Assembly: GCA_021234155.1 (NCBI GenBank)
Contig: JAJEKV010000674.1
Coordinates: 1 to 64,000, forward strand
Direction of reading: 5' to 3'
DNA from: Isoetes taiwanensis
Taxonomy: Eukaryota; Streptophyta; Lycopodiopsida; Isoetales; Isoetaceae
DNA length: 64,000 nt
The translations under genes were made by a program, and so were the position numbers. The notes under the pieces were generated by a model. It worked only from the letters and a program-made list of their open reading frames with translations, did no database searches and was not told the origin of the DNA. This document shows, in pieces, positions 1 through 64,000 of the stretch (positions are counted from its first letter, which is position 1; every line of letters starts with the position of its first letter).

Positions 1-1
1 T

Positions 2-409
2 GACAAACCTTTATGTCTGCCAGCATTCCTTAAGGATATTGAAAGAGGTATTGAAGATTTATTCTCTAGTTTTGAGAGGACGGAAATCTGTATCCATTTT
101 TATGAGGTGGTTAGCATCAAGAAAGGGTTGGTGAAGCATATCAAAGACAAAGCTTTGGCTATGATAAAAAAGACCTCTGGTCTGCATAATTCAACAAAGG
201 ATATAAAAGTCACAGGCTGCCTAAGCTGGCTGTTTAGAAACCTTTATGTTTCTGGTGTTGACAAGGCTTCAAATGTACCCTGCTTCATATGCCCATGGCA
301 CATCCGGGACATGGCTCGGGAAAGGTTGCATGGTAAAGATCCTGAGTTCTACCCTTCAAATAGGAAAGTAATTTTGCAAAGGATCCACAATGATCTTATA
401 AGTAACTAG
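2..409 (+). CDS. C-terminal exon of an unrecognised protein, cut by the window start
   Basis: An open frame runs from base 2 through the methionine at 107 to a TAG at 407-409, giving about 135 residues. The reading continues unbroken upstream of the methionine to the window edge, so this is most likely the last exon of a gene that begins outside. The product is mixed charged and hydrophobic, with two short Cys clusters (CFICPWH near the end, CLSW before it) and a basic C-terminus. I recognise no family. Composition is coding-like and there is no internal stop, unlike the transposon genes further on, but a degraded repeat cannot be excluded. Confidence 0.4.
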   Translation, partial: DKPLCLPAFLKDIERGIEDLFSSFERTEICIHFYEVVSIKKGLVKHIKDKALAMIKKTSGLHNSTKDIKVTGCLSWLFRNLYVSGVDKASNVPCFICPWHIRDMARERLHGKDPEFYPSNRKVILQRIHNDLISN

Positions 410-1929
410 TAAATTGCCCACCGTTGGTGGGCTTTACATGTGATTGTTCACCTTTGTGATCGTTCCATGTGATGTCTTGGAAGTGGGCTTTGAGTGAGGA
501 GATGCGTGATTGATGGTATAAGAGTTTTGTTTGTATTAATTTAATGGTCTTAATGTGATCCAAATCAGATTAAGTAGTGTCTATTTGTATGTGGTTATTT
601 TGCATATGTTGGGCTTTTATAAAAGATAAACCCATTATGTGTTGTATTTTGAGCACAAAGCCCAAAAGATTTTAAGATGTTAAGATAGTACCACGTAAGT
701 CCATTACAGCTACATTCTAGAACCCTGGTTATAAGGTTTTAGAAAGCTTCTAAATGGAAATCCCACCTAAGCTTAAACTTGAAGCCCAAAATGAGGAGGA
801 CCTCCTGTATCATGATAAATCCACCTAACAATCAATCCAATCACCGCTCAATCGTGCCTGAGAAACCGTCTCATTTTCCTAATCCAGTTTCCTTGTGAAG
901 TAATGGTTTCCAATCATACTGCTATGAAATGCAAAATTGATTAAGACATCCAAACTCTATATGTGCCATAGTTGGGAGCAATCCACAATTGTTGTGTTGT
1001 TATGTTAGAAATATAAAATGTTAGAAATATAAAATGTATTCAACAACTTAGATGTGAAGCAAAAATTTATGGCTGGGATTAGGCTAAAAGGCAAAAACAC
1101 TGTAAGGAGCAAAATAAAACCGAAAAATGTCAAGAACACTTTATAGTTTGCAAGGTGATGCTTTGCATATTCTTGCAAAGTGCATGGATACAAAATATAA
1201 GGTATTGTTGGGATTTCTTTGGAAAAAGTTGTGCAACAACATTGTGATTCTTGAGATTGAGTTGGTGTGCATTATTAGAAGAGCAAAATATAGCTATAGG
1301 TAATCCATTATCAATTGTGTGGTGCACACGTCCTAAATTATGTAGCACGTTATGATGCATGGAGACCATTTTGTTTTATGGTGGTCTATTTTGTTTTAAC
1401 AGCTATACTACATTGGCTAATGTGTAAATGAAGAACATACCACTTTATGCTAAAGTACCACTTTATGAAATGGATTCTTTTTCTAAAAGCATTGATATGG
1501 TAATATTGATTTTGAATCTGGATCTCTTCTATCAATTGGACTTGTAGTTTCACAAATCTCAACTACTTTGTTTCCATATCTGTAGGACTGAAATGGTTTC
1601 ATTCAGTGGGGTTTAACACATCTCAACTACTTTGTTTCCATATCAGTTAGTAGAACATGCCCAACCGTAATAAAAATGATGCACAAACTTTCTATATTGC
1701 TAGACACCAACATACTTTGTACAACAATAAATTAGCCCGGTCGGATGACAAATTCTTTGTTTGTTTCATCATTAGCTAAAGAATATCTCTGGTCATCCAA
1801 TGAGAAAGGAAAAAATAGTTGTAAATTATCTCTTTGGATCGAATTTTGAAGGACTAAAGCCGGTCTGTACCATGGCACCTATGACCATTGCACCTATGGC
1901 ATTTGTGAACCGGATATGCGGATAAAAGC
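410..1929. other. Intergenic stretch without a recognisable gene
   Basis: AT-rich sequence with only short chance reading frames on both strands. Small direct repeats occur (an 18-bp stretch around AAATATAAAATGT is repeated at 1009-1035; a sentence-like repeat 'ctcaactactttgtttccat' recurs near 1558 and 1622). I see no RNA gene and no transposon ends. It may include the 3' flank of the gene ending at 409. Confidence 0.4.
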
Positions 1930-3475
1930 GCATTACGCGTCACGGCATTTGTGGACTTCAAATATCGTATTTACGGCTTGAAATTTGCAAAGCTCTCAAG
2001 TCATTGGTTACCTCTCATTTGCTTGTATAAGGTGTCTCCTCCTTCTCAAGTAAGCATGCCCTCAATGTTTTTGCGGATGCAGTGCGTGCAATCTCTTCTT
2101 GTGCATCTTCAAAACTCTGCAGAAAAGGTTAAAAATTGCTCATCTAACAAATCACGAAATTAGAAAATAACTACTACTCCTTTGTTGCAAGTTTTAGAAA
2201 ATTTTGGATAGAATTACGGCGACCGGGGATCATGTCTTGACAATCTCCTAAGGAAACAGAGCTAAACATGTGAAACCGTTAAAAGCGGTGCATCAATCAG
2301 CGGGTAACAAATATCTTGTTTTACACTTCCATTTGTTTTAACCCTTAGTTTCACCCTACAAGGAATGTCTTGACTTGATCGTGAGGTTAGCACCGCACGG
2401 AAAAGATGCATAACCTTTGAAAATAGTTCATGAAGTGCGCCTTTCTTTGTGTTGTGAACCAGTTCTTTTTACGGTATGTTTGACTCATCTTAGATTGTTC
2501 TTCTTTCGGATAAATATGCTATCCTTTTTTTTTTGCCAAGAGCGTGTGTCTTTTTGAATCGTGCCTTTTGCGAATACTTTGTGAAATCGCAAAGCTCTCC
2601 AAGTCATTAGTTACCTCTCGACTTGTATAGCGTGTCTCCTCCTCGAGTAAGCATGCCCTTAATGTTTTACGGATGCCAGTGCATTGCAATCTCTTCTTGC
2701 ACATCTTCAAAACTCTGAAAGGCTAAAAATTGCTCATTTAGCAAATCCTAAAATTAGAAAATAACTACTCCCTTTGTTGCAAGTTTTAGAAAAATTTGGA
2801 TAGAATTTCGGCGACCGGGGATCATGCCTTGACAATCTCCTAAGGAAGCAGAGCTAAACATGTGAAAGCAGATTAAGCGGTTTGCATCAATCAACGGGTA
2901 ACAAATATCTTGTTTTACACTTCCATTTGTTTTAACCCTTAGTTTCACCCTACATGGAATGTCTTGACTTGATCGTGAGGTTCAGCGCTTACGGGGAAAA
3001 AGATGCATAACCTATGAAAATAGTTCATGAACTCTGCTTTCTTTGTCTTTGTGAACCACTTCTTTTACGGTATGTTTGACTCATCTTAAATGGTTCTTCT
3101 TTCGGATAAATATGCTATCCTTTTTTTTTGCCTAGAGGCGTGTCTTAGGAATATGTGCCTTTGTGAATACTTTGTGAAATCTGCAAAGCTCTCCAAGTCA
3201 TTGGTTACCTCTCGATTGCTTGTATAAGGTGTCTCCTCCTCGAGTAAGCATGCCCTCAACGTTTTGCAGATGCCTAGTCTGTGCAATCTCTTCTTGCGCA
3301 TCTTCAAAACTCTGCAGAAAGGCTAAAAATTGCTCATCTAGCAAATCCTGAAATTAGAAAATAACTACTCCACTGTTGCAAGTTTTAGAAAAATTTGGAT
3401 AGAATTCTGACAGCTTCAGGGATCATGCCTTGACAATCTCCTAAGGAAACAGAGCTGAACATGTGAAACCGAATT
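1930..3475. repeat. Three tandem copies of a ~600-bp repeat
   Basis: The anchor AAATTAGAAAATAACTACT recurs at about 2155, 2750 and 3351, and a second anchor (GCAAAGCTCTC-AAGTCATT) recurs at about 1986, 2587 and 3182, so the period is 594 to 602 bp. Copies differ by scattered substitutions and small indels, including a variable poly-T tract (about 2525 and 3121). The third copy stops near 3470, just before the leftward gene's downstream flank begins. The short reading frames within the copies are not conserved between them, so I treat the unit as non-coding. Confidence 0.8.
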
Positions 3476-4187
3476 AAATAAAAAAAAATTACTAAATTGA
3501 GTTCCCTAACTGGCTATAGCACCTATGTACATGAGGATATGCTATCTCAGAAAATGTCAACCAAATTCCTTTACAGAAGCTTCTTCTCTTTCTTTCTTCC
3601 CGTCTACATTGCTTTAAAGCTAGACCTTTCGGCAAGCTGGACAAACTACACGGTTCAATATTCAATAAGTGATCAAATATTTCAACTGTTTGTTCAGAAG
3701 CTGCTCAAAATAATCCTCACACAAAAGAATGCAACCACCTTTACCTCTGGTGATCCCCGGCCTTTACCTGCAGTGATCCCCCAGCCTGAGACCATAGTTG
3801 CTCTTTTGTTCTATGAAGAAGAAGCAAGCTTGACGAAATATCACACATTATTCTTCTTTGAAAAGCACAATTTCATTAAAATGGGAAATTTCGTGATTCC
3901 AATTAGCAACGAAAATCTTTTTTAGTTCATTTTATGCCAATTTTTTAAGCAATTATGGCGCCATTAAGAAAAAATATGCCTCTAAAGTGTCATTTAATGG
4001 CGCCATCAAAAAGACTAACGCTGCATATAAAGAAGCTAAAGAAACGTAACATCACAAAATTAGTTAAAATTTCCAAATTCATAGATTTGCAAATCAAAAA
4101 TTTTGCCAAAACAACAGGCAAGGACTTGGAAGGGAGTCTGTTTACAAAAGTATTATTGTACAATTTAACATTACAATCACACAAAAT
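3476..4187. other. Flank of the ParB/methyltransferase-like gene, possible element end
   Basis: This lies downstream of the leftward gene ending at 4188. It contains two ATGGCGCCAT-type palindromes (about 3955-3964 and 3999-4008), the same motif that is concentrated between the two genes of the neighbouring element at 7668-8262, so it probably belongs to that element. A 142-codon open frame at 3497-3925 (non-ATG start) has no recognisable features. No terminal inverted repeat or target duplication could be fixed by eye. Confidence 0.4.
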
Positions 4188-7100
4188 TCAGGGTTCCGGA
4201 TTAGGATCAGGTTCTGCATCAGGATCAGGTTCCACATCAGGATCAGGTTCCGCATCGCCAGGGCCATGGCTAGAAGAAGCACCCATAGGATCTACACGAA
4301 GCTCTCAAGCGCCGTGGCGGTGAAATTGGGATCATTAAGCATGTCGGATCGAATTGTGCGTTCTTGATCGCATCATAGTCCACATCGGGTGGAGCTTCGA
4401 GGGCATCTCGTATTTGGTGGATCTGACTTCTTCAGCAACGGCACCTTTTCTCTGTAGGAACAGCTGCGATGATAGGATTCAGGAGGCGGTCAAGCCTATC
4501 AAGAATCCCCCTTAGGCACTCCTGCTTAACCGGGTCACTTTCGAACACAATGCAAAATCTCTTATTCAGCAATGAAGCCCGGCCAAAAGAACCACAGGAG
4601 AAGTAATCAAACACCCCTGTTCCTGGCGGTACCATTTTCTGCACGAGGTAGAAGCATGTGGCAGGCCCCAGCTGGTTTCTCATGATTAAGTCCCCTGGCA
4701 AGCCTTGCCCGGCTGTACTGAATCTGGCTGTTGCGAGCTTCCCTGCCATAGCCTCGGACTCCCCCTCTTCGTCTTCTTCGTTAGGCACGAGGCGGTGGTG
4801 GCGGTTCTTGAGGATGATCGTTGAAGGGAATTTGAGGTCAATTTCATCGAGAGGATGACTGCGGTGGCTGAATTTTTGTGGCGTACACCGGTGCATGGAC
4901 CTCCCCGAACTCGGGGGGAGCGGATTTTGTATTAGATCCTCATACATGCCAATAAAAACTACGGATGCGGAATCCGGATCATCCAACTGAGATGAAATCA
5001 AGAAGTTGTGCTCGGCCTTGCAAAGACCACTATCAGAAAGAATCAGTTTGTGGTGTTCTTTTACGGTATGTCGAAGAAATTAGAGAGAGTGGTCTTGTCC
5101 CACATTGGAGTGATGCCTCTAGTGTCGGGGCTATCAAGGATCTTTGTGCGAGATTGCAAACAAATTGCCCCTGGCGTCATTAAGTTCAACCGCGAGCGGA
5201 AGTCTTGATATCCTCCCTCTGCAAGACAAAGATTGCGTATATATTTTGCCAAAGGCGGTGGTACGTTATCGAAAACTCCTTCCTTGGTCACGCCAACTTC
5301 AACCCACTTACTATGCAGGGTGGCCATGGAAATCAGGTCGCTGTCCTCGAAGCCCGCCACGGCAGCACTTAGATCAGTGAAGGATTTAAACTTCCTCGAA
5401 AAATTATCCTTCACATATTCAAAAATCTCCTTCTTCAAGAACGATATAGATCGTAGTGTCTTTGCCCTTGTCTTGAAGAAGTGCTTACCTGTATAATCAG
5501 AGGTGACCTTCACGTAGGTATTCCCATCCAGCACCTCCTGGAACAAATCCGACAGTCTTCATAGTCCATACCCCTCATGCACCTCAGGTAGGTCTGACTG
5601 AAGTAGTCAGACTCTTTTGCTTGATTCATGGGTAATAGTCCGTCCCCTTATTATCTGTTAGCTTGCAAGATTTCCAAAAGTTCCATAGGGACACGAATAG
5701 CTGAAAAATATCCTCTGGCATGAAGACCCACTGGCTGAAATCTTTCGGGTGCTTACCACGCATGGTAACTTCAGCCAAAGCCAGATAACGCTGGAAACAA
5801 CAAGAAGTTAGTATTGAATGCAAATGATTATGAAATGGCGCCACGGCGCCATTTGGTGAGGAAATGGCCCCACGGCGCCATTTGCTAATCTAGCAGAAAA
5901 TTAAAACACGATGTACCTTGTATGGTTCTGAGCGAGATTGCCCGCGTCCCGATGGATCAGGCTTCCCGCAAAGAGCATATTGTTGCCGCAGGTGGGTATC
6001 ATTGACTTCACAACTGAGCTGCAGGCACTCTTGCTCGTCCACCGTGCCAGACAAGACTCGGCAATTCTGATACTCATAAATCTTTGCCATTTGTTCTTGG
6101 GACTTCGCTGTGCCGAGTCTTTTACATACAAGCTGAGCGGCCATAACAGAATGATTGTCATTCACTATGTAAAAGTGCATCCCCATGAGGTCATCCTCAG
6201 TTTTCCAAGGATGTAGTTTCTTTGTGAGGGGATTGAATGGAATCACGTCCGCAGGAGTGAACACCGGATGTGGATCTCTTTGAAAGGATTCCACTAAGGT
6301 CTTCACGTGCTCCATATTTCTTGGCCTAGATGTCGATTTGCGGGCCCTTGATATAGGGTGAACACGTTTATTCGTTTTATAAATGTGATGCCCGGAGGAA
6401 AAAGATGCGGTGGTCAATGATCTTACGTAGCGTGTTCTCTGCCGTCTTCTCCTCTTACGATCTTTCCACCTTAAGATTTGCGGGCACCTCGAGCAAGTCT
6501 TTGAGCTATTTTAAGGTTAGCTTCTTTGGCTCGGCTTCTTAATGGGGACCCTTTTGGCGGTGTGCCGAGAATCTTGGATATGTGGTGGGCTTGGAGGAAC
6601 TTCACCACCACTTCAGCCGAGGACTTAGGTCAGTCTCTCTCCTCTCCTTTTTTTAGGTGTTCTCTCCTTCTCGAGAGGTCTCCGCACTGTGCTTCTTCTT
6701 CTTTTCCCTTCTATTGCCTCTCGATTTCCTTTCCTCTCCGTCCTTTTCTGTCCACTTTGTTCTTCCTTCCGCCCTTTCTGTCCTTTTCCTTGTCTTTCTT
6801 GTCTTTCTTCTTCCTGTCCTTCTTTTCTTTCTTTTCCTTTTCTTTCCTTTCCTTCTTCTCTTTCTTTTCCTTCTTCTCTTTCTTTTCCTTATCAGGATCT
6901 TCGTGACCCTTTCTCTTCACTTTCCCCTTGTCCGCCGACTTTCCTTGCTCAGCTTCCTGGTCAACTTCCTCGATTAGCGGATGAGGAGTCTTTTTTGAGT
7001 GCGAGATCTGTTTGCCTCCTTAGGTTTTGTCTTCTTCACCGCTAGCGGTTTCAGCCCACGCCCGTGTCCACAATGGCGGGTAGTTTCTGTTGGGCTAATG

Positions 7101-7523
7101 CCTTGACAGCGAATGAAGCGAGTTCTTCCATTTCGTTCAAGCGATTGCGAAGAATCATAAAACCCCTCAAGATTTCTTGTGGACCAGCGATATCGGCTTC
7201 TTCAAAATTTTGTTGTATGATGTGACCCGGCCTTGCTTTCTCGCCGAACCAGCTACATTTGTGATACTAGCAGACATTAATGTGGGATCATAGAACTTCC
7301 AGTCCACATAGTAGACTATTATTCTATGTTGCACAGTGTCTTCACAGACCACCCTGATCCAATCTTCGCGCCCGCTCTTGCTAGTCAACCTCATGTTAAC
7401 CAAGATACCCGGCTGGTAAATTCCGGCTTCTGGGGCCGTCTCCTTTATCAGCAGGCAGAGCTCTCTTCTGCAGTCTCCTTTCGAGCCTGTAGAGGTGGAG
7501 GGGCTCACCCGCATTATTTCCAT
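4188..7523 (-). pseudogene. ParB-like plus DNA-methyltransferase-like protein of a mobile element (decayed)
   Basis: Leftward gene read in pieces with several frame changes. From the start near 7523: an N-terminal segment of about 118 codons (7167-7523); a Lys/Glu-rich linker of KEKK repeats (6711-6920); a ParB-like segment (5918-6417) in which an FNPL-turn is followed by HFYIVNDNHSVMAAQLV, resembling the 'DGNHRLAA' signature; then a GT-AG intron (5791-5916, phase 0). Next comes an exon ending near 5632, and a further block (5061-5546 into 4432-5001) ending in FDYFSCGSFGRASLL plus FESDP, resembling the SAM-binding motif of N6A/N4C-type DNA methyltransferases. A canonical DPPY is not visible; ILSDSGL sits where it might be. 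The tail is Asp/Pro/Glu-rich. Frameshifts (near 5065, 4360 and 4300) and an in-frame stop near 5632 show decay. It is divergent from the transposase-type gene at 8341. The domain calls come from motif resemblance only. Confidence 0.55.
5791..5916 (-). other. GT-AG intron of the ParB/methyltransferase-like gene
   Basis: The donor follows a codon for Lys (AAG|GTACAT, read on minus) and the acceptor is TTTCCAG before an Arg-Tyr-Leu exon; the phase is 0 on both sides. Both sides are open in one frame, so the intron is convincing. It contains two imperfect copies of the GGCGCC palindrome (5836-5882) that is arrayed at the element's centre. Confidence 0.6.
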
Positions 7524-8340
7524 GCACTAGTTCCTATCTGTCAGCATGATAGTCTGGTCGGATTGAAATTGTATTTTTGAACGTAGCACAGCTGCAACAA
7601 AGAAGCATCAGTAAGAAAGGCATCAATAACTCTGACTGAAACTAGTAGACAGACCAGACGACCAAGCAAATGGCGCCATGTTTGCATCTGAGTTCATTGC
7701 ATAAGCACATGGAAGCAGTTCGCATGCAGTTCGCATGCATGCGCCATTTGCAAACAACAAGACCCTAATGTAAGACAATAGGCATCAAATGGCGCGATGG
7801 CGCCATTTGCCAACAACAAGACCATTTGCCAACAACAATACCCTAATGTAAGCTAATGAACATTAAACGGCGCCATGACGCCATTTGTCAACCACAGGTC
7901 CCTAATGTAAGCTAATGGACATCAAATGGCGCGACGGCGCCATTTCTCAACAACAAGCCACTAGTTTGACTAGACATCAAATGGCGCGATGGCGCGATGG
8001 TGCAAGGTTGAAATTGTGTGAATTTGGAGCTAAATGGCGCCATGGCGCCATTTGGACGAAACGGTGCACACTTCGATCAAATGGCGCCATGGCGCGATTT
8101 GTTCCAAATTCACACCTATCACGGTGCCATGGGTGTGAATTTGGATCAAATGGCGCCATGGCGCCATTTGATCCAAGTGTTCTCTGTTTCGACCAAATGG
8201 CGCCATGGCGCCATTTAGCTCCAAAGTTAGACCAAAAGTTTGTCTTCTGTACTAAATGGCGCCACTTTTACTTGTTTATTGCTTATTTTTCGTCTAATTC
8301 ATATGTTCTAAAAAGTTTCGCCTTGCTTGATTGAAACAGG
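7524..8340. promoter_or_regulatory. Divergent intergenic region of the element with a palindromic GGCGCC array
   Basis: This region separates the leftward ParB/methyltransferase-like gene from the rightward transposase-type gene. Between 7668 and 8262 there are roughly ten copies of a palindrome built on ATGGCGCCATGGCGCCAT. Three copies are perfect 22-bp palindromes with flanking AA/TT (8032-8053, 8148-8169, 8195-8216); others are half-sites or one-base variants such as GGCGCGATGGCGC. The 'CAAC-AACAAGACCCTAATGTAAG' spacer repeats between the left copies. Location and palindromy suggest a binding region controlling both genes or serving as the element's transposition or partition site. That role is inference. 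Confidence 0.6.
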
Positions 8341-11300
8341 TTCAATTTTCCCCTGTACAACCTATTCGTCGGAAGGACAATTGTTGCCCGGGGGCATATT
8401 TTGAATAGAACCACTCTTCATGGGAAGGAAATAGATCCTTCAAATGTAGCAATTGAGGTCACGGAGTCCGTGATCCCATCGACAGAGCTTTCAGTCCCCT
8501 GCGGAGGGGCAGATAACATTGGTGAAGCAGTAGGCACATTCATTCAGTGGCCTAAGAGGGATGTAAAATAAAATGAGTGGCCCTCAAGTGAAGATACGTC
8601 TTCGAGATCCCTCAATTTGCCCTCTTCACAAGAGGATTCATCTAGTAGTCCACCATCTGTCAGTAGCCCGCCGGACATCAGTTTCACTGCTCACTGTGGT
8701 GAACCAAGCAACACAGCAACAAATGAAGAAGACGAGATAGTAGAGGAGATTGGAGGTCATGAGAATCTAGCTGCCCGTCTTGGTCTCGAGGTTGTTTAAG
8801 CCCGAAGATGAGGCGATCTACTACTCGCACAGCATCTACTAGGTTTGCCATGCTACATTCTTCACTCCTGCATTGGATCTAAATATTTAGGAGGGCTAAT
8901 ATAGTCTTTAGTGATCCTCGGGATGCTATAGGCGATGAGTTCTTAGGTGTATCAAAGGTCGGGCTTTGGTGGGTAACATAATAGATCCAACAGGGGAAAC
9001 TAAAATATCAGGTCATGTCATGCTTGTCTTTGAGAGGCCTATAGCTAATGGTTTAGTAACACAGGAGACCCATGATGTTTTGCTTCATGATGGTAGGACA
9101 GTTTCACAACATTTACAAGCTCGAAGCTGCTCTCGAGCAGGATGACTCGAAGTTGAGTGCTTGGAAGGCGATGTTGAGAAGCAATTCAAGAGGAAAAGGA
9201 AATATACATATGTGAAGAGGGTCGGGGGAGGGAACCAAAGGGGATAGCAAAGCAGGAGAGGATGTGCGCTTCCAAGTCAATCAAGAGTGCTCTAAAATCA
9301 ACATCTTTGCAAGGGCGAATGTGTCAAAAACCGGCCGAGAGCAAGTATGTGCCTTAAGAAAAGAATTTTATTCTCAATCAAGCAATGCCAGGATTACGCT
9401 TTGTTTTGATGTGTTGAGTGTAACTTATACAGGGGCGAGGCTTAAAAGTAGTGGTCTCCGGAATGGAGTGTTGTCGGTCGCATGGCGGCGTGGCTCTAGG
9501 AGTTGCTCGATCCACGTTTTATAGTTGGAGGAAGAGGTTCGAAGTTAGGTGGAAAAGCGGGCGGAGCATGGTATCTGTGCTCTAAGAAGCCTAGATGCGT
9601 GACACTAGCTACAGAAAGTGTGCTTGATACCTTCATTAGTGAGAATGCGGAGAGCATTCCACATAGAAGCAAAAAGGAAAGGATGATATAAGGGAGAATG
9701 TTCAAGAAACTTCCTTCCATCCTTAATAAGAAGAGCATACATAAGGAAGTGGGTGCCGTGGTGGAACAATTGACAGGAAAGAGTGTAACCTTGCCCTCTT
9801 TTTACAATATTTGGAAGAAAGAGTTTCCAGACGTCAGCATAGCAAAAGATACGGCATTCTCCAAGTGTAACATATGTGTAGTCATCAAGCAGAAATTGGA
9901 AAGAACAAAAGATACAAGGGAGAGGCGCAACCTTTCAATTCAACGGCGGGCACATATGTTGGAACAACGTTCCTGTAGGAGTCAATATTGGCATTGCGTG
10001 CATTATCACATCGTTCACCAGAAAGTCACCTTTGCATAATACATGATAAGATGGATCAGGTCAAAACACTCACACCAAGAAGTCACCATCTCGCAAAATC
10101 TGTTTGGAGAGGAGATCGCTTGAAGAGCAGCTTGACAGGAGCATTGACACATGGTCATGGTTGACGGGCTTATGGCCATTTCTCTCTTGATCTTTGGAAG
10201 GATGACTCAAACTTTCATGTTGGATCACTCTCTAGGATCCTACACTATCTTGAGTTGCCGGAAGAAGACAAGTGCGGTGATCTGTGTGGAAGTAGAACTA
10301 CAGATTGCAAATTGATGCAAGCCCTAAAAAGATACTCGACCCCGCAAGCATAAGATAGCGCAGACACAAGAGAAGATGCCTTCATCTTCTACTGCCAACT
10401 TAGAAGGCTTCAATCCTCTTCCTCGAAATCTCTACTTACAGTTGGATAATGCATCGGGTCAAAATAAAAATAGACATGTGTTCTCCTACCTCTCTTATTT
10501 GACATGGCTTAAGGTATTCGATGAGATTCAGGTTGGCTTCATGATGGTTGGGCATACTCATGACGATATTGATGCATTGTTTGGGAACTTTTCGACGTTA
10601 ATGAGTTCATCGGATGCTCTAACTTTGCACGAGTTGCTTTACTTGTTTAGCAAGTGCAATGCAAAGTCTCTGTTCCATATTTTGTGGATGAAGTTCAGAT
10701 TGGAAAGGCTTTGTCAAGGGATATATCCCCGATAAAGGCCAACGTCTAACAAAGCCATACCGACCCATTGCTATTCGATTTAAAATGGATGGGAAATGGC
10801 CCATTATGCAATATAAGATGCGGCCAACCCATAAAGAGTGGATTCCAGAAAAAGGAATAAGAATGTGGAAGGAGGATGAAAATGGCGAGCCAACGTTACC
10901 AACAAGGGGTGCCTAAAAATATCCCTCCAAGGAAGACATTGAAAGATCTCCCCGGGCCCGGCGACAAAGATCGCCAGTACATAGCATTATGGAATTCTTA
11001 CGCAAAAATCAAGAAGATAGTGTGTTTGCAACGACAAGAAGCAACTATGGATTCTTGGAGCGAGATTCTTTTGTGTTTGGAAGATGTATCTCCGTGATCG
11101 ACCTCAAAATGACAACTTTTGGTTTGCGTACAAGGCAAGAACCTCTACAAGCCGCATTTACTCCAGAGGTCGATGAAGCCGCTGTGCTTGTAAGACCTTT
11201 GCCTACGTATTGTGGGCCAGCAGATGGGCGTCTAGTGTTGCCTATGGATGAGTTTGATCCTCATGCACATGTTACGAAAGGTATGTTCGTTTTAGTCCGA

Positions 11301-11614
11301 CACGAGACGATGAAACTCCAACGTGGTTGGGCTTTTTACGTAAGAAGATGCCATCCTAGATCGAGTCTACCAATTATGGTCATATTTATGTATCATGGTG
11401 GATGCCTGTTGGTCGTGACTATACAGGTTGCTTAACTAAACGTTGGCGACCCAATCCATCAGATCCATCAAGGTATGAGAAGTTAGATGCCATACATTAT
11501 GCATGGGATGCAAATGGCAAAAGACCGAAGACTGTTCAGATTCCAAAATACATTGTTGACATGTGGGGGGACATAGCATTAGCTAAAAGCTCTCAATCTC
11601 AGTCATGTTCTTGA
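8341..11614 (+). pseudogene. DUF8039/DUF7869-like transposase-type protein of the same mobile element (decayed)
   Basis: Rightward gene read in fragments. 8341-8802 is one frame with a single TAA at 8569-8571. It carries GRTIVARGHIL, LHGKEI and GEAVGTFIQWP, matching the DUF8039-type module of plant transposon proteins as I remember it. More coding follows at about 8930-9250 and 9260-9524. 9530-10030 holds SFYNIWKKEFPDV, a C-x-x-C pair (KCNIC) and a coiled helix with RERRNL. About 10040-10100 reads HDKMDQVKT. 10400-10620 reads LYLQLDNASGQNKN and VGHTHDDIDALFGNFS. The last three are hallmarks of the DUF7869 family, whose conserved acidic residues look like a nuclease or integrase core. The C-terminal part (10745-11614) ends after PKTVQIPKYIVDMWGD. 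At least five frame changes and some stops show inactivation. Catalytic function is inferred, and the family names are from memory. Confidence 0.6.
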
Positions 11615-11990
11615 TAATCATGTATGTAATTTCTTGTGCTATAATACTTAAGCATTTTGGACAATTAATACGTTGTCGATACATCAATTAGCTTCCATTA
11701 TGCTTATATTAACATCCTTACATCTTTTATAATAGGTGTTTAATACACATCATTACATCTGATGCACACATTATTGATGGCATACATATAATTTAGATGC
11801 ACATATTATTGATGGCATTATAGAGTCGATGATTCACTCATCATCAATCCCTGCTATTGTGATCGCATTCAGCTCGTAGGCATTATTGGTATTATATGTG
11901 AGCATTATTGGTATTATACGTCAGCATTATTGGTATTATACTTCAACATTATTGGTATTATACTTCAATATTATTGGATTCGTAGCTATA
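11615..11990. repeat. AT-rich region with ~22-bp tandem repeats
   Basis: After the transposase-type gene come AT-rich spacers. At 11880-11970 four tandem copies of a ~22-bp unit (CATTATTGGTATTATA plus a short variable link) occur. 'GATGCACA-ATTATTGATGGCATA' is also repeated at 11760 and 11798. No gene is visible. Confidence 0.6.
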
Positions 11991-11994
11991 AATT

Positions 11995-12480
11995 CTTTTA
12001 CCTTGTTTTCACTTCTCACGTTTCACCTTCAGCTACTTGATCTTGATCCTTGCTTCTTGCTCCTTCATCTTCCTTGTTCCTTGATCTTCTTGCTACTTGA
12101 TCTTCCTTGTTCCTTGATCTTCTTGCTACTTGATCTTCCTTGTTCATTGCTTCTTGCTACTTGATCTTGATCCTTGTTCCTTGCTACTTCATTCCCGTGC
12201 TCCTTGCTACTTGATCTTGTTCCTTGCTCTTGATCTTGCTACTTGATCTTGTTCCTTGCTACTTGATCTTGATCCTTGCTTCTTGCTCCTTGATCTTCCT
12301 TGTTCCTTGATCTTCTTGCTACTTGATCTACCTTGTTCATTGCATCTTGCTACTTGATCTTGATCCTTGTTCCTTGCTACTTCATTTCCGTGCTCCCTGC
12401 TACTTGATCTTGTTGCTTGCTCTTGAACTTGCTACTTGCTCGCTCCCGTGTTCCTTGCTCCGTCGGTGATCCTTGCTTGC
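11995..12480. repeat. Compound pyrimidine-rich minisatellite (CTTGATC / CTTGTTCC / TTGCTAC words)
   Basis: A long low-complexity tract made of short words (TTGCTACTTGATCTTGAT, CCTTGTTCCTTG, TTCTTGC) in varying order; a block of ~250 bp is itself duplicated (compare 12045-12210 with 12260-12400). Open frames over it are repeat artefacts. Confidence 0.75.
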
Positions 12481-13050
12481 TTTTGCAAATGATTGGACCC
12501 AATCCTCCCCCGGGCTACTCGCAGAAGGCCTGCAAGCATGCCCCAGGCATTCTGTGCGGCCTGGAATGGATGAGCTATGGGACCATTTCTTGGAGTGGAG
12601 GTTGCGCCACAGTCCCACCAAGGAGCTTACAATGGAGTTGATCAACTTCATTCTGGAGCGATTTGATTGTGGTCATGGAGACTTGCAATGAGGGGAATTC
12701 TTGAACCCCCTCCTTATCTGGACGAGATGCTACAGCAATTGAGGCCTCTTCTTCGTGCTGGATATTTAGCACACTCTCTGGATGCATACATATCAGAGTT
12801 CATTCATGAAATTAACCGGGGACAGATGTATGGCCTTATTATGGTGTACTACAACGAGTACAACGGTTTTGTGGAGTTGGGTCCGCTCTTCTTCCGTGAG
12901 TATCATTCTGTGGAATTACTTTTTCTAATGACTAGGTACCCCATATGGTGGGAAGAATCAGGCTGGGAGGAGCGTGAGCTCTTGACTCCTAACCCAGATG
13001 CGTGGGTTAGACCTCGCAGGCCAAGGGAAAGGGGAAGGGGAAGGGGTTAG
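12473..13050 (+). pseudogene. Unrecognised ORF, probably element-borne, with one frame change
   Basis: A frame with MDELWDHFLEWRLRH and an amphipathic continuation (12563-12690) leads, after a one-base frame change near 12685, into a 120-codon frame ending with a TAG at 13048-13050 and an Arg/Gly-rich tail (PRRPRERGRGRG). Together it is about 190 residues with acidic, aromatic-rich helices. I recognise no domain. It lies downstream and in the same orientation as the transposase-type gene and could be a third gene of that element or a separate host fragment. Confidence 0.35.
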
Positions 13051-13139
13051 GAACCTGGGGGAAGGTTACTAGGGACATACATAGTTCATACTTCGGTCTC
13101 TATTGTGTTTGGAAGTTGGTAATATGATACCGTGTTATT

Positions 13140-13315
13140 ATGTTCTCTAAATATTCATGTATGTATGATAAACGGGTACTGCACGTGTATACAACCCCTG
13201 CATAAGGTCTATGATACAGGGTACTGTACACGTGTATACAACCCCTGCATAAGGTCTATGATACATCGTACTGTACACGTGTATACAACCCCTGCATAAG
13301 GTCTATACAACCCCC
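13140..13315. repeat. Three tandem copies of a ~52-bp unit
   Basis: The unit contains CGTGTATACAACCCCTGCAT and AAGGTCTATGATAC, repeated at about 13183, 13228 and 13278, the last copy being truncated into 'CTATACAACCCCCATAA'. Function unknown; it could be a subterminal repeat of the element to the left. Confidence 0.7.
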
Positions 13316-14049
13316 ATAATAAAAAAATTCGAGTTTACTAAAAATTTTCCCATTATAATGAAATTGTGCTTTGAAGACCGTTTCCTTTCTGTCCAATCAT
13401 TTGGATGCATCGTGGAATAGCTCCCCCCGTTAACAACAGTATTTTGGCAGGCAGGTATGGCAGCTGCTGCCTCCTCCAGTTCTCGCTCCTCCGATTCTCA
13501 TCCTCGATCAAGCACACTAAATTTTCGCTCCTCCGATCCTCATCCTCGATCAAGCACCCTAAATTTGCCTGCCTTCCTTTTCCTTGAAATCGGCTATTCT
13601 TAGGTTTACGTGCCTTTTTTTTTAATATTTTTTGGACGTCACTTTTTTAGCCTTTTTTCCGCCACTTTTTAGCCTTAAGATTGCATCATGAAATCTCAGC
13701 TGTCGAAATTAGGGCGTGGTCCATTACTTGCACTAAAATATTATAATATAAAGATTTCCAGTTTGATACCCATATTATGATAGATTGCCTTATGTTTGGC
13801 TTATTCAAAGCCTATAAATTGGAATACCGTTGGATCACTGTATTCACCCTTCCAGCTAGACTCATTAGTAAAGGTTTACGAGGCCTGGCTGATGCAATAC
13901 CTAAAGCCGATATGAGGAGACTTGAGAACATTAATGTTCTATTACTTGGAAAGGTCAACCCATACTGGATTGTCGGATCTGTGTATGAGTTCATGTTAAC
14001 TCTTCCCAATAAAATTACAAGCTTATTTACTGTTGATGTCTCTAAGTGA
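13316..14049. other. No firm gene; one 90-codon ORF of unknown origin
   Basis: A short direct repeat (TTCTCGCTCCTCCGAT-type, 13480 and 13524) and poly-T tracts occur. The frame 13777-14049 (+), which reads LENINVLLLGKVNPYWIVG in its middle, ends exactly where gypsy-like coding begins. It might be degraded retrotransposon sequence, but I do not recognise it. Confidence 0.3.
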
Positions 14050-14800
14050 GTTGACATAGTTACCTCCTAGAAGATATATTGATCATGGAATTGATTTGGT
14101 TCCAGGAGCTTCTCCTCCATCAAAAGCTCTATATAGATTTGCTTTGCCAGAGTTGATGGAATTAAAAAATAGTTATAAGAACTTCTAGATCAAGGATATA
14201 TACAACCCAACATTTCACCTTTTGGTGCTCCAGTATTATTAAAAAAAAAGACGCCTATGCTTATGTGTGTTGATTATAGGCAACCAAATGCGATACAATT
14301 GAAAGTAAATATCCATTGTCTAGAATACATGACTCGTTTGATCAATTTCAAGTTACATTGTTTTCAAAGATAGATCTTAGATCTATATTGCTAGATAAGA
14401 ATCAAGAACATTGGCATACCCAAAACAACTTTTTCTACAAGATATGGGTATTTTGAACTTGTAGTTATGCCCTTTGGTTTAACCAATGCACTAGCAACTT
14501 TTCAGTGTTTAATGAGCAATCTTTTTTGTGAATATCTTGACAAGTTTGTCCTTGTATCCTTTGATGATATACTTATAAAGTTGGAAGAGCATATTAAAAA
14601 TTTGTATGCTAAGAAAGTTAAGTGTTCATTTTCTTTTTCTAGCACAAAAATTGATTATTTAGGTCATATTGTTTCAGTAGATGGAATTAAGCTTGACTCC
14701 AAAAAGTTGATGCAGTGAGAGAATGGTCAGTTCTTAGAAACTCAAAACAGCTGCGTTCATTTTTATGACTTCTTGCAAGATTTTAAAGAAACTTTATCTA
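14050..14800 (+). mobile_element. Ty3/gypsy retrotransposon remnant (reverse transcriptase)
   Basis: Scrambled frames read, in order: an IDLVPGASPP-type entry, a LxxGYIQPNISPFGAPVL segment, MCVDYRQ, then MPFGLTNALATFQ, a SFDDILI segment in place of the YxDD box, and CSFSFSSTKIDYLGHIVS. This is the normal order of motifs in a Ty3/gypsy reverse transcriptase. Stops and frameshifts interrupt it (for example near 14180, 14350 and 14716), the second catalytic motif has lost its usual tyrosine, and no LTRs, integrase or gag are visible nearby, so this is a dead fragment. Confidence 0.8.
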
Positions 14801-17634
14801 AAGTTTATTTACAATCGCATATCCTTTGACAACACTTGCATCAAATATATTGGGTTGCCCCTAAGGGGGTCCATGTGGTTTGTGGCATATATTCCAAGTA
14901 TGTGCCAGTATATGCCTGAAATATGCCAATAACTGCTTCAAACCTATTGGCTGTAAAATGGCGGTCATTTCTGTTGCTGGCAGCCACTCTGGAAACTGGC
15001 TAACCGGTGTTTCGGCGATGGTGGCTCAGGCTGTAGTTCCAGCTTCTTCCTAGGTCCTTGGTAGCACAAAGACCGCTTAGCTAGCTGCACAAAGATTCAT
15101 CACGTAAAATTGATGAAAAATGGAGCAGTTGCCTGGACGATCTATATACATCAGGACGATCTATATGCATCAGGACCCCTCAACCATAGAATAAAATAAC
15201 GGCTAAGGTTAGCCAAATGGCTATTTTGTCGTAGTTTTGCCAAGAAAAACGGCTAAAGTAAATGGAAAAAAATGCCCAAAAGAAAGAAAATTTTAGCCCA
15301 ATTTTTTTGCCGCCCAAGTGAGTTTTTAGATTGAATAGCCAAACCTTTACCTCCAGATATATCCATCAGGACATCGATTAGCTAAACGTAAGATAGAGTG
15401 GGCTTGAAAAAATGGATAGATTAGCCCGAAACACCAATGCATATATTAACTTTAAGAAATTTCAAATAGGGTTTATATTTTTCTTTTTTTTTTCCACTTT
15501 CTTTCTTGTTCCAAGTACAAAGTTGAGGCATTAGAGGAAAGGGAACAATGTAGTCCTCTTTTTTTTAGGTTTTTGAACATGTTCATGTATGTCTGTGTCT
15601 TGATTTATGTATTTACAATAAATTCAATGTCTTTGCCAAAATGCATGTGTGATGGCTAATATTTGCCTTTCCATTTTGTGAAAGTTTAGTCAAACGCAAG
15701 AAACTGTGATGGAGAAAAACCATTTAGTTTGGCCAAGTCTTAGAAACTTCTAGCCCAAATTTGAAGGTAGTTTAGCTAAAGCTATTTTGGTTACACTAAA
15801 ATATAGGAGTAGTAATTTATTCCATGCCCTCAACTGATGTTTCTTCTCTCGATGTCTCTGGTCTTCCGTTGGTTAGTATTGGTCACAGGCATGTTTCTGA
15901 TACCTTATTTCGTATGTGAAAACTACCATGTCAAGATTGTAGTCTAAATTTGTCTTGCATTCTTGAGTTTCGACATCAAGTGTTTGTCTTAGTGATTGCT
16001 AGACAGATCTAACAGGACATGGGTAAACCTAGGCACTCTAGTAATATGTGTGTATAAGAGATAGATTTTGATCTGTCTGTAACTTTCTTGCTTATGCTTG
16101 CATTAAACTGCTCTTCATGGGGTAAAATCTCAATAATAAAAGGTGATCTAAATCCACATAACACATTTATGCTTTTCTTTGTATTCTGACGATGGCCTGT
16201 GTAGAAATGTGGGGATAAAATTAGGTTGAGAAGATCCCTAGTTCTTGAACTTAGAACTTAATTTCTTTTAACATTATCACCTTAAACACTAGTGCAGATA
16301 GACTAACAGGTCATTGTTTCCCAGCAATGGAGCTCTAATGCAAGTTTTGATTGGTAGCATCTGCACGGGCGAAAAGATGCCAAAGGTCCATTTGAATTCC
16401 ATTTTTTCAATAGAACACTCTGTGATGCCTCTAGTCTTTTTGCTCATCAAGTATAACATCATAACTAGTACCCTAAGCAAATGAACCCATTAGTTGAAAA
16501 TTTGAAGTTAAAATGGCCCCCCTTTTGGAGGAGGTTTTGTTGTTGGGGGGGGGAGGGGGGGTGGTATTTTATGAATAGGTCTCTTTTGGGTAAAGTGTTT
16601 TTGTTGATCGAATTTCTGAAAGACATTAGCCCAACCTTCTTGAACAAGTAGTGTGCATAGCAAGAAAAACATATCAGAGAGAATGACAAGAAAGTAGGTG
16701 TCATAAAGATACATGATATGGGTAGCAGGCTAGTTTATTTATGGAAAAACTAAAAGCTACTAAGTGGAAGTCCTCACTAACTAATTAAATACATGTCTAG
16801 CACATAATGTTTATTCTGCATATTCAGCACTTTTCCCATGCGAGATTGCAATTTACTAAGATGTTTTTTTCTCTCCTTTAAGCTGGAAATGTTGAATACC
16901 ATGAAATGCTGCCATGGCCATCATTGGTGGACTTTAGGAAAAACTTCACCTTCTATTTTCATTAGCTTGTTGAAATCGGTCTCGTAAACCTATTTGATCC
17001 AATCAAATTGACATGTTTATGGACAAGTTAACTACCTGGATTAATTCTCTTGTAGAGCTTGGCAGTTAGGAAGAGTGAAGTAAGTGCTGTTACACGCAAC
17101 CTCCTCAGCAGCTTAGATTCTAGGCTTGCCCCAAGGAGGTCCAAGGACCATCACCACTCTCTTCATCAAAGTCAACTGGCTACTGCTTCACTAGGAAATC
17201 TTCCTCAAGCTAAAAAAGATCAAACAGTAGTATGTCGCCAAGGAAGCACATCTTTTGCAATGGACATCTGGTTCACGATCGTAGAGATCATACAATAGGC
17301 CTTACGGCAGTCTGCATGCTGCGCTAGTCAACTTTATATGAGGAACACAAGCAAACACTCTTTAGTGCCATATCCATGATTTCTTCCCTAAAACACCCTA
17401 AATGATGTTGGATTCTTTGAAGCCTATAGGCTTAATAGGGCTACATAGCCGTAGTTGGTATGTCTAGGGCATAAAGCAACTAAGATGGAAAATGCTAGAC
17501 ACAAATCTTGGATTTTCTCATTGGGCCTCGTAGAGTTTTGAGTCCCTTGAGGCTTTGCATACATCCCTCGAAGCTTAGAACATTTCTAATTATGGTTGTC
17601 CAAAGAAATTCGAAGATCAACAACACTATCAAAG
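14801..17634. other. Gene-poor stretch
   Basis: No convincing gene on either strand. There is a G-run at 16545-16562, a T-run around 15485, and an 80-codon frame at 17059-17298 (+) that begins next to a TTGTAG acceptor-like site and might be a displaced exon, though I recognise nothing in it. Several 'gccaaa/ggctaa' words recur around 15190-15320, suggesting old repeat sequence. Confidence 0.35.
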
Positions 17635-17690
17635 GTCGCTTTGGCCGAGTGGTTAAGGCGTGTGCCTGCTAAGTACATGGGGTTTCCCCG
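17635..17690 (+). tRNA. tRNA-Ser(GCU) 5' fragment (pseudogene)
   Basis: The sequence from GTCGCTTTGGCCGAGTGG through the D arm, the anticodon stem with loop CTGCTAA (anticodon GCT) and the GGGGTTTCCCC long variable arm matches a eukaryotic tRNA-Ser(GCU). Downstream the T arm is not intact (TTGTTCAAGAGG instead of a GTTCGAATC loop with pairing arms) and no AGCGAC acceptor strand follows within 40 bases. The 3' third is therefore lost or replaced, and this is most likely a pseudogene or the head of a tRNA-derived repeat. Confidence 0.7.
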
Positions 17691-19704
17691 CACCTTGTTC
17701 AAGAGGATACATCTTTGGTTTACTGTTATTATTTCTCCAACGGGATGTTATAACCTCTCGGAGTTCATTTCCTCCTTTCGACGAGTTCATTTTGCTATGT
17801 ATATAGAGCGGGCGGACTCAACTGTCTGAAGATGCCCTGCTCATTCAATAAGCAGAAAATTCCTTGCTGGCATGCACCCTAAGAATTGGTAGATTTTCAT
17901 GTGTTCTTTAGATGTCTTGTTCAACTAGATAGGCATAAATTTATTTGGGGGCATACTTCCCACCTCTGTCAAAAACTTCCGTGTTCTCTGCTTAAACTTT
18001 TGGATGGTTGAGAAATTTTGATTCGTATTTCAAGTCATCCTAGCGAAGTGCCAAAAGTCTCTGTTTTTGTCCACAAAATAGAAACAATACATGACATCTA
18101 TGCATTCCTTTGGAAAGAGCTTGGCAAGACAAGGTGCGATATGGTACGATGAATGCATCCATGGTATGATGCATTATCTCCTTGGGAAAAGTGTCAATAA
18201 GATTGCTTGCCAAATTTGGAGGCTGCTCATGAAAGTCTTTTGCCCTTGACTGCACACATTCCCAACAACAGAAACTCAAAGATGGCTTTCTGTCCACCTC
18301 AATCGATGTAACTTCTGTCCTAGTAAGCCCACACGTGTTAAGGTCAGCAACTCGTCCACTTCAGCACATAAGTTTATTTATCATATGTCCAACACATCTA
18401 ATAATACACCTGAAATTGGTATCAAACAGGATGACTGTAAGTGACCGTAGTACCACAGAACGCCTAAGATTTATTAATCATTATGGAAGACCCATAGGAT
18501 CTATGAGACCAGAAGCATTGGAAGATCTATATGGTCTATGAGACCGGAAACATAAAAATTGTGGATGTGCAAGGAGGGTGGTCTAGAAAAAGTTCGAAAG
18601 AAAATGATGCAATTGGCTACTCCAAAGAACGCTCCAATATTAGCATTTGGTCTTCTTTGATTCCTACCGTATCTCCTCTTTTGAAAAGATCTGCTTTGTT
18701 CCTGTGTTGTTCGCTTTACTTTCTCAGAGGTCACCACATCAGTCCTTTAGTATCATGAAGTCTCCTTTTCTTTGGGGAGCTGTCCATCATTTTAAACTAT
18801 TGTGACTCTTCATGAAAATTTAGGGTTGATGGCATAAGGTTGGTTTCAGTAAATATAACAAGCAAACTGGGTGGAGAAAAATTATAACTTAGCTTAATGT
18901 CCTTGAAACTATCTGATTCTTGGATTCGTAACGGATGATTCAATCTTGTATCATTTTCCTTATGCTAATCATCAGTGTTTGCTTGTAGAATACTGTAATC
19001 ATATCTTTCGATAACAAGCCAGCAGCTGATGCAGTACCCCTCTTTGACCAGGTATTTTTGTTTTAGATAATATCTAATATCTTTTGTCCTATCTTAGACT
19101 TTTACATGATACTTAAGTGCTTTAAAAGCACCTCTATAAGTACTGATAGTAAAGACGGGAACAGGATTTTCTCCTTCCATATTTCTTTGAGTCATTTAAT
19201 GAAGATAAAGTGCCACACACGTCTGGTCGTCAAATTTGATGAGTATTGATCATGATGTAGTAGGCTCATGAAAGAGGAAGTTCTGCAAGAGCACAGGAGA
19301 AGGGATCTTGAAGGGCAGCAAGTGGGGCAATCTCTTGGGTCCTGAGCTCCTGCTGCTCAAAAAGCAGGATAGGACTAACCATAGTGGATTTATGCACGAA
19401 ATCCGTGCCAATGAGATAAATGCAGGAGAAGGTGTCAAAAAAATCAGCCAAGCAATTTGCAGGCATTTATGGTCACGATCACCGTGAATGCCTGCAATGA
19501 TTGCTTGGCTTCTCTAGCTTTAGCTGGAAGGTTGTTCCAGTTCACATGTACATTACAGACCACTCATTTATATTTTTTTATGTTAAATTCCTAAACTTTA
19601 TTCTATATGCCGACAGGCATTGTCATATTGCTGATGTTTCAGCAGTTATCATAATTGTAGCAATAAAAGCATTGGTTTTCTGACAACTAGTTGTGATTTG
19701 CATA
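17691..19704. other. Gene-poor stretch with one strong hairpin
   Basis: No gene recognised. A hairpin at about 19451-19506 pairs AAGCAATTTGCAGGCATT with AATGCCTGCAATGATTGCTT around a loop holding a small GTCACGATCACCGTG palindrome. 'GAAGATCTATAGG/GGTCTATGAGACC' words repeat near 18480-18545. The rest is AT-rich and unremarkable. Confidence 0.35.
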
Positions 19705-19905
19705 CCTATACTCATGTAAACAACTCTTTCACCAGAGCAACATCTCTGGCCATTGAGACTTTCCTTCCTCTGTTGAAGGCACGGTTGGTGGGACTTGCAC
19801 CTGCCCGCATCTCCCACCTGATAGGGGCCAGTGGATTTTGAACCCTGGTAGAGATCACCGCAATCCAAGGCCTTACCACTAGACTACCACCGCGATGGGC
19901 AATGT
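19705..19905 (-). mobile_element. tRNA-derived SINE
   Basis: Read on the minus strand, the 5' end holds an RNA polymerase III A box (TAGTCTAGTGG) followed about 40 nt later by a B box (GGGTTCAAAATCC), flanked by tRNA-like stems (GGCCTTGGATTGCGGTGATC). A unique tail of ~120 bp follows. The body extends to about 19705. No clear A-tail or target duplication was found, so the limits are approximate. Confidence 0.6.
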
Positions 19906-20076
19906 GAATTAATTTAAGCATTAGTCCAATGCATCAGTTCGAAATTACGCCAAGTGGGCAACACTTCCTAATGTATGGTAATTACGCGAAGTGGGCAACA
20001 CTTCCTAATGTATTGTTCTGATGGGCAACGTTTCTAGATAATTTTGATCTTTCATAAGCAACTGGCCGTTTTTTTA

Positions 20077-20276
20077 AGGGAAAAACTACAATATACCCCT
20101 AACTTTTTGCAAAATTCACAACATACCCCTAACTTTTAGAAAATTCATGAAATGCCCCTAATGTATAAGTTTTTAGGGGCATTTTGTGAATTTTTAGGGG
20201 CATTTTGTGAATTTTTAGAAAGTTAGGGGTATACTGTGAATTTTGCAAAAAGTTAGGGGTATTTTGTAGTTTTCCC
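20077..20276. repeat. 200-bp inverted-repeat (hairpin/MITE-like) just upstream of the SDS22-like gene
   Basis: The left arm (20078-20140) and right arm (20216-20276) are near-perfect reverse complements. They open with GGGAAAAACTACAATATACC and its mirror, and the word AAGTTAGGGGTAT occurs in each arm twice. The ~75-bp centre repeats TTTTTAGGGGCATTTTGTGA. It ends about 75 bp before the start codon of the gene at 20350, so it must lie in the promoter or 5' UTR. Confidence 0.8.
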
Positions 20277-20349
20277 CTTTTTTTAATTCGAGCCGATATT
20301 AGGGTAGGATTATTTCGTTTTCCTTCGTTATTTTCTGTCTAGGTTAGAG

Positions 20350-21814
20350 ATGGAGGGGGAGGAAGAGCAAGTCTTGGACCTTACCTCTTCCCAGCTGCAT
20401 GACCTCTCAGATGTTAATATTCCGCAGGGAATTGTGGAACTTGATCTCACTGCTAATCGCCTTTCGAAGCTGGATGATCGTTTTGCCAATCTCTCCAACC
20501 TTCAGAAGATTAGCTTGCGTCAGAATCTATTCACAGATGAAGCCCTTCAGCCATTCTCTAAATGGTCTGCCTTATTCGGTCTCCAGGTCAGTATTTTTTC
20601 TGCCATTTTAGACCCTTGTTTCGTCCTGTTAATTTCCTACCTTAATGGTTCATCTGCATTGTTCAAAACTTTTAGTGGAAAGATCAAATATGACATATTG
20701 AACTTAATCTGTTCTGTTTTCCCTTATTGTTTGTGCTATTATTATATGCAGGAACTAGTGCTACGGGATAATAAGCTTACTAGAGTACCCAACGTTGATG
20801 GTTTTATAAATCTTGTTGTATTTGATGTGTCCTTCAACGAGATCACATCGATGGTTGGCATGCATAAAGTATCACCCAAATTACGGGAATTGTATGTGTC
20901 AAAGAACGAAGTCTCTAGAATTGAGGAAGTGAGTCATTTGCATGACTTGCAGATATTGGAGCTTGGTTCAAATAAAATCCGAGTGAGTTTCTCACTTAAA
21001 GATAGTTTCAGTTATATGTTGCTACATGCTTACATAAGCATTAAATTTAAATCCAAATATTCGTGTTCGTTGCTTGTACAATGACCTGATGGATGACAGG
21101 TTGCCAAGGTTAGGTGATGGAAGGCTTAGAAGATCTTACAAAATTGCAGGAGTTATGGCTTGGCCGCAATCGCATAAAAGCTGTGAACGTCCATGGATTG
21201 TGTAATCTGGTGAAGATCAGTTTACAAAGCAATCGTCTAACATCAATGCTTGGTTTTCAGGTAAACAAGTAGTTGCAGCATTGTAGCTATGTAAGGCGCT
21301 TACAAGCTGTCGTCTTGTTTACTTTAGGAATGTGTGAAGCTTGAGGAGCTTTATCTAAGTCATAATGCAATCTCGTACATGGAGGGACTTTCAGAGCTTG
21401 TGCATCTGCGTGTATTGGATGTATCATCTAATAGACTTACATCCATTAGTGATATAAGTAAACTTGCAAGGCAATATTCAACTTTCACTTCCAGTAGTTT
21501 TATTACCTTATTGAAGCATTAAATCTGTTTGGGTTGAATGTTCAGACTCGAAGATCTTTGGCTAAATGACAATTTGATACCTACTTTAGAAGGGATAAAC
21601 CAAGCACTATGTGGTTGTAAGGAGTCACTTGTAACCATTTATCTCGAGCGGAATCCTTGTGTATGTATTATTATACATTAATCTTTGTCTGAAGGATGCA
21701 CCTTACTATTTTTTTAATTTGTATATTTGGATGCAGGCATCTGAGCCAAACTACAAGGACAAGCTTATATCTGCTCTTCCTAATCTCCAACAGATTGATT
21801 CGAATGTACTCTGA
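20350..21814 (+). CDS. PPP1R7/SDS22 homologue: SDS22-like protein phosphatase 1 regulatory subunit (leucine-rich repeat)
   Basis: Six exons (20350-20586, 20752-20982, 21114-21260, 21328-21470, 21546-21660, 21737-21814) join in frame into about 316 residues, the usual length for this family. The protein is a run of ~22-residue SDS22-type leucine-rich repeats (for example LRELYVSKNEVSRIEEV, LQELWLGRNRIKAV, LEELYLSHNAISYM), capped by ERNPC and a C-terminal LPNLQQIDSNVL typical of SDS22. SDS22 binds the catalytic subunit of PP1 in nucleus and cytosol and controls its assembly and activity. The ATG at 20350 is chosen because MEGEEEQVLDL leads straight into the first repeat. Intron 4 (21471-21545) has a GC donor (AAG|GCAATA); all others are GT-AG. 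No frame damage. The naming is by repeat pattern and length. Confidence 0.9.
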
Positions 21815-21934
21815 AGTGAAAGACACACTTTTTGCACTCTTTATAACCAGCAAGAGATTAATGCTGCTGTTCTCATTTATTGGTTTCCGTTTCACTGTGT
21901 GAGAATTGAGTTATTATTTGTTGGTCTGTATATT

Positions 21935-22490
21935 AATGGCTTTCGCAGATTACCAAACTATGCAACAGTCTTTTTTGATGTTGAAGCATTTTCATGGACA
22001 AGGGAACTGAAAATTTCAGTATATATACAGGAATTTGTTTAGGTTGCATTTGCAATTTTTGACATCCATAAATTTGTGTGTATCATGTGAACTGCTTTTG
22101 CAGATTATCAAACTATGCAACTATCCTTTTTGACAGTGAAGCATTTATATGGACAAGGGAACTGGAAATTTTAGTATATATATGCAGGAATTTGCTTAGA
22201 TTGACGGTTCTTAAAGGTGGCTTTAGAAGCCCACCTGGGCCAAGCTATAAATGCAGAGGGGTTATTTGATTGGGCAGCTATGCATTAAACTAGGAGAAAC
22301 GATTAGCCTCTTCGTAATTAATGTAGCTAACAATAATCGAGGGACCCTTTGCGTTCCTCAGCCGTATCACAATTACGTGCCTCAAATTACTCACAGAGAT
22401 ATCAAAGCCAACAACATTCTTTTGGATTCGAGGAACCCCATTTAGGTCGATTTGGCCAAATTCATTAATCGGTCTGGCTGTTAACAATCT
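21935..22490 (+). pseudogene. Receptor-like kinase remnant with a duplicated exon-like block
   Basis: Two copies of a ~110-bp block occur (about 21945-22035 and 22095-22197, both after a TT-GCAG acceptor-like site), each reading LPNYATVFFDVEAFSWTREL or its variant. Further on, 22380-22450 reads ITHRDIKANNILLDS, the catalytic loop of plant receptor-like kinases, followed by a stop in place of the residue before VDLAKF. No complete kinase domain is present. It starts about 120 bp after the SDS22-like gene and is unrelated to it. Confidence 0.6.
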
Positions 22491-23938
22491 GAGATCGTCT
22501 ACTTCTCTATTTCTGCTTAAATTTACTCAAGAACTCTGTTCCGCATCTGACCCTTCGAATATAGTTAAAAAAAAATGTAACATAGTTTGTACAGTATGCT
22601 TATACCATGAGGGCAAATGAGAAGATCGAGCCCTAATTCCATTTACTGCACTTGCAAATTTTATGAACTAGCATTTTGCATTTGCAATTTTGATATGCAA
22701 GATGCGTGCATCTTTTGGGTGCCTTGATCGTAGGTGCCTTTTATTTAGAATTGGTAATCACTTTCATGAATACAACTTGGTTTGGCTTGGTTAACATACG
22801 TGCGTTGTTGTACTTTTGTGATTTTTAAGTATTTCCAAAATACTCAACAAATTTCCAACAATGAGAGGACGAGGAGGGAGATAGCTACATACCTTAACCA
22901 AAGGCATATGATAATCTTATGCCATCAATAAGGGCATTTTGTTAAATTTCTAAAACTTCTAGAGGAGTTTTGGCCAAGGGCCTTTAGTGAAATGAAAATA
23001 CAAGAGTCCCGGAGTTAGAATCAAACTCGGTCTAATGGTCAGTCCATTGGTCTATCAACCTGGGGAACTTTATCCTCAAAGAATCATTGCCCAAATAAGA
23101 GGTGGTGTGCTTTGGAAAAGGTTCCATGTATCTCAAGAGGGATGCTTGCTAATGTGGTATGCATAATAAATGCACTTCCCTTCAGTTCTCTCTTACTAAC
23201 ATTTCCATAAAGCTTCCTTAGGGAAGTGTATGTACAAGTAGGCTTAGGAAAGTTGTAGGACATTTTAGATGTAGCTCGGCCTATTCATTGAAAAGACGCA
23301 AGACAATCAAGTTGTATACTCTTGAAAATATAACCTCATGAGTGAATATTTTCGTTAAGGCCATGTAACTAGAAAGAAAAATGATGATTCATTAATTAGC
23401 ACTTTGTAACTTTCTTATTCAATATGAAAAGTACAAGTACAAGCAGGATGCTAAAGACAAATGGAGACAAATGTAGGTTACAAAAAAACTTCAGAGCATT
23501 CAATTACGGCAACACTGGAGACTTCATTTATCAGAGTCTTCAAACTACATGAAGAGATGCTGCCTAGATCGTATGGTATTGGAAATCTCAGCATTATGAG
23601 TAGAGGATTGCCTCAACTTCTTAGTTTCCCTGGTAAAGTATTAGCCTAAAGACGAAATTGAGTGGAAGAATTGTTCAGGACAGAAGTCCTTACTTATTTG
23701 GTAGAATAGGAGAACGACAATTCCAATATAGATAAGCATGTAGACAAAGTAGATTCACATAAAAGTGAGTTATAAGATGAAAGTAATCTTGTACAAAAAT
23801 GGACAGATTCTCTTGCAGAATGAGCAAGTATAGTTATACTGAATGTGGAGCATGTAGCTTCAAATATGTTTTATCATTCATATATAAGTCATGTTTCTTT
23901 TATGCTTTTTTCTATTTTGTTTGATGCAAAAAAAGCCC
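22491..23938. other. Intergenic, with a possible SINE head at 22990-23068 (minus)
   Basis: No gene recognised. On the minus strand at 22990-23068 an A-box-like TAGACCAATGG is followed about 35 nt later by a B-box-like GAGTTTGATTC, a tRNA-derived SINE pattern with weak support. The remainder is AT-rich without structure I can name. Confidence 0.35.
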
Positions 23939-24403
23939 AGGGGAGGGTGCCCTTCCTTCACCCACCTCCCTTTAATGGCCCACTTTTTGCTCTGTAATAG
24001 CCCACTTTTTACCCTTTGATAGCTCACTTTTGCCTTTTAATAGCCCACCTTTGCCCTTTAATGCCCCACCCTTAAGAACTAATAAGAATTGAGCTAAATG
24101 CATGGTCTATTGATGGGCACTTGTGGTCCAATGAAGGTCAAGTGTGAGTATTTAATGGTCCATTGGAGGGCTTTCAGTGGTCCATTGAAGGGCATTTGGG
24201 GGTCTATTGGTGTCAAAATTACCATATAACTTCAAATATTTATAGCAACCTTCTAATTTGTCGAAATGACTCGTGGTTAGTATAGTTGAAAGCTAAACTT
24301 TGAAATTTCATAATGTTATACCAAAATAAGAGATTCAGAAAAAATAAACCCATCATAATAAAGTTTTTTCGCTTAAGTGGGCACTTTATGGGCACCCTCC
24401 CCT
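23939..24403. mobile_element. 465-bp non-autonomous inverted-repeat element (complete copy)
   Basis: The ends are perfect 14-bp inverted repeats, AGGGGAGGGTGCCC and GGGCACCCTCCCCT. The left third holds ~22-bp tandem words (TTTAATAGCCCACTTTTGCC), and the middle has TGGTCCATTGAAGGGCA repeats. No coding capacity and no clear target duplication. The same sequence recurs as a left part at 36405-36517 and a right part at 45551-45793, which shows that it is a dispersed family. Confidence 0.75.
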
Positions 24404-25010
24404 ACGATTGACACCTCGAAAAAAACTGATGTCAGCATGTGATGTCGAAAAAAAGCTGATGTTAGCATGTGATGGCATGGTTCCCCCTTTCTTGCTGTGC
24501 AAGCAATCCCTGTGTCCAGGGCCTTCAAGGCATCCGCTCTACACCAAAATTTCTGAGCACATGCTGAACTTGATTCCGTGTGCATCTGGTGCATCTCTGC
24601 GGAGCTTATTCTGCAAAAAATCATTTTCTGGGTTTTTTAGCTTGAATCAAATGATTCAGAAATGATCAAGATTCCAGAGCCTCAACATTCTGTGCTTCAA
24701 AAACTGCAGCATAATAGCTCATAGTTGCTATAAATCTATCAAGTAGAGCAATTCATCTGGTAAATGATGCAGTTGTAGCGCGAAATTTACAGTTATGAAT
24801 TCTTTAGCACAACATTTTATCATCCAAGCTTGCACATCGGTGAACTTGATATTCAGAGTATAATAGTACATCAGCATGCCCACAGATTAGCCCAATCTTT
24901 TTAATCTCTGCCTACAACATAAAAATCCCCTAATTTCTTGTGATTTTTCGTTCACTATCCGAATTTCCAGTGTACAGCAGGCTTTCCAGTAATGAGTGCC
25001 ACTTGATATG
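24404..25010. other. Spacer before the Mutator-like element
   Basis: A near-repeat of ~27 bp (ACTGATGTCAGCATGTGATG and GCTGATGTTAGCATGTGATG, 24427-24475) is present. No gene is visible. Confidence 0.4.
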
Positions 25011-25019
25011 GTGCTTAAT
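25011..25019. repeat. Left 9-bp target-site duplication (GTGCTTAAT)
   Basis: Identical to 33626-33634 on the far side of the element. Nine-base duplications are the hallmark of Mutator-like transposition. Confidence 0.9.
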
Positions 25020-25290
25020 GGAAGTCCGTATATCTCAAGCGGGATCTGGTTAATGTGGCCAGATTTCCCGTTATCAGCCACTCAATCCCGACATCCCCAT
25101 CGATGGGCATGGGCTTCAGCCGCCATGCCCCATTCATGGGGCAGGGGTTCCGGATGCCCATGCGAAGTCCGCGAAGGGGATATGTATATTCCATGCTGCT
25201 TGCCGTGCGATCCATCCATCCCCATTAAGAACTGCAACCTGCCTGCCCACCGTACCTGCCCAAGTCACTTGAATCATTAGCGTCCTCTTC
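25020..25290 (+). repeat. Left terminal inverted repeat of the MULE
   Basis: Matches the reverse complement of about 33355-33625. The outer ~60 bp are almost identical, including GGTTAATGTGGCCAGATTTC. Further in, ATTCATGGGGCAGG and AACTGCAACCTGCC segments still pair, with small indels between. Confidence 0.85.
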
Positions 25291-25447
25291 CTGAAATGGA
25301 TAGTTCAGAGCAAAATCTTTCAACCGCTCAAGATCGACACGCTGAAATGCCTTGCCGTGGAAGAAATTCGCTTTGGATGAGAATTTCAGAAATCCCCTTC
25401 TACCCATTCCCCTTCCGGGACTTGAATTCGTCGGGTTGTTGTAGGAG

Positions 25448-28346
25448 ATGGCGGCCGACGTGACCGATCCGGAGGTCGAGAAGGTAAGCTTTGAATTGTT
25501 TGCTTTTCATTTCTTTCCGGAAAACGCTGTAAGTAGCAAATTATCTCGAATTACAGATCCTCCCCATTCAAGATCCTCCCCAGCCCGCTTTCAAGGAAGG
25601 ATCCGACATGGGAAATGGAAACTCACCACACAGTCCCAAAGAGTGGCTCATTGTCGTTCCTTGCCGCTATATTCCAAGTAACGTAGTTTTCGCACTTCAT
25701 CACCGGGGGCAGAAATATCCGTGGTTTAATACTACATTTTATAAGCAATGGTCCCGGCCAAGAGAGAGCGGAGAGGCAAAGAAGCGTGTTGACGAGCATG
25801 CCTATCCGAAGATCGTGAGGTCGGTTTTGTCGGTTATCGTGGCCATACCCAAGCTCTTAAATTTCGCGTGGGGTTGGTAGTGGTGGTAAGTTTAGGAAAG
25901 GGTGGTAGTGTTTGAACCGAAAGTGATGGTTAATGTGGCCATAGTCCTTTGGCCCTCGTGCATTAGCGGTGGTTTAATAAGTGGTTAATGTGGCTTTCGA
26001 TTGTAGTGGTTAATGTGGCCTTTAGAAGTTGATAATGTGGCCATAGTTATTGTAGGGCCCTAAGTGGTGGTTAATGTGGACTTACTTAGTAATAGTGGTT
26101 AATGTGGCCCTATTATGGTAGTTAATTAATGGCTTGTTAGTGCATATATGTTTGAATGTTTCACACAGTAATTGAAGTGTGGCTTTTTTGTTTTAGTTAC
26201 CACTGTGCCTATGGGCCAAAAGATCTCCCAAGCAACGCCGCGGAAGTGAAGGAGAAAACAACCAAAGCTATGGTTGCTGAAGCAAAGAGGATCGACCCAT
26301 CATACTCAAAGAGACAGAGGGGTACGAGCATCAAGAGAGGGTGTAGGTGCCATTTTACGACGAAGCAATTGTATTTGAATCCCGAATGCACCAAAATAAC
26401 CTTTCATGAGATGGAACACATTGACCTGGAAGGCAAAGTATGTCATGGTGTTAATGATCCTGAATGTGCGAAGACCAGGCACGAACTAGCTCCTTGGTTA
26501 TCAAAGGAGAAGAAAGATTGGGCCAGGAATCGGTTGATCTGTAATCACAACCCACGGGAGGTATACAGCAAAGATGAAGAGCAATGGGCTCTAAAGAAGA
26601 AGATGGATCGAATAATAATGTGAAGAATAGAGATCAATTCCTTCACATGGATGATCTCTACAATTTGTCTAGGAAGATAGCATTGGACACTTGGATGTTA
26701 CACGCAGGACGTTGCTTTGAGTGTAAGGATGTGGGTAGGATTGCACCCGTAATCGGTGTTCTTGTACGAAGAAGGTGTACCATTTACTCTAGGGATAATC
26801 ACTCCCTTTCAGATGAAGATTCTCTTAGAACATGGCAAGAATGATGCTGTAGCAATGGACTCAACTTTCAAGACAAACGACCATTGCTATAGCCTGTACA
26901 CCTTGCTAGTATAACCATGGTCATGGAAATGGTGTACCCGTTGCTTGGGTTCTCTCGCCTAGCCAAAGCGTAAGAGGACATCCGACCTTGGCTCTTTGCA
27001 TTGAAGAATCACATCCATGCTGTGGATCCCACTTGGCAACCCTCTTGTTTTATTGTTGATGATGCCAAAGCAGAGATTAATGCATTGGAAAAGGTTTGGC
27101 CTAATTCTAGAATACAATTGTGCATTTGGCATGTGAGGAGAAATTGGATGAAAATGCTCTTGAAGCATGTGAAGAACAAGAAGGTTAGAGGGGAGATGTT
27201 TAAGGACCTTGGCCACATAATGTATAACACACATGTGGAAGCGGATGGAAGATTTGGTAAGGATTATGTGGATGCTTGTGAGAGGGAAGCTTTGAGGCTA
27301 TTGGATGAGTTCAAGGAGAAATACAAATCTTGGAAGAGGGTTGTTAAGTACATGAACAGGACTTGGACTAAGAACATCACCACTTGGATCATTGCTACAA
27401 GAATCTATCCTCATACCAACCAAGAGACAAATGCGGCTATAGAGGCTTATCACAACCAAATGAAGAGAAAGCTAGGGGTTTCGAAGCACGCCTTGAGAGG
27501 TAGGAGGATTGATTGGTTGATCTACATGCTCACTTGTAGATTGGAAACACACCTTCTTTATGACAGGTTCAAGAAGGATGAGGGTTTCAAAGTGAATAAG
27601 AGACAGGAGCACATAGTTGAGACAACAATTATAGGGGCACGTGTCATTCCCGATGAGGCTGTTAGATGGTTGAACTTCAAAGAAGGGAGGGCAGAAGTGT
27701 GGAGTCAAAATATGGATGCATGGGATGCTAGCCGAGAGGCTATCCCCTACCTTGTGGATGTTGCCCATGAGCACGGGTCATCCCGCGGATCGCCCTTGGG
27801 GGTATGAAAGGTAACATTTGCAAACACCAGGTCAAAGTGATCCAAATGATGGCCAAGTATAGTGAGGAGGACATTTTAAGGGTTTGTAGAACATTGCATG
27901 GTTCTCAAGCTGGCGGTTTGGAGAACTTGAGGGTATTTGGAGAGGCATACGATGATGGTTTTCTTGATAACCGGGCACCATCTAGTCCAGAGGATACTTG
28001 CACATTGGTGACAGGATTGGAGCATGACAATGGCGAGGAGAAGATTGTACCTGAGGATGGCATTGGTGAGGAGAAGATTTCCCCCACCACAAGAATTGAG
28101 AGTAGCATAAATGCGAGCATGGCCCGCATTAGGGAGACCATATCTAGTAGCCCACAAGTTGCTTTGGAGGCAGATTTCCTCCTACGGGAGCTTAGTTTGA
28201 AGTTGGAGAGATTGACCACTTGCAAGTTAGACATTTTTGTCGCACACCAGCCTACCCATCGTGGAGGACTTCAATGGAAAAACATTGGTGAGGCCAGTTC
28301 CATTCGTGGAGTGTCGGAAGAGGCAAAAGAAGCTTGTTGGTTCTAG
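25448..28346 (+). pseudogene. MULE transposase gene (mudrA-like), decayed
   Basis: Exon 1 (25448-25483, MAADVTDPEVEK, GTAAGC donor), exon 2 (25557-25819) and exon 3 (from 26197) join in frame. Exon 3 encodes a Cys/His-rich N-terminal domain (GCRCHF, EH, CHG). Frames then change near 26625 and again near 26830. The DDE core is readable: AVAMDSTFKTNDHC (first Asp, about 26850), a stop near 26910, then FIVDDAKAEINAL (second Asp, 27058), CIWHVRRNW (27121) and AAIEAYHNQMKRKLG with the Glu (about 27430). The SWIM zinc finger is broken: its second half, GNICKHQ, is at 27808, but the first Cys-x-Cys reads RGS after a frame change at about 27795. The last 180 codons (27804-28346) are open. A MULE transposase would bind the terminal repeats and cut and join DNA in the nucleus; this copy cannot make the full protein. 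Confidence 0.85.
25920..26115 (+). repeat. Short array of GGTTAATGTGGCC inside intron 2 of the transposase gene
   Basis: About seven copies or near-copies of GGTTAATGTGGCC (25929, 25981, 26007, 26068, 26095 and variants) sit in the intron between exons 2 and 3, all in the same orientation as in the left terminal repeat. Confidence 0.75.
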
Positions 28347-28486
28347 TGTGTTTTCGCGAGAGTGTGAAGGGCACCTTCAAGAGTGAAGGTTGTGGCCAAA
28401 CAAACTCATGTCTTTTATAAAGTTGTGTCTCTTTTATAAATGCAATGTAGAACCAACCTTGCCAAAAAAAAAAAAAAATGTGGCCA

Positions 28487-29500
28487 CATGAAGTGTTGGC
28501 AACATTAACCAAATTGGGTTAATGTGGGCACATGAAGTCTTGGCCACATTAACCAGATTGGGTTAATGTGGCCACGTGAAGTCTTGGCCACATTTACCAG
28601 ATTGGGTTAATGTGGCCACATGAAGTCTTGGCCACATTTACCAGATTGGGTTAATGTGGCCACATGAAGTCTTGGCCACATTAACCAGATTGGGTTAATG
28701 TGGCCACATGAAGTCTTGGCCACATTAACCAGATTGGGTTAATGTGGCCACATGAAGTCTCGGCCACATTAACCAAATTGGGTTAATGTGGCCATGGCCA
28801 GGTTTAGCCACATTTACCAAATTGGGTTAATGTGGCCACAAGAAGTCTTGGTCACATTAACCAGATTGGGTTAATGTGGCCACGTGAAGTCTTGGCCACA
28901 TTTACCAAATTGGGTTAATGTGGCCACATGAAGTCTTGGCCACATTTACGAGATTGGGTTCATGTGGCCACATGAAGTCTTGGCCACATTAACCAGATTG
29001 GGTTAATGTGCCCACATGAAGTCTTGGCCACATTAACCAGATTGGGTTAATGTGGCACATGAAGTCTCGGCCACATTAACCAAATTGGGTTAATGTGGCC
29101 ATGGCCAGGTTTAGCCACATTCACCAAATTGGGTTAATGTGGCCACAAGAAGTCTTGGCCACATTAACCCATTTTGGTTAATGTGGCCACATGAAGTCTT
29201 GGCCACATTAACCAGATTGGGTTAATGTGGCGACATGAAGTGTTGACCACATTAACCCATTTTGGTTAATGTGGCCACATGAAGTCTTGGCCACATTAAC
29301 CAGATTGGGTTAATGTGGCCACATGAAGTGTTGACCACATTAACAAAATTGGGTTAATGTGGCCTTGGCCACACTAACCAAATTGGGTTAATGTGGCCAC
29401 ATGAGATCTTTAACACATTAACCCTTCTTGGTTGATGTTGGCCACATTAACCAGACTGGCTTAATGTGGCCACATGAAGTATTGGCCACATTTAATATTC
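28487..29500. repeat. 1-kb array of TIR-core palindromes downstream of the transposase gene
   Basis: About 23 tandem units of 40 to 44 bp, each GGTTAATGTGGCCACATGAA - GTCTTGGCCACATTAACC - AGATT. Each unit holds the core in both orientations around TGTGGCCACA. Two stretches (about 28740-28860 and 29055-29160) are near-identical to each other, pointing to higher-order duplication. It starts right after a poly-A run at 28465. Confidence 0.9.
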
Positions 29501-29728
29501 AATGGTTGGTTAATGATTAATGTTCAATGGTTGATATTCAATGGTTGGTATTCAAATGATTTATGTTCAATGGTTGATATTCAAAGGTTGTAAACGTTTA
29601 CAATATTTTTAGTAAAGCAGCATTTTTAGTACAACATTTCTGTGAACCCTAAACCCTGTGAATCCTAAAAACCCTGTGAATTGCTTTACAGTTATAGACG
29701 TTCACAACATTTTTAGTAAAGTAGGAAC

Positions 29729-30073
29729 CAAATTGAGTCTGAATTCAAAAGTTTTCAGTCTGTATTTCAGAAAATTTGCCCAGAGGGCTTTACATCTAAA
29801 TGCCGAACTCACAATTTACTTGAGCCCGGAGGCTTGAAATCAGAGCCCGAAGGCGAAGGCTTTACAAGAGAAAAAAAACGTTCAAAAAGGCCCGGAGGCC
29901 ACCAAATTGAGTCTGAATTCAAAAGTTTTCAGTCTGTATTTCAGAAAATTTGCCCAGAGGGCTTTACATCTAAATGCCGAACTCACAATTTACTTGAGCC
30001 CGGAGGCTTGAAATCAGAGCCCGAAGGCGAAGGCTTTACAAGAGAAAAAAAAAGTTCAAAAAAGCCCGGAGGC
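29729..30073 (+). repeat. Two tandem copies of a 173-bp unit
   Basis: 29729-29901 and 29902-30073 are nearly identical (ACCAAATTGAGTCTGAATTC to AGGCCCGGAGGCC). A plus-strand frame reads SEPEGEGFTREKK in both. The unit lies immediately downstream of the small minus-strand gene ending at 30141, so it may be that gene's 3' flank rather than coding. Confidence 0.8.
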
Positions 30074-30140
30074 CTGCATGTACAAGAAAAAAACAGGGAG
30101 CCCAGCATGTACATTCCTAAAGAAAAGGAGGCCCAAGCTT

Positions 30141-30574
30141 TCACCCTTCTTCTTCCTCTTCTGCATCATCTACAGGTCACGAAACGATTAGAAAATTGAA
30201 ATGTAAATGAACAAAATTCAAACTTCAAAACTACCTTTCAGCCAGAGGAGCCACTCCTCGAAATCCTCCTCTTCATCCTCTGCGGAATCTGCATCCTCTT
30301 CATCTTCCTCTGCTTCCTCCGACGAAGACCAGACGTTGTCTTCAGGAGATATCCCGCCCTCAAGTTGGGCCGTGAAGAATTCCTAGCTACACAGAGACTC
30401 TTCTTCCTCCTCTCATTCGGAATCAGAGGAGGAAGAGGATGACGACGTATCCACGAGGCTCGCAAAAACCTCAGCCAGGGGTAGGAATTCCACCCGAGGC
30501 TCTGTCCAAGGTCTCTTAGAAGAGACCTCGGGTTCTTCTCCGAAGGCAACAGCGGCAGCGGCAGATCTCTTCAT
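30141..30574 (-). pseudogene. MULE accessory gene 2: small acidic-tailed protein with two in-frame stops
   Basis: From ATG at 30574 the frame runs to 30235, then a GT-AG intron of 65 bp (30170-30234), then a short exon (30141-30169) ending EEEEEG-stop. About 122 codons: MKRSAAAAVAFGEEPEV at the start, a Ser run, and a strongly acidic second half (EDEEDADSAEDEEEDFEEW). The frame is unbroken except for a TGA at 30413-30415 and a TAG at 30383-30385, each one C-to-T step from Arg or Gln codons. The splice junction restores frame exactly, so this was a real gene. Function unknown; the composition resembles acidic nuclear or chromatin-binding tails. Confidence 0.6.
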
Positions 30575-30599
30575 GTTCGGGCAGGGCAGAGGGCAGAGG

Positions 30600-31239
30600 A
30601 AAAAAAATTGGGGAAGAATGAAACCTTCGCGGGCATATATATGCGAATTAATACGATAAATCAGAAATTATTTCGTACACCGAATTTAATTATTATTATC
30701 CCATAGATTCCTAAAAATCATTATTTCGTACGCCGAATTTATTTATTATTATCCCATATAATCCTATATATCATTACCAAGGTACACTCCATGCCCCGAA
30801 AAGTAGACAATTAGACTCGTAATTAAAAAGTAGACCATGGTCCAATATTCTAATAGTGAGAGCGTCATTAAATGTGAGAGCTATTGCTACATTAACGAGC
30901 GTTCGAATGTCATTCAATTATTCTTAGTCATGTTCATAAAAAATTGGAGGGGTGCACTTTGAAGAAATAACCATTGGATTTAGAATATGACATTAACATT
31001 TGTTCCACTACAATGGCGGAGTTTGATAATGGTAGCATGATCATTTTGAAATGATAATTGTAATAATAAAATGATGTGCATCATTACGCATTGAAGAAAA
31101 GGTCACTACACTAGCAAATTAATAATGTTTAAGGGTATGCTTAAGGGTATCCCTAATGCTTCGGGCTATGCTTAAGGTTGTCTTTAAAGCATAAAAGTAA
31201 GTTCAAAACTTTAAATGCCATCATTACATATAAACCTAT
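30600..31239. other. AT-rich upstream region of accessory gene 2
   Basis: Contains two copies of a ~35-bp word (TATTTCGTAC-CCGAATTTA-TTATTATTATCCC, 30667 and 30722) likely to lie in the promoter of the minus-strand gene. A TATATA run is at 30635-30640. No coding sequence is visible. Confidence 0.5.
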
Positions 31240-32370
31240 TGACCCTATGGCCACATTAACCCAAGCCCACATTAACCCATGGCCACATTAACCCATGGGC
31301 ACATTAACCCTATGGCCACATTAACCCAAGACCACATTAACCCATGGCCACATTAACCCATGGCCACATTAACCCATGACCACATTGACCCCATGGCCAC
31401 ATTAACCCAAGACCACATTAACCCATAGCCACATTAACCCATGACCACATTGACCCAAGGCCACATTAACCCAAGGCCACATTAACCCATGGGCCACATT
31501 AACCCAAGGGCACATCAACCCTATGGCCACATCAACCCAAGACCTCATTAACCCTATGGCACATCAACCCTATGGCCACATCAACCCAAGACCTCATTAA
31601 CCCATGGCCACATTAACCATGACCACATTAACCCAAGGCCACATTAACCCATGGGCCACATTAACCCATGGCCACATTAACACCGGGGCACATTGACCCT
31701 ATGGCCACATTAACCCAAGACCACATTAACCCAAGGCCACATTAACCCTATGGCCACATTAACCCCCAAGAGCCTTTGGCCACATTAACCCTATGGCCAC
31801 ATTAACCCAAGGCTACATTAACCCATGGCCACATTAACCTATGGCCACATAAACCCATGGCCACGTGGCCACATTAACCATTGGCCACATTAACCATGGC
31901 CACATTAACACAGTGTCCACATTAACCCATTGGCCACATTAAACCATTGGCCACATTAACCCATTGCCCACATTAACCCTTTGGCCACATTAACCACGAT
32001 GGGTTAATGTGGCCATGGCTTAATGTGGCCAATGGTTAATGTGGCCAGTTTAGGCCATGGCTACATTAAACCATGGCCACATTAACCTATGGCCACATTA
32101 AACCATAGTGGTTAATGTGGCCACCTTAAGTCATGGCTACATTAACCATGGCCACATTAAACGATAATGGTTAATGTGACCACTTTAGCCCATGGCCACA
32201 TTAACCCTAAGTGTTAGTGGCTTTTCCTTTAAAGTGTGCTACCATGGTATAAAGTGTGGTATTCAATGGTTGGCACATGACCACACTAACCTATTGCCAC
32301 ATTAATCTATGGCCACATTAACCCATGGCCACATTAACCCATGGCCACCTTAACCCATTTTGGTTAATGT
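31240..32370 (-). repeat. 1.1-kb array of GGCCACATTAACCC direct repeats
   Basis: More than 50 copies of a ~20-bp unit, CCATGGCCACATTAACCC with variation, almost all in the orientation of the right terminal repeat. A few inverted copies lie near 32000-32160. It is different in structure from the array at 28487, which pairs both orientations within a 43-bp unit. Confidence 0.9.
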
Positions 32371-32466
32371 GGCCACTGTAGTTTAGTCAACATACAATTA
32401 CAACAGTAATAGAGTTCAATAGTATGATATAATATATTTCAAAGGTAATACAAGGCTAATGGTAAT

Positions 32467-33090
32467 TCAATCGAAACAACTTCGGGTCTGCATGGCCTCT
32501 CGCCGGACGCCTCGACCGGTAACTTCAGTACGAGATATGGACTCCCACCACAACATGTGGTCGAGGACTTCGCAAAGACTTGCATCAAACCCCGCAAAGA
32601 CATCTTCGATGAGACGCTTCTTCTCCAACTTGCGCGTGTCTCATACGTTTTTAACAAAAAGCAGGGGCTTGAGTGTTGCCCCCGCCACGAGGAAGTCCAA
32701 AGCCAGCAATTTCTTCAATGCCTTGGCTTGGATAATGCGCATTTTCAACTCAGCTATCATTGCTCCGTCTGTCGGCCTATCATTGTCATCTATGTAATGC
32801 CGGGGCTGGTTCAAGTTGATCTCACCTTTCTCCATTCTCTCTGTATAAATAAAACGTGTAGCTACAATCAAATCACAACCACAAATAAACAATTCATATG
32901 AAGGAAAAAAAGCAGATGCTCACTTGTAAATGTGTGGATACTGTTATCCTCTGCAAGAATTGTTCCAACGTCCTCCTGAAGCCAATTCAAGTGAACCACG
33001 ACATCTTCAATAGTGTGAACATTGGGGACACTTTGACTCGCAAAGAAGTTTGTTGCCGGTCCTCACCATGTTTCTTCGATTGCTTGATCT
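32467..33090 (-). pseudogene. MULE accessory gene 3: small protein with one frameshift and one in-frame stop
   Basis: Exon 1 (to 32924) reads NFFASQSVPNVHTIEDVVVH and onward to EDNSIHTFT. A GT-AG intron of 83 bp (32841-32923) joins in frame to exon 2 (32467-32840), which reads RMEKGEINLNQPRHYIDD, then KALKKLLALDFLVAGAT, then KLEKKRLIEDVFAGFDASL, ending CFD-stop. A TGA at 32641-32643 interrupts exon 2 (one step from CGA). Near 33085 the likely start (MVRTG) is one frame off. Rebuilt length is about 180 codons. No family recognised. Its position next to the right terminus and opposite to the transposase resembles mudrB or VANDAL accessory genes by layout only. Confidence 0.6.
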
Positions 33091-33354
33091 CAACTGAATT
33101 GAAACCCAATGAATTGCCTTAAACCCTAACCCACGACATCCCATATATACCCTAAACCCATGACCGTTGTAGTGACCGTTGTGGTGGACATTTTAAAAAT
33201 CTATGGCCACATTAATCCCCTCGATTGATGGCCACATTAACCATGGGTGACCATGTGACATTACCTGAAATGGAAGTGAAATAAAATCGTCTAGTTCGCT
33301 TGGTATAGCAACGTACGTGGCCGGGCCGTTGAAGTTGAAGGGACAGAAAGCGAT

Positions 33355-33625
33355 GATATGACTGCAGGACAGAAATGATTCGGTTCAAGGGACTTCTGCA
33401 GGTACGGTTGGCAGGTTGCAGTTAATGCGGATTTGGCATGGCATGGCAAGTAGTATGGGATATCCCGCATGGCTGCTCTCGCATGGCATCCTGCCCCATG
33501 AATGGGTTAATGCGGCGAGAACCCATGGCCATCAATCGGATGGATGGCGGGCATGGCAATGTAGTGGTTGATAACGGGAAATCTGGCCACATTAACCAGA
33601 TCCCGCTTGAGATATACGGACTTCC
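33355..33625 (-). repeat. Right terminal inverted repeat of the MULE
   Basis: Reverse complement of the left terminus; it ends ...GATATACGGACTTCC at 33625, followed at once by the duplication GTGCTTAAT. It contains the core CTGGCCACATTAACCAGATC. Confidence 0.85.
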
Positions 33626-33634
33626 GTGCTTAAT
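33626..33634. repeat. Right 9-bp target-site duplication (GTGCTTAAT)
   Basis: Same nine bases as 25011-25019. Confidence 0.9.
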
Positions 33635-35053
33635 GAGTTTAATTTTTTCTTAGACATTTATAACAATCAGAGGAGCAATGATTGAATGCAGCCAGGGCCA
33701 AATTCTAGGCAGACCTCAGAGCAAAATCTGGCCAAGCCGTGCCTGATTTCAAGAGACCACTTCCGACATGGATCTTGCAGCTCTGCAATTAAAGGGAACG
33801 ATCGTTGTGACAAGCCTAACTGGATTCTGCTAAAAGATCCACGAATTCACTAAGAATTGTACCGAGAAAATTATTGATTGGACTGATAAGCCCATAAACC
33901 CATCACAAAGTCTTATTGAATGCAGAATCTACATGTTGATTGTCCATTTGTCCACCCAAAACTGTTCCTCTCCTCCCGAGCTTCTGTAACCAGAGTTAAT
34001 GGCTCCTGCCAACGTGGCAATGCCACGTGGCAATGACTGGCAGGAGGCCTGGCAATCCGATGTTAACAGGCTACCTATTATGCTGATGGCGAGACACCCG
34101 ATTTACAGGTGCTCACTTTTTTCCCAGTTATTTATATATACACCATTGTTTATTCATTGTTTATTGTCTTAACATCTTTGACTCATAACGTAAAATATGT
34201 TATTGCCCCTAGTGTCTTAAATCTATTTATTAATACCTGCTGATGTACAGAAGCCAACAAGAAAGGTCATCGGCCATAGCTCAGAGGCAAACGAATTTCT
34301 TTCTTGTGGGAGAGAGGTCCATTTGGTGCAGCCTTTGAGAGGCTGCGTCATGAGCCAGTATGGTCTAGAGGCGGAAGTAGAAGAGAAATTTTGAGGACCA
34401 AGGGCTCAATTATAGGGGTGCGGATCTCTTTGTTCAATCGTAGCCTGTTAATAAAAGTACATGTTTTCAATGATCTGAATAGTTCTGATCTATACAGTTT
34501 TTATGTGGTCTGTCTTATTTCTTTTGTTTCTTTGCCCAGCCTTTGAAAGGCATCTGTTTGAGTCCTATTTTAGAGCCTCTGGTGAAGGCGGCTCAGAGGC
34601 TGGATAGATGCAGAAACCTCTGATTCAGAGTTAGATTTGCGGTGCAGAGCTTGTAATATTTGTGTGCTTCTCCTTGGACGATCTATGTTGCACACGTTCA
34701 AAGCATGGCACGCATACAACTAAGAATATGTCACACAACTAGAGCATTACAACTAGATCCCATCTAGTACAGGGGCAAATGTTTACTTGGATGCCATAAA
34801 CATTTTTATTTTGTATACTCATTTTGATACACACAAGGGGTCGAGAAAGAGAAATGGCCGCCGCGATAAATTTTTTGTAGATATAAATTTCATGCCTTTC
34901 ATATGAGATTTTGATTGGCAAAACTTGTGTCTATTGAAATAATTTTACATGTAGAATTTTCTTTTGTTGAAACACATCAATCTTTATGTAAAAGTCAAAT
35001 ACAAGTAAAGATGCAAAAGACAGGAATAAAATCTTAGAGGATAGGCACAGAAC
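33635..35053. other. Intergenic stretch without a firm gene
   Basis: Short direct repeat ACGTGGCAATG (34010-34036). An A-box-like TAGCTCAGAGG at 34277 lacks a matching B box at normal distance. No open frame is supported by motif or splice context. Confidence 0.35.
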
Positions 35054-35563
35054 TCACTGAGTGAAGTAAGAGCACACATCCAAAAACTCCTCAAAGACCG
35101 AACGCCTCTTACGAGGGGCAAGTGAAGAACAATGATAAGAGTTAACTATACTACCTTGAGCATTTTGGAGAACACCATCATCTGCCATATCCGTACCTTT
35201 GAAGACAATCAGTCTTCATATTTTTCAAATAGTCCAAAACAACCAACATGCTACTAAATGAAAAGCCTGGCTTTACTTCATTCAGGTACTTGAATAAATT
35301 GCCAAAAGAACTTGTTGACTCATTAGTGATACCTGAAAAAGGAAGAACAACCAATCCCATACATGTCTAAGGTGGCCACACATGAAAAGGCAATGCTCAA
35401 TAGTCTCAGTTCTTTGCTTATATACTGGACACAGATCTGATATTCTAGGGACACATATATGTACTATTATAGACTGAGATTTGTATTGAAATATTAAGAA
35501 GTATAGCTTACAACATATCTGTTTCGCTGATGACACATTGATGATGTTCAAAGTAGTTATCAC
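35054..35563 (-). pseudogene. LINE retrotransposon ORF2 C-terminus (zf-RVT) fragment
   Basis: Read on minus, CPVYKQRTETIEHCLFMC followed by HLRHVWDWL matches the zinc-binding zf-RVT tail that follows reverse transcriptase in plant LINEs (Cys, then ET-EH, Cys, then VW). One expected Cys is a Tyr here. Downstream in other frames come WLFWTI, RLIVFKG and a tail ending CSYFTQ-stop at 35054. Two TGA codons sit where Trp or Arg would be expected. This is a 5'-truncated dead copy, as usual for LINEs. Confidence 0.65.
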
Positions 35564-36404
35564 ATATTTTACATTCCCACCATTCTTTTCAAGTTAAATG
35601 GTAACTCAAGGCAAAGACAAGAGAGCCTAATGGTATGGACCATTTTATGCTCTTCATATGAGATTTTGATTGGCAAGGCCTGTATGTATTGAAATAATTT
35701 TACATATATATATGTACTATTATAGACTGAGATTTGTGACTAACAGTAATCTCTTGGAATTGAAACATCCAGAAATGTAGCTATGACTCTTTCTTTTGGA
35801 AGGATAAAGAATTCTATTACATTGAGTAAACATTACATGACTACATAGCAAATAGACACCTTCCTGCACCATTTGATGACTTATTGATGGTTTAATGTAA
35901 AAGTTAAATGTTCACCCACCATTCTTTCCAAGTTAAATGTTCACGGCAAAGATAAGAGAGCCTAATGCTATGGGTCTCTCTTTTATTGTTGTTCTTTTGA
36001 CTCCAGGTTTAGTTTTTAGCTTTGGAAATGGAGATATATGAGTTTTGGCGCGACATACATGAATTTAGAGGAGGCAAAAATTTTCTTCATGCTACATTAG
36101 CAACATCCGATTGGACATATGCATACACACCACACCAATATTGCTTTGTTGGGTCCTGCCTCCAACAACTTTACATAACGCAACTCTGGATGGCCTCGAA
36201 CTAGAGACATATTATTTATTTTAAAACTAATGTATTACCACTAAGACCAAACATCCATATGCAAAATAAAGGGGCACAATTCACTTTGACTTTATGTAGT
36301 TTATCTTAATTTATCTTATGTTTTGTATTTTTTGAATTTAAATTACTATTTGATATGGATTTCATGTCTCTTTTTAACCACATAAGACTTATAATCATAG
36401 AAGA
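35564..36404. other. Intergenic; SINE-like unit at about 36095-36250 (minus)
   Basis: A ~45-bp word (ATTTTACAT-TATA and AGACTGAGATTTGT) repeats from the LINE flank at 35460 in 35695-35740. On minus at 36095-36250, TTAGTGGTAATAC and a B-box-like TAGTTCGAGGCC are spaced as in tRNA-derived SINEs. No protein gene seen. Confidence 0.4.
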
Positions 36405-36517
36405 GATGCCCTTCTTTCACCCATTGCCCTTTAATGGCCCACGTTTGGCCTTTGATCACTCACGTTATGCCCTTTAATAGTCCACTTTTACCCTTTAATA
36501 GCCTACCTTAAGAACTA
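36405..36517. mobile_element. Left part of the split 465-bp-family inverted-repeat element
   Basis: Aligns with the first ~145 bp of the complete copy at 23939 (GATGCCCTTCTTTCACCCA, then TTTAATAGTCCACTTTTACCC words, ending CCTTAAGAACTA). It stops precisely where the Helitron begins; its right part resumes at 45551. Confidence 0.75.
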
Positions 36518-36545
36518 CTAGTTATGGTGCCCGGCGTTGCCGGGC

Positions 36546-39500
36546 TTTAAAAGCAATTTGAAGAGCTGGTTTTGTTGGATAGAATGAATAATGTAGCTTG
36601 GAAGAAGCAAAGGTAATATAGAGCAACGCTTTTAAAATTCATTGATGAATATAGAAAGCCATTATGCCAAAAAAATAGGATTGTGATTGATTGCAAATAT
36701 GTTGTAGTACGTGGTCTTTTTGTTTTTACGAAACTTTTATTGGAACGATTTTATGGTGAGGCATTGCTGGGCTTTAGCAATCTATAGAAATTTGTGTTGC
36801 AATGTGAAAGCAACAATAGGCCAATGCAGGCATCGGTTTACCGTTGTCACATTTGTCCCTACAATGGTGTTTGGCTTCGTTGTTTATCACGAACCGAACT
36901 TGATTTCGATTTGGATGGAGGTGCTTGTCCTACTTGTCTTTCATATCATGTAACTTGAGGTCATGTGGTTATATCATTGATTCCGGTGCACTGTACATTG
37001 CTCCTTGTCTTCTTTTTATTAAAAGAAATTTGGCCCAGAGAACATGAATGTGCAAAATGTGCTCTTAGTCAATGAAATCTAAGCATCCACATTTGCTTTG
37101 TGGTTAGACATCCAACATCTTCCTATTTGCATAGTTTAGAGACAAAACTGGAATGCATGATTGGCCGTCTCTTGCTCTTATGCGAGAAATCTGGAGCAAC
37201 GTATGTGGAGGCCTAGCAAGTTGTCAAATGTCACTTTGCTGGCTAGAGTTGACAATCAAGTTGTGGTGGCAGAAGTGTGCTGGTGTGCAAGTGAACCCAC
37301 CACATTCTGAGGCAGGGTCTACTAATGACACGAACCTGCTAGACTAACACTTTGGGACACGACAAAAAATGTTCAAAAATAATATTCAAGCTAGAATATG
37401 AACATCAGCATTGGAAAGGCATTATTCTCACCTGTTGTCCGATGCAAAGAAGATATCAATGGCTTTATGTATTAGTTCATGTGTCCGAAATATTTTGGAG
37501 AGGAAGAAGCTTATGTGGGCAATATAGCCATGTGTTAAAAGCTATAATGTTAAAATACAGTCCAATATCTTTTCTAGTACGGAACCGAGCATGAAAATAA
37601 TAGAGATGAAGTTTCCATTGACAATGTTGTCTATTCCCAGCCCTTGCCTCAGAAAGAAGGCCTAATTATGTAGAATATTATCGTTTTTCCAAGCCCTTGC
37701 CCCTGCAATAATAGATTCGTAAAAGGCGGAAAATATCAAGAACAGAACTTTTGTCTAACTTTTGTCTAATGGAGCTGCGTAATGCGTAGTACTTCTAGCT
37801 CTATAGTACAAAAATGACTGTCGTCTATTAGACTTTTATTTAGTGCAGGGCAACATCGGCACAAACAATTGTAATACTATAACCTTCTCTAAATAATCAA
37901 GTCAAATCAAATATGTAGCGTAATCAAATATGAAAATCATACATAAATGCAGCATAGAAGATGGAGGTCCAAAACTTGGGAAAGAAAATGAAGATGAAAA
38001 GCAGCAAAGTGAAGGAGCCTTGGGAGCATTTCACATTTTTGATTGATATGTCAAGAACATCTAAAGCATGTATGCTTTCTATATGCCAAAATGTGATAAA
38101 TACGTACAATATGTTGGTTGGAGCTGGGGGCTGTGATGCTTTCCATTCCGTAGAAAATGTTAAAGAATATTTCTCATGGCAAACCATATCAGCAATTCGA
38201 AGCTTCATGCATCTGGAATAAGTGCTTCAAACTTATTGTTCAAGCTCACCTTTAACGCTCTTCAAACCTGCATAATAGAAAACAATAGTATCATCTTTAA
38301 TCGTGGAGATTTAAGGGAAAGAATAGGAGGAATAGAGAAACTGTTTTCAAGAAATGTGTAGATTTATTCATGTTACCTCTATCAGAAGTTATGGCCGTTA
38401 GGAAACAGAATTTTCAATCTCTTTAGATAGAGCACAACTATCAATGCCTACGAAGCAAATCATAAACAAAACAACGCGTCCTCTTTCGCATTTAGCCAAA
38501 TCAGATGGTCAAATTTGCGTCCTACCACTCAACTCTCTAATCCCTTCATCAAATATAGTGTCACGATAAATAATATGAATATTCCTTGTGTTGCAGATCA
38601 AATTCCCAGAAGTTTAAAGCTCACCATCTCTAAAGTCACTAATGCTTTATGTATTGCTACCAACTGCAAAAATGCATAGCTGATAACATAGATAAAATTG
38701 CATCATATTCCTAAACTATAATTCAAGCTCTAGAAGAAAACATCATTGCCAAAATCATCATATAATGTGGCCTTCTCAAAAACAAACAAATTCTCAAGAA
38801 TCTTATAGTGGCTCAAAGGAAAAGCCCGATAAACTTTTCTGCATAACATGTACATTGCAGGAAATCTTTATTTTTATGCAGAGCAGAAAGAGCTTTCATT
38901 TATTGCATTAGTTGTAAAGAAACAATATTCGCCATGCTCATGCTCAGGATGTAACATTCATCTTACCTTAGATGTTGTGCGAGAAGATCAGTTACTTTGC
39001 TGCACTTTTTATCCAGATTAAAATCTAAAAAGATAGATAGTAAAAGGTCCTCAAATTAACTTTATAGGAACTCAAACTGAAGAGATTGGATAGCTTCAAC
39101 AGTAATCATTGGAGTTATAGTTGGCATTTAACATAACATTTGCACACAATATAATATATACTCAAATGCTTAGAAACCATTACCTGGCTGACCATGATGA
39201 CAGTGGTAAGATGAAGTGAAGCCTGAAATAAAGCAAAGATGAAAGCCCATGTCGGCTCTTTCATGATTGATGGAAATTACGAAGGTCAAAAGCCTGAAAA
39301 TATGTGCGATCTACATTTCTACACATCCTATATCCTGCGAATCAGCCTGCAACATGCCTATGAAAGACTGTTACATGGCGTATCCCCACGCAGAAAATAC
39401 ATGCCCTACCTCAATTAAACTTACCTATCAAGCATGGTGTACATAAATGTTTTGAAGGCAACCTCAATAAAATAATAGATCAGAGTAAAGGAAGAGTAGT

Positions 39501-39600
39501 GAAATAGTGCTCGATTCTACTTTTACACATCAAACACAAATTAGTGAATTTTTAGTGTCTCATTCATAAATTATTGTACACCCTTGTGTACAAAGGCTTT
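36546..39600. other. Helitron interior without a recognised gene
   Basis: AT-rich, with frames up to 94 codons but none with recognisable motifs or splice support. Pieces may derive from captured introns or UTRs. Confidence 0.35.
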
Positions 39601-39805
39601 TAACTCTAGTTTTGCAAAGACAAAAGTATGAACTCAAAAAAAAAGAGCAGAAAAGGAAGTGCATTGCATACATTATAGTGCCAGAATAGATTTGGAAAAG
39701 GTCTTTAGTTTTGCAAAGACAAAAGTACGAACTCAAATAAAAAAAAGCAGAAAAGGAAGTGCACTGCATACATTATAGTGCCAGAATAGATTTGGAAAAG
39801 GTCTT
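39601..39805. repeat. ~104-bp tandem duplication
   Basis: Two copies of AGCAGAAAAGGAAGTGCA - TGCATACATTATAGTGCCAG - AATAGATTTGGAAAAGGTCT at 39644-39703 and 39748-39809, with a shared 'TAGTTTTGCAAAGACAAAAGTA' upstream of each. Confidence 0.8.
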
Positions 39806-39809
39806 ACAC

Positions 39810-40269
39810 ATCGTCCGTAAGCAAGCAATTGCTCCTGGTATCTTTGGCGCCATGTCTGCATCTCTGCAAGCATCACCCCCATCCTTAAAGCATGTTCTCC
39901 ATTTCGTTTCTGACCTTTTCCAGATGTTTTCTTCCTGAACAGACCCATAAAATGCCTGGCAAAGGAGCAAAGAAATTAGAAAGGTTTAGCATTAACCTGG
40001 ACGAAGTCAACAAATTTACCTGCAGGGAATCCTTCGGGATAAACAATAAACAAATAATAGCTACTCTGGCCCTGATCGAAGGTACCCCTGGAAGAATAGA
40101 AATAGCGAAAACGCACATCGTCTAAAAAATTATGAAGCAAACCCCATCCAAATTCACAGAAGCAAACTTACAGCGGTGGATTTCCACAGAGATAGGATCC
40201 TATTCCTAATCTATGACAGATCTTATCTAACATGTCCGGCAAATCCACAATGTCCTCCATGCCGTTCAT
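39810..40269 (-). pseudogene. Gene fragment captured by the Helitron (unrecognised)
   Basis: Minus-strand exons 40172-40269 (start MNGMEDIVDLPDMLDKIC), 40020-40087 (reads FDQGQSSYYLFIVYPEGF) and from 39955 downward, separated by GT-AG introns of 84 and 64 bp. The first junction keeps frame. The third exon is open in the joined frame for only 24 codons. A neighbouring frame, HFMGLFRKKTSGKGQKRNGE through RQRYQEQLLAYGR, looks more coding-like, which suggests a one-base slip. It has the same orientation as the Helitron, as usual for captured genes. I do not recognise the protein. Confidence 0.4.
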
Positions 40270-40374
40270 CATGGCATACGCATGCCGGATTGGAAGGATC
40301 GAAATCAGAAAGGGGCAAAATTGAAACCCCAAATCACGGCTAAAGAAATTTTCCCGATTTACACATGCAAATAA

Positions 40375-41360
40375 ATCTGCATAGACAGCAATATCCCATC
40401 ATCCTAGCGAGTTAAGTTAAGCCATTTGAAACTAAAAAGTAAAATTAACCAGGCATCCCTTTGCATCTGCCCATGGTGATTTATTCACATAGAAGATCCA
40501 ACGCACCTATGATAGGCATCCGCTTAGAAGCCAAGAGCAATACGTTGCCGCGGAAAGAACTTGGAGCTTGAGCAATCGTGGACCACAATCAATGATTCAA
40601 TTCATATTCTGCCTATGCACATACACGCAGTGGGTATTATATCAAGAATAGACTGCTAGTCTGCTGCAAATAATTACAGCACTAAAACCATGTGCATGAC
40701 TGTACCCTTTCTTGGTTTAAACATCAAGATCTGCACATGATATTTTAAAATGCTAAACATGCTTACCATTTAGCTATGTTCGTGGATAGCTTAGTTGTAT
40801 CTATTGTATCTACACACTCTCCACCACAACATATAAGTTAATGCAAGTAAATCTCTGAATCTCTGTAGATAGATTCTTGTCACAATGATACCATGGGCAA
40901 CTTTCTGAATTGCATTTCTACGATGCAATGCATTAATGTAGTAGCTCACATGCAAATAATTCTGCATGGATAGCAATATCCCATCATTCTAGCAAGTTAA
41001 GTTAAGCCATTTGAACCTAAGAAATAAAATTAACCAGGCATCCCTTTGCATCTGCCCATGGTGATTTATTCACATAGAAGATCCAGCGCACCTATGATAG
41101 GCATCTGCTTAGAAGCCAAGAGCAATACAATGGCGCGGAAAGAACTTGGAGCTTGAGCAATCGTGGACCACAATCAATGATTCAATTCATATTCTGCCTA
41201 TGCACATATACGCAGTGGGTATTTACATCAAGAATAGACTGCTAGTCTGTTATAATTACAGCATTAAAACCATGGGCATGAATGTGCCCATTCTTGGTTT
41301 AAACATCAAGATCTGCACATGATATTTTAAAATGCTAAACATGCTTACCATTTAGCACAC
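40375..41360. repeat. Two direct copies of a ~390-bp segment
   Basis: 40375-40775 and 40962-41360 align over almost their full length with about 3 to 5% differences (both run from TCTGCAT-GATAGCAATATCCC to AACATGCTTACCATTTAGC). The copies are separated by ~190 bp. They lie within the Helitron. Confidence 0.85.
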
Positions 41361-43923
41361 TACAAAAGAATGAACATACCTTCAAACATCGTCGTTCTAT
41401 TCCAATTAGGAGGACAGATCAGAACATTCATATAGAGGCTTCTATAGTCAATATCTAGCATTATAACAGGGGGTTGTTTTTGTATTTTTGTACTTTTTTT
41501 CCTAAGGTTTTTATATGATTTGTTGATAGTATTCCATGAGACGTACTAATCGGTATATCTAGAGTGCACATACGCTCACTTTAATTTTCGTGACGCTTTC
41601 CAATGGTTGAATCCTTAAATTTTGATATATATTTTTTATAATTTAAGGTTGTATGCTAACAAAAAGTATTTTTTCCTTGCTTTACATGCAAGGCTCGAGA
41701 CCCTTCAACTTAGGGTTTTGTTCTGCCTATGCCGTATCTGGTCCTCTTCCATATTCGACAGGGCATAGATCATGTCGGATCAGCTAAGCCTATTTTCTTA
41801 CCTTGTTGCACAGCCTGGGTGCTACGTCTGGCGTGGCATGCGGGCGAGTTGCTAGGGGCATCTATTCCAGGTTCGTTCTTTTATCTGTTGCCTTATTTTT
41901 ATGGGAGCGTCTTGTTTGCGCATTGAAGCCGGAAGGATCCTGCTTGGTTGTCGGCTGCCAGTGGGCAATCCATTTGCCATGGAAGCTCTTGTTGTGGCGG
42001 TGCCTCCCAATCTTGCTCTAACTTTGCAAAGGCTAAACTGTTCCAGCCTGGTGATGGCAGGTGGATCGATTTCTATTAGACTCTTTTTTGTAGTGAGATG
42101 GAGTTGATCTTTCATTTCTTGGAAAGCTAACAGGTTTTCTTTTCTGAGGGTCATGTATATGGCTGGTGTGGCCAACTGTAGAGAGGGGATCAGATAATAT
42201 TAATCAAGCACGCATCCTTGCAATTCAACAGACCTTGCAAATTCAACAGACCTTGCAAATTCTTACCTATGTCGTGAGTTTGTAACACTATCTTGATTCT
42301 GGTAGCAGAATTGAGGATCCCATAAAAATCTGAAACGATTGCTCTGAAGAAATGTATGGAAGCTTAAGTGTACAACGATCAATGAGATAAGCTGGCATCC
42401 ATGAGGTTTTATTTATAGTTTAGCATTAAACCATTTACTGTCTTGGTGTTTCTATGATTTTCCAAGGCATGCCCTACAAGTCATACTAGGCTATAGTTGG
42501 GTTTGGAATTCGTTTGATAGTGCTAAAGTCTTATTCCTAAAAAATGCGTATGCAGGAAAATGATGGCCGACTAGATCCATTCAAATGGATAAATGGATGA
42601 ACTGCTGAACGTAATTTCAAATGACATTGTTTGCAATTTCTTATGTCAAACAATATTGGTACCAGCAGGTTCCAGTCCAGAGTGTTCACGTGAGTATATT
42701 GGAAAAGTCAAGATTGCCCTGTGTCTAATCTTTCTGCTAGCAGCAACTTTGCAATTTGCACTGGAACAGTTGCCTCCCATTTCTAATGTCTAAGGCTTAA
42801 GCATTTTGTGTTTTTTATTTGATTTTTTACACCCTCCAGTGTACTGTTGTAAATTTGTCTGAAACAAAACGTCTGCATGTGCTTTAATTTATGTTGCTAT
42901 TCGGCCACAAAGCAAGAGTGAGCTCTTTTCTGTACAGCCGGTTATGCTTCTTTTTATCGGGCTTTTCCTGTGCGGCCTGCGATTTTGACAAGAGATCCGT
43001 GTCGCTTTTCGGAGGATCCACGATGATGTTGAGGTATTTCAGGTGACGAGCCAAAGGGGTGCATTTCTACTTTCTTCTGTTTCAAGGGGTTTCATTCCTT
43101 GTTATTGAACTTGATTTGATAGGCGAGTAAGTTACTGAAGATTGTACTAGATGTAATTGCTGGCATTGGAATTCTTTAGCCTGCGTGCTTTCCATCGATG
43201 AATGTGGGACTTCATATCGCAACTCATGCCGCCTTCATAACAGTCAAGTTATTTTCGGAGAAATGAAATAAGAGCCCTGGTTTCCAAATAAGTGCACATC
43301 GTTGGAAGTGAAAGAGTGTTACGTAGATAGCCGATGATTCTTAATGAGGAATTAATAGCTTCTTTTACACCAATCGACAAAGAGGGATCAGCTTTTATAA
43401 TGATTAGCATGCAAGTTGCAGATGAGATATGATTGGCCTTTATCCATGTGATTACCTTGCATATTTCTTTCAATGAATACGAGCCTTATTTCACATTTAT
43501 GTAAGCTTATTGAGCATCGTGACCCTCTTCAGCAGACCTTATTATGTTATTGTTGATGTTATTGTTGTTTTGCCCATTTTATAACAGTGTATTTGTGTAT
43601 ATTTGGGCAGCCCTTGGTAATGCAATGCAGGGAATTGAGATTACAATGAAATGTGTTTCTAGGGATTATATTTCTAATTCAATTTGTCCACATTCTATAA
43701 ATGAAAGTTTGTGCATTGTATTTCTAGAATAGTTGTGCATTGTTTAGAGTGGAATAAATGGTGTGTTGCATTCGATCCTTCATGAACTAGATTCTTGTAT
43801 TGTAATATTTAAATTACTGATAATGAATGAATAATGAATAAGCTAAGTTGTTTTAAATAAACATATCAGTATAATACTTATGCTTGCTTTGTTAGGGCCC
43901 GAAGGGCCCAAATTTTTTTTTAT
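41361..43923. other. Helitron interior without a recognised gene
   Basis: Contains frames of up to 107 codons around 41730-42175 on both strands, but no conserved motif. 'AATTCAACAGACCTTGCA' is repeated in tandem at 42226-42260. A GC-richer patch (42940-43030) may be a captured exon, but no protein could be assigned. Confidence 0.35.
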
Positions 43924-44382
43924 TATAACAACCAACACATAACTACTATTAACATTAATTAACACAACCATTACATCTAACACTTTTAAATTAAAACCCC
44001 CTTGAAACCCCCTTTGGTTTGGGTGCATATTCACACGGGGGGTGACTCCGGGCAACGAGAGCTGTTGGATAGGCATATTCACCCCTTATTCCTTAATCTA
44101 CACCGTACACAAAGTTCCTCGTTTGTGGGGTATGGATGTATGGAATTTGCTATACTGTATAACAAGATTTGCAAAATACTATAAGATTTGAGATAATATA
44201 CTATATGGTGTTGATTTTGTACGTACAAAACATAATTATAGGGGCTCTCGCTGCCCTACGTCACCCCCCGTGTGAATATGCACCCAAACCAAAGGGGGTT
44301 TCAAGGGGGTTTTAATTTAAAAGTGTTAGATGTAATGGTTGTGTTAATTAATGTTAATAGTAGTTATGTGTTGGTTGTTATA
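43924..44382. mobile_element. 459-bp foldback/MITE-like element with 139-bp inverted arms
   Basis: The left arm (43924-44062) and right arm (44244-44382) are almost perfect reverse complements (TATAACAACCAACACATAAC at the outer ends, GGTGCATATTCACACGGGG further in). The 180-bp centre is AT-rich. The flanks are TA-rich, so a TA or TAA target duplication is possible but not provable. It is nested in the Helitron. Confidence 0.85.
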
Positions 44383-45548
44383 TACTTTCTTGAGAATATA
44401 TTTGCATGGCGCCCAAATGCCAAATCTAAAGAACTTCAATGGTCTGTGCATTGTGCTGCTCAAATCTAGTGCCAATGAAGGCTGTAGAGGATGCATTTGC
44501 TAAGATAAATCCTCTATTTATCTGTGACCCAAATAAAGAAAATAAAGAATAATGTCGATATTTCTTATTTCTGAACTCATGATCATCATTGCAAATCCCA
44601 ACAGCTCAAAAACCAAAGCAACCATGCTGTGGTGAAAGAAAATAACCTTGAAAACCTTGACCATGAGCTGTAGGCACATTCTACGATTAAACATCAATTT
44701 GAAGGGATCTTCACTACCAAGTGGAAGAAGAATATACACCGTCAACAGCTTTGACAGAGAGTAATATGAGAATGATCTTCACTACCATTGGGAGGAGAAT
44801 AAACAATGTTAAAGCTTTGACCAAAGGATAACATGAAAATGAGAACGTAGTACTTAAGAAGATGTCCTTTGCCTGCTTTGTATAAATCTGTATGTATGAA
44901 TTTTAGATGGCAGACCGAAATGTACTATCCATGTGCATCTTTTCCCAATATGCTTTATATCCAATCCCTGCAAGGTTCATGCAACTCTGCAACGCATTGG
45001 ATGGAAAAACAGATTACAAAAAAGGATTCAATAGGGCGAGTATTCATCCTATCAGTTATACAAAAGGTATAAGAGGGGATCTAGTAATACATGTGATTGG
45101 GCTGAAGTGTAGTATGCAGCAGGCTCTCAAAGGGCATCAAATGTCGAAAACTTCAGACGTCCAGTGTTTTTATGTTGCCCATATTATTGAAACTGGATAT
45201 TATTGAAGCTGCAATCAAACCTAATCTTCCAACGATGCAAGGATGTAAGCTACGAATCTTTCACCACGCAAGGATGTAACTTACGAAGCTCAGATGATTG
45301 TTGCGATCGTGACATGCATTCTTAATTCCAGCGCATCCGGATAAAAAGAGCAAAGAGGAATGAATCGAAAATAGGGGCCCCAAATCACACGAAAAAAATT
45401 CTCTCGATTTCTCGAACGCTGGAAATTTGTTCCGGCATCCATACTCCCCAAAAACCTTAGGAAAATAAGTTAAAAAAAATTCCAAAAATATTTTCCACCA
45501 TGCCGGAAAATCCCAAATTAACAAAGTTGATAATTGCAGATTGAATTA
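44383..45548. other. Helitron 5' portion without a recognised gene
   Basis: Short repeats (GATCTTCACTACCA-TGG-AG-AGAATA at 44709 and 44775; AAGGATGTAA-TACGAA at 45240 and 45268). The segment 45300-45430 resembles 40255-40385 upstream of the captured fragment, suggesting a duplicated 5' flank. No intact gene. Confidence 0.4.
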
Positions 45549-45550
45549 GA

Positions 45551-45793
45551 TGTATGGTCGATCAAATGTGAGCATTTGGTGGTCCCTTAGAGGGTTTTTG
45601 GTGGTCCATTGAATGGCAATTAAGATCAAAATAACCACACAACTTAAAATCTTCATAGCAAGCTTCCAATTTGACGAAACGTCTGGTGTTTAGCATCAAT
45701 TGGAAGCTGAATTCTGAAATTCATTATGTTAAAAATCAAACCTATGATAATAAGGTCTTTTCTTTAAGTGGGCGCTTTATAGGCACCCTCCCA
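45551..45793. mobile_element. Right part of the split inverted-repeat element
   Basis: Aligns with the last ~300 bp of the copy at 23939-24403 (TGTATGGTC, TGGTGGTCC-TTAGAGGG, CTTTAAGTGGGC-CTTTAT), ending in GGCACCCTCCCA. The paired left part is at 36405-36517. Confidence 0.75.
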
Positions 45794-46390
45794 TACCTGC
45801 AATATCAAGGTCTGCAGTTTTCTTGACTTATGATTCGCTACGTATATATCAATCATTACACATTCTAAATTAAGTCGACTTCATCTATTTAAAAATAATT
45901 GTTATTCACCTTTGCAATTATATATGATGTCTTCAGAAGAAACGATATTTATCTTAGGCTTATGTTTACATGATTCGCACATGATGGATACAAATTAAAT
46001 ATGATAGACTATTACGCAATAAGATATCCAAATCCGCACACATAACATACATGATATGTAAGCATGCCATACATGATAATTAACCAAGCTAAAAACCACG
46101 CTTCGTTCTTTGTTTAATGTTAATGTCAAATATCCAAAATTAGAAGTGGACTTCTACTTTTGATAACTATTACTTTGCAAGTAACTTACCCACAATTAAC
46201 GATTATAAAAAACATACATTTTGGAAAAATGGCCCTGATTCAAATGATACCATGAGTACTAGTTTTACTAAAAAGTTAGATTCAAGTACTAATTTATGAA
46301 GCATGTACTTATAAATTCTAGAGACTAACTGATATTTCCTACAAATCTTAGGGGCTTAAAACTAAGTCGAAGCAACATCAAGCCATTTAG

Positions 46391-46637
46391 AAATCTAAAA
46401 GTGGGTATAAAATGATAATGTTTGACAAGCGATTGATCAACGCAATGTTTGATCCCTTTTTCTTTTTTGGCTCTAATCTAGCCATTTCTACAATTGCACA
46501 ACCCAAAAAATTTAGAAATCTAAAAGTGGGTATAAAATGATAATATTTGACAAGGGATTGATCAACGCAATGTTTGATCCCTTTTTCTTTTTTGGCTCTA
46601 ATCTAGCCATTTCTACAATTGCACAACCCAAAAAATT
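46391..46637. repeat. 121-bp tandem duplication
   Basis: 46391-46511 and 46512-46635 (AAATCTAAAAGTGGGTATAA to TTTCTACAATTGCACAACCC) differ at only a few bases. They lie just beyond the 3' end of the phosphomannomutase gene. Confidence 0.85.
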
Positions 46638-46772
46638 CTTGCTTGAGCACTAGCATTACATCTTTGATGTGTTCTAATTTATAAATGATACCTATTTTTC
46701 TCCTTGCCATTATCATATTCATACAAATATTTATCATCGTGCATGATAAACGAATTGGAGAGGAAGTATAGA

Positions 46773-49183
46773 TTATGAAAGAAATAGACGAGTGCACTGC
46801 TCCTTTGTATCATCTGGACTTGTCACTGTAGAACAGAGAGTAGCTTCTCAATAAATATTGATGCTACACACTTGAATAAAATAAGGGCAGAGAGCAAGAT
46901 TTACCAGTATGACCGATTGTGCGCTCAGACATAAAAATTTCGTGATCATTCCCTCCCTGAAAAAATATGTCGCCTTTGTAAGATTGAAGAATGTGACGGT
47001 AGATACAATCTTAAAGTACCAACCATTTTCATGCAGATAACCCTTAACAGTGTATTGAATACAATAACATACCTTGTACGTCTTATCCCCAAAAAAATGT
47101 ATCTCATTAAATTCTTCTAGAAACTGTAAACAATAAGTCTTATCCCAGCCTCGAGGGAAAACCTGGAGAGAAAAGCATAGATCAGGTAGAGAGAAAAGGG
47201 AAATGTAGAATTATAAGAAATTGGCCATAAGGTCTCTTACATCAAAGCTTATCTGCCCACCAATTGAAAAGGTTAGATTAAGATGTGCAAACTTCTCCTT
47301 TAATATTTCAACCATTTTGGGCCGCACATTATGTACCTGCAAAATCATGCAGTTCCCATCTTTATCCAATTTTTCAATAATAAGGGTTCCTGAATATTAA
47401 GCTACTGTTATCCACACATGCCTTATCATATTCCTCAAAATTGTCCCGTTCTTCCTGACTGCAATTGCGACCAATGGGCGATACATTCAACATTCCAGTT
47501 CTAAACTCAATAAAGGTTCCTCTGCAAGTGCCAACAAACAGTATGCCAATTATTTAACATTATGAAAAAATTCTTCCAACATGACCTTCAGTTACCTTTT
47601 GATCGGAATATCAAGATCCGCAATATAGTGTAGAGTGAAATTGATGAATTCCTGTAAACGAAATTGTTAAAGACATGACTCGTTTTTAATAAGAACGGAA
47701 CAAAATATTTGAACAATTATTTACCTTTAAACCTTTCTCCCCCATATAGTCCTTCAAACTCTGTTTCAATAAAAGATTTTGCAAATAAATTCCTTTCTTC
47801 CTGATAATTTATCTATTAAGTCATCTTTACAAATAATTCTCAAGCTAGCAATTCATTTTAGGGGCCCCTAGCCCCTACCTTCATGCTGGTACATGCATTC
47901 TATTACTGTGATTGCCCCAAATAAATTTAGATTGTTCGCATACAAACCTTGTTACCTATTACTACCCCAGACTTGTGTGCAACGAGACCATTTTCTGAAA
48001 AAACATAGTCATAATCCAAGACAGCTGCCAAGGACAATAGGAAAGGAATAAGAATATAGACTAAAGTTTCCATAAGCATCCAAACAAACATTACCATTTT
48101 TTCCGAGCTGTTCAGATATCTTAGAAAGGTCCGAACCTCCAACTACCCCAACAGAAACAACCTGAAGTAGTATGCATTCCACAAGTCAAACAAAATAGAA
48201 CGTGTCAAACAGACTGCAAAGTAAATATGCATCACCTTTCGGAGATCTTGCAAGAATTGTAACATGTCGATTGTCGCAACCTATAAAGATGTTCCAATTA
48301 CTAGAGATCCCAATGAATAACATCAACAACAAATAAATTTAAGATTCTGATTTAGATAAGTGAAGATGGGGGTACAATGGCTTCAAAATATGCAGACATG
48401 TCTCAATTATTATTGTCTTACCATCTGCACGGTGCATGGTACCGATACTGGTGCTTTGCCAAAGCTCAAAGGTAATGAACATGCATAGCTATTCTTTCTT
48501 TCCAACAGTGAATCTTTGATTCAGCAGTAGGGTAAAACGAAATTTCGTGAAGTGAAAGTGCTTGCAAGTGAAATGAGAGATGCTAAGGCTAGGCAGCTTC
48601 CTTTTGGATCCGCTTAGGAATGGAAGAGAGAGATGTCAGCAATAGCTTATAACTATATGAGCAAAGCAAAGTAAATGTTCTTGCTGCAAACAAGCAATGA
48701 ATATTGCCAATACAGAAAAATGCCACACTGATTTTTGCCAGCAGAAATATGGCGAATTCCTTGGTGAAGGTTAAATTAGTAGTCTTTATTTACTCCTCCC
48801 AAGCTACAGTCTTGGAATGTAAGTGAAATGTGGATGAGATTCAGATCATCAGAAGGCTTCACGTTTGCAGCCTTCTCTGACACTGACTTCATTGCTTGGC
48901 CAGTGAGGTGAAGGACTGGAGACAGACATAATGAATAAAATGCTGGCAAAAACTAAAGCAGCGAGATTAATAACCCAAGTCAGTTTTCTCACTGGTACAG
49001 ATATCATAACAATTATGCGATTTAACGTCCAGTGAAATATGCAAGCTTTTCTAGCATGATAGGCTAACAAACAAGCATATACATCAAAAGATTAAACCAA
49101 GACTTTGGGCATACCTTCCTTGGCAGAGATAATGTGCCATCAACATCAAAGAGAGCAATCACGCCTGGCTTACGTGCTCCCAT
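46773..49183 (-). CDS. PMM: Phosphomannomutase
   Basis: Eleven exons on minus (49115-49183, 48236-48280, 48095-48161, 47948-48024, 47725-47760, 47596-47651, 47422-47521, 47241-47336, 47073-47162, 46905-46956, 46773-46825) join in frame to 246 residues, the length of plant PMM. The haloacid-dehalogenase nucleophile motif FDVDGTL is at residues 12-18. Also present are [66 protein letters not shown] and [19 protein letters not shown] converts mannose-6-phosphate to mannose-1-phosphate in the cytosol, feeding GDP-mannose for glycosylation and ascorbate synthesis. Intron 7 has a GC donor (AAG|GCATGT); the others are GT-AG. All key residues are present. It is head-to-head with the STK19-like gene. 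Confidence 0.96.
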
Positions 49184-50051
49184 TGTGTATTTTGCCTAGC
49201 AAAAACATGTAAATGCTTTATAATAGCAATCACTTTAACATATGCTCCCAAATTTTGTCTGCATCGAAACAACCAGAAGGTTGTAAAGGGTAGAAGTATA
49301 GCTTCCACTTCCTCTACCGCAACTAGATTTAGTGTAGAGCATTATAGAGAATTAAATCCCTAGCAGCAACAGAGATTCAAACAACAAAATTAAGACTTTT
49401 GAGTCATTTGTAAAAATAAGATCTGAAATTTTGCATCAAAGGATCCAGAGTTTTGGAGACCATTGATGACAGCATGAACGAACACAAACACTATCTGGCT
49501 ACGTGCTAATTGATTGAGTCCTGGAAACATATGATTTCTCACCTGTTTTGATGTTGAGGTTGGGTTTTTGACAATTTCAGTCTTGATGGAGTGTTGCAAA
49601 GGCAGAGTATTGAAGCTGAAAGCCCAGCGCACAAAGAAGCCTAAACCAATACAAAATTTGGTTACCAAACGCGTTTCGACCAAACACTGGAAGATAGCTG
49701 AAGCGTTGGAAGGATGAAGAAGGGACCAACTAACTGCTACACTGTCTGGCAATAGTTGTCATAGCATCCTCCTGAACTACCAGAAACAGGGAAAGCACAT
49801 GGGTACACAATATTCAACTCCCAGACAGGTGCTTTCTGGCGGATCGAATGGAGCCACACATTGTACGTGGTCCCATTATCAATCTGAAAACCCATTCCAA
49901 CAAAAATTCAAGCAAAACGTGGAATTGTCGGTGCTTTTTTGGATGTCCGGCCGGTGTATCCGGCCTAATGGGGATGCTTTATTATACAGTGTATTGTACG
50001 TATATATTGTATGCCCAGCATTTCCTTTTTCCTTGAATTCTTCTCCGGGAA
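49184..50051. promoter_or_regulatory. Shared upstream region of the divergent phosphomannomutase and STK19-like genes
   Basis: 867 bp separate the two start codons. It must hold both promoters and 5' UTRs, possibly with UTR introns. The minus-strand frame 49390-49752 has no recognised motif. A TATATATTGTATG stretch at 50000-50012 lies ~45 bp before the STK19-like ATG. No further element could be assigned. Confidence 0.5.
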
Positions 50052-51717
50052 ATGGCTGGTTCCAACAAAAAGCGAAATACCTCTGTAGGCGGAGACGATT
50101 CTATACCCAAAAGGCTGAAGCATCATCAATCTCAAACTGCTGATTCAAATCCTGCTTCTCCAGGTCTGTTCTCTTAGCCTTTACACACTATAAAATTAGG
50201 GTTTTTGATGCTTGTACCTACTCAATTATGACAGACGAGGCAGAAAGTGCTAATATGGCAGATGATGAAGGAATTCTATCAGATACAGTGGTCGCTTTGA
50301 AGATGATGCATAGTCAATTCCCTAAAATTGAGAAGGTAGGTAATCAATAGATATCAAAAAACCACAAAATTTGCTATACAGATTCCGATTTTCAAGGTCT
50401 TTCAAGTTTTTTCAAGTTATAGCATCTTGTACAGGTATGTGTGCAGCCGTTCGTGCTTCGGTCCCAGCTTTATAGTAGCATCACTGATCGTACTGCTGTT
50501 GACCGTGAACTGGAGGTATTTAGTAATTTGGCTTTTACAAGCATAAGTATTACATTTTACAAATGAACCTAGCACTTTGTATTCAAGTGAGTGTCCATAG
50601 CATCACATTCTTTTCTGAAGTTCATTTTATAGGTCTCATTTAAAAAAAACTACAACTGATATTTATTTGCTCTATGCATACATCACTTGTAAAAGACCTA
50701 TGAGATACTGCGAGTATAGATAATCTGACTTGAGGTTCTACCACTTTTAGGAAAATGACCATATTTTGTGCAGCTTCTCTCTCCAGGCACTAAGACGGCG
50801 GCAAGAAGTGAGGATGTTTAAGCTGAGTTGTGGTCAGGATGACTTTGCTATCATGTTTTTTGACGATTATATTCATCAGGTATTATGGAATTTCCTTGTT
50901 TGATGACACATCAGAATTTCTGCTCTCTTATTTCTCAAATTTGGCTCATTTAACAGCCCACATAGAACAGTAAATTGAAACTTGTCATTCTGTAATATGA
51001 ACAGCTTGATGCTGCAAGAGAGCGGATGGAATCCAAGCATAAAGATGATAGGACGAAAGTGTTGGAATGGTTCAAATTATTTGTCATATGCACCTGCACA
51101 GAAGTTCATATCCCCCATGCTGACCTAGTATGTGTTATTTCCCATCCATCTAAATTTCGGAATTGTTTTTCTCAATACATTTAAAAAGTGCCCTTTATAC
51201 ATGCCAGATTATGTTACTCTCAAATGGAGGTCCTGTCAACGATGAACAGATATCTGTTCTTATCAATGCAGGGCTTTTGGTTGGTACTCATGACTTAGTA
51301 GCTCTTGGCCTGCCATTTAGGAATATGGATTTTAATGAAGGCATTTTGTAACTTTTTGGATTCATCATCTGACAGGTAAGGAAGCTTTCAGATGAAGAAT
51401 CCTACTGGTTTTCTATTCCAAATGTAGGCTTCTTGGTGAAGAGCTTAGTGCAGGTAAATTTCCTTTAATGCATGGTCTGGTCTTTCATGAATAAAAATTT
51501 GCATCCATGTTATTAATGAAATCAGGGACGGAAGGAGCTTTTGCAATTTCTAAGCAGGAGACGGTATAAAGAAATGCTCCTGACGGCACTTGAGAAGAGA
51601 AAGCTTCGGTTTTCTTCATTTGATATGCGTTTTCATGTACGTGATTTGTTAGGGTCTCACCACCTTATGGCAGAAGGAACCCCTAGTGGTGTGCTCATTA
51701 GACTTTCGCAGAGTTAA
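50052..51717 (+). CDS. STK19 homologue: STK19-like winged-helix protein
   Basis: Eight exons (50052-50163, 50235-50335, 50435-50515, 50787-50879, 51005-51127, 51208-51279, 51376-51453, 51526-51717) join in frame to about 283 residues. A polar, basic N-terminus (SNKKRNTSVGG, IPKRLKHHQ) could act as a nuclear signal. The rest matches the STK19 fold: LYSSITDRTAVDRELEALRR, KLSCGQDDFAIMFFDDYI, LLSNGGPVNDEQISVLINAG, ESYWFSIPNVGFLVKSL and GRKELLQFLSRRRYKEMLL. Human STK19 was first called a kinase but is a winged-helix DNA-binding protein linked to transcription-coupled repair; the plant role is inferred. All introns are GT-AG. No damage. Confidence 0.88.
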
Positions 51718-52352
51718 GAAACAAAATTGATTTGAAATATTCACTCCAAGATGAGTTGCATGTTAGATACAAGCATTGGAATAAGAGGACTGCGACATTG
51801 TCAAGGACAAGCTGCATTCAGAGATTCAAATCTTAAGATCTGAGACCTTGGATTAGAGACGCATAATGACATAAGAAAGTTGTCTACGCTGTCATAATAA
51901 CAAGCATTTCTTATGTTTAAATGGCGTAATCTAAGGGCGAAATCACACTTGCATTTAAGCCCAAACCAATAAAAAATTGGAAAGGCACCCATGGGCACTG
52001 TCCAACACAACCTTATCACACTAGAGCCCGTCCAAACCAAAAAAGAAATTTTATGCATCAGTAGACCTAGGATGCCCCCATATGCATCAGTAGACCTGTT
52101 ACACTCTGCCATAATGTCTACTGTCAGACATAAATTATTATGAACAGTGGTTGCATCCATTGGTTCCTCTAGCTCCTCCTCAAACTCTTCTGGATGATTC
52201 TGACGAAAATCCCATTCTTTCTCCAGTATTTTTTCATACCATATGCTAAACAACTCTCATGCCTTATCTGACCCGCTACCATTCTCGTTGAGCAACGCCT
52301 CGACTTGTGATAGTTTGAATGTGAGCGCCTTTGTAGCGGCTTTATATGCAAG
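51718..52352 (-). pseudogene. Transposon- or gene-derived coding fragment with one in-frame TGA
   Basis: On minus, a frame from about 52335 reads TKALTFKLSQVEALLNENGS, then a TGA, then ELFSIWYEKILEKEWDFRQN and a Glu-rich EEFEEELEEPMD, and stays open to 51801. The single TGA is one C-to-T step from Arg. No family recognised. The fragment abuts the palindromic minisatellite at 52353, and the two together may be one mobile unit inserted between the STK19-like gene and its neighbour. Confidence 0.4.
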
Positions 52353-52765
52353 AGAGATTAACACCGTGGCAACGATGCGAAAATAGCACTTTCTTAATTT
52401 ATGCTATACACATATTCGCACCGTGGCTACGATGCGAAAATAACACTTTCTTAATTTATGCTATACACAAATTCGCACCATGGGTACGGTGCGAAAACAA
52501 CACTTCCATAATTTATGCTATGCTCAATTTTGCACCGTGGTTACGGTGCAAAAATACCAGCTTCCCTATTTTATGCTATGCATATTTTTGCATTGTTGTT
52601 ACGGTGCGAAAACAACACTTCTTTATTTTATGATATTCACAATTTTGCACCGTGGCTACGGTGTAAAAATAACACGTCCATATTTTATGATATCCACAAT
52701 TTCGCGTACAAAAATACAACTTCCATATTTTGTGTTATACACAATTTCGCACCGTAGCTACTTTA
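52353..52765. repeat. 57-bp minisatellite carrying a 24-bp palindrome
   Basis: About seven units (starts near 52354, 52419, 52476, 52532, 52589, 52647 and 52705) each hold GCACCGTGGCTACGGTGC flanked by TTC/GAA, almost a perfect palindrome, then an AT-rich stretch (ACTTTCTTAATTTATGCTAT). Because 57 is a multiple of three, long repetitive open frames appear; they are not genes. Confidence 0.85.
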
Positions 52766-52843
52766 AGTTTTATGTTACAACGAAAGCAAACCTTTGCAAT
52801 TAATATACAATAGATCTCCAATTAATCATCACTTATATTTATA

Positions 52844-54043
52844 TTACACAGATATGACTTTTGGTGGCATGCATGACCCCAATTTATAGCATTTTTCTCT
52901 GCACTTTCCCACCTTCTGGCCGTCTGTCATAAAATAGAAGAAATTTAAGTCTGTCTCAAACTCTAATTGCTGCCGAACACCGAATAGAGACCACTCGCTC
53001 TTCGCTCTGAGACTTCTGAACGGCTGATTATCCTTATGAATGTTTAAGTCTATGACAACGGAATGAGTGTCATCATTGTCATCTTGTTCTATAGAAATAC
53101 AAACGTATTTTCTTCCTTCACGGATATTTCGCCATCTCCTATACTTAAAAGTGACATACAGTATTTGCTTCCGAATGCAATATCCGAATGCAATATCTGA
53201 ACCGAACCGTGTCTCGACTTATCCTTCATTCAGTAGATCCAGCTCCATCGTGAAGTCGAGCACTCCAACCTTCAAGAAATAGACTATTCACCGACTGTTG
53301 AACTGTAAACATCTTCAAGGTCTTCTTAACATTGTCGACGCTCTTGAATAAGGCAATGAACAGATCAATTCCTAAATTTATGTTCACATGCCCGCAGACT
53401 CCTCCCTTCTTCTTCAATGCCGTGAACATTTCCTGCGACAACTTACTCCGTGCTAGTAAGATAGAAGTGGCATCCAGAGGCCTGCAGTATAGACCGGACA
53501 GGCTGGGCAATGGAAGCTCAATAAGCTTGGATCTTCGTGGAGAGTATTCATACCTCCAGAACCATATATCCCTTTCTCTGAGCTGCACTAGTGTGCTACC
53601 TTCGAAAAACAAGGAGCCCATATCTTGATGAAAGCAATGGAATAAACTACTTATCGAGTGTGAAGAGACTGTGTTCTCCACATCAGATATACACAAACCT
53701 GAGAGAATAGGAATGAACTGGATAAGTAACTGAATTAATTTAGATATGGATTTCATAGAAGTACATACTTACAATTTGCTTCTAACCGTGAAAAAGTTCG
53801 TCGCTTGCTTATTTTTTCTTTTGCCATATCTGTTGGAATGTATACATGCCTCTCTTGTACAAATATCTCTTTGCCTGATCGAAAACCGACCACCAAAGCC
53901 TTCCAATGTGCAGAAACATCATTTCTCCTGCATCTTTTGACTCGCCATTCACCTCGCATTCTGGGTTGGAGTGTAACAAAGCTCCCTGTCAACACCACGA
54001 AGCTTTCAAAGTCATTTCCGACTGTGATAGAGCTTATACCCAT
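52844..54043 (-). CDS. Unrecognised 350-residue protein gene, intact
   Basis: Three exons on minus (53773-54043, 53270-53698, 52844-53196) with GT-AG introns of 74 and 73 bp keep frame exactly and give 350 residues. The N-terminus reads MGISSITVGNDFESFVVLTG, followed by an Arg-rich stretch (RMRGEWRVKRCRRND). The middle has DIWFWRYEYSPRRSKL, SGLYCRPLD and a helical KSVDNVKKTLKMF. The C-terminal exon has YVTFKYRRWRN, ISIEQDDNDD and a Cys pair (GKCREKC). No signal peptide or membrane segment is apparent. A 13-bp tandem duplication (GATATTGCATTCG) lies at the start of exon 3. I recognise no family. It is convergent with the STK19-like gene. The exon model rests on frame continuity and splice consensus. 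Confidence 0.7.
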
Positions 54044-54401
54044 CTAGAGTCACAGAATTCAAATCAGAATGTGGAGCGGATTCGAAATACTAGGAAAGGC
54101 TCAGCGGTTTTACCTTGATCGAAGCTTTTCTGTGGTCGAAACTCACTTTGGCGCAGGTCGAACCTATTCCCGAGAAAATCGAAGTTCCCTTGGCGCGGGC
54201 AATTGATCTTCGCGCAAACTCTGTTGAAGAAAACACCTGAGCGGGAATTGAGGGCGGGAGCTAACGGTCATAATTGCTACGTGTGTAATCGACACCGGCT
54301 AGAGAGGGCGAATATTCTTGAAGCTTACGTCGCGATTGACACGGAATGGCGAAACCAAGGCTCGGTAAAAAAACTCTGTACAAGCTCGGCTCTCCATTGG
54401 C
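54044..54401. other. Upstream region of the 350-residue gene, bordering the retrotransposon
   Basis: Contains GGCGCG-like words (54151, 54193) and 'CTTGATCGAAG/GAAAATCGAAG' repeats, consistent with a promoter and 5' UTR for the minus-strand gene. The LTR starts at 54402, about 360 bp from the start codon. Confidence 0.4.
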
Positions 54402-56070
54402 TGTGACGCTCCCTTCATATATACGACACCCAGCCGTATACAGGGACTTTCCCCTCCAACTAGCCATGAGCAGGGCCCTCCGTCTATTTCGGGCCATCTA
54501 TGAAATGATGCCCGAAAGAAGGACACGAAGGGGTCATTCGGCCCACGCCTTCAATGGGACTCCTACGTCGCGGAAGCATGAATACAAGGGTTAGCACACA
54601 GCATAAATCATATATAAATAACCACCACGAAGGGTGGCGCATCCATCCAAATACCAACGGCATAGAATATGCATCTAAACCTAAGAAAACACCCAAACCC
54701 CGGGTTCTACCCCGACTCGGACTCGGTGAGGGATGGTGACGGTTGGGCCTCAAGAGATCGGCCGGTAGAAGTCTTGGCATGGCGTTATCGGCATAGAACT
54801 TCGGCTAGGGTTGACCACTCCATCCGCCCCTCCCATGTGCACACTTTGCGGATGGGTCAATTCACGCTATGGCTTTGCTATAGCCTTAGGGAGACGCAGG
54901 TTCAAGGTATCACCCTTTGAGCCTACTCGGGTTCATGGCGCCTGGTCCGATGAGGGCGGGAAGCGTCCCCTTCAGAATCACGGTGGTTCCATGGGTGAGC
55001 TAGAGAATGCGTGCGCTTACGGCGACCCCGCATCCGTGCCCGACTTACTCACCCTAAATCTACTCAAAGTGCATGGTGCCCCATACGGGTCACACCACTA
55101 CACCCGGGGAGTGTCGGACCCATACCCGCCCTCTCCGTGGCCAGGGCCATCAGGCCTAGCCCTTTGTAGGAGTCCGGGGAGCCTTGTATGTTCGTGCGGG
55201 GACCCCACCCCCACTTCACTGCTTGTGTTCCTTGTGCGGTGCTAAGCCGGTCCATAGCGTCTATGACCCGGTGGGCTCTTGTACCGCAGCATAATATTGG
55301 GAATTACTGGGGTTTTATCTAGGAACATACTAACGATATGAGTTCGGAGGTCTCTACCCGCCCTTATTTCCCCATTTCAGTGATACCATACAAAGAACTA
55401 TCAATCCATCCTTTTTAGGAACCAAACCCGAATCGAATATAAAGAGAACTTACCTTTACAATCAAGGGTTAGTTCCTACCATTAAAACACGAGAGAGAAA
55501 GTGAGAACATCACAACAAGTGCCCAGGGCGCTACCTAGAATTCACAACTAAACTACTACCAACGGTGTTTGTTTGGACCCGTTATCGTGGGGTGCTTCCA
55601 TAGTCTTTGTCTGACGAAGGGTGGCAGCAATGACTAGGGGTTGTTTAGTGATTTTGGTGAGGTCGACAACAGTCCTTGAAGCTCAGTTTGCTCCTTGGGC
55701 GCCGGCCTTGATCCTTGGGCTTCGGCCAAGATCCTTGGTATTTCAATTTGCTCCTTGGAGCCCCGGCTCCTCTCCTCCATCTCCGGCTGCTCCTAATTCG
55801 AATTGGGGCACAAAAGCCCTAATTTGGGTGTCCAAAATGGAAACCATGCCTTGCCCAATCGATTTGGGCCAAGTGGCACCCCTTGTTGGTGCTAATTAAC
55901 TAATTTAGCTTAATTAGGGTAATTAGGCTATATACTTTATAATTATCCACAATGGATTTATTAACATAGCTAAATAAAACCATTGTGGTCGATGCCCACT
56001 TAGCCAATTACCCCCATATATCCTAGTGGCGTGTCGTGCATCATTATACCGTATGAATGCAGGCGTCACA
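54402..56070 (-). repeat. 3' LTR (1669 bp)
   Basis: Starts TG and ends CA with short terminal inverted repeats (TGTGACGC / GCGTCACA). The first ~1.05 kb aligns with 62924-64000 with several substitutions and small indels. It includes a GC-rich middle (54690-55270) and poly-A-like AT-rich end. Confidence 0.8.
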
Positions 56071-59000
56071 TTCTCCCCACCTTAAAATGATCTTCGTCCT
56101 CGAAGATCGGGACTATTATTGTTGCAGGGTGACACATCATGATCATCGCTTAGGAGTGTTAAAAGTGAGCGGTGAAAGTTTGTGGAAGTGTCCTTTGTTT
56201 CATCTGTGGTGACGAGCTCACACTCTATCTATGTTAGAAAGCATTCTTTCTATAGATACAGTGTGCGATTATATATTAAAGGCGGTATAGATATAAAGAA
56301 CTTCCATTTGTTGTTATATTATAATCTGAGTTATTAACCCTCATGAGCGATTAATAGAAAGTCATTCTAATCATATTAACTTTTTGTGTGTATATGTATT
56401 ATATTCTCCCTTCACTTTACAATTTCGTTTTCCTATTTTGGTACAATTTTAACAACTCATATATTGCTATTGTGAGTGTTTAGATGCCTCTGACATTTAT
56501 AGTTACCCTTTAATAGAATTATATATTGTACCGTATATTCCATTTTGACCTATATACGTTAACGTTATCTAAGTCTCGTTATTCCCTTAGGAGTTTGTGT
56601 AAGACATACATACTTATCCCCTTCTATTATATTTGATTATGTGTTTAATAACTTGCTGATTATCTTTAATGTTTCCACAATCACACTTTCTATCTTTAGC
56701 ATAGATTGCAGTCACATGAGGACACATATTAATTCATTGGTTATGTTTGTACATTTACCGAGGGCGTCCGATATTCTTATATTTGAATTACTTATTTATT
56801 TTATTGTTATTTTCATAAATTTATCACACATACAGTACAGTGCGGTGGCGTATACATTCAACGTAATTGGTACCGCCCGGTCGCTATCCGGCGATTGCTA
56901 TGGCTATGCAATGCGTCTGTATCACGAAGGCGATTCGCGACTATGGTGTTCACGGGCGGAAGCATCGAAACCATCATTGGTGCATACGAGCCTGTTAGAT
57001 GATGATAAGCGAGGAGGTCGGGGCTCCTACTTGAAGTAGAAGTCTTTGAATGTTGGGAATAAGGAGTGTTAAGATATCCCTAATTTGGATGGATACTGAG
57101 AAAAATTGGTATGGCGATGTTTGGTATCTAAGTGAAATCTTTGGACCTAAAAATTACGAGGATTGATGTATGATGCGGCATCTAGGTTGCTATTCAATGT
57201 AGAAGGATTTGGATATAGCACGATATATATCGGTGGAGAAGTGGTTTATGATTATCTACTATAGACCATGTTAAGGAGGTACTATGCCAAGGTGGAAGCT
57301 GGATTATAAGTACCCAGCTCACGAGAGGGAAAACACTTTAAAAGTGTAGGTTTGATTAGGTGGAGCGGTAGAGAATAATGTGTATGAGGATGTTGATCCA
57401 TAAATTATGGATTATAAATTACACATATATTGTGTTTGGTAAAGAGATTGATGTTCTGAGGTGTGAAACAAAGGCGCAAGATTATAGGCGACTAAGAAGA
57501 CCCACGTAGGCGCGTGAATACACTTAATAACGTTGGTCAAATGCATGATCCTTATGCAGGGTGAAAATTAAAGAAATGGCCAGATCCTATGTCGGCCGGG
57601 GGTATGTAGACGCCGGATAAGAGACTGGACAATAGTGTGGGACGTAGTTTTCCCACAAGGTGAAGAGAGCTGAGGTCGAGCCCGACGGCAGGAATAAGCA
57701 TTCTCGTAAGACTGCTGGAATGGAAGACGAGAATTGCTAGCAAAGGGTGCAAACCGTCTGAAAGCTACAAAGTATGTTGGAGCTCTGTGAAGCTTATTCT
57801 ATGAAGGAAAGTTGACGTTGAACTAATGATACATTAGGAAGGCAAGTAATGTACCCACCCACGACAAGTGGGAGACAAGAGGTGCTTGAAAGTTGTTGTA
57901 AACAATGTTTCAAATATAGAGAGTTTGGAGGGACACTTTGAAGAGACCAAAGCCTGGAATATGAAGAAGGGAGGCATCCAATGAACATCTCGCCAAGGAG
58001 GATGTGCTCTGGACTTGGTATCGTGTGTGCATCCAGAGGAGTAGTTCAGCGTTGGTAGATGTGTATTAGGACCATTTACTAGGAACATAGCTAAAAAAGA
58101 TAGGGTATATACTAGAACTTTTTAGTTCACATATATGAATCTGAGGAGGTAATGAAGATAAGAATTCCTATAGTAGACATCAAGTATGGCCACTAGGAAC
58201 TTAGGGTGGCATGTGCCCCTATGGAATTTATGACTAGGCGTGAGGACCAAGGCAACCTAAGGATAGAGAGTCTAGAAGGTGTGGTGTGAAATCCACAGCA
58301 TATATAGGAGAAGCATCTAGGCTACGTCAACGAATCATATATGAGTCAAGAGTTAGGGTTGGTGCACACATGTTACTATATCTCATAATAACAGCGTAGT
58401 GGTTTTAGGATGTTTGAAGGATTTAGTAGTATTACATACTACACTAGCGAGGATATCAAGGATGTCGATTGTGACATCGGATGTATGTCATATTACGAGA
58501 TAATAGACTATTAGGTACAAGGCGAGGGAAATATTACTTGACAAGGTTCTGAAGGAGCATAATGATATGCTTATATCACGAGGTATTGGGTTATTAGGTA
58601 TGCTTTACGAGAGATAAGCATTCAAGTTATCGAATGGTTAGAGTTGATTATCTTAGATATATGTCGTACTAAGGAAGGCGAGAAAAGTTTAAATAAGTGA
58701 GAATAGCTAGAGTAAGTCTAGCATATACGGTGATGTTCGTTCAAAAACATCAGAGGATGGTTGGAGCGGTATTGGAATAACCGATAATGAGAGCTTAACT
58801 ACTCAAAGGTTCTAGATACCAATGTATTAGTTCAACGTTATAAGCTAAGAGCATTTATTTGGTTTTGGGAATGAAAAGATATATAAGAATATCGCGTCCC
58901 CTGATGGAAGATAAGAAGGAGTCACGATGACTTTGGCGATTATACCAAAAAAGCGGTCAAGAAGAGGGCGTTACATAGGAATTCCAAGTCCCGATAAAAT

Positions 59001-59465
59001 CAAGGCGAGGTGTATTGATCGAAGCGGTTAAGGTTATATAGACCGGTAGTCCATATAATCGAAGAGTTACCCTACACGCGGTGAACAATTCTAGGTACTG
59101 AAGTAGGTAGCTGGAGGATCCGTTTCCTTGCGGCATAGACCCGTTAGAGATTATGACTTCGAAACTCTTAAGAGGGTAAGGAATTGGATAATCATATGGC
59201 GGTTACTAACGAAGATTGAAACATTGGATTTTCCTATTAGAAGGCCAGGGGGTTTTAGTGCCTCCGCTTCATTATGAGGGAGCCAAAGGCGACAACATTC
59301 AAAGGGATCAAAAGTTGAGTTTGACATGCTAACTTAAGATAAATAGGTTAGGTGTGACAAAACATGGTGAAACGCAAATTAACTGAAGGAACCTTTAGAA
59401 AAGGCCTTGGACCGTGGTAGAAACCTTTGGAACTATGGCATAATCCCATGGGAAAATTATAGTTT

Positions 59466-59611
59466 ATGTACGGGGTTAAAAGTACCATAAGTTTAAATTC
59501 ATCCCTTTTAGATCAACCCCTTAGGTTAAGATACTCCATGGTGGCGTACCTTTATTGGGTGGCGATGTCGACTTATCTATACATATACCATATAAATACA
59601 TGGGCGTCACA
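59466..59611 (-). repeat. End of a second, related LTR
   Basis: ATGGGCGTCACATTCACCCC resembles the junction at 56070 (GCAGGCGTCACATTCTCCCC). Read on minus, TTTTCTAAGAGGGGTGAA is a polypurine tract followed by TGTGACGCCC. The left limit of this LTR is not visible. Confidence 0.5.
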
Positions 59612-61994
59612 TTCACCCCTCTTAGAAAATAATCTGTCCTCGGCATTGGGGTTAATTAAACAAATGGCCGGTTAATCGAAAAAAGCGCAATAGAAGGAAG
59701 TATCCTTAAACCTTCTTATGATAAGTATGTTAAATGCACCTTGGTGCTTAAACTCTTCTATGCAGATCCATACATGGGCAAGTCACGTCTTGCTTCTTGG
59801 CTGCACATGTGAATACATCGGCATGTACAAGTCCAAGCGTAGAGTTGGCCCTGCCCATTTGGGAAGTAGGTGGTACAGACCACATCATAAGAACTACAAA
59901 GGTTACATTTCAGCTAAGTTAGAGCAGATCTCTAGCGGTGTGGGATGAGGATATATGTTTGTTATGTACATAGCATGGACACATACGATAAACATCTTTG
60001 GAGAGGTAATCTAGGTGGTGACACTAGGAGAGAAAACGGCGTATCCTAAAGTTCTTGATGGAGGGTGCGGAGATACGTTGAAATGTGCAAAGGATGATCA
60101 ATCCGTTGCATGCTAGGGTATGATGTGGTAGTTTGCACTTGAAGTAAATGTCAGCGGCCAATAGAATAAAGCTTAAGGTAGTGGGGTTGAGTAGTACAAT
60201 AGTACAAATTCGGGATAGGTATCAAATAGGAGTTACATGCTAGAAGCTAAAATGTGTCTTGAATAGACACGTAAAACTAACTTTCCCACATGATCCATAC
60301 ACGGATCAGGCGGAGAGGTGACGCCATGGGTTTCATGGAGGTCTCGAACATGGATACAAGTCCGTGTTGTCTCAACATAGATAATTGTAGAAAGGCTCAC
60401 AAAGTACAAGGCAAGCACCTTGTAATTCACGATTTATCTGAAGGCTCACCGGCTCTTAGGCCATGACTATGGCTTAAATGCGGATGCCAAGTCATTTGGA
60501 ATGCGAACAGTGACATGACATCATGGCAGAGAAATGTAATGAGTAACATTTCGGGATGTAGGACAATGTTGGATTATAACTCCCAATGATAGGTAGGTTT
60601 ACAATATAAGGGCCATATAATAGTGGCTTAGAAGGCACAAGGCGGTTAACGGATACGTAAAAGGAGTAATTGGATTGGTGACTCTCTTGAATATAGATCA
60701 CAACTAAAAGGATGATTTGTATCTGATGTGGCTGATGCATGATATTTAGCAATCTGGATAGATAGGTTATTACCTAACATGAAGGGTGGTCATTGCTAAT
60801 ATACAAAAGGTAGATTTGCGGCTTGAAAGGCGGCAAGAGCTGAAAAACTCCTTAAAGATTTGGTGCATGGCTTAGGGAAGAAGACTTCCATGTCCTAAGA
60901 CAAGATGGTGAATTGAATTCACCAAGGACATTTTAATAAATAGATAGATAGGTAGATAGCATTTATATGTCATGCCACATTGGCGTCCACGAGGACATAT
61001 GATGGACCCCGGAGACTTGAACACAATATCTACGAATAGAGGAGGCCTACCTTGGGGGTCTTTGGGTGGTCTTGTCCTTTGGGACATTCACATAACCTTG
61101 GAATCACGTAAGTTCATTTGTGGAACTTAGCGCCATTTGGGGATTAAAGGAATGGTTGGAAATACTTTTCCCCAACCATATTTGGATACCCTAGAAGGAG
61201 GTGAGTAATCAACAAGGGTTGGGTGGCATTGGATTATCTGGGGAGAACAACTCTAAAAAAAAAGGTAGATTGTTGTCACTTTGGTGGTGTGGTGGTGAGA
61301 TAACTACTCATAGCCATGTAGGCGGTGAAGTTTGGCACAAAATGATACCAAGGTTTGTACCCAACAAAAGGACTCATTACATTATTTGAGTATGTGCCAT
61401 GATCTAGGGGAAGTGATCCGTAAAAGGAACAAGACCAATGAGAAGGAATATTGAAGGGTGGTAGGATCAAAGGAATCCAAACCGATGGTCTAGAGGGTCT
61501 TTGCATGGCAGTCCCTAGTCGGTTGGGCGACAAAGAGATCCTTTCTCTCAGGAGGCCGGGGAGGCGAGTCAAGGTTTAGACACTAGAGTGAGGCAGCGTT
61601 AATTAGAATTATGTTTATAAAACATTACTTATATAACGTCGAATAAGGTCTAATATAAAGCATATGAATGTAGTATGGATTGAATCATGGCAAGGGCGAA
61701 GAAAAGCTGTGTTATCAAGGCATCGCCAAAGGACAATAATAATTAAAGTTATGGATGGAGGCAGCGAGATAACTTGGGCATTATTATCGTCGCCTAAAGA
61801 ATATCAAGGATATAACACATCTTTGCTATTCTAGAGAGTTGCCACATGTCGTTAATTAAATTCGAATTAGTCCCACCAAGTGAGTTGATGTTATCATAAC
61901 AAGTTGGCGGACTTGTTAGATTACGATCGTGTCATTTTGGTCGGTTTATTCCTAGGGGATACTAGCTTTATATATGGTTAACAGTTATCCGGTT

Positions 61995-62205
61995 GACTAT
62001 GGCGGAGAAAGGTCGACTCAGTGGCCATGGCAAGAGTGCTTACTCCGGCGGCTATGGCGAGAGAGCTTGCTCCGGCTATATGGCGAGAGAGCTTGCTGCT
62101 CGGCTATGGCGAGAGAGCTTGCTCCGGCGGCTATGGCGAGAGCTTGCTCCGTGCTATGGCGAGAGAGCTTGCTCGGCGGCTATGGCGAGAGAGCTTGCCC
62201 CTGGG
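61995..62205. repeat. ~27-bp minisatellite (CTATGGCGAGAGAGCTTGCTC)
   Basis: About six clear units (62055, 62083, 62111, 62136, 62155 and 62180 approx.) plus a degenerate start. Variable linkers (CGGCGG, CGTG, CGG) change the frame between units, so the open frames across it are not genes. Confidence 0.8.
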
Positions 62206-62309
62206 CGGAGTTCTTTGCCTCCACTTCGTGGGTTTACCAAAGGCGGCTCTAATTTTTAAAATATAGATGCATTATAAATATTAGAAAAAGGGTTATATCC
62301 CTTCAAGAA

Positions 62310-62530
62310 AGAAGTTGGCTTATTGGTGAAGGTGTTGGTTTGGGTCTTGAAGGTGAGGGGTTCAAGACCCCATAGTACCCTTTTATATAAAAGTTGCTAT
62401 CTGAGAAATAGAGTACTATATGTGTATAAGAAATATGTGAAACACATATGTTACATTCAAAGAGAGTTTGGTGTGGTGGTAGGCACCTAGGTTTGGAGAT
62501 TCGAGAGGTCATGGGTTCAAATGGGTTGAG
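62310..62530 (+). repeat. Two tRNA-like (SINE-type) units in a row
   Basis: Unit 1 (about 62315-62380) has TGGCTTATTGGTGAAGG then a B-box GGGGTTCAAGACCCC, which could form a T-arm stem. Unit 2 (62463-62530) has GTGGTGGTAGGC then GGGTTCAAATGGG. Spacing is tRNA-like in both, but no full cloverleaf is present. Confidence 0.45.
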
Positions 62531-62923
62531 GCGCCATAAAATATGTATATAAAGAAAAATAATAAAATTTTTATATCGGCGGAAATCTGGCGTTTTTTAT
62601 ACGGTCGGGCGCCGCTTGACATTATCTGCAGCGTTTCTACGGCGTCGTGAGTCGATCAAAAGCAAAGCGGCGCCCGAGTTGACTTTTCGGGGCCCCTCCT
62701 TGACCATTTTTCGCCGACTAACGGTTGTCCTAGGGTATTTGGGGTGCGCCCGATCCAATGGAGCCATTTTCGCCTTCATCCCAGCTACCTACAAAGGTTA
62801 TAGCCCCTCCAAACTTGGGTCCTCCGATTAAGCCCTAACTTCTTTAAACCTAACCGGCGAGCTACGAGTTAGAGTTTGGCGGTGCTATGATTACGGTCAA
62901 CCGAATCATGGCTCGATCACAAT

Positions 62924-64000
62924 TGTGGCGCTCCCTTCATATATCGACACCCGGCCGTATACATGCGAGGGGACTTTCCCCTCCCATGGCAACCAACTAG
63001 CCATGGCGGGGCCCTCCGTCTATTCCGGGCCATCTATGAAATGATGCCCGAAAGAAGGACACTGAAAGGGTCATTCGCCCCACGCCTTCAATGGGACTCC
63101 TACGTCGGCGGAAGCATGAATACAAGGGTTAGCACCACGGCATAAATCATATATAAATAACCACCACGCGAAGGGTGGGCATCCATCAAATACCAGCGGC
63201 ATAGAATATGCATCTAAACCTAAGAAAACACCCAAACCCCGGGTTCTACCCAGGCTTCGGACTCGGTGAGGATGGCCCGAATTTGGGCCTCAAGAGATCA
63301 GCCAGACCAGGAGTCTTGGCATGGCGTTGGCTGGCATAGAACATCGGCTAGGGTTGACCACTCCATCCGCCCCTCACTGTGCACACTTTGCGGATGGGTC
63401 AATTCACGCTATGGCTTTGCTATAGCCTTCAGGGAAACGCAGGTTCAAGGTATCACCCTTTGAGCCTACTCCCGGGTTCATGGCGCCTGGTCCGATGAGG
63501 CAGGTCGGGGAAGCGTCCCCTTCGGAATCCGCGGTGGTTCCATGGGTGAGCTAGAGAATACGTGCAAAACTACGGCGACCCCCGCATCCGTGCAGAGCTT
63601 ACTCACCTAAATCTACTCAAAGTGCATGGTGCCCCATACGGGTCACACCACTACACCCGGGGAGTGTCCGGACCCATACCGGCCCTCTCAGGTGGACCTG
63701 CTATCGGGGCCTAGCCCTTGTAGGAGTCCGGGAGCCTTGTATGTTGCGTGCGGGACCCCACCCCCACTTCACCCTTGTGTTCCTTATGCGGTGCTTAAGC
63801 CGGTCCATAAGCGTCTATGACCCGGTGGGCTCTTGTACACAGCCATAATATTGGGAATTACTGGGGTTTTATCTAGGAACATACTAGCATTATATGAGTT
63901 AGGAGGTCTCTACCCGCCCTTATTTCCCCATTTCGAGTGATACCATACAAAGAACTATCAATCCATCCTTTTTAGGAACCAAACCAGAATCGAATATAAA
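62924..64000 (-). repeat. 5' LTR, partial (runs off the window)
   Basis: Opens TGTGGCGCTCCC at 62924 and follows the 3' LTR to the window end (AATCGAATATAAA, equivalent to about 55442). About 590 bp of the LTR should lie beyond the window. Confidence 0.8.

Follow-up and report, generated by a model that had tools for sequence, protein, structure and literature searches.

A decayed quillwort DNA transposon pairs a DUF7869 gene with a ParB-methyltransferase-family gene and carries palindrome arrays that differ between lineages

Can a plant transposon recognise its own DNA? The question is raised by a locus in a 64,000-nucleotide stretch of the Isoetes taiwanensis genome (hereafter the window), where a ParB-methyltransferase-type gene is combined with palindromes of the element's own, so that the element may recognise, mark or shield its own DNA. 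Homology to other copies begins and ends exactly at positions 3863 and 13371, which replaces the unit of 4188-11614 given in a preliminary description and delimits a transposon copy of 9,509 bp. Alignment of copies yielded both the termini and the target-site duplications: inverted repeats of ~29 bp (AAGCACAATTTCATTAAAATGGGAAATTT at 3863-3891 on the + strand, its partner at 13343-13371 on the − strand, with 30-base arms that are 93% complementary) are flanked by TGAA at 3859-3862 and 13372-13375. Three full relatives of 11.6-12.1 kb each have exact 4-bp duplications (CAAT, GATT and TTTA), and sister-type elements show TTAA and GTTT when the sister terminal repeat is taken to begin at AACA. An exact 4-bp duplication, which is a Sola trait, is thus present in 6/6 elements of the window and sister types having both ends read, while loci L049 and L050 each had a single terminus located by pattern.

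The window copy is without ~1.4 kb of the centre that full copies have, and comparison with three of these places the join at 7997-7998, window position 7997 picking up again at 11150, 10457 and 10020, respectively. A 47-bp tandem repeat lies just inside the right end (13182-13322). An open stretch common to full copies (12566-13008, + strand), which has no family match, was considered as a third gene and dropped on account of a median dN/dS of 0.90 over three pairs and 3-4 stops in copy c1034; it is probably not a conserved gene. A search of the window against Rfam gave no match. We interpret the window element, with its 29-bp terminal inverted repeats and 4-bp target-site duplication, as a DNA transposon of the cut-and-paste type that has decayed.

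The right gene (8335-11614, + strand), supported by Pfam and by nucleotide match to other copies, is decayed and transposase-like, its matches in the window containing 2 to 4 stops, all of them outside the + frame 10328-10735. This frame holds both LQLDN and VGHTHDDID, which had been read by eye as DUF7869 blocks, and the assignment was borne out by Pfam DUF7869 (PF25273; E=1.1e-29, 103.9 bits, cut-off 26), with the core at 10412-10663. The DUF8039-like front proposed for the same gene was not recovered, as no credible Pfam family was found there at E<=5 in a Pfam copy that may not include DUF8039. We infer that the DUF7869 protein is likely the transposase.

The association of the two genes was evaluated in five genome searches, which returned the best-scored places out of 9,910, 3,650, 7,764, 4,353 and 1,444 first-look candidates; 150/150, 150/177, 150/151, 85/92 and 150/150 reported matches, in the same order, were entered for counting, the 7 omitted from the fourth search being fragments of places already counted. 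Since only best-scored candidates are represented, a missing partner is no sign of absence. Among the best-scored 150 left-gene places, at least 50 have a right-gene place within 10 kb, which rules out that the genes never co-occur, and 47/50 of these close pairs are divergent (0.27 expected). In the sister lineage, 22/24 pairs within 13 kb are divergent (chance 0.35), as are 17/18 within 10 kb, and further DUF7869 loci that were fetched have a divergent ParB-methyltransferase gene in 4/4 cases. These counts support the proposed mobile element with a DUF7869 gene and a divergent partner of this family.

The left gene is encoded on the − strand. Searches with the intact copy L005 (tblastn) place a decayed exon 1 at 5917-7523, comprising an N-terminal region, a Lys/Glu-rich tract and a ParB-like domain, and a decayed exon 2 with a beta-class N4/N6 methyltransferase-like region at 4375-5790. 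The predicted GT..AG intron between them (5791-5916) is based on the sequence and flanking frames in L005. Two overlapping exon 1 matches in shifted frames cross 11 and 10 stops and the exon 2 matches cross 4 and 1, so that, with the stops in the right gene, both divergent genes are decayed as first described. The ParB-like peptide HFYIVNDNHSVMAAQ lies in the frame 5890-6510, within an open stretch at 5893-6510 that is supported by profile links, and the SAM-motif-like peptide FDYFSCGSFGRA in the frame 4432-5079, both on the − strand. The motif I place (GVFDYFSCGSFGRAS, 4573-4617) and the motif IV place, reading DTRG (5115-5126), are both in exon 2. Many copies are broken, with stops in many aligned rows.

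Single-sequence searches revealed little about the left gene: Pfam on single pieces gave nothing credible, PHROGs gave only a methyltransferase hint (E=0.44), and the PDB searched by sequence contained no credible relative. Profiles were compared with hhalign, each score being set against the best of 40 column shuffles. For the ParB-like domain, the sister profile reached a phage ParB profile built from 8 of 30 listed hits among 500 records (E=0.002, score 25.3 vs 16.0 for shuffles, probability 13.8%) and a PHROG ParB-like family (E=0.019), and the window-type profile matched the sister profile (E=7.9e-6, 41.4 vs 25.8). The window-type profile alone fell under the shuffle maximum against phage ParB (E=0.48, score 11.6), while types 1 and 1b combined exceeded it (E=0.013, 21.9 vs 16.4 in 40 shuffles, probability 3.4%). 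A Pfam ParB_N profile search of the genome found nothing at E<=0.5, and neither the window-type nor the sister ParB exon matched phages by tblastn. By a chain through the sister type, the comparisons give modest support for a ParB-like domain in the left gene.

The sister methyltransferase matched Pfam N6_N4_Mtase at E=2.1e-17 and a prokaryotic profile of 21 sequences (18 open frames kept out of 88 once similar ones had been removed, plus 3 phage fusions) at E=1.5e-20 (153.7 vs 20.7), and its exon found 729 phage records by tblastn at E<=1e-3, all at <60% identity, whereas the window-type exon found no phage match. The window-type profile alone stayed at shuffle level against both the prokaryotic enzymes (20.5 vs 20.0) and the sister type (23.0 vs 22.8). 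Types 1 and 1b combined matched the prokaryotic enzymes (E=0.0059, 31.0 vs 19.7, 0/40 shuffles reaching the score) and types 2 and 2b (E=0.00027, 38.5 vs 35.9), with hhalign probabilities of 6.2% and 41.5% for methyltransferase comparisons that are low despite the E-values. Two AlphaFold models were too poor (pLDDT 38 and 52) for a serious fold search; one structure comparison with the better model was weak (best Z 7.1), with beta-class methyltransferases at Z 5-6 amid unrelated folds. Together, the profiles strongly support an N4/N6 methyltransferase domain in the sister type and modestly support it in types 1 and 1b combined. As proposed earlier, both the ParB and methyltransferase families are thus reached, for the window lineage only once sister lineages are added, and membership in a ParB-methyltransferase family appears weak for the window lineage alone and better with the sister elements as a bridge.

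The lineages differ at the catalytic motif. Where a D/N-P-P-Y/F/W-type motif is expected, the window lineage reads DTRG, DTRS, DTRT, NTRG, DTKG, DMRS or DLRA in 16/16 readable rows (3 further rows end before the motif, and L025 is out of frame there), while sister lineages read DLPY or DIPY in 10/10 rows used and mostly keep FSGSGTT. Among type-2 loci outside those rows, L038 and L043 read DLPY and L042 is broken at the motif. Because DTRG or a close variant occupies the DPPY place throughout, the left protein of the window lineage is probably not catalytic, whereas the sister-lineage methyltransferases of the same genome look catalytic. The initial suggestion that the element brings its own DNA methyltransferase is thus not supported for the window lineage, while it may apply to the sister lineages.

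The third component is the palindromes. The window element contains nine matches to AAATGGCGCCATGGCGCCATTT at up to 3 mismatches, and 5 dinucleotide-based shuffles of it contain none, in agreement with the palindrome-filled centre noted earlier: seven lie between the gene starts at 7787-8216 (7787, 7865, 7924, 8032, 8079, 8148 and 8195) and two within the left-gene intron (5833 and 5862). Genome-wide there are 957 exact palindrome 22-mers, and the reversed control sequence gives 0. Full type-1 copies have one array beside each gene start, and arrays are often also present within the left gene's intron; except for ATGGCGCCAT, a shorter site seen near the left end (twice in the window copy, once in c1028), they are central or intronic and away from the inverted repeats. 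A separate palindrome characterises each of the groups 1/1b, 2 and 2b, with AAAGTGTATTCCGGAATACACTTT and GGTATGAATTCATACC tied to type-2 and 2b elements, and types 1 and 1b have half-sites in common around a core that has changed. Of 13 elements or loci, 12 are without any other group's palindrome (shuffles 0), and locus L050 contains two near-matches to the 2b palindrome beside its own type-1 sites. The elements therefore carry family-specific motif arrays in their non-coding parts, as VANC-type systems do. In a comparison directed at CpG protection at the palindromes, 4/138 CpGs in 69 type-1 sites are changed C-to-T or G-to-A, compared with 12-15% per CpG in element bodies, the sites being consensus-picked and the latter rates measured differently, by pairwise comparison.

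We favour, at a probability of roughly 60%, a terminal-inverted-repeat transposon with DUF7869 as its likely transposase and a left ParB-methyltransferase protein that acts on the element's own palindromes and is non-catalytic in the window lineage. The left protein would combine a bacterial or phage-type ParB domain with a beta-class N4-cytosine/N6-adenine DNA methyltransferase domain and would bind the palindromes of its own element, so that only its own copies would be affected. In those sister lineages whose methyltransferase looks intact, the left protein may methylate the element at the palindromes, as N6mA or N4mC. In the window lineage, with catalysis gone, the protein may stay as a binder that keeps promoters active or shields against host silencing, by analogy with VANC anti-silencing proteins. 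More tentatively, and at somewhat less than even odds, the left proteins could be self-recognition factors, each lineage reading its own palindrome and writing a prokaryote-type base mark, 4mC or 6mA, solely on its own element, with co-changing specificity of protein and site, one lineage having become a non-catalytic binder. Binding of the palindromes by the left protein sits uneasily with the fact that ParB_N is not the usual parS-reading part of bacterial ParB.

Alternatively, the palindromes could serve as sites for the transposase or for a transcription factor of the host, the left protein acting otherwise, for example by setting a timing mark for transposition. That the type-1 array also adjoins the right gene's start fits this reading, as does the divergence of DUF7869 itself, which is 24-32% identical over matched stretches between types 1 and 2b. 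We nevertheless consider it unlikely, since the arrays avoid the inverted repeats save for the few ATGGCGCCAT sites, and since between types 1 and 1b the DUF7869 stretch remains ~85% identical while the left gene (45-52% identical in L046) and the palindrome core have changed.

Selection on the left gene bears on two further alternatives. In pairs with dS of 0.05-1.5 and at least 60 codons, median dN/dS in type 1 is 0.14 for the ParB exon and 0.37 for the methyltransferase exon, and sister exons range between 0.07 and 0.17 (2-3 pairs each). The stronger constraint on the window-lineage ParB exon would suit a left protein that is part of the transposition complex, a ParB-type clamp bridging copies or ends with the methyltransferase as relic or scaffold, but sister lineages retain methyltransferase motifs at low dN/dS (few pairs) and arrays are absent from the element ends, making this quite improbable. 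That the left gene is a passenger captured once and of no use to the element would agree with the many broken copies but is very improbable, as it is retained in four diverged lineages of one genome (types 1, 1b, 2 and 2b) with dN/dS <1 wherever measured (types 1 and 2).

The favoured reading, an element whose left protein acts on its own palindromes, has several partial precedents. The view that no described transposon has this gene pair is superseded by Sola1-1_Ec32 of Ectocarpus, a giant transposon of 21.5 kb with a ParB-like and N4/N6 methyltransferase gene opposite the transposase; its authors propose that proteins of this sort may attach to the transposon that encodes them and mark its sequence, and the accessible part of the description mentions no palindrome arrays and no lineage with catalysis lost (PMC12477816). 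Green and red algal transposons with ParB-methyltransferase proteins, the same domain pair in other hosts, are also cited there (Iyer 2011; Petroll 2025, via PMC12477816). No land-plant transposon with such a gene was found in the literature consulted.

The layout of the motifs resembles that of Arabidopsis VANDAL elements and their VANC proteins, in which short-motif arrays lie in non-coding sequence, introns and the stretch upstream of VANA among it, the density of the motifs makes a difference, and protein and motif change together among related elements; VANDAL motifs are 9 bases in one orientation, whereas the quillwort motifs are palindromic, and the accessible part of that account mentions no ParB or methyltransferase domain (PMC5735166). 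DNA-modifying enzymes are also carried by fungal DNA transposons, whose TET/JBP dioxygenases, thought to counter silencing, are unrelated to the enzyme described here, with ParB unmentioned in the text available (PMC12730594), and by dinoflagellate and charophyte retrotransposons, whose DNMT is a C5-cytosine DNA methyltransferase in an element of another class (PMC5890265). Fusions in phages and archaeal viruses, such as HCTV-2 gp11, annotated 'ParB-like nuclease and AdoMet-MTase domains', have the same domain pair with no transposase; it is phage and prokaryote profiles that the plant domains resemble, the ParB likeness existing only at the profile level.

In the literature consulted, ParB-methyltransferase transposons appear as short algal notes that name no binding site. 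The four lineages of this single plant genome are rich in copies, and a candidate site can be assigned to each of them, which makes it possible to test which protein binds which site and whether plants contain 4mC or 6mA written by a transposon. The lineage that lost the catalytic motif and kept the gene provides a natural experiment in which binding can be told apart from methylation. If the self-recognition reading is true, a vascular plant would naturally possess several mutually orthogonal pairs, each marking bases at an address set by sequence. Relative to the known systems, ParB-methyltransferase transposons are already known in kind, and what is new is four lineages with differing intergenic palindrome arrays.

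The decayed DNA transposon in the window spans positions 3863–13371, its limits of homology to three other copies in the same genome, a longer unit than the 4188–11614 proposed in the preliminary description. Sequence inspection bore out the rest of that layout: a plus-strand DUF7869 gene, the likely transposase, on the right, a divergent minus-strand gene of ParB/methyltransferase-like type on the left, and palindromes between them. Inverted repeats beginning AAGCACAATTTCATTA lie at both ends (3863 and 13371). Exact 4-bp duplications flank each of the four copies compared from the window's lineage (type 1; TGAA in the window, CAAT, GATT, and TTTA), and two elements of another lineage, type 2, have 4-bp duplications TTAA and GTTT. 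Sola transposons generate 4-bp target duplications. Full-length copies measure 11.6–12.1 kb, and relative to other copies the window copy lacks ~1.4 kb between its palindromes. Within the element, a low-complexity array of CTTGATC/CTTGCTAC-type repeats at 12032–12441 also occurs in other copies. Immediately outside, at 1986–3482, a ~597-bp unit is repeated three times in tandem, the repeats being 61–98% alike over the stretches compared.

Adjacent, divergent placement of the two genes, as first described from the window, recurs across the genome among the best-scored places listed for each gene, a subset of all candidates. A listed right-gene place lies within 10 kb of 50 of the 150 best left-gene places. 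In 47 of these 50 pairs the genes diverge and the right gene sits upstream, mostly near 6 kb away; two other pairs share a strand, and in one the right gene is on the opposite strand but downstream. The chance expectation is 0.27. Listed right-gene places likewise lie within 10 kb of 24 of 85 listed left-gene second exons (23 divergent), and a second exon is listed within 10 kb of 55 of 150 listed ParB exons, in 54 cases in the same orientation. Two long exons, the first ParB-like and the second methyltransferase-like, are present in L005, an intact-looking left-gene copy.

N4/N6 methyltransferase genes are plentiful in this plant genome: a Pfam N6_N4_Mtase search listed the best 150 of 1,444 candidates, all over the cut-off, with many matches free of stops. 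No window-type left gene is listed within 13 kb of these 150 places, which are part of sister elements. For type 2, a top-scoring DUF7869 place is listed within 13 kb of 24 of the 150, in a divergent arrangement in 22 cases, where 0.35 is expected by chance at this limit, set after the list was seen; within 10 kb, 17 of 18 are divergent. The type 2 left gene carries a ParB-like HYVLGGNHSFKARRQL together with VVADLPYGF and VLDAFSGSGTT. Four further DUF7869 loci, picked from the hit lists without a known partner, all have a divergent left-type gene; they make up two more lineages, type 2b (L044, L045) and type 1b (L046, L047). Right-gene identity is about 85% between types 1 and 1b, 51–52% between 2 and 2b, and 24–32% between 1 and 2b, and the right genes fall into the same groups as the palindromes. 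A PPR-repeat-like open frame, recognized by eye, lies beside a type 2 element (L029, 132–761).

The left genes of these lineages appear linked by profile comparison (hhalign, with the best of 40 column-shuffled controls in parentheses). Type 2 ParB scores 41.4 against type 1 ParB (25.8; E=7.9e-6) and 25.3 against phage ParB (16.0; E=0.002), and type 2 methyltransferase scores 153.7 against prokaryotic enzymes (20.7; E=1.5e-20). The ParB and methyltransferase assignment of the preliminary description holds for the window's gene once sister lineages are added, and not for type 1 alone, which is too diverged for a Pfam match, shows no link to phage ParB (E=0.48), and has a methyltransferase score at shuffle level (20.5; 20.0). 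Combined types 1 and 1b reach 21.9 against phage ParB (16.4; E=0.013), and their methyltransferase reaches 31.0 against prokaryotic enzymes (19.7; E=0.0059) and 38.5 against types 2 and 2b (35.9; E=0.00027). Several links carry low hhalign probabilities (3–42%); three unrelated control pairings all fell under their own shuffle maxima.

Motif comparison suggests that catalysis was lost in the window's lineage. At the D-P-P-Y position, types 2 and 2b have D[LI]PY in all 10 rows used, type 1b has DARQ in its sole readable row, and all 16 readable type 1 rows carry DTRG or a sequence close to it. At motif I, 11 of 12 type 2 rows have FSGSGTT and the remaining one FFGSGTT; FSGSGTT also occurs in 2b L044, L045 being broken there. 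In 1b L046 the motif is FSGGAFT, and type 1 mostly has FSCGSFG. Median dN/dS is 0.14 for the type 1 ParB exon (35 pairs, range 0.08–0.48), 0.37 for its methyltransferase exon (55 pairs, 0.24–0.63), and 0.17, 0.07, and 0.09 for type 2 exons (3, 3, and 2 pairs).

The type 1 palindrome, AAATGGCGCCATGGCGCCATTT, has 957 exact genome sites, and its reversed control none. Each of three full type 1 copies carries two intergenic arrays, each adjoining one gene's first open frame, and 1–3 sites in the left-gene intron, with no ATGGCGCCAT 10-mers in the flanks examined. Three type 1 array sites taken outside the hit lists comprise two element copies with a left gene (L048, L049) and a short derivative bearing element ends (L050, G000:C14:73600-81600, about 1546–4728). 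The latter combines type 1 ends and palindromes with a 162-base piece from near the right-gene start, matches neither the left gene nor the DUF7869 stretch, and is likely a non-autonomous copy. Arrays are also intergenic in types 1b (AAATGGCGCAGCTGCGCCATTT), 2 (AAAGTGTATTCCGGAATACACTTT, spaced 41–42 bp in element c976), and 2b (GGTATGAATTCATACC), and L047, c1057, and L045 have a further array immediately 3′ of the ParB exon, at the expected intron position. Across 13 elements or loci, at up to 3 mismatches, groups 1/1b, 2, and 2b have no sites in common, the one exception being L050 with its two 2b-like sites; sites of types 1 and 1b overlap because their half-sites agree. Five approximate dinucleotide shuffles per element or locus gave no sites.

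In the brown alga Ectocarpus, the transposon Sola1-1_Ec32 carries a gene with ParB-like and N4/N6 methyltransferase domains opposite its transposase, and cases in green and red algae are cited with it (PMC12477816). The literature searched, beyond which most subscription papers lie, describes this gene pair in no land plant and mentions neither the palindrome arrays nor a lineage without catalysis. In pairwise comparison, element bodies changed at 12–15% per CpG vs. 2–5% for other C, and in the bodies of copies c1028, c950, and c1034 the rate of CpG to TpG/CpA change is roughly 3–6 times that seen for C to T elsewhere. This excess is a probable sign of past cytosine methylation; host methylation, something to escape, is therefore likely. 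The strongest candidate for reading the palindromes is the left protein: it would read those of its own element, in types 2 and 2b could methylate as well, and might help the element escape host silencing. According to passages of one report, VANDAL elements carry arrays of a motif both within introns and in the region upstream of VANA, and an element-encoded protein reads the motif, which differs between families, and lifts silencing (PMC5735166); the array layout found here resembles the VANDAL layout described there.
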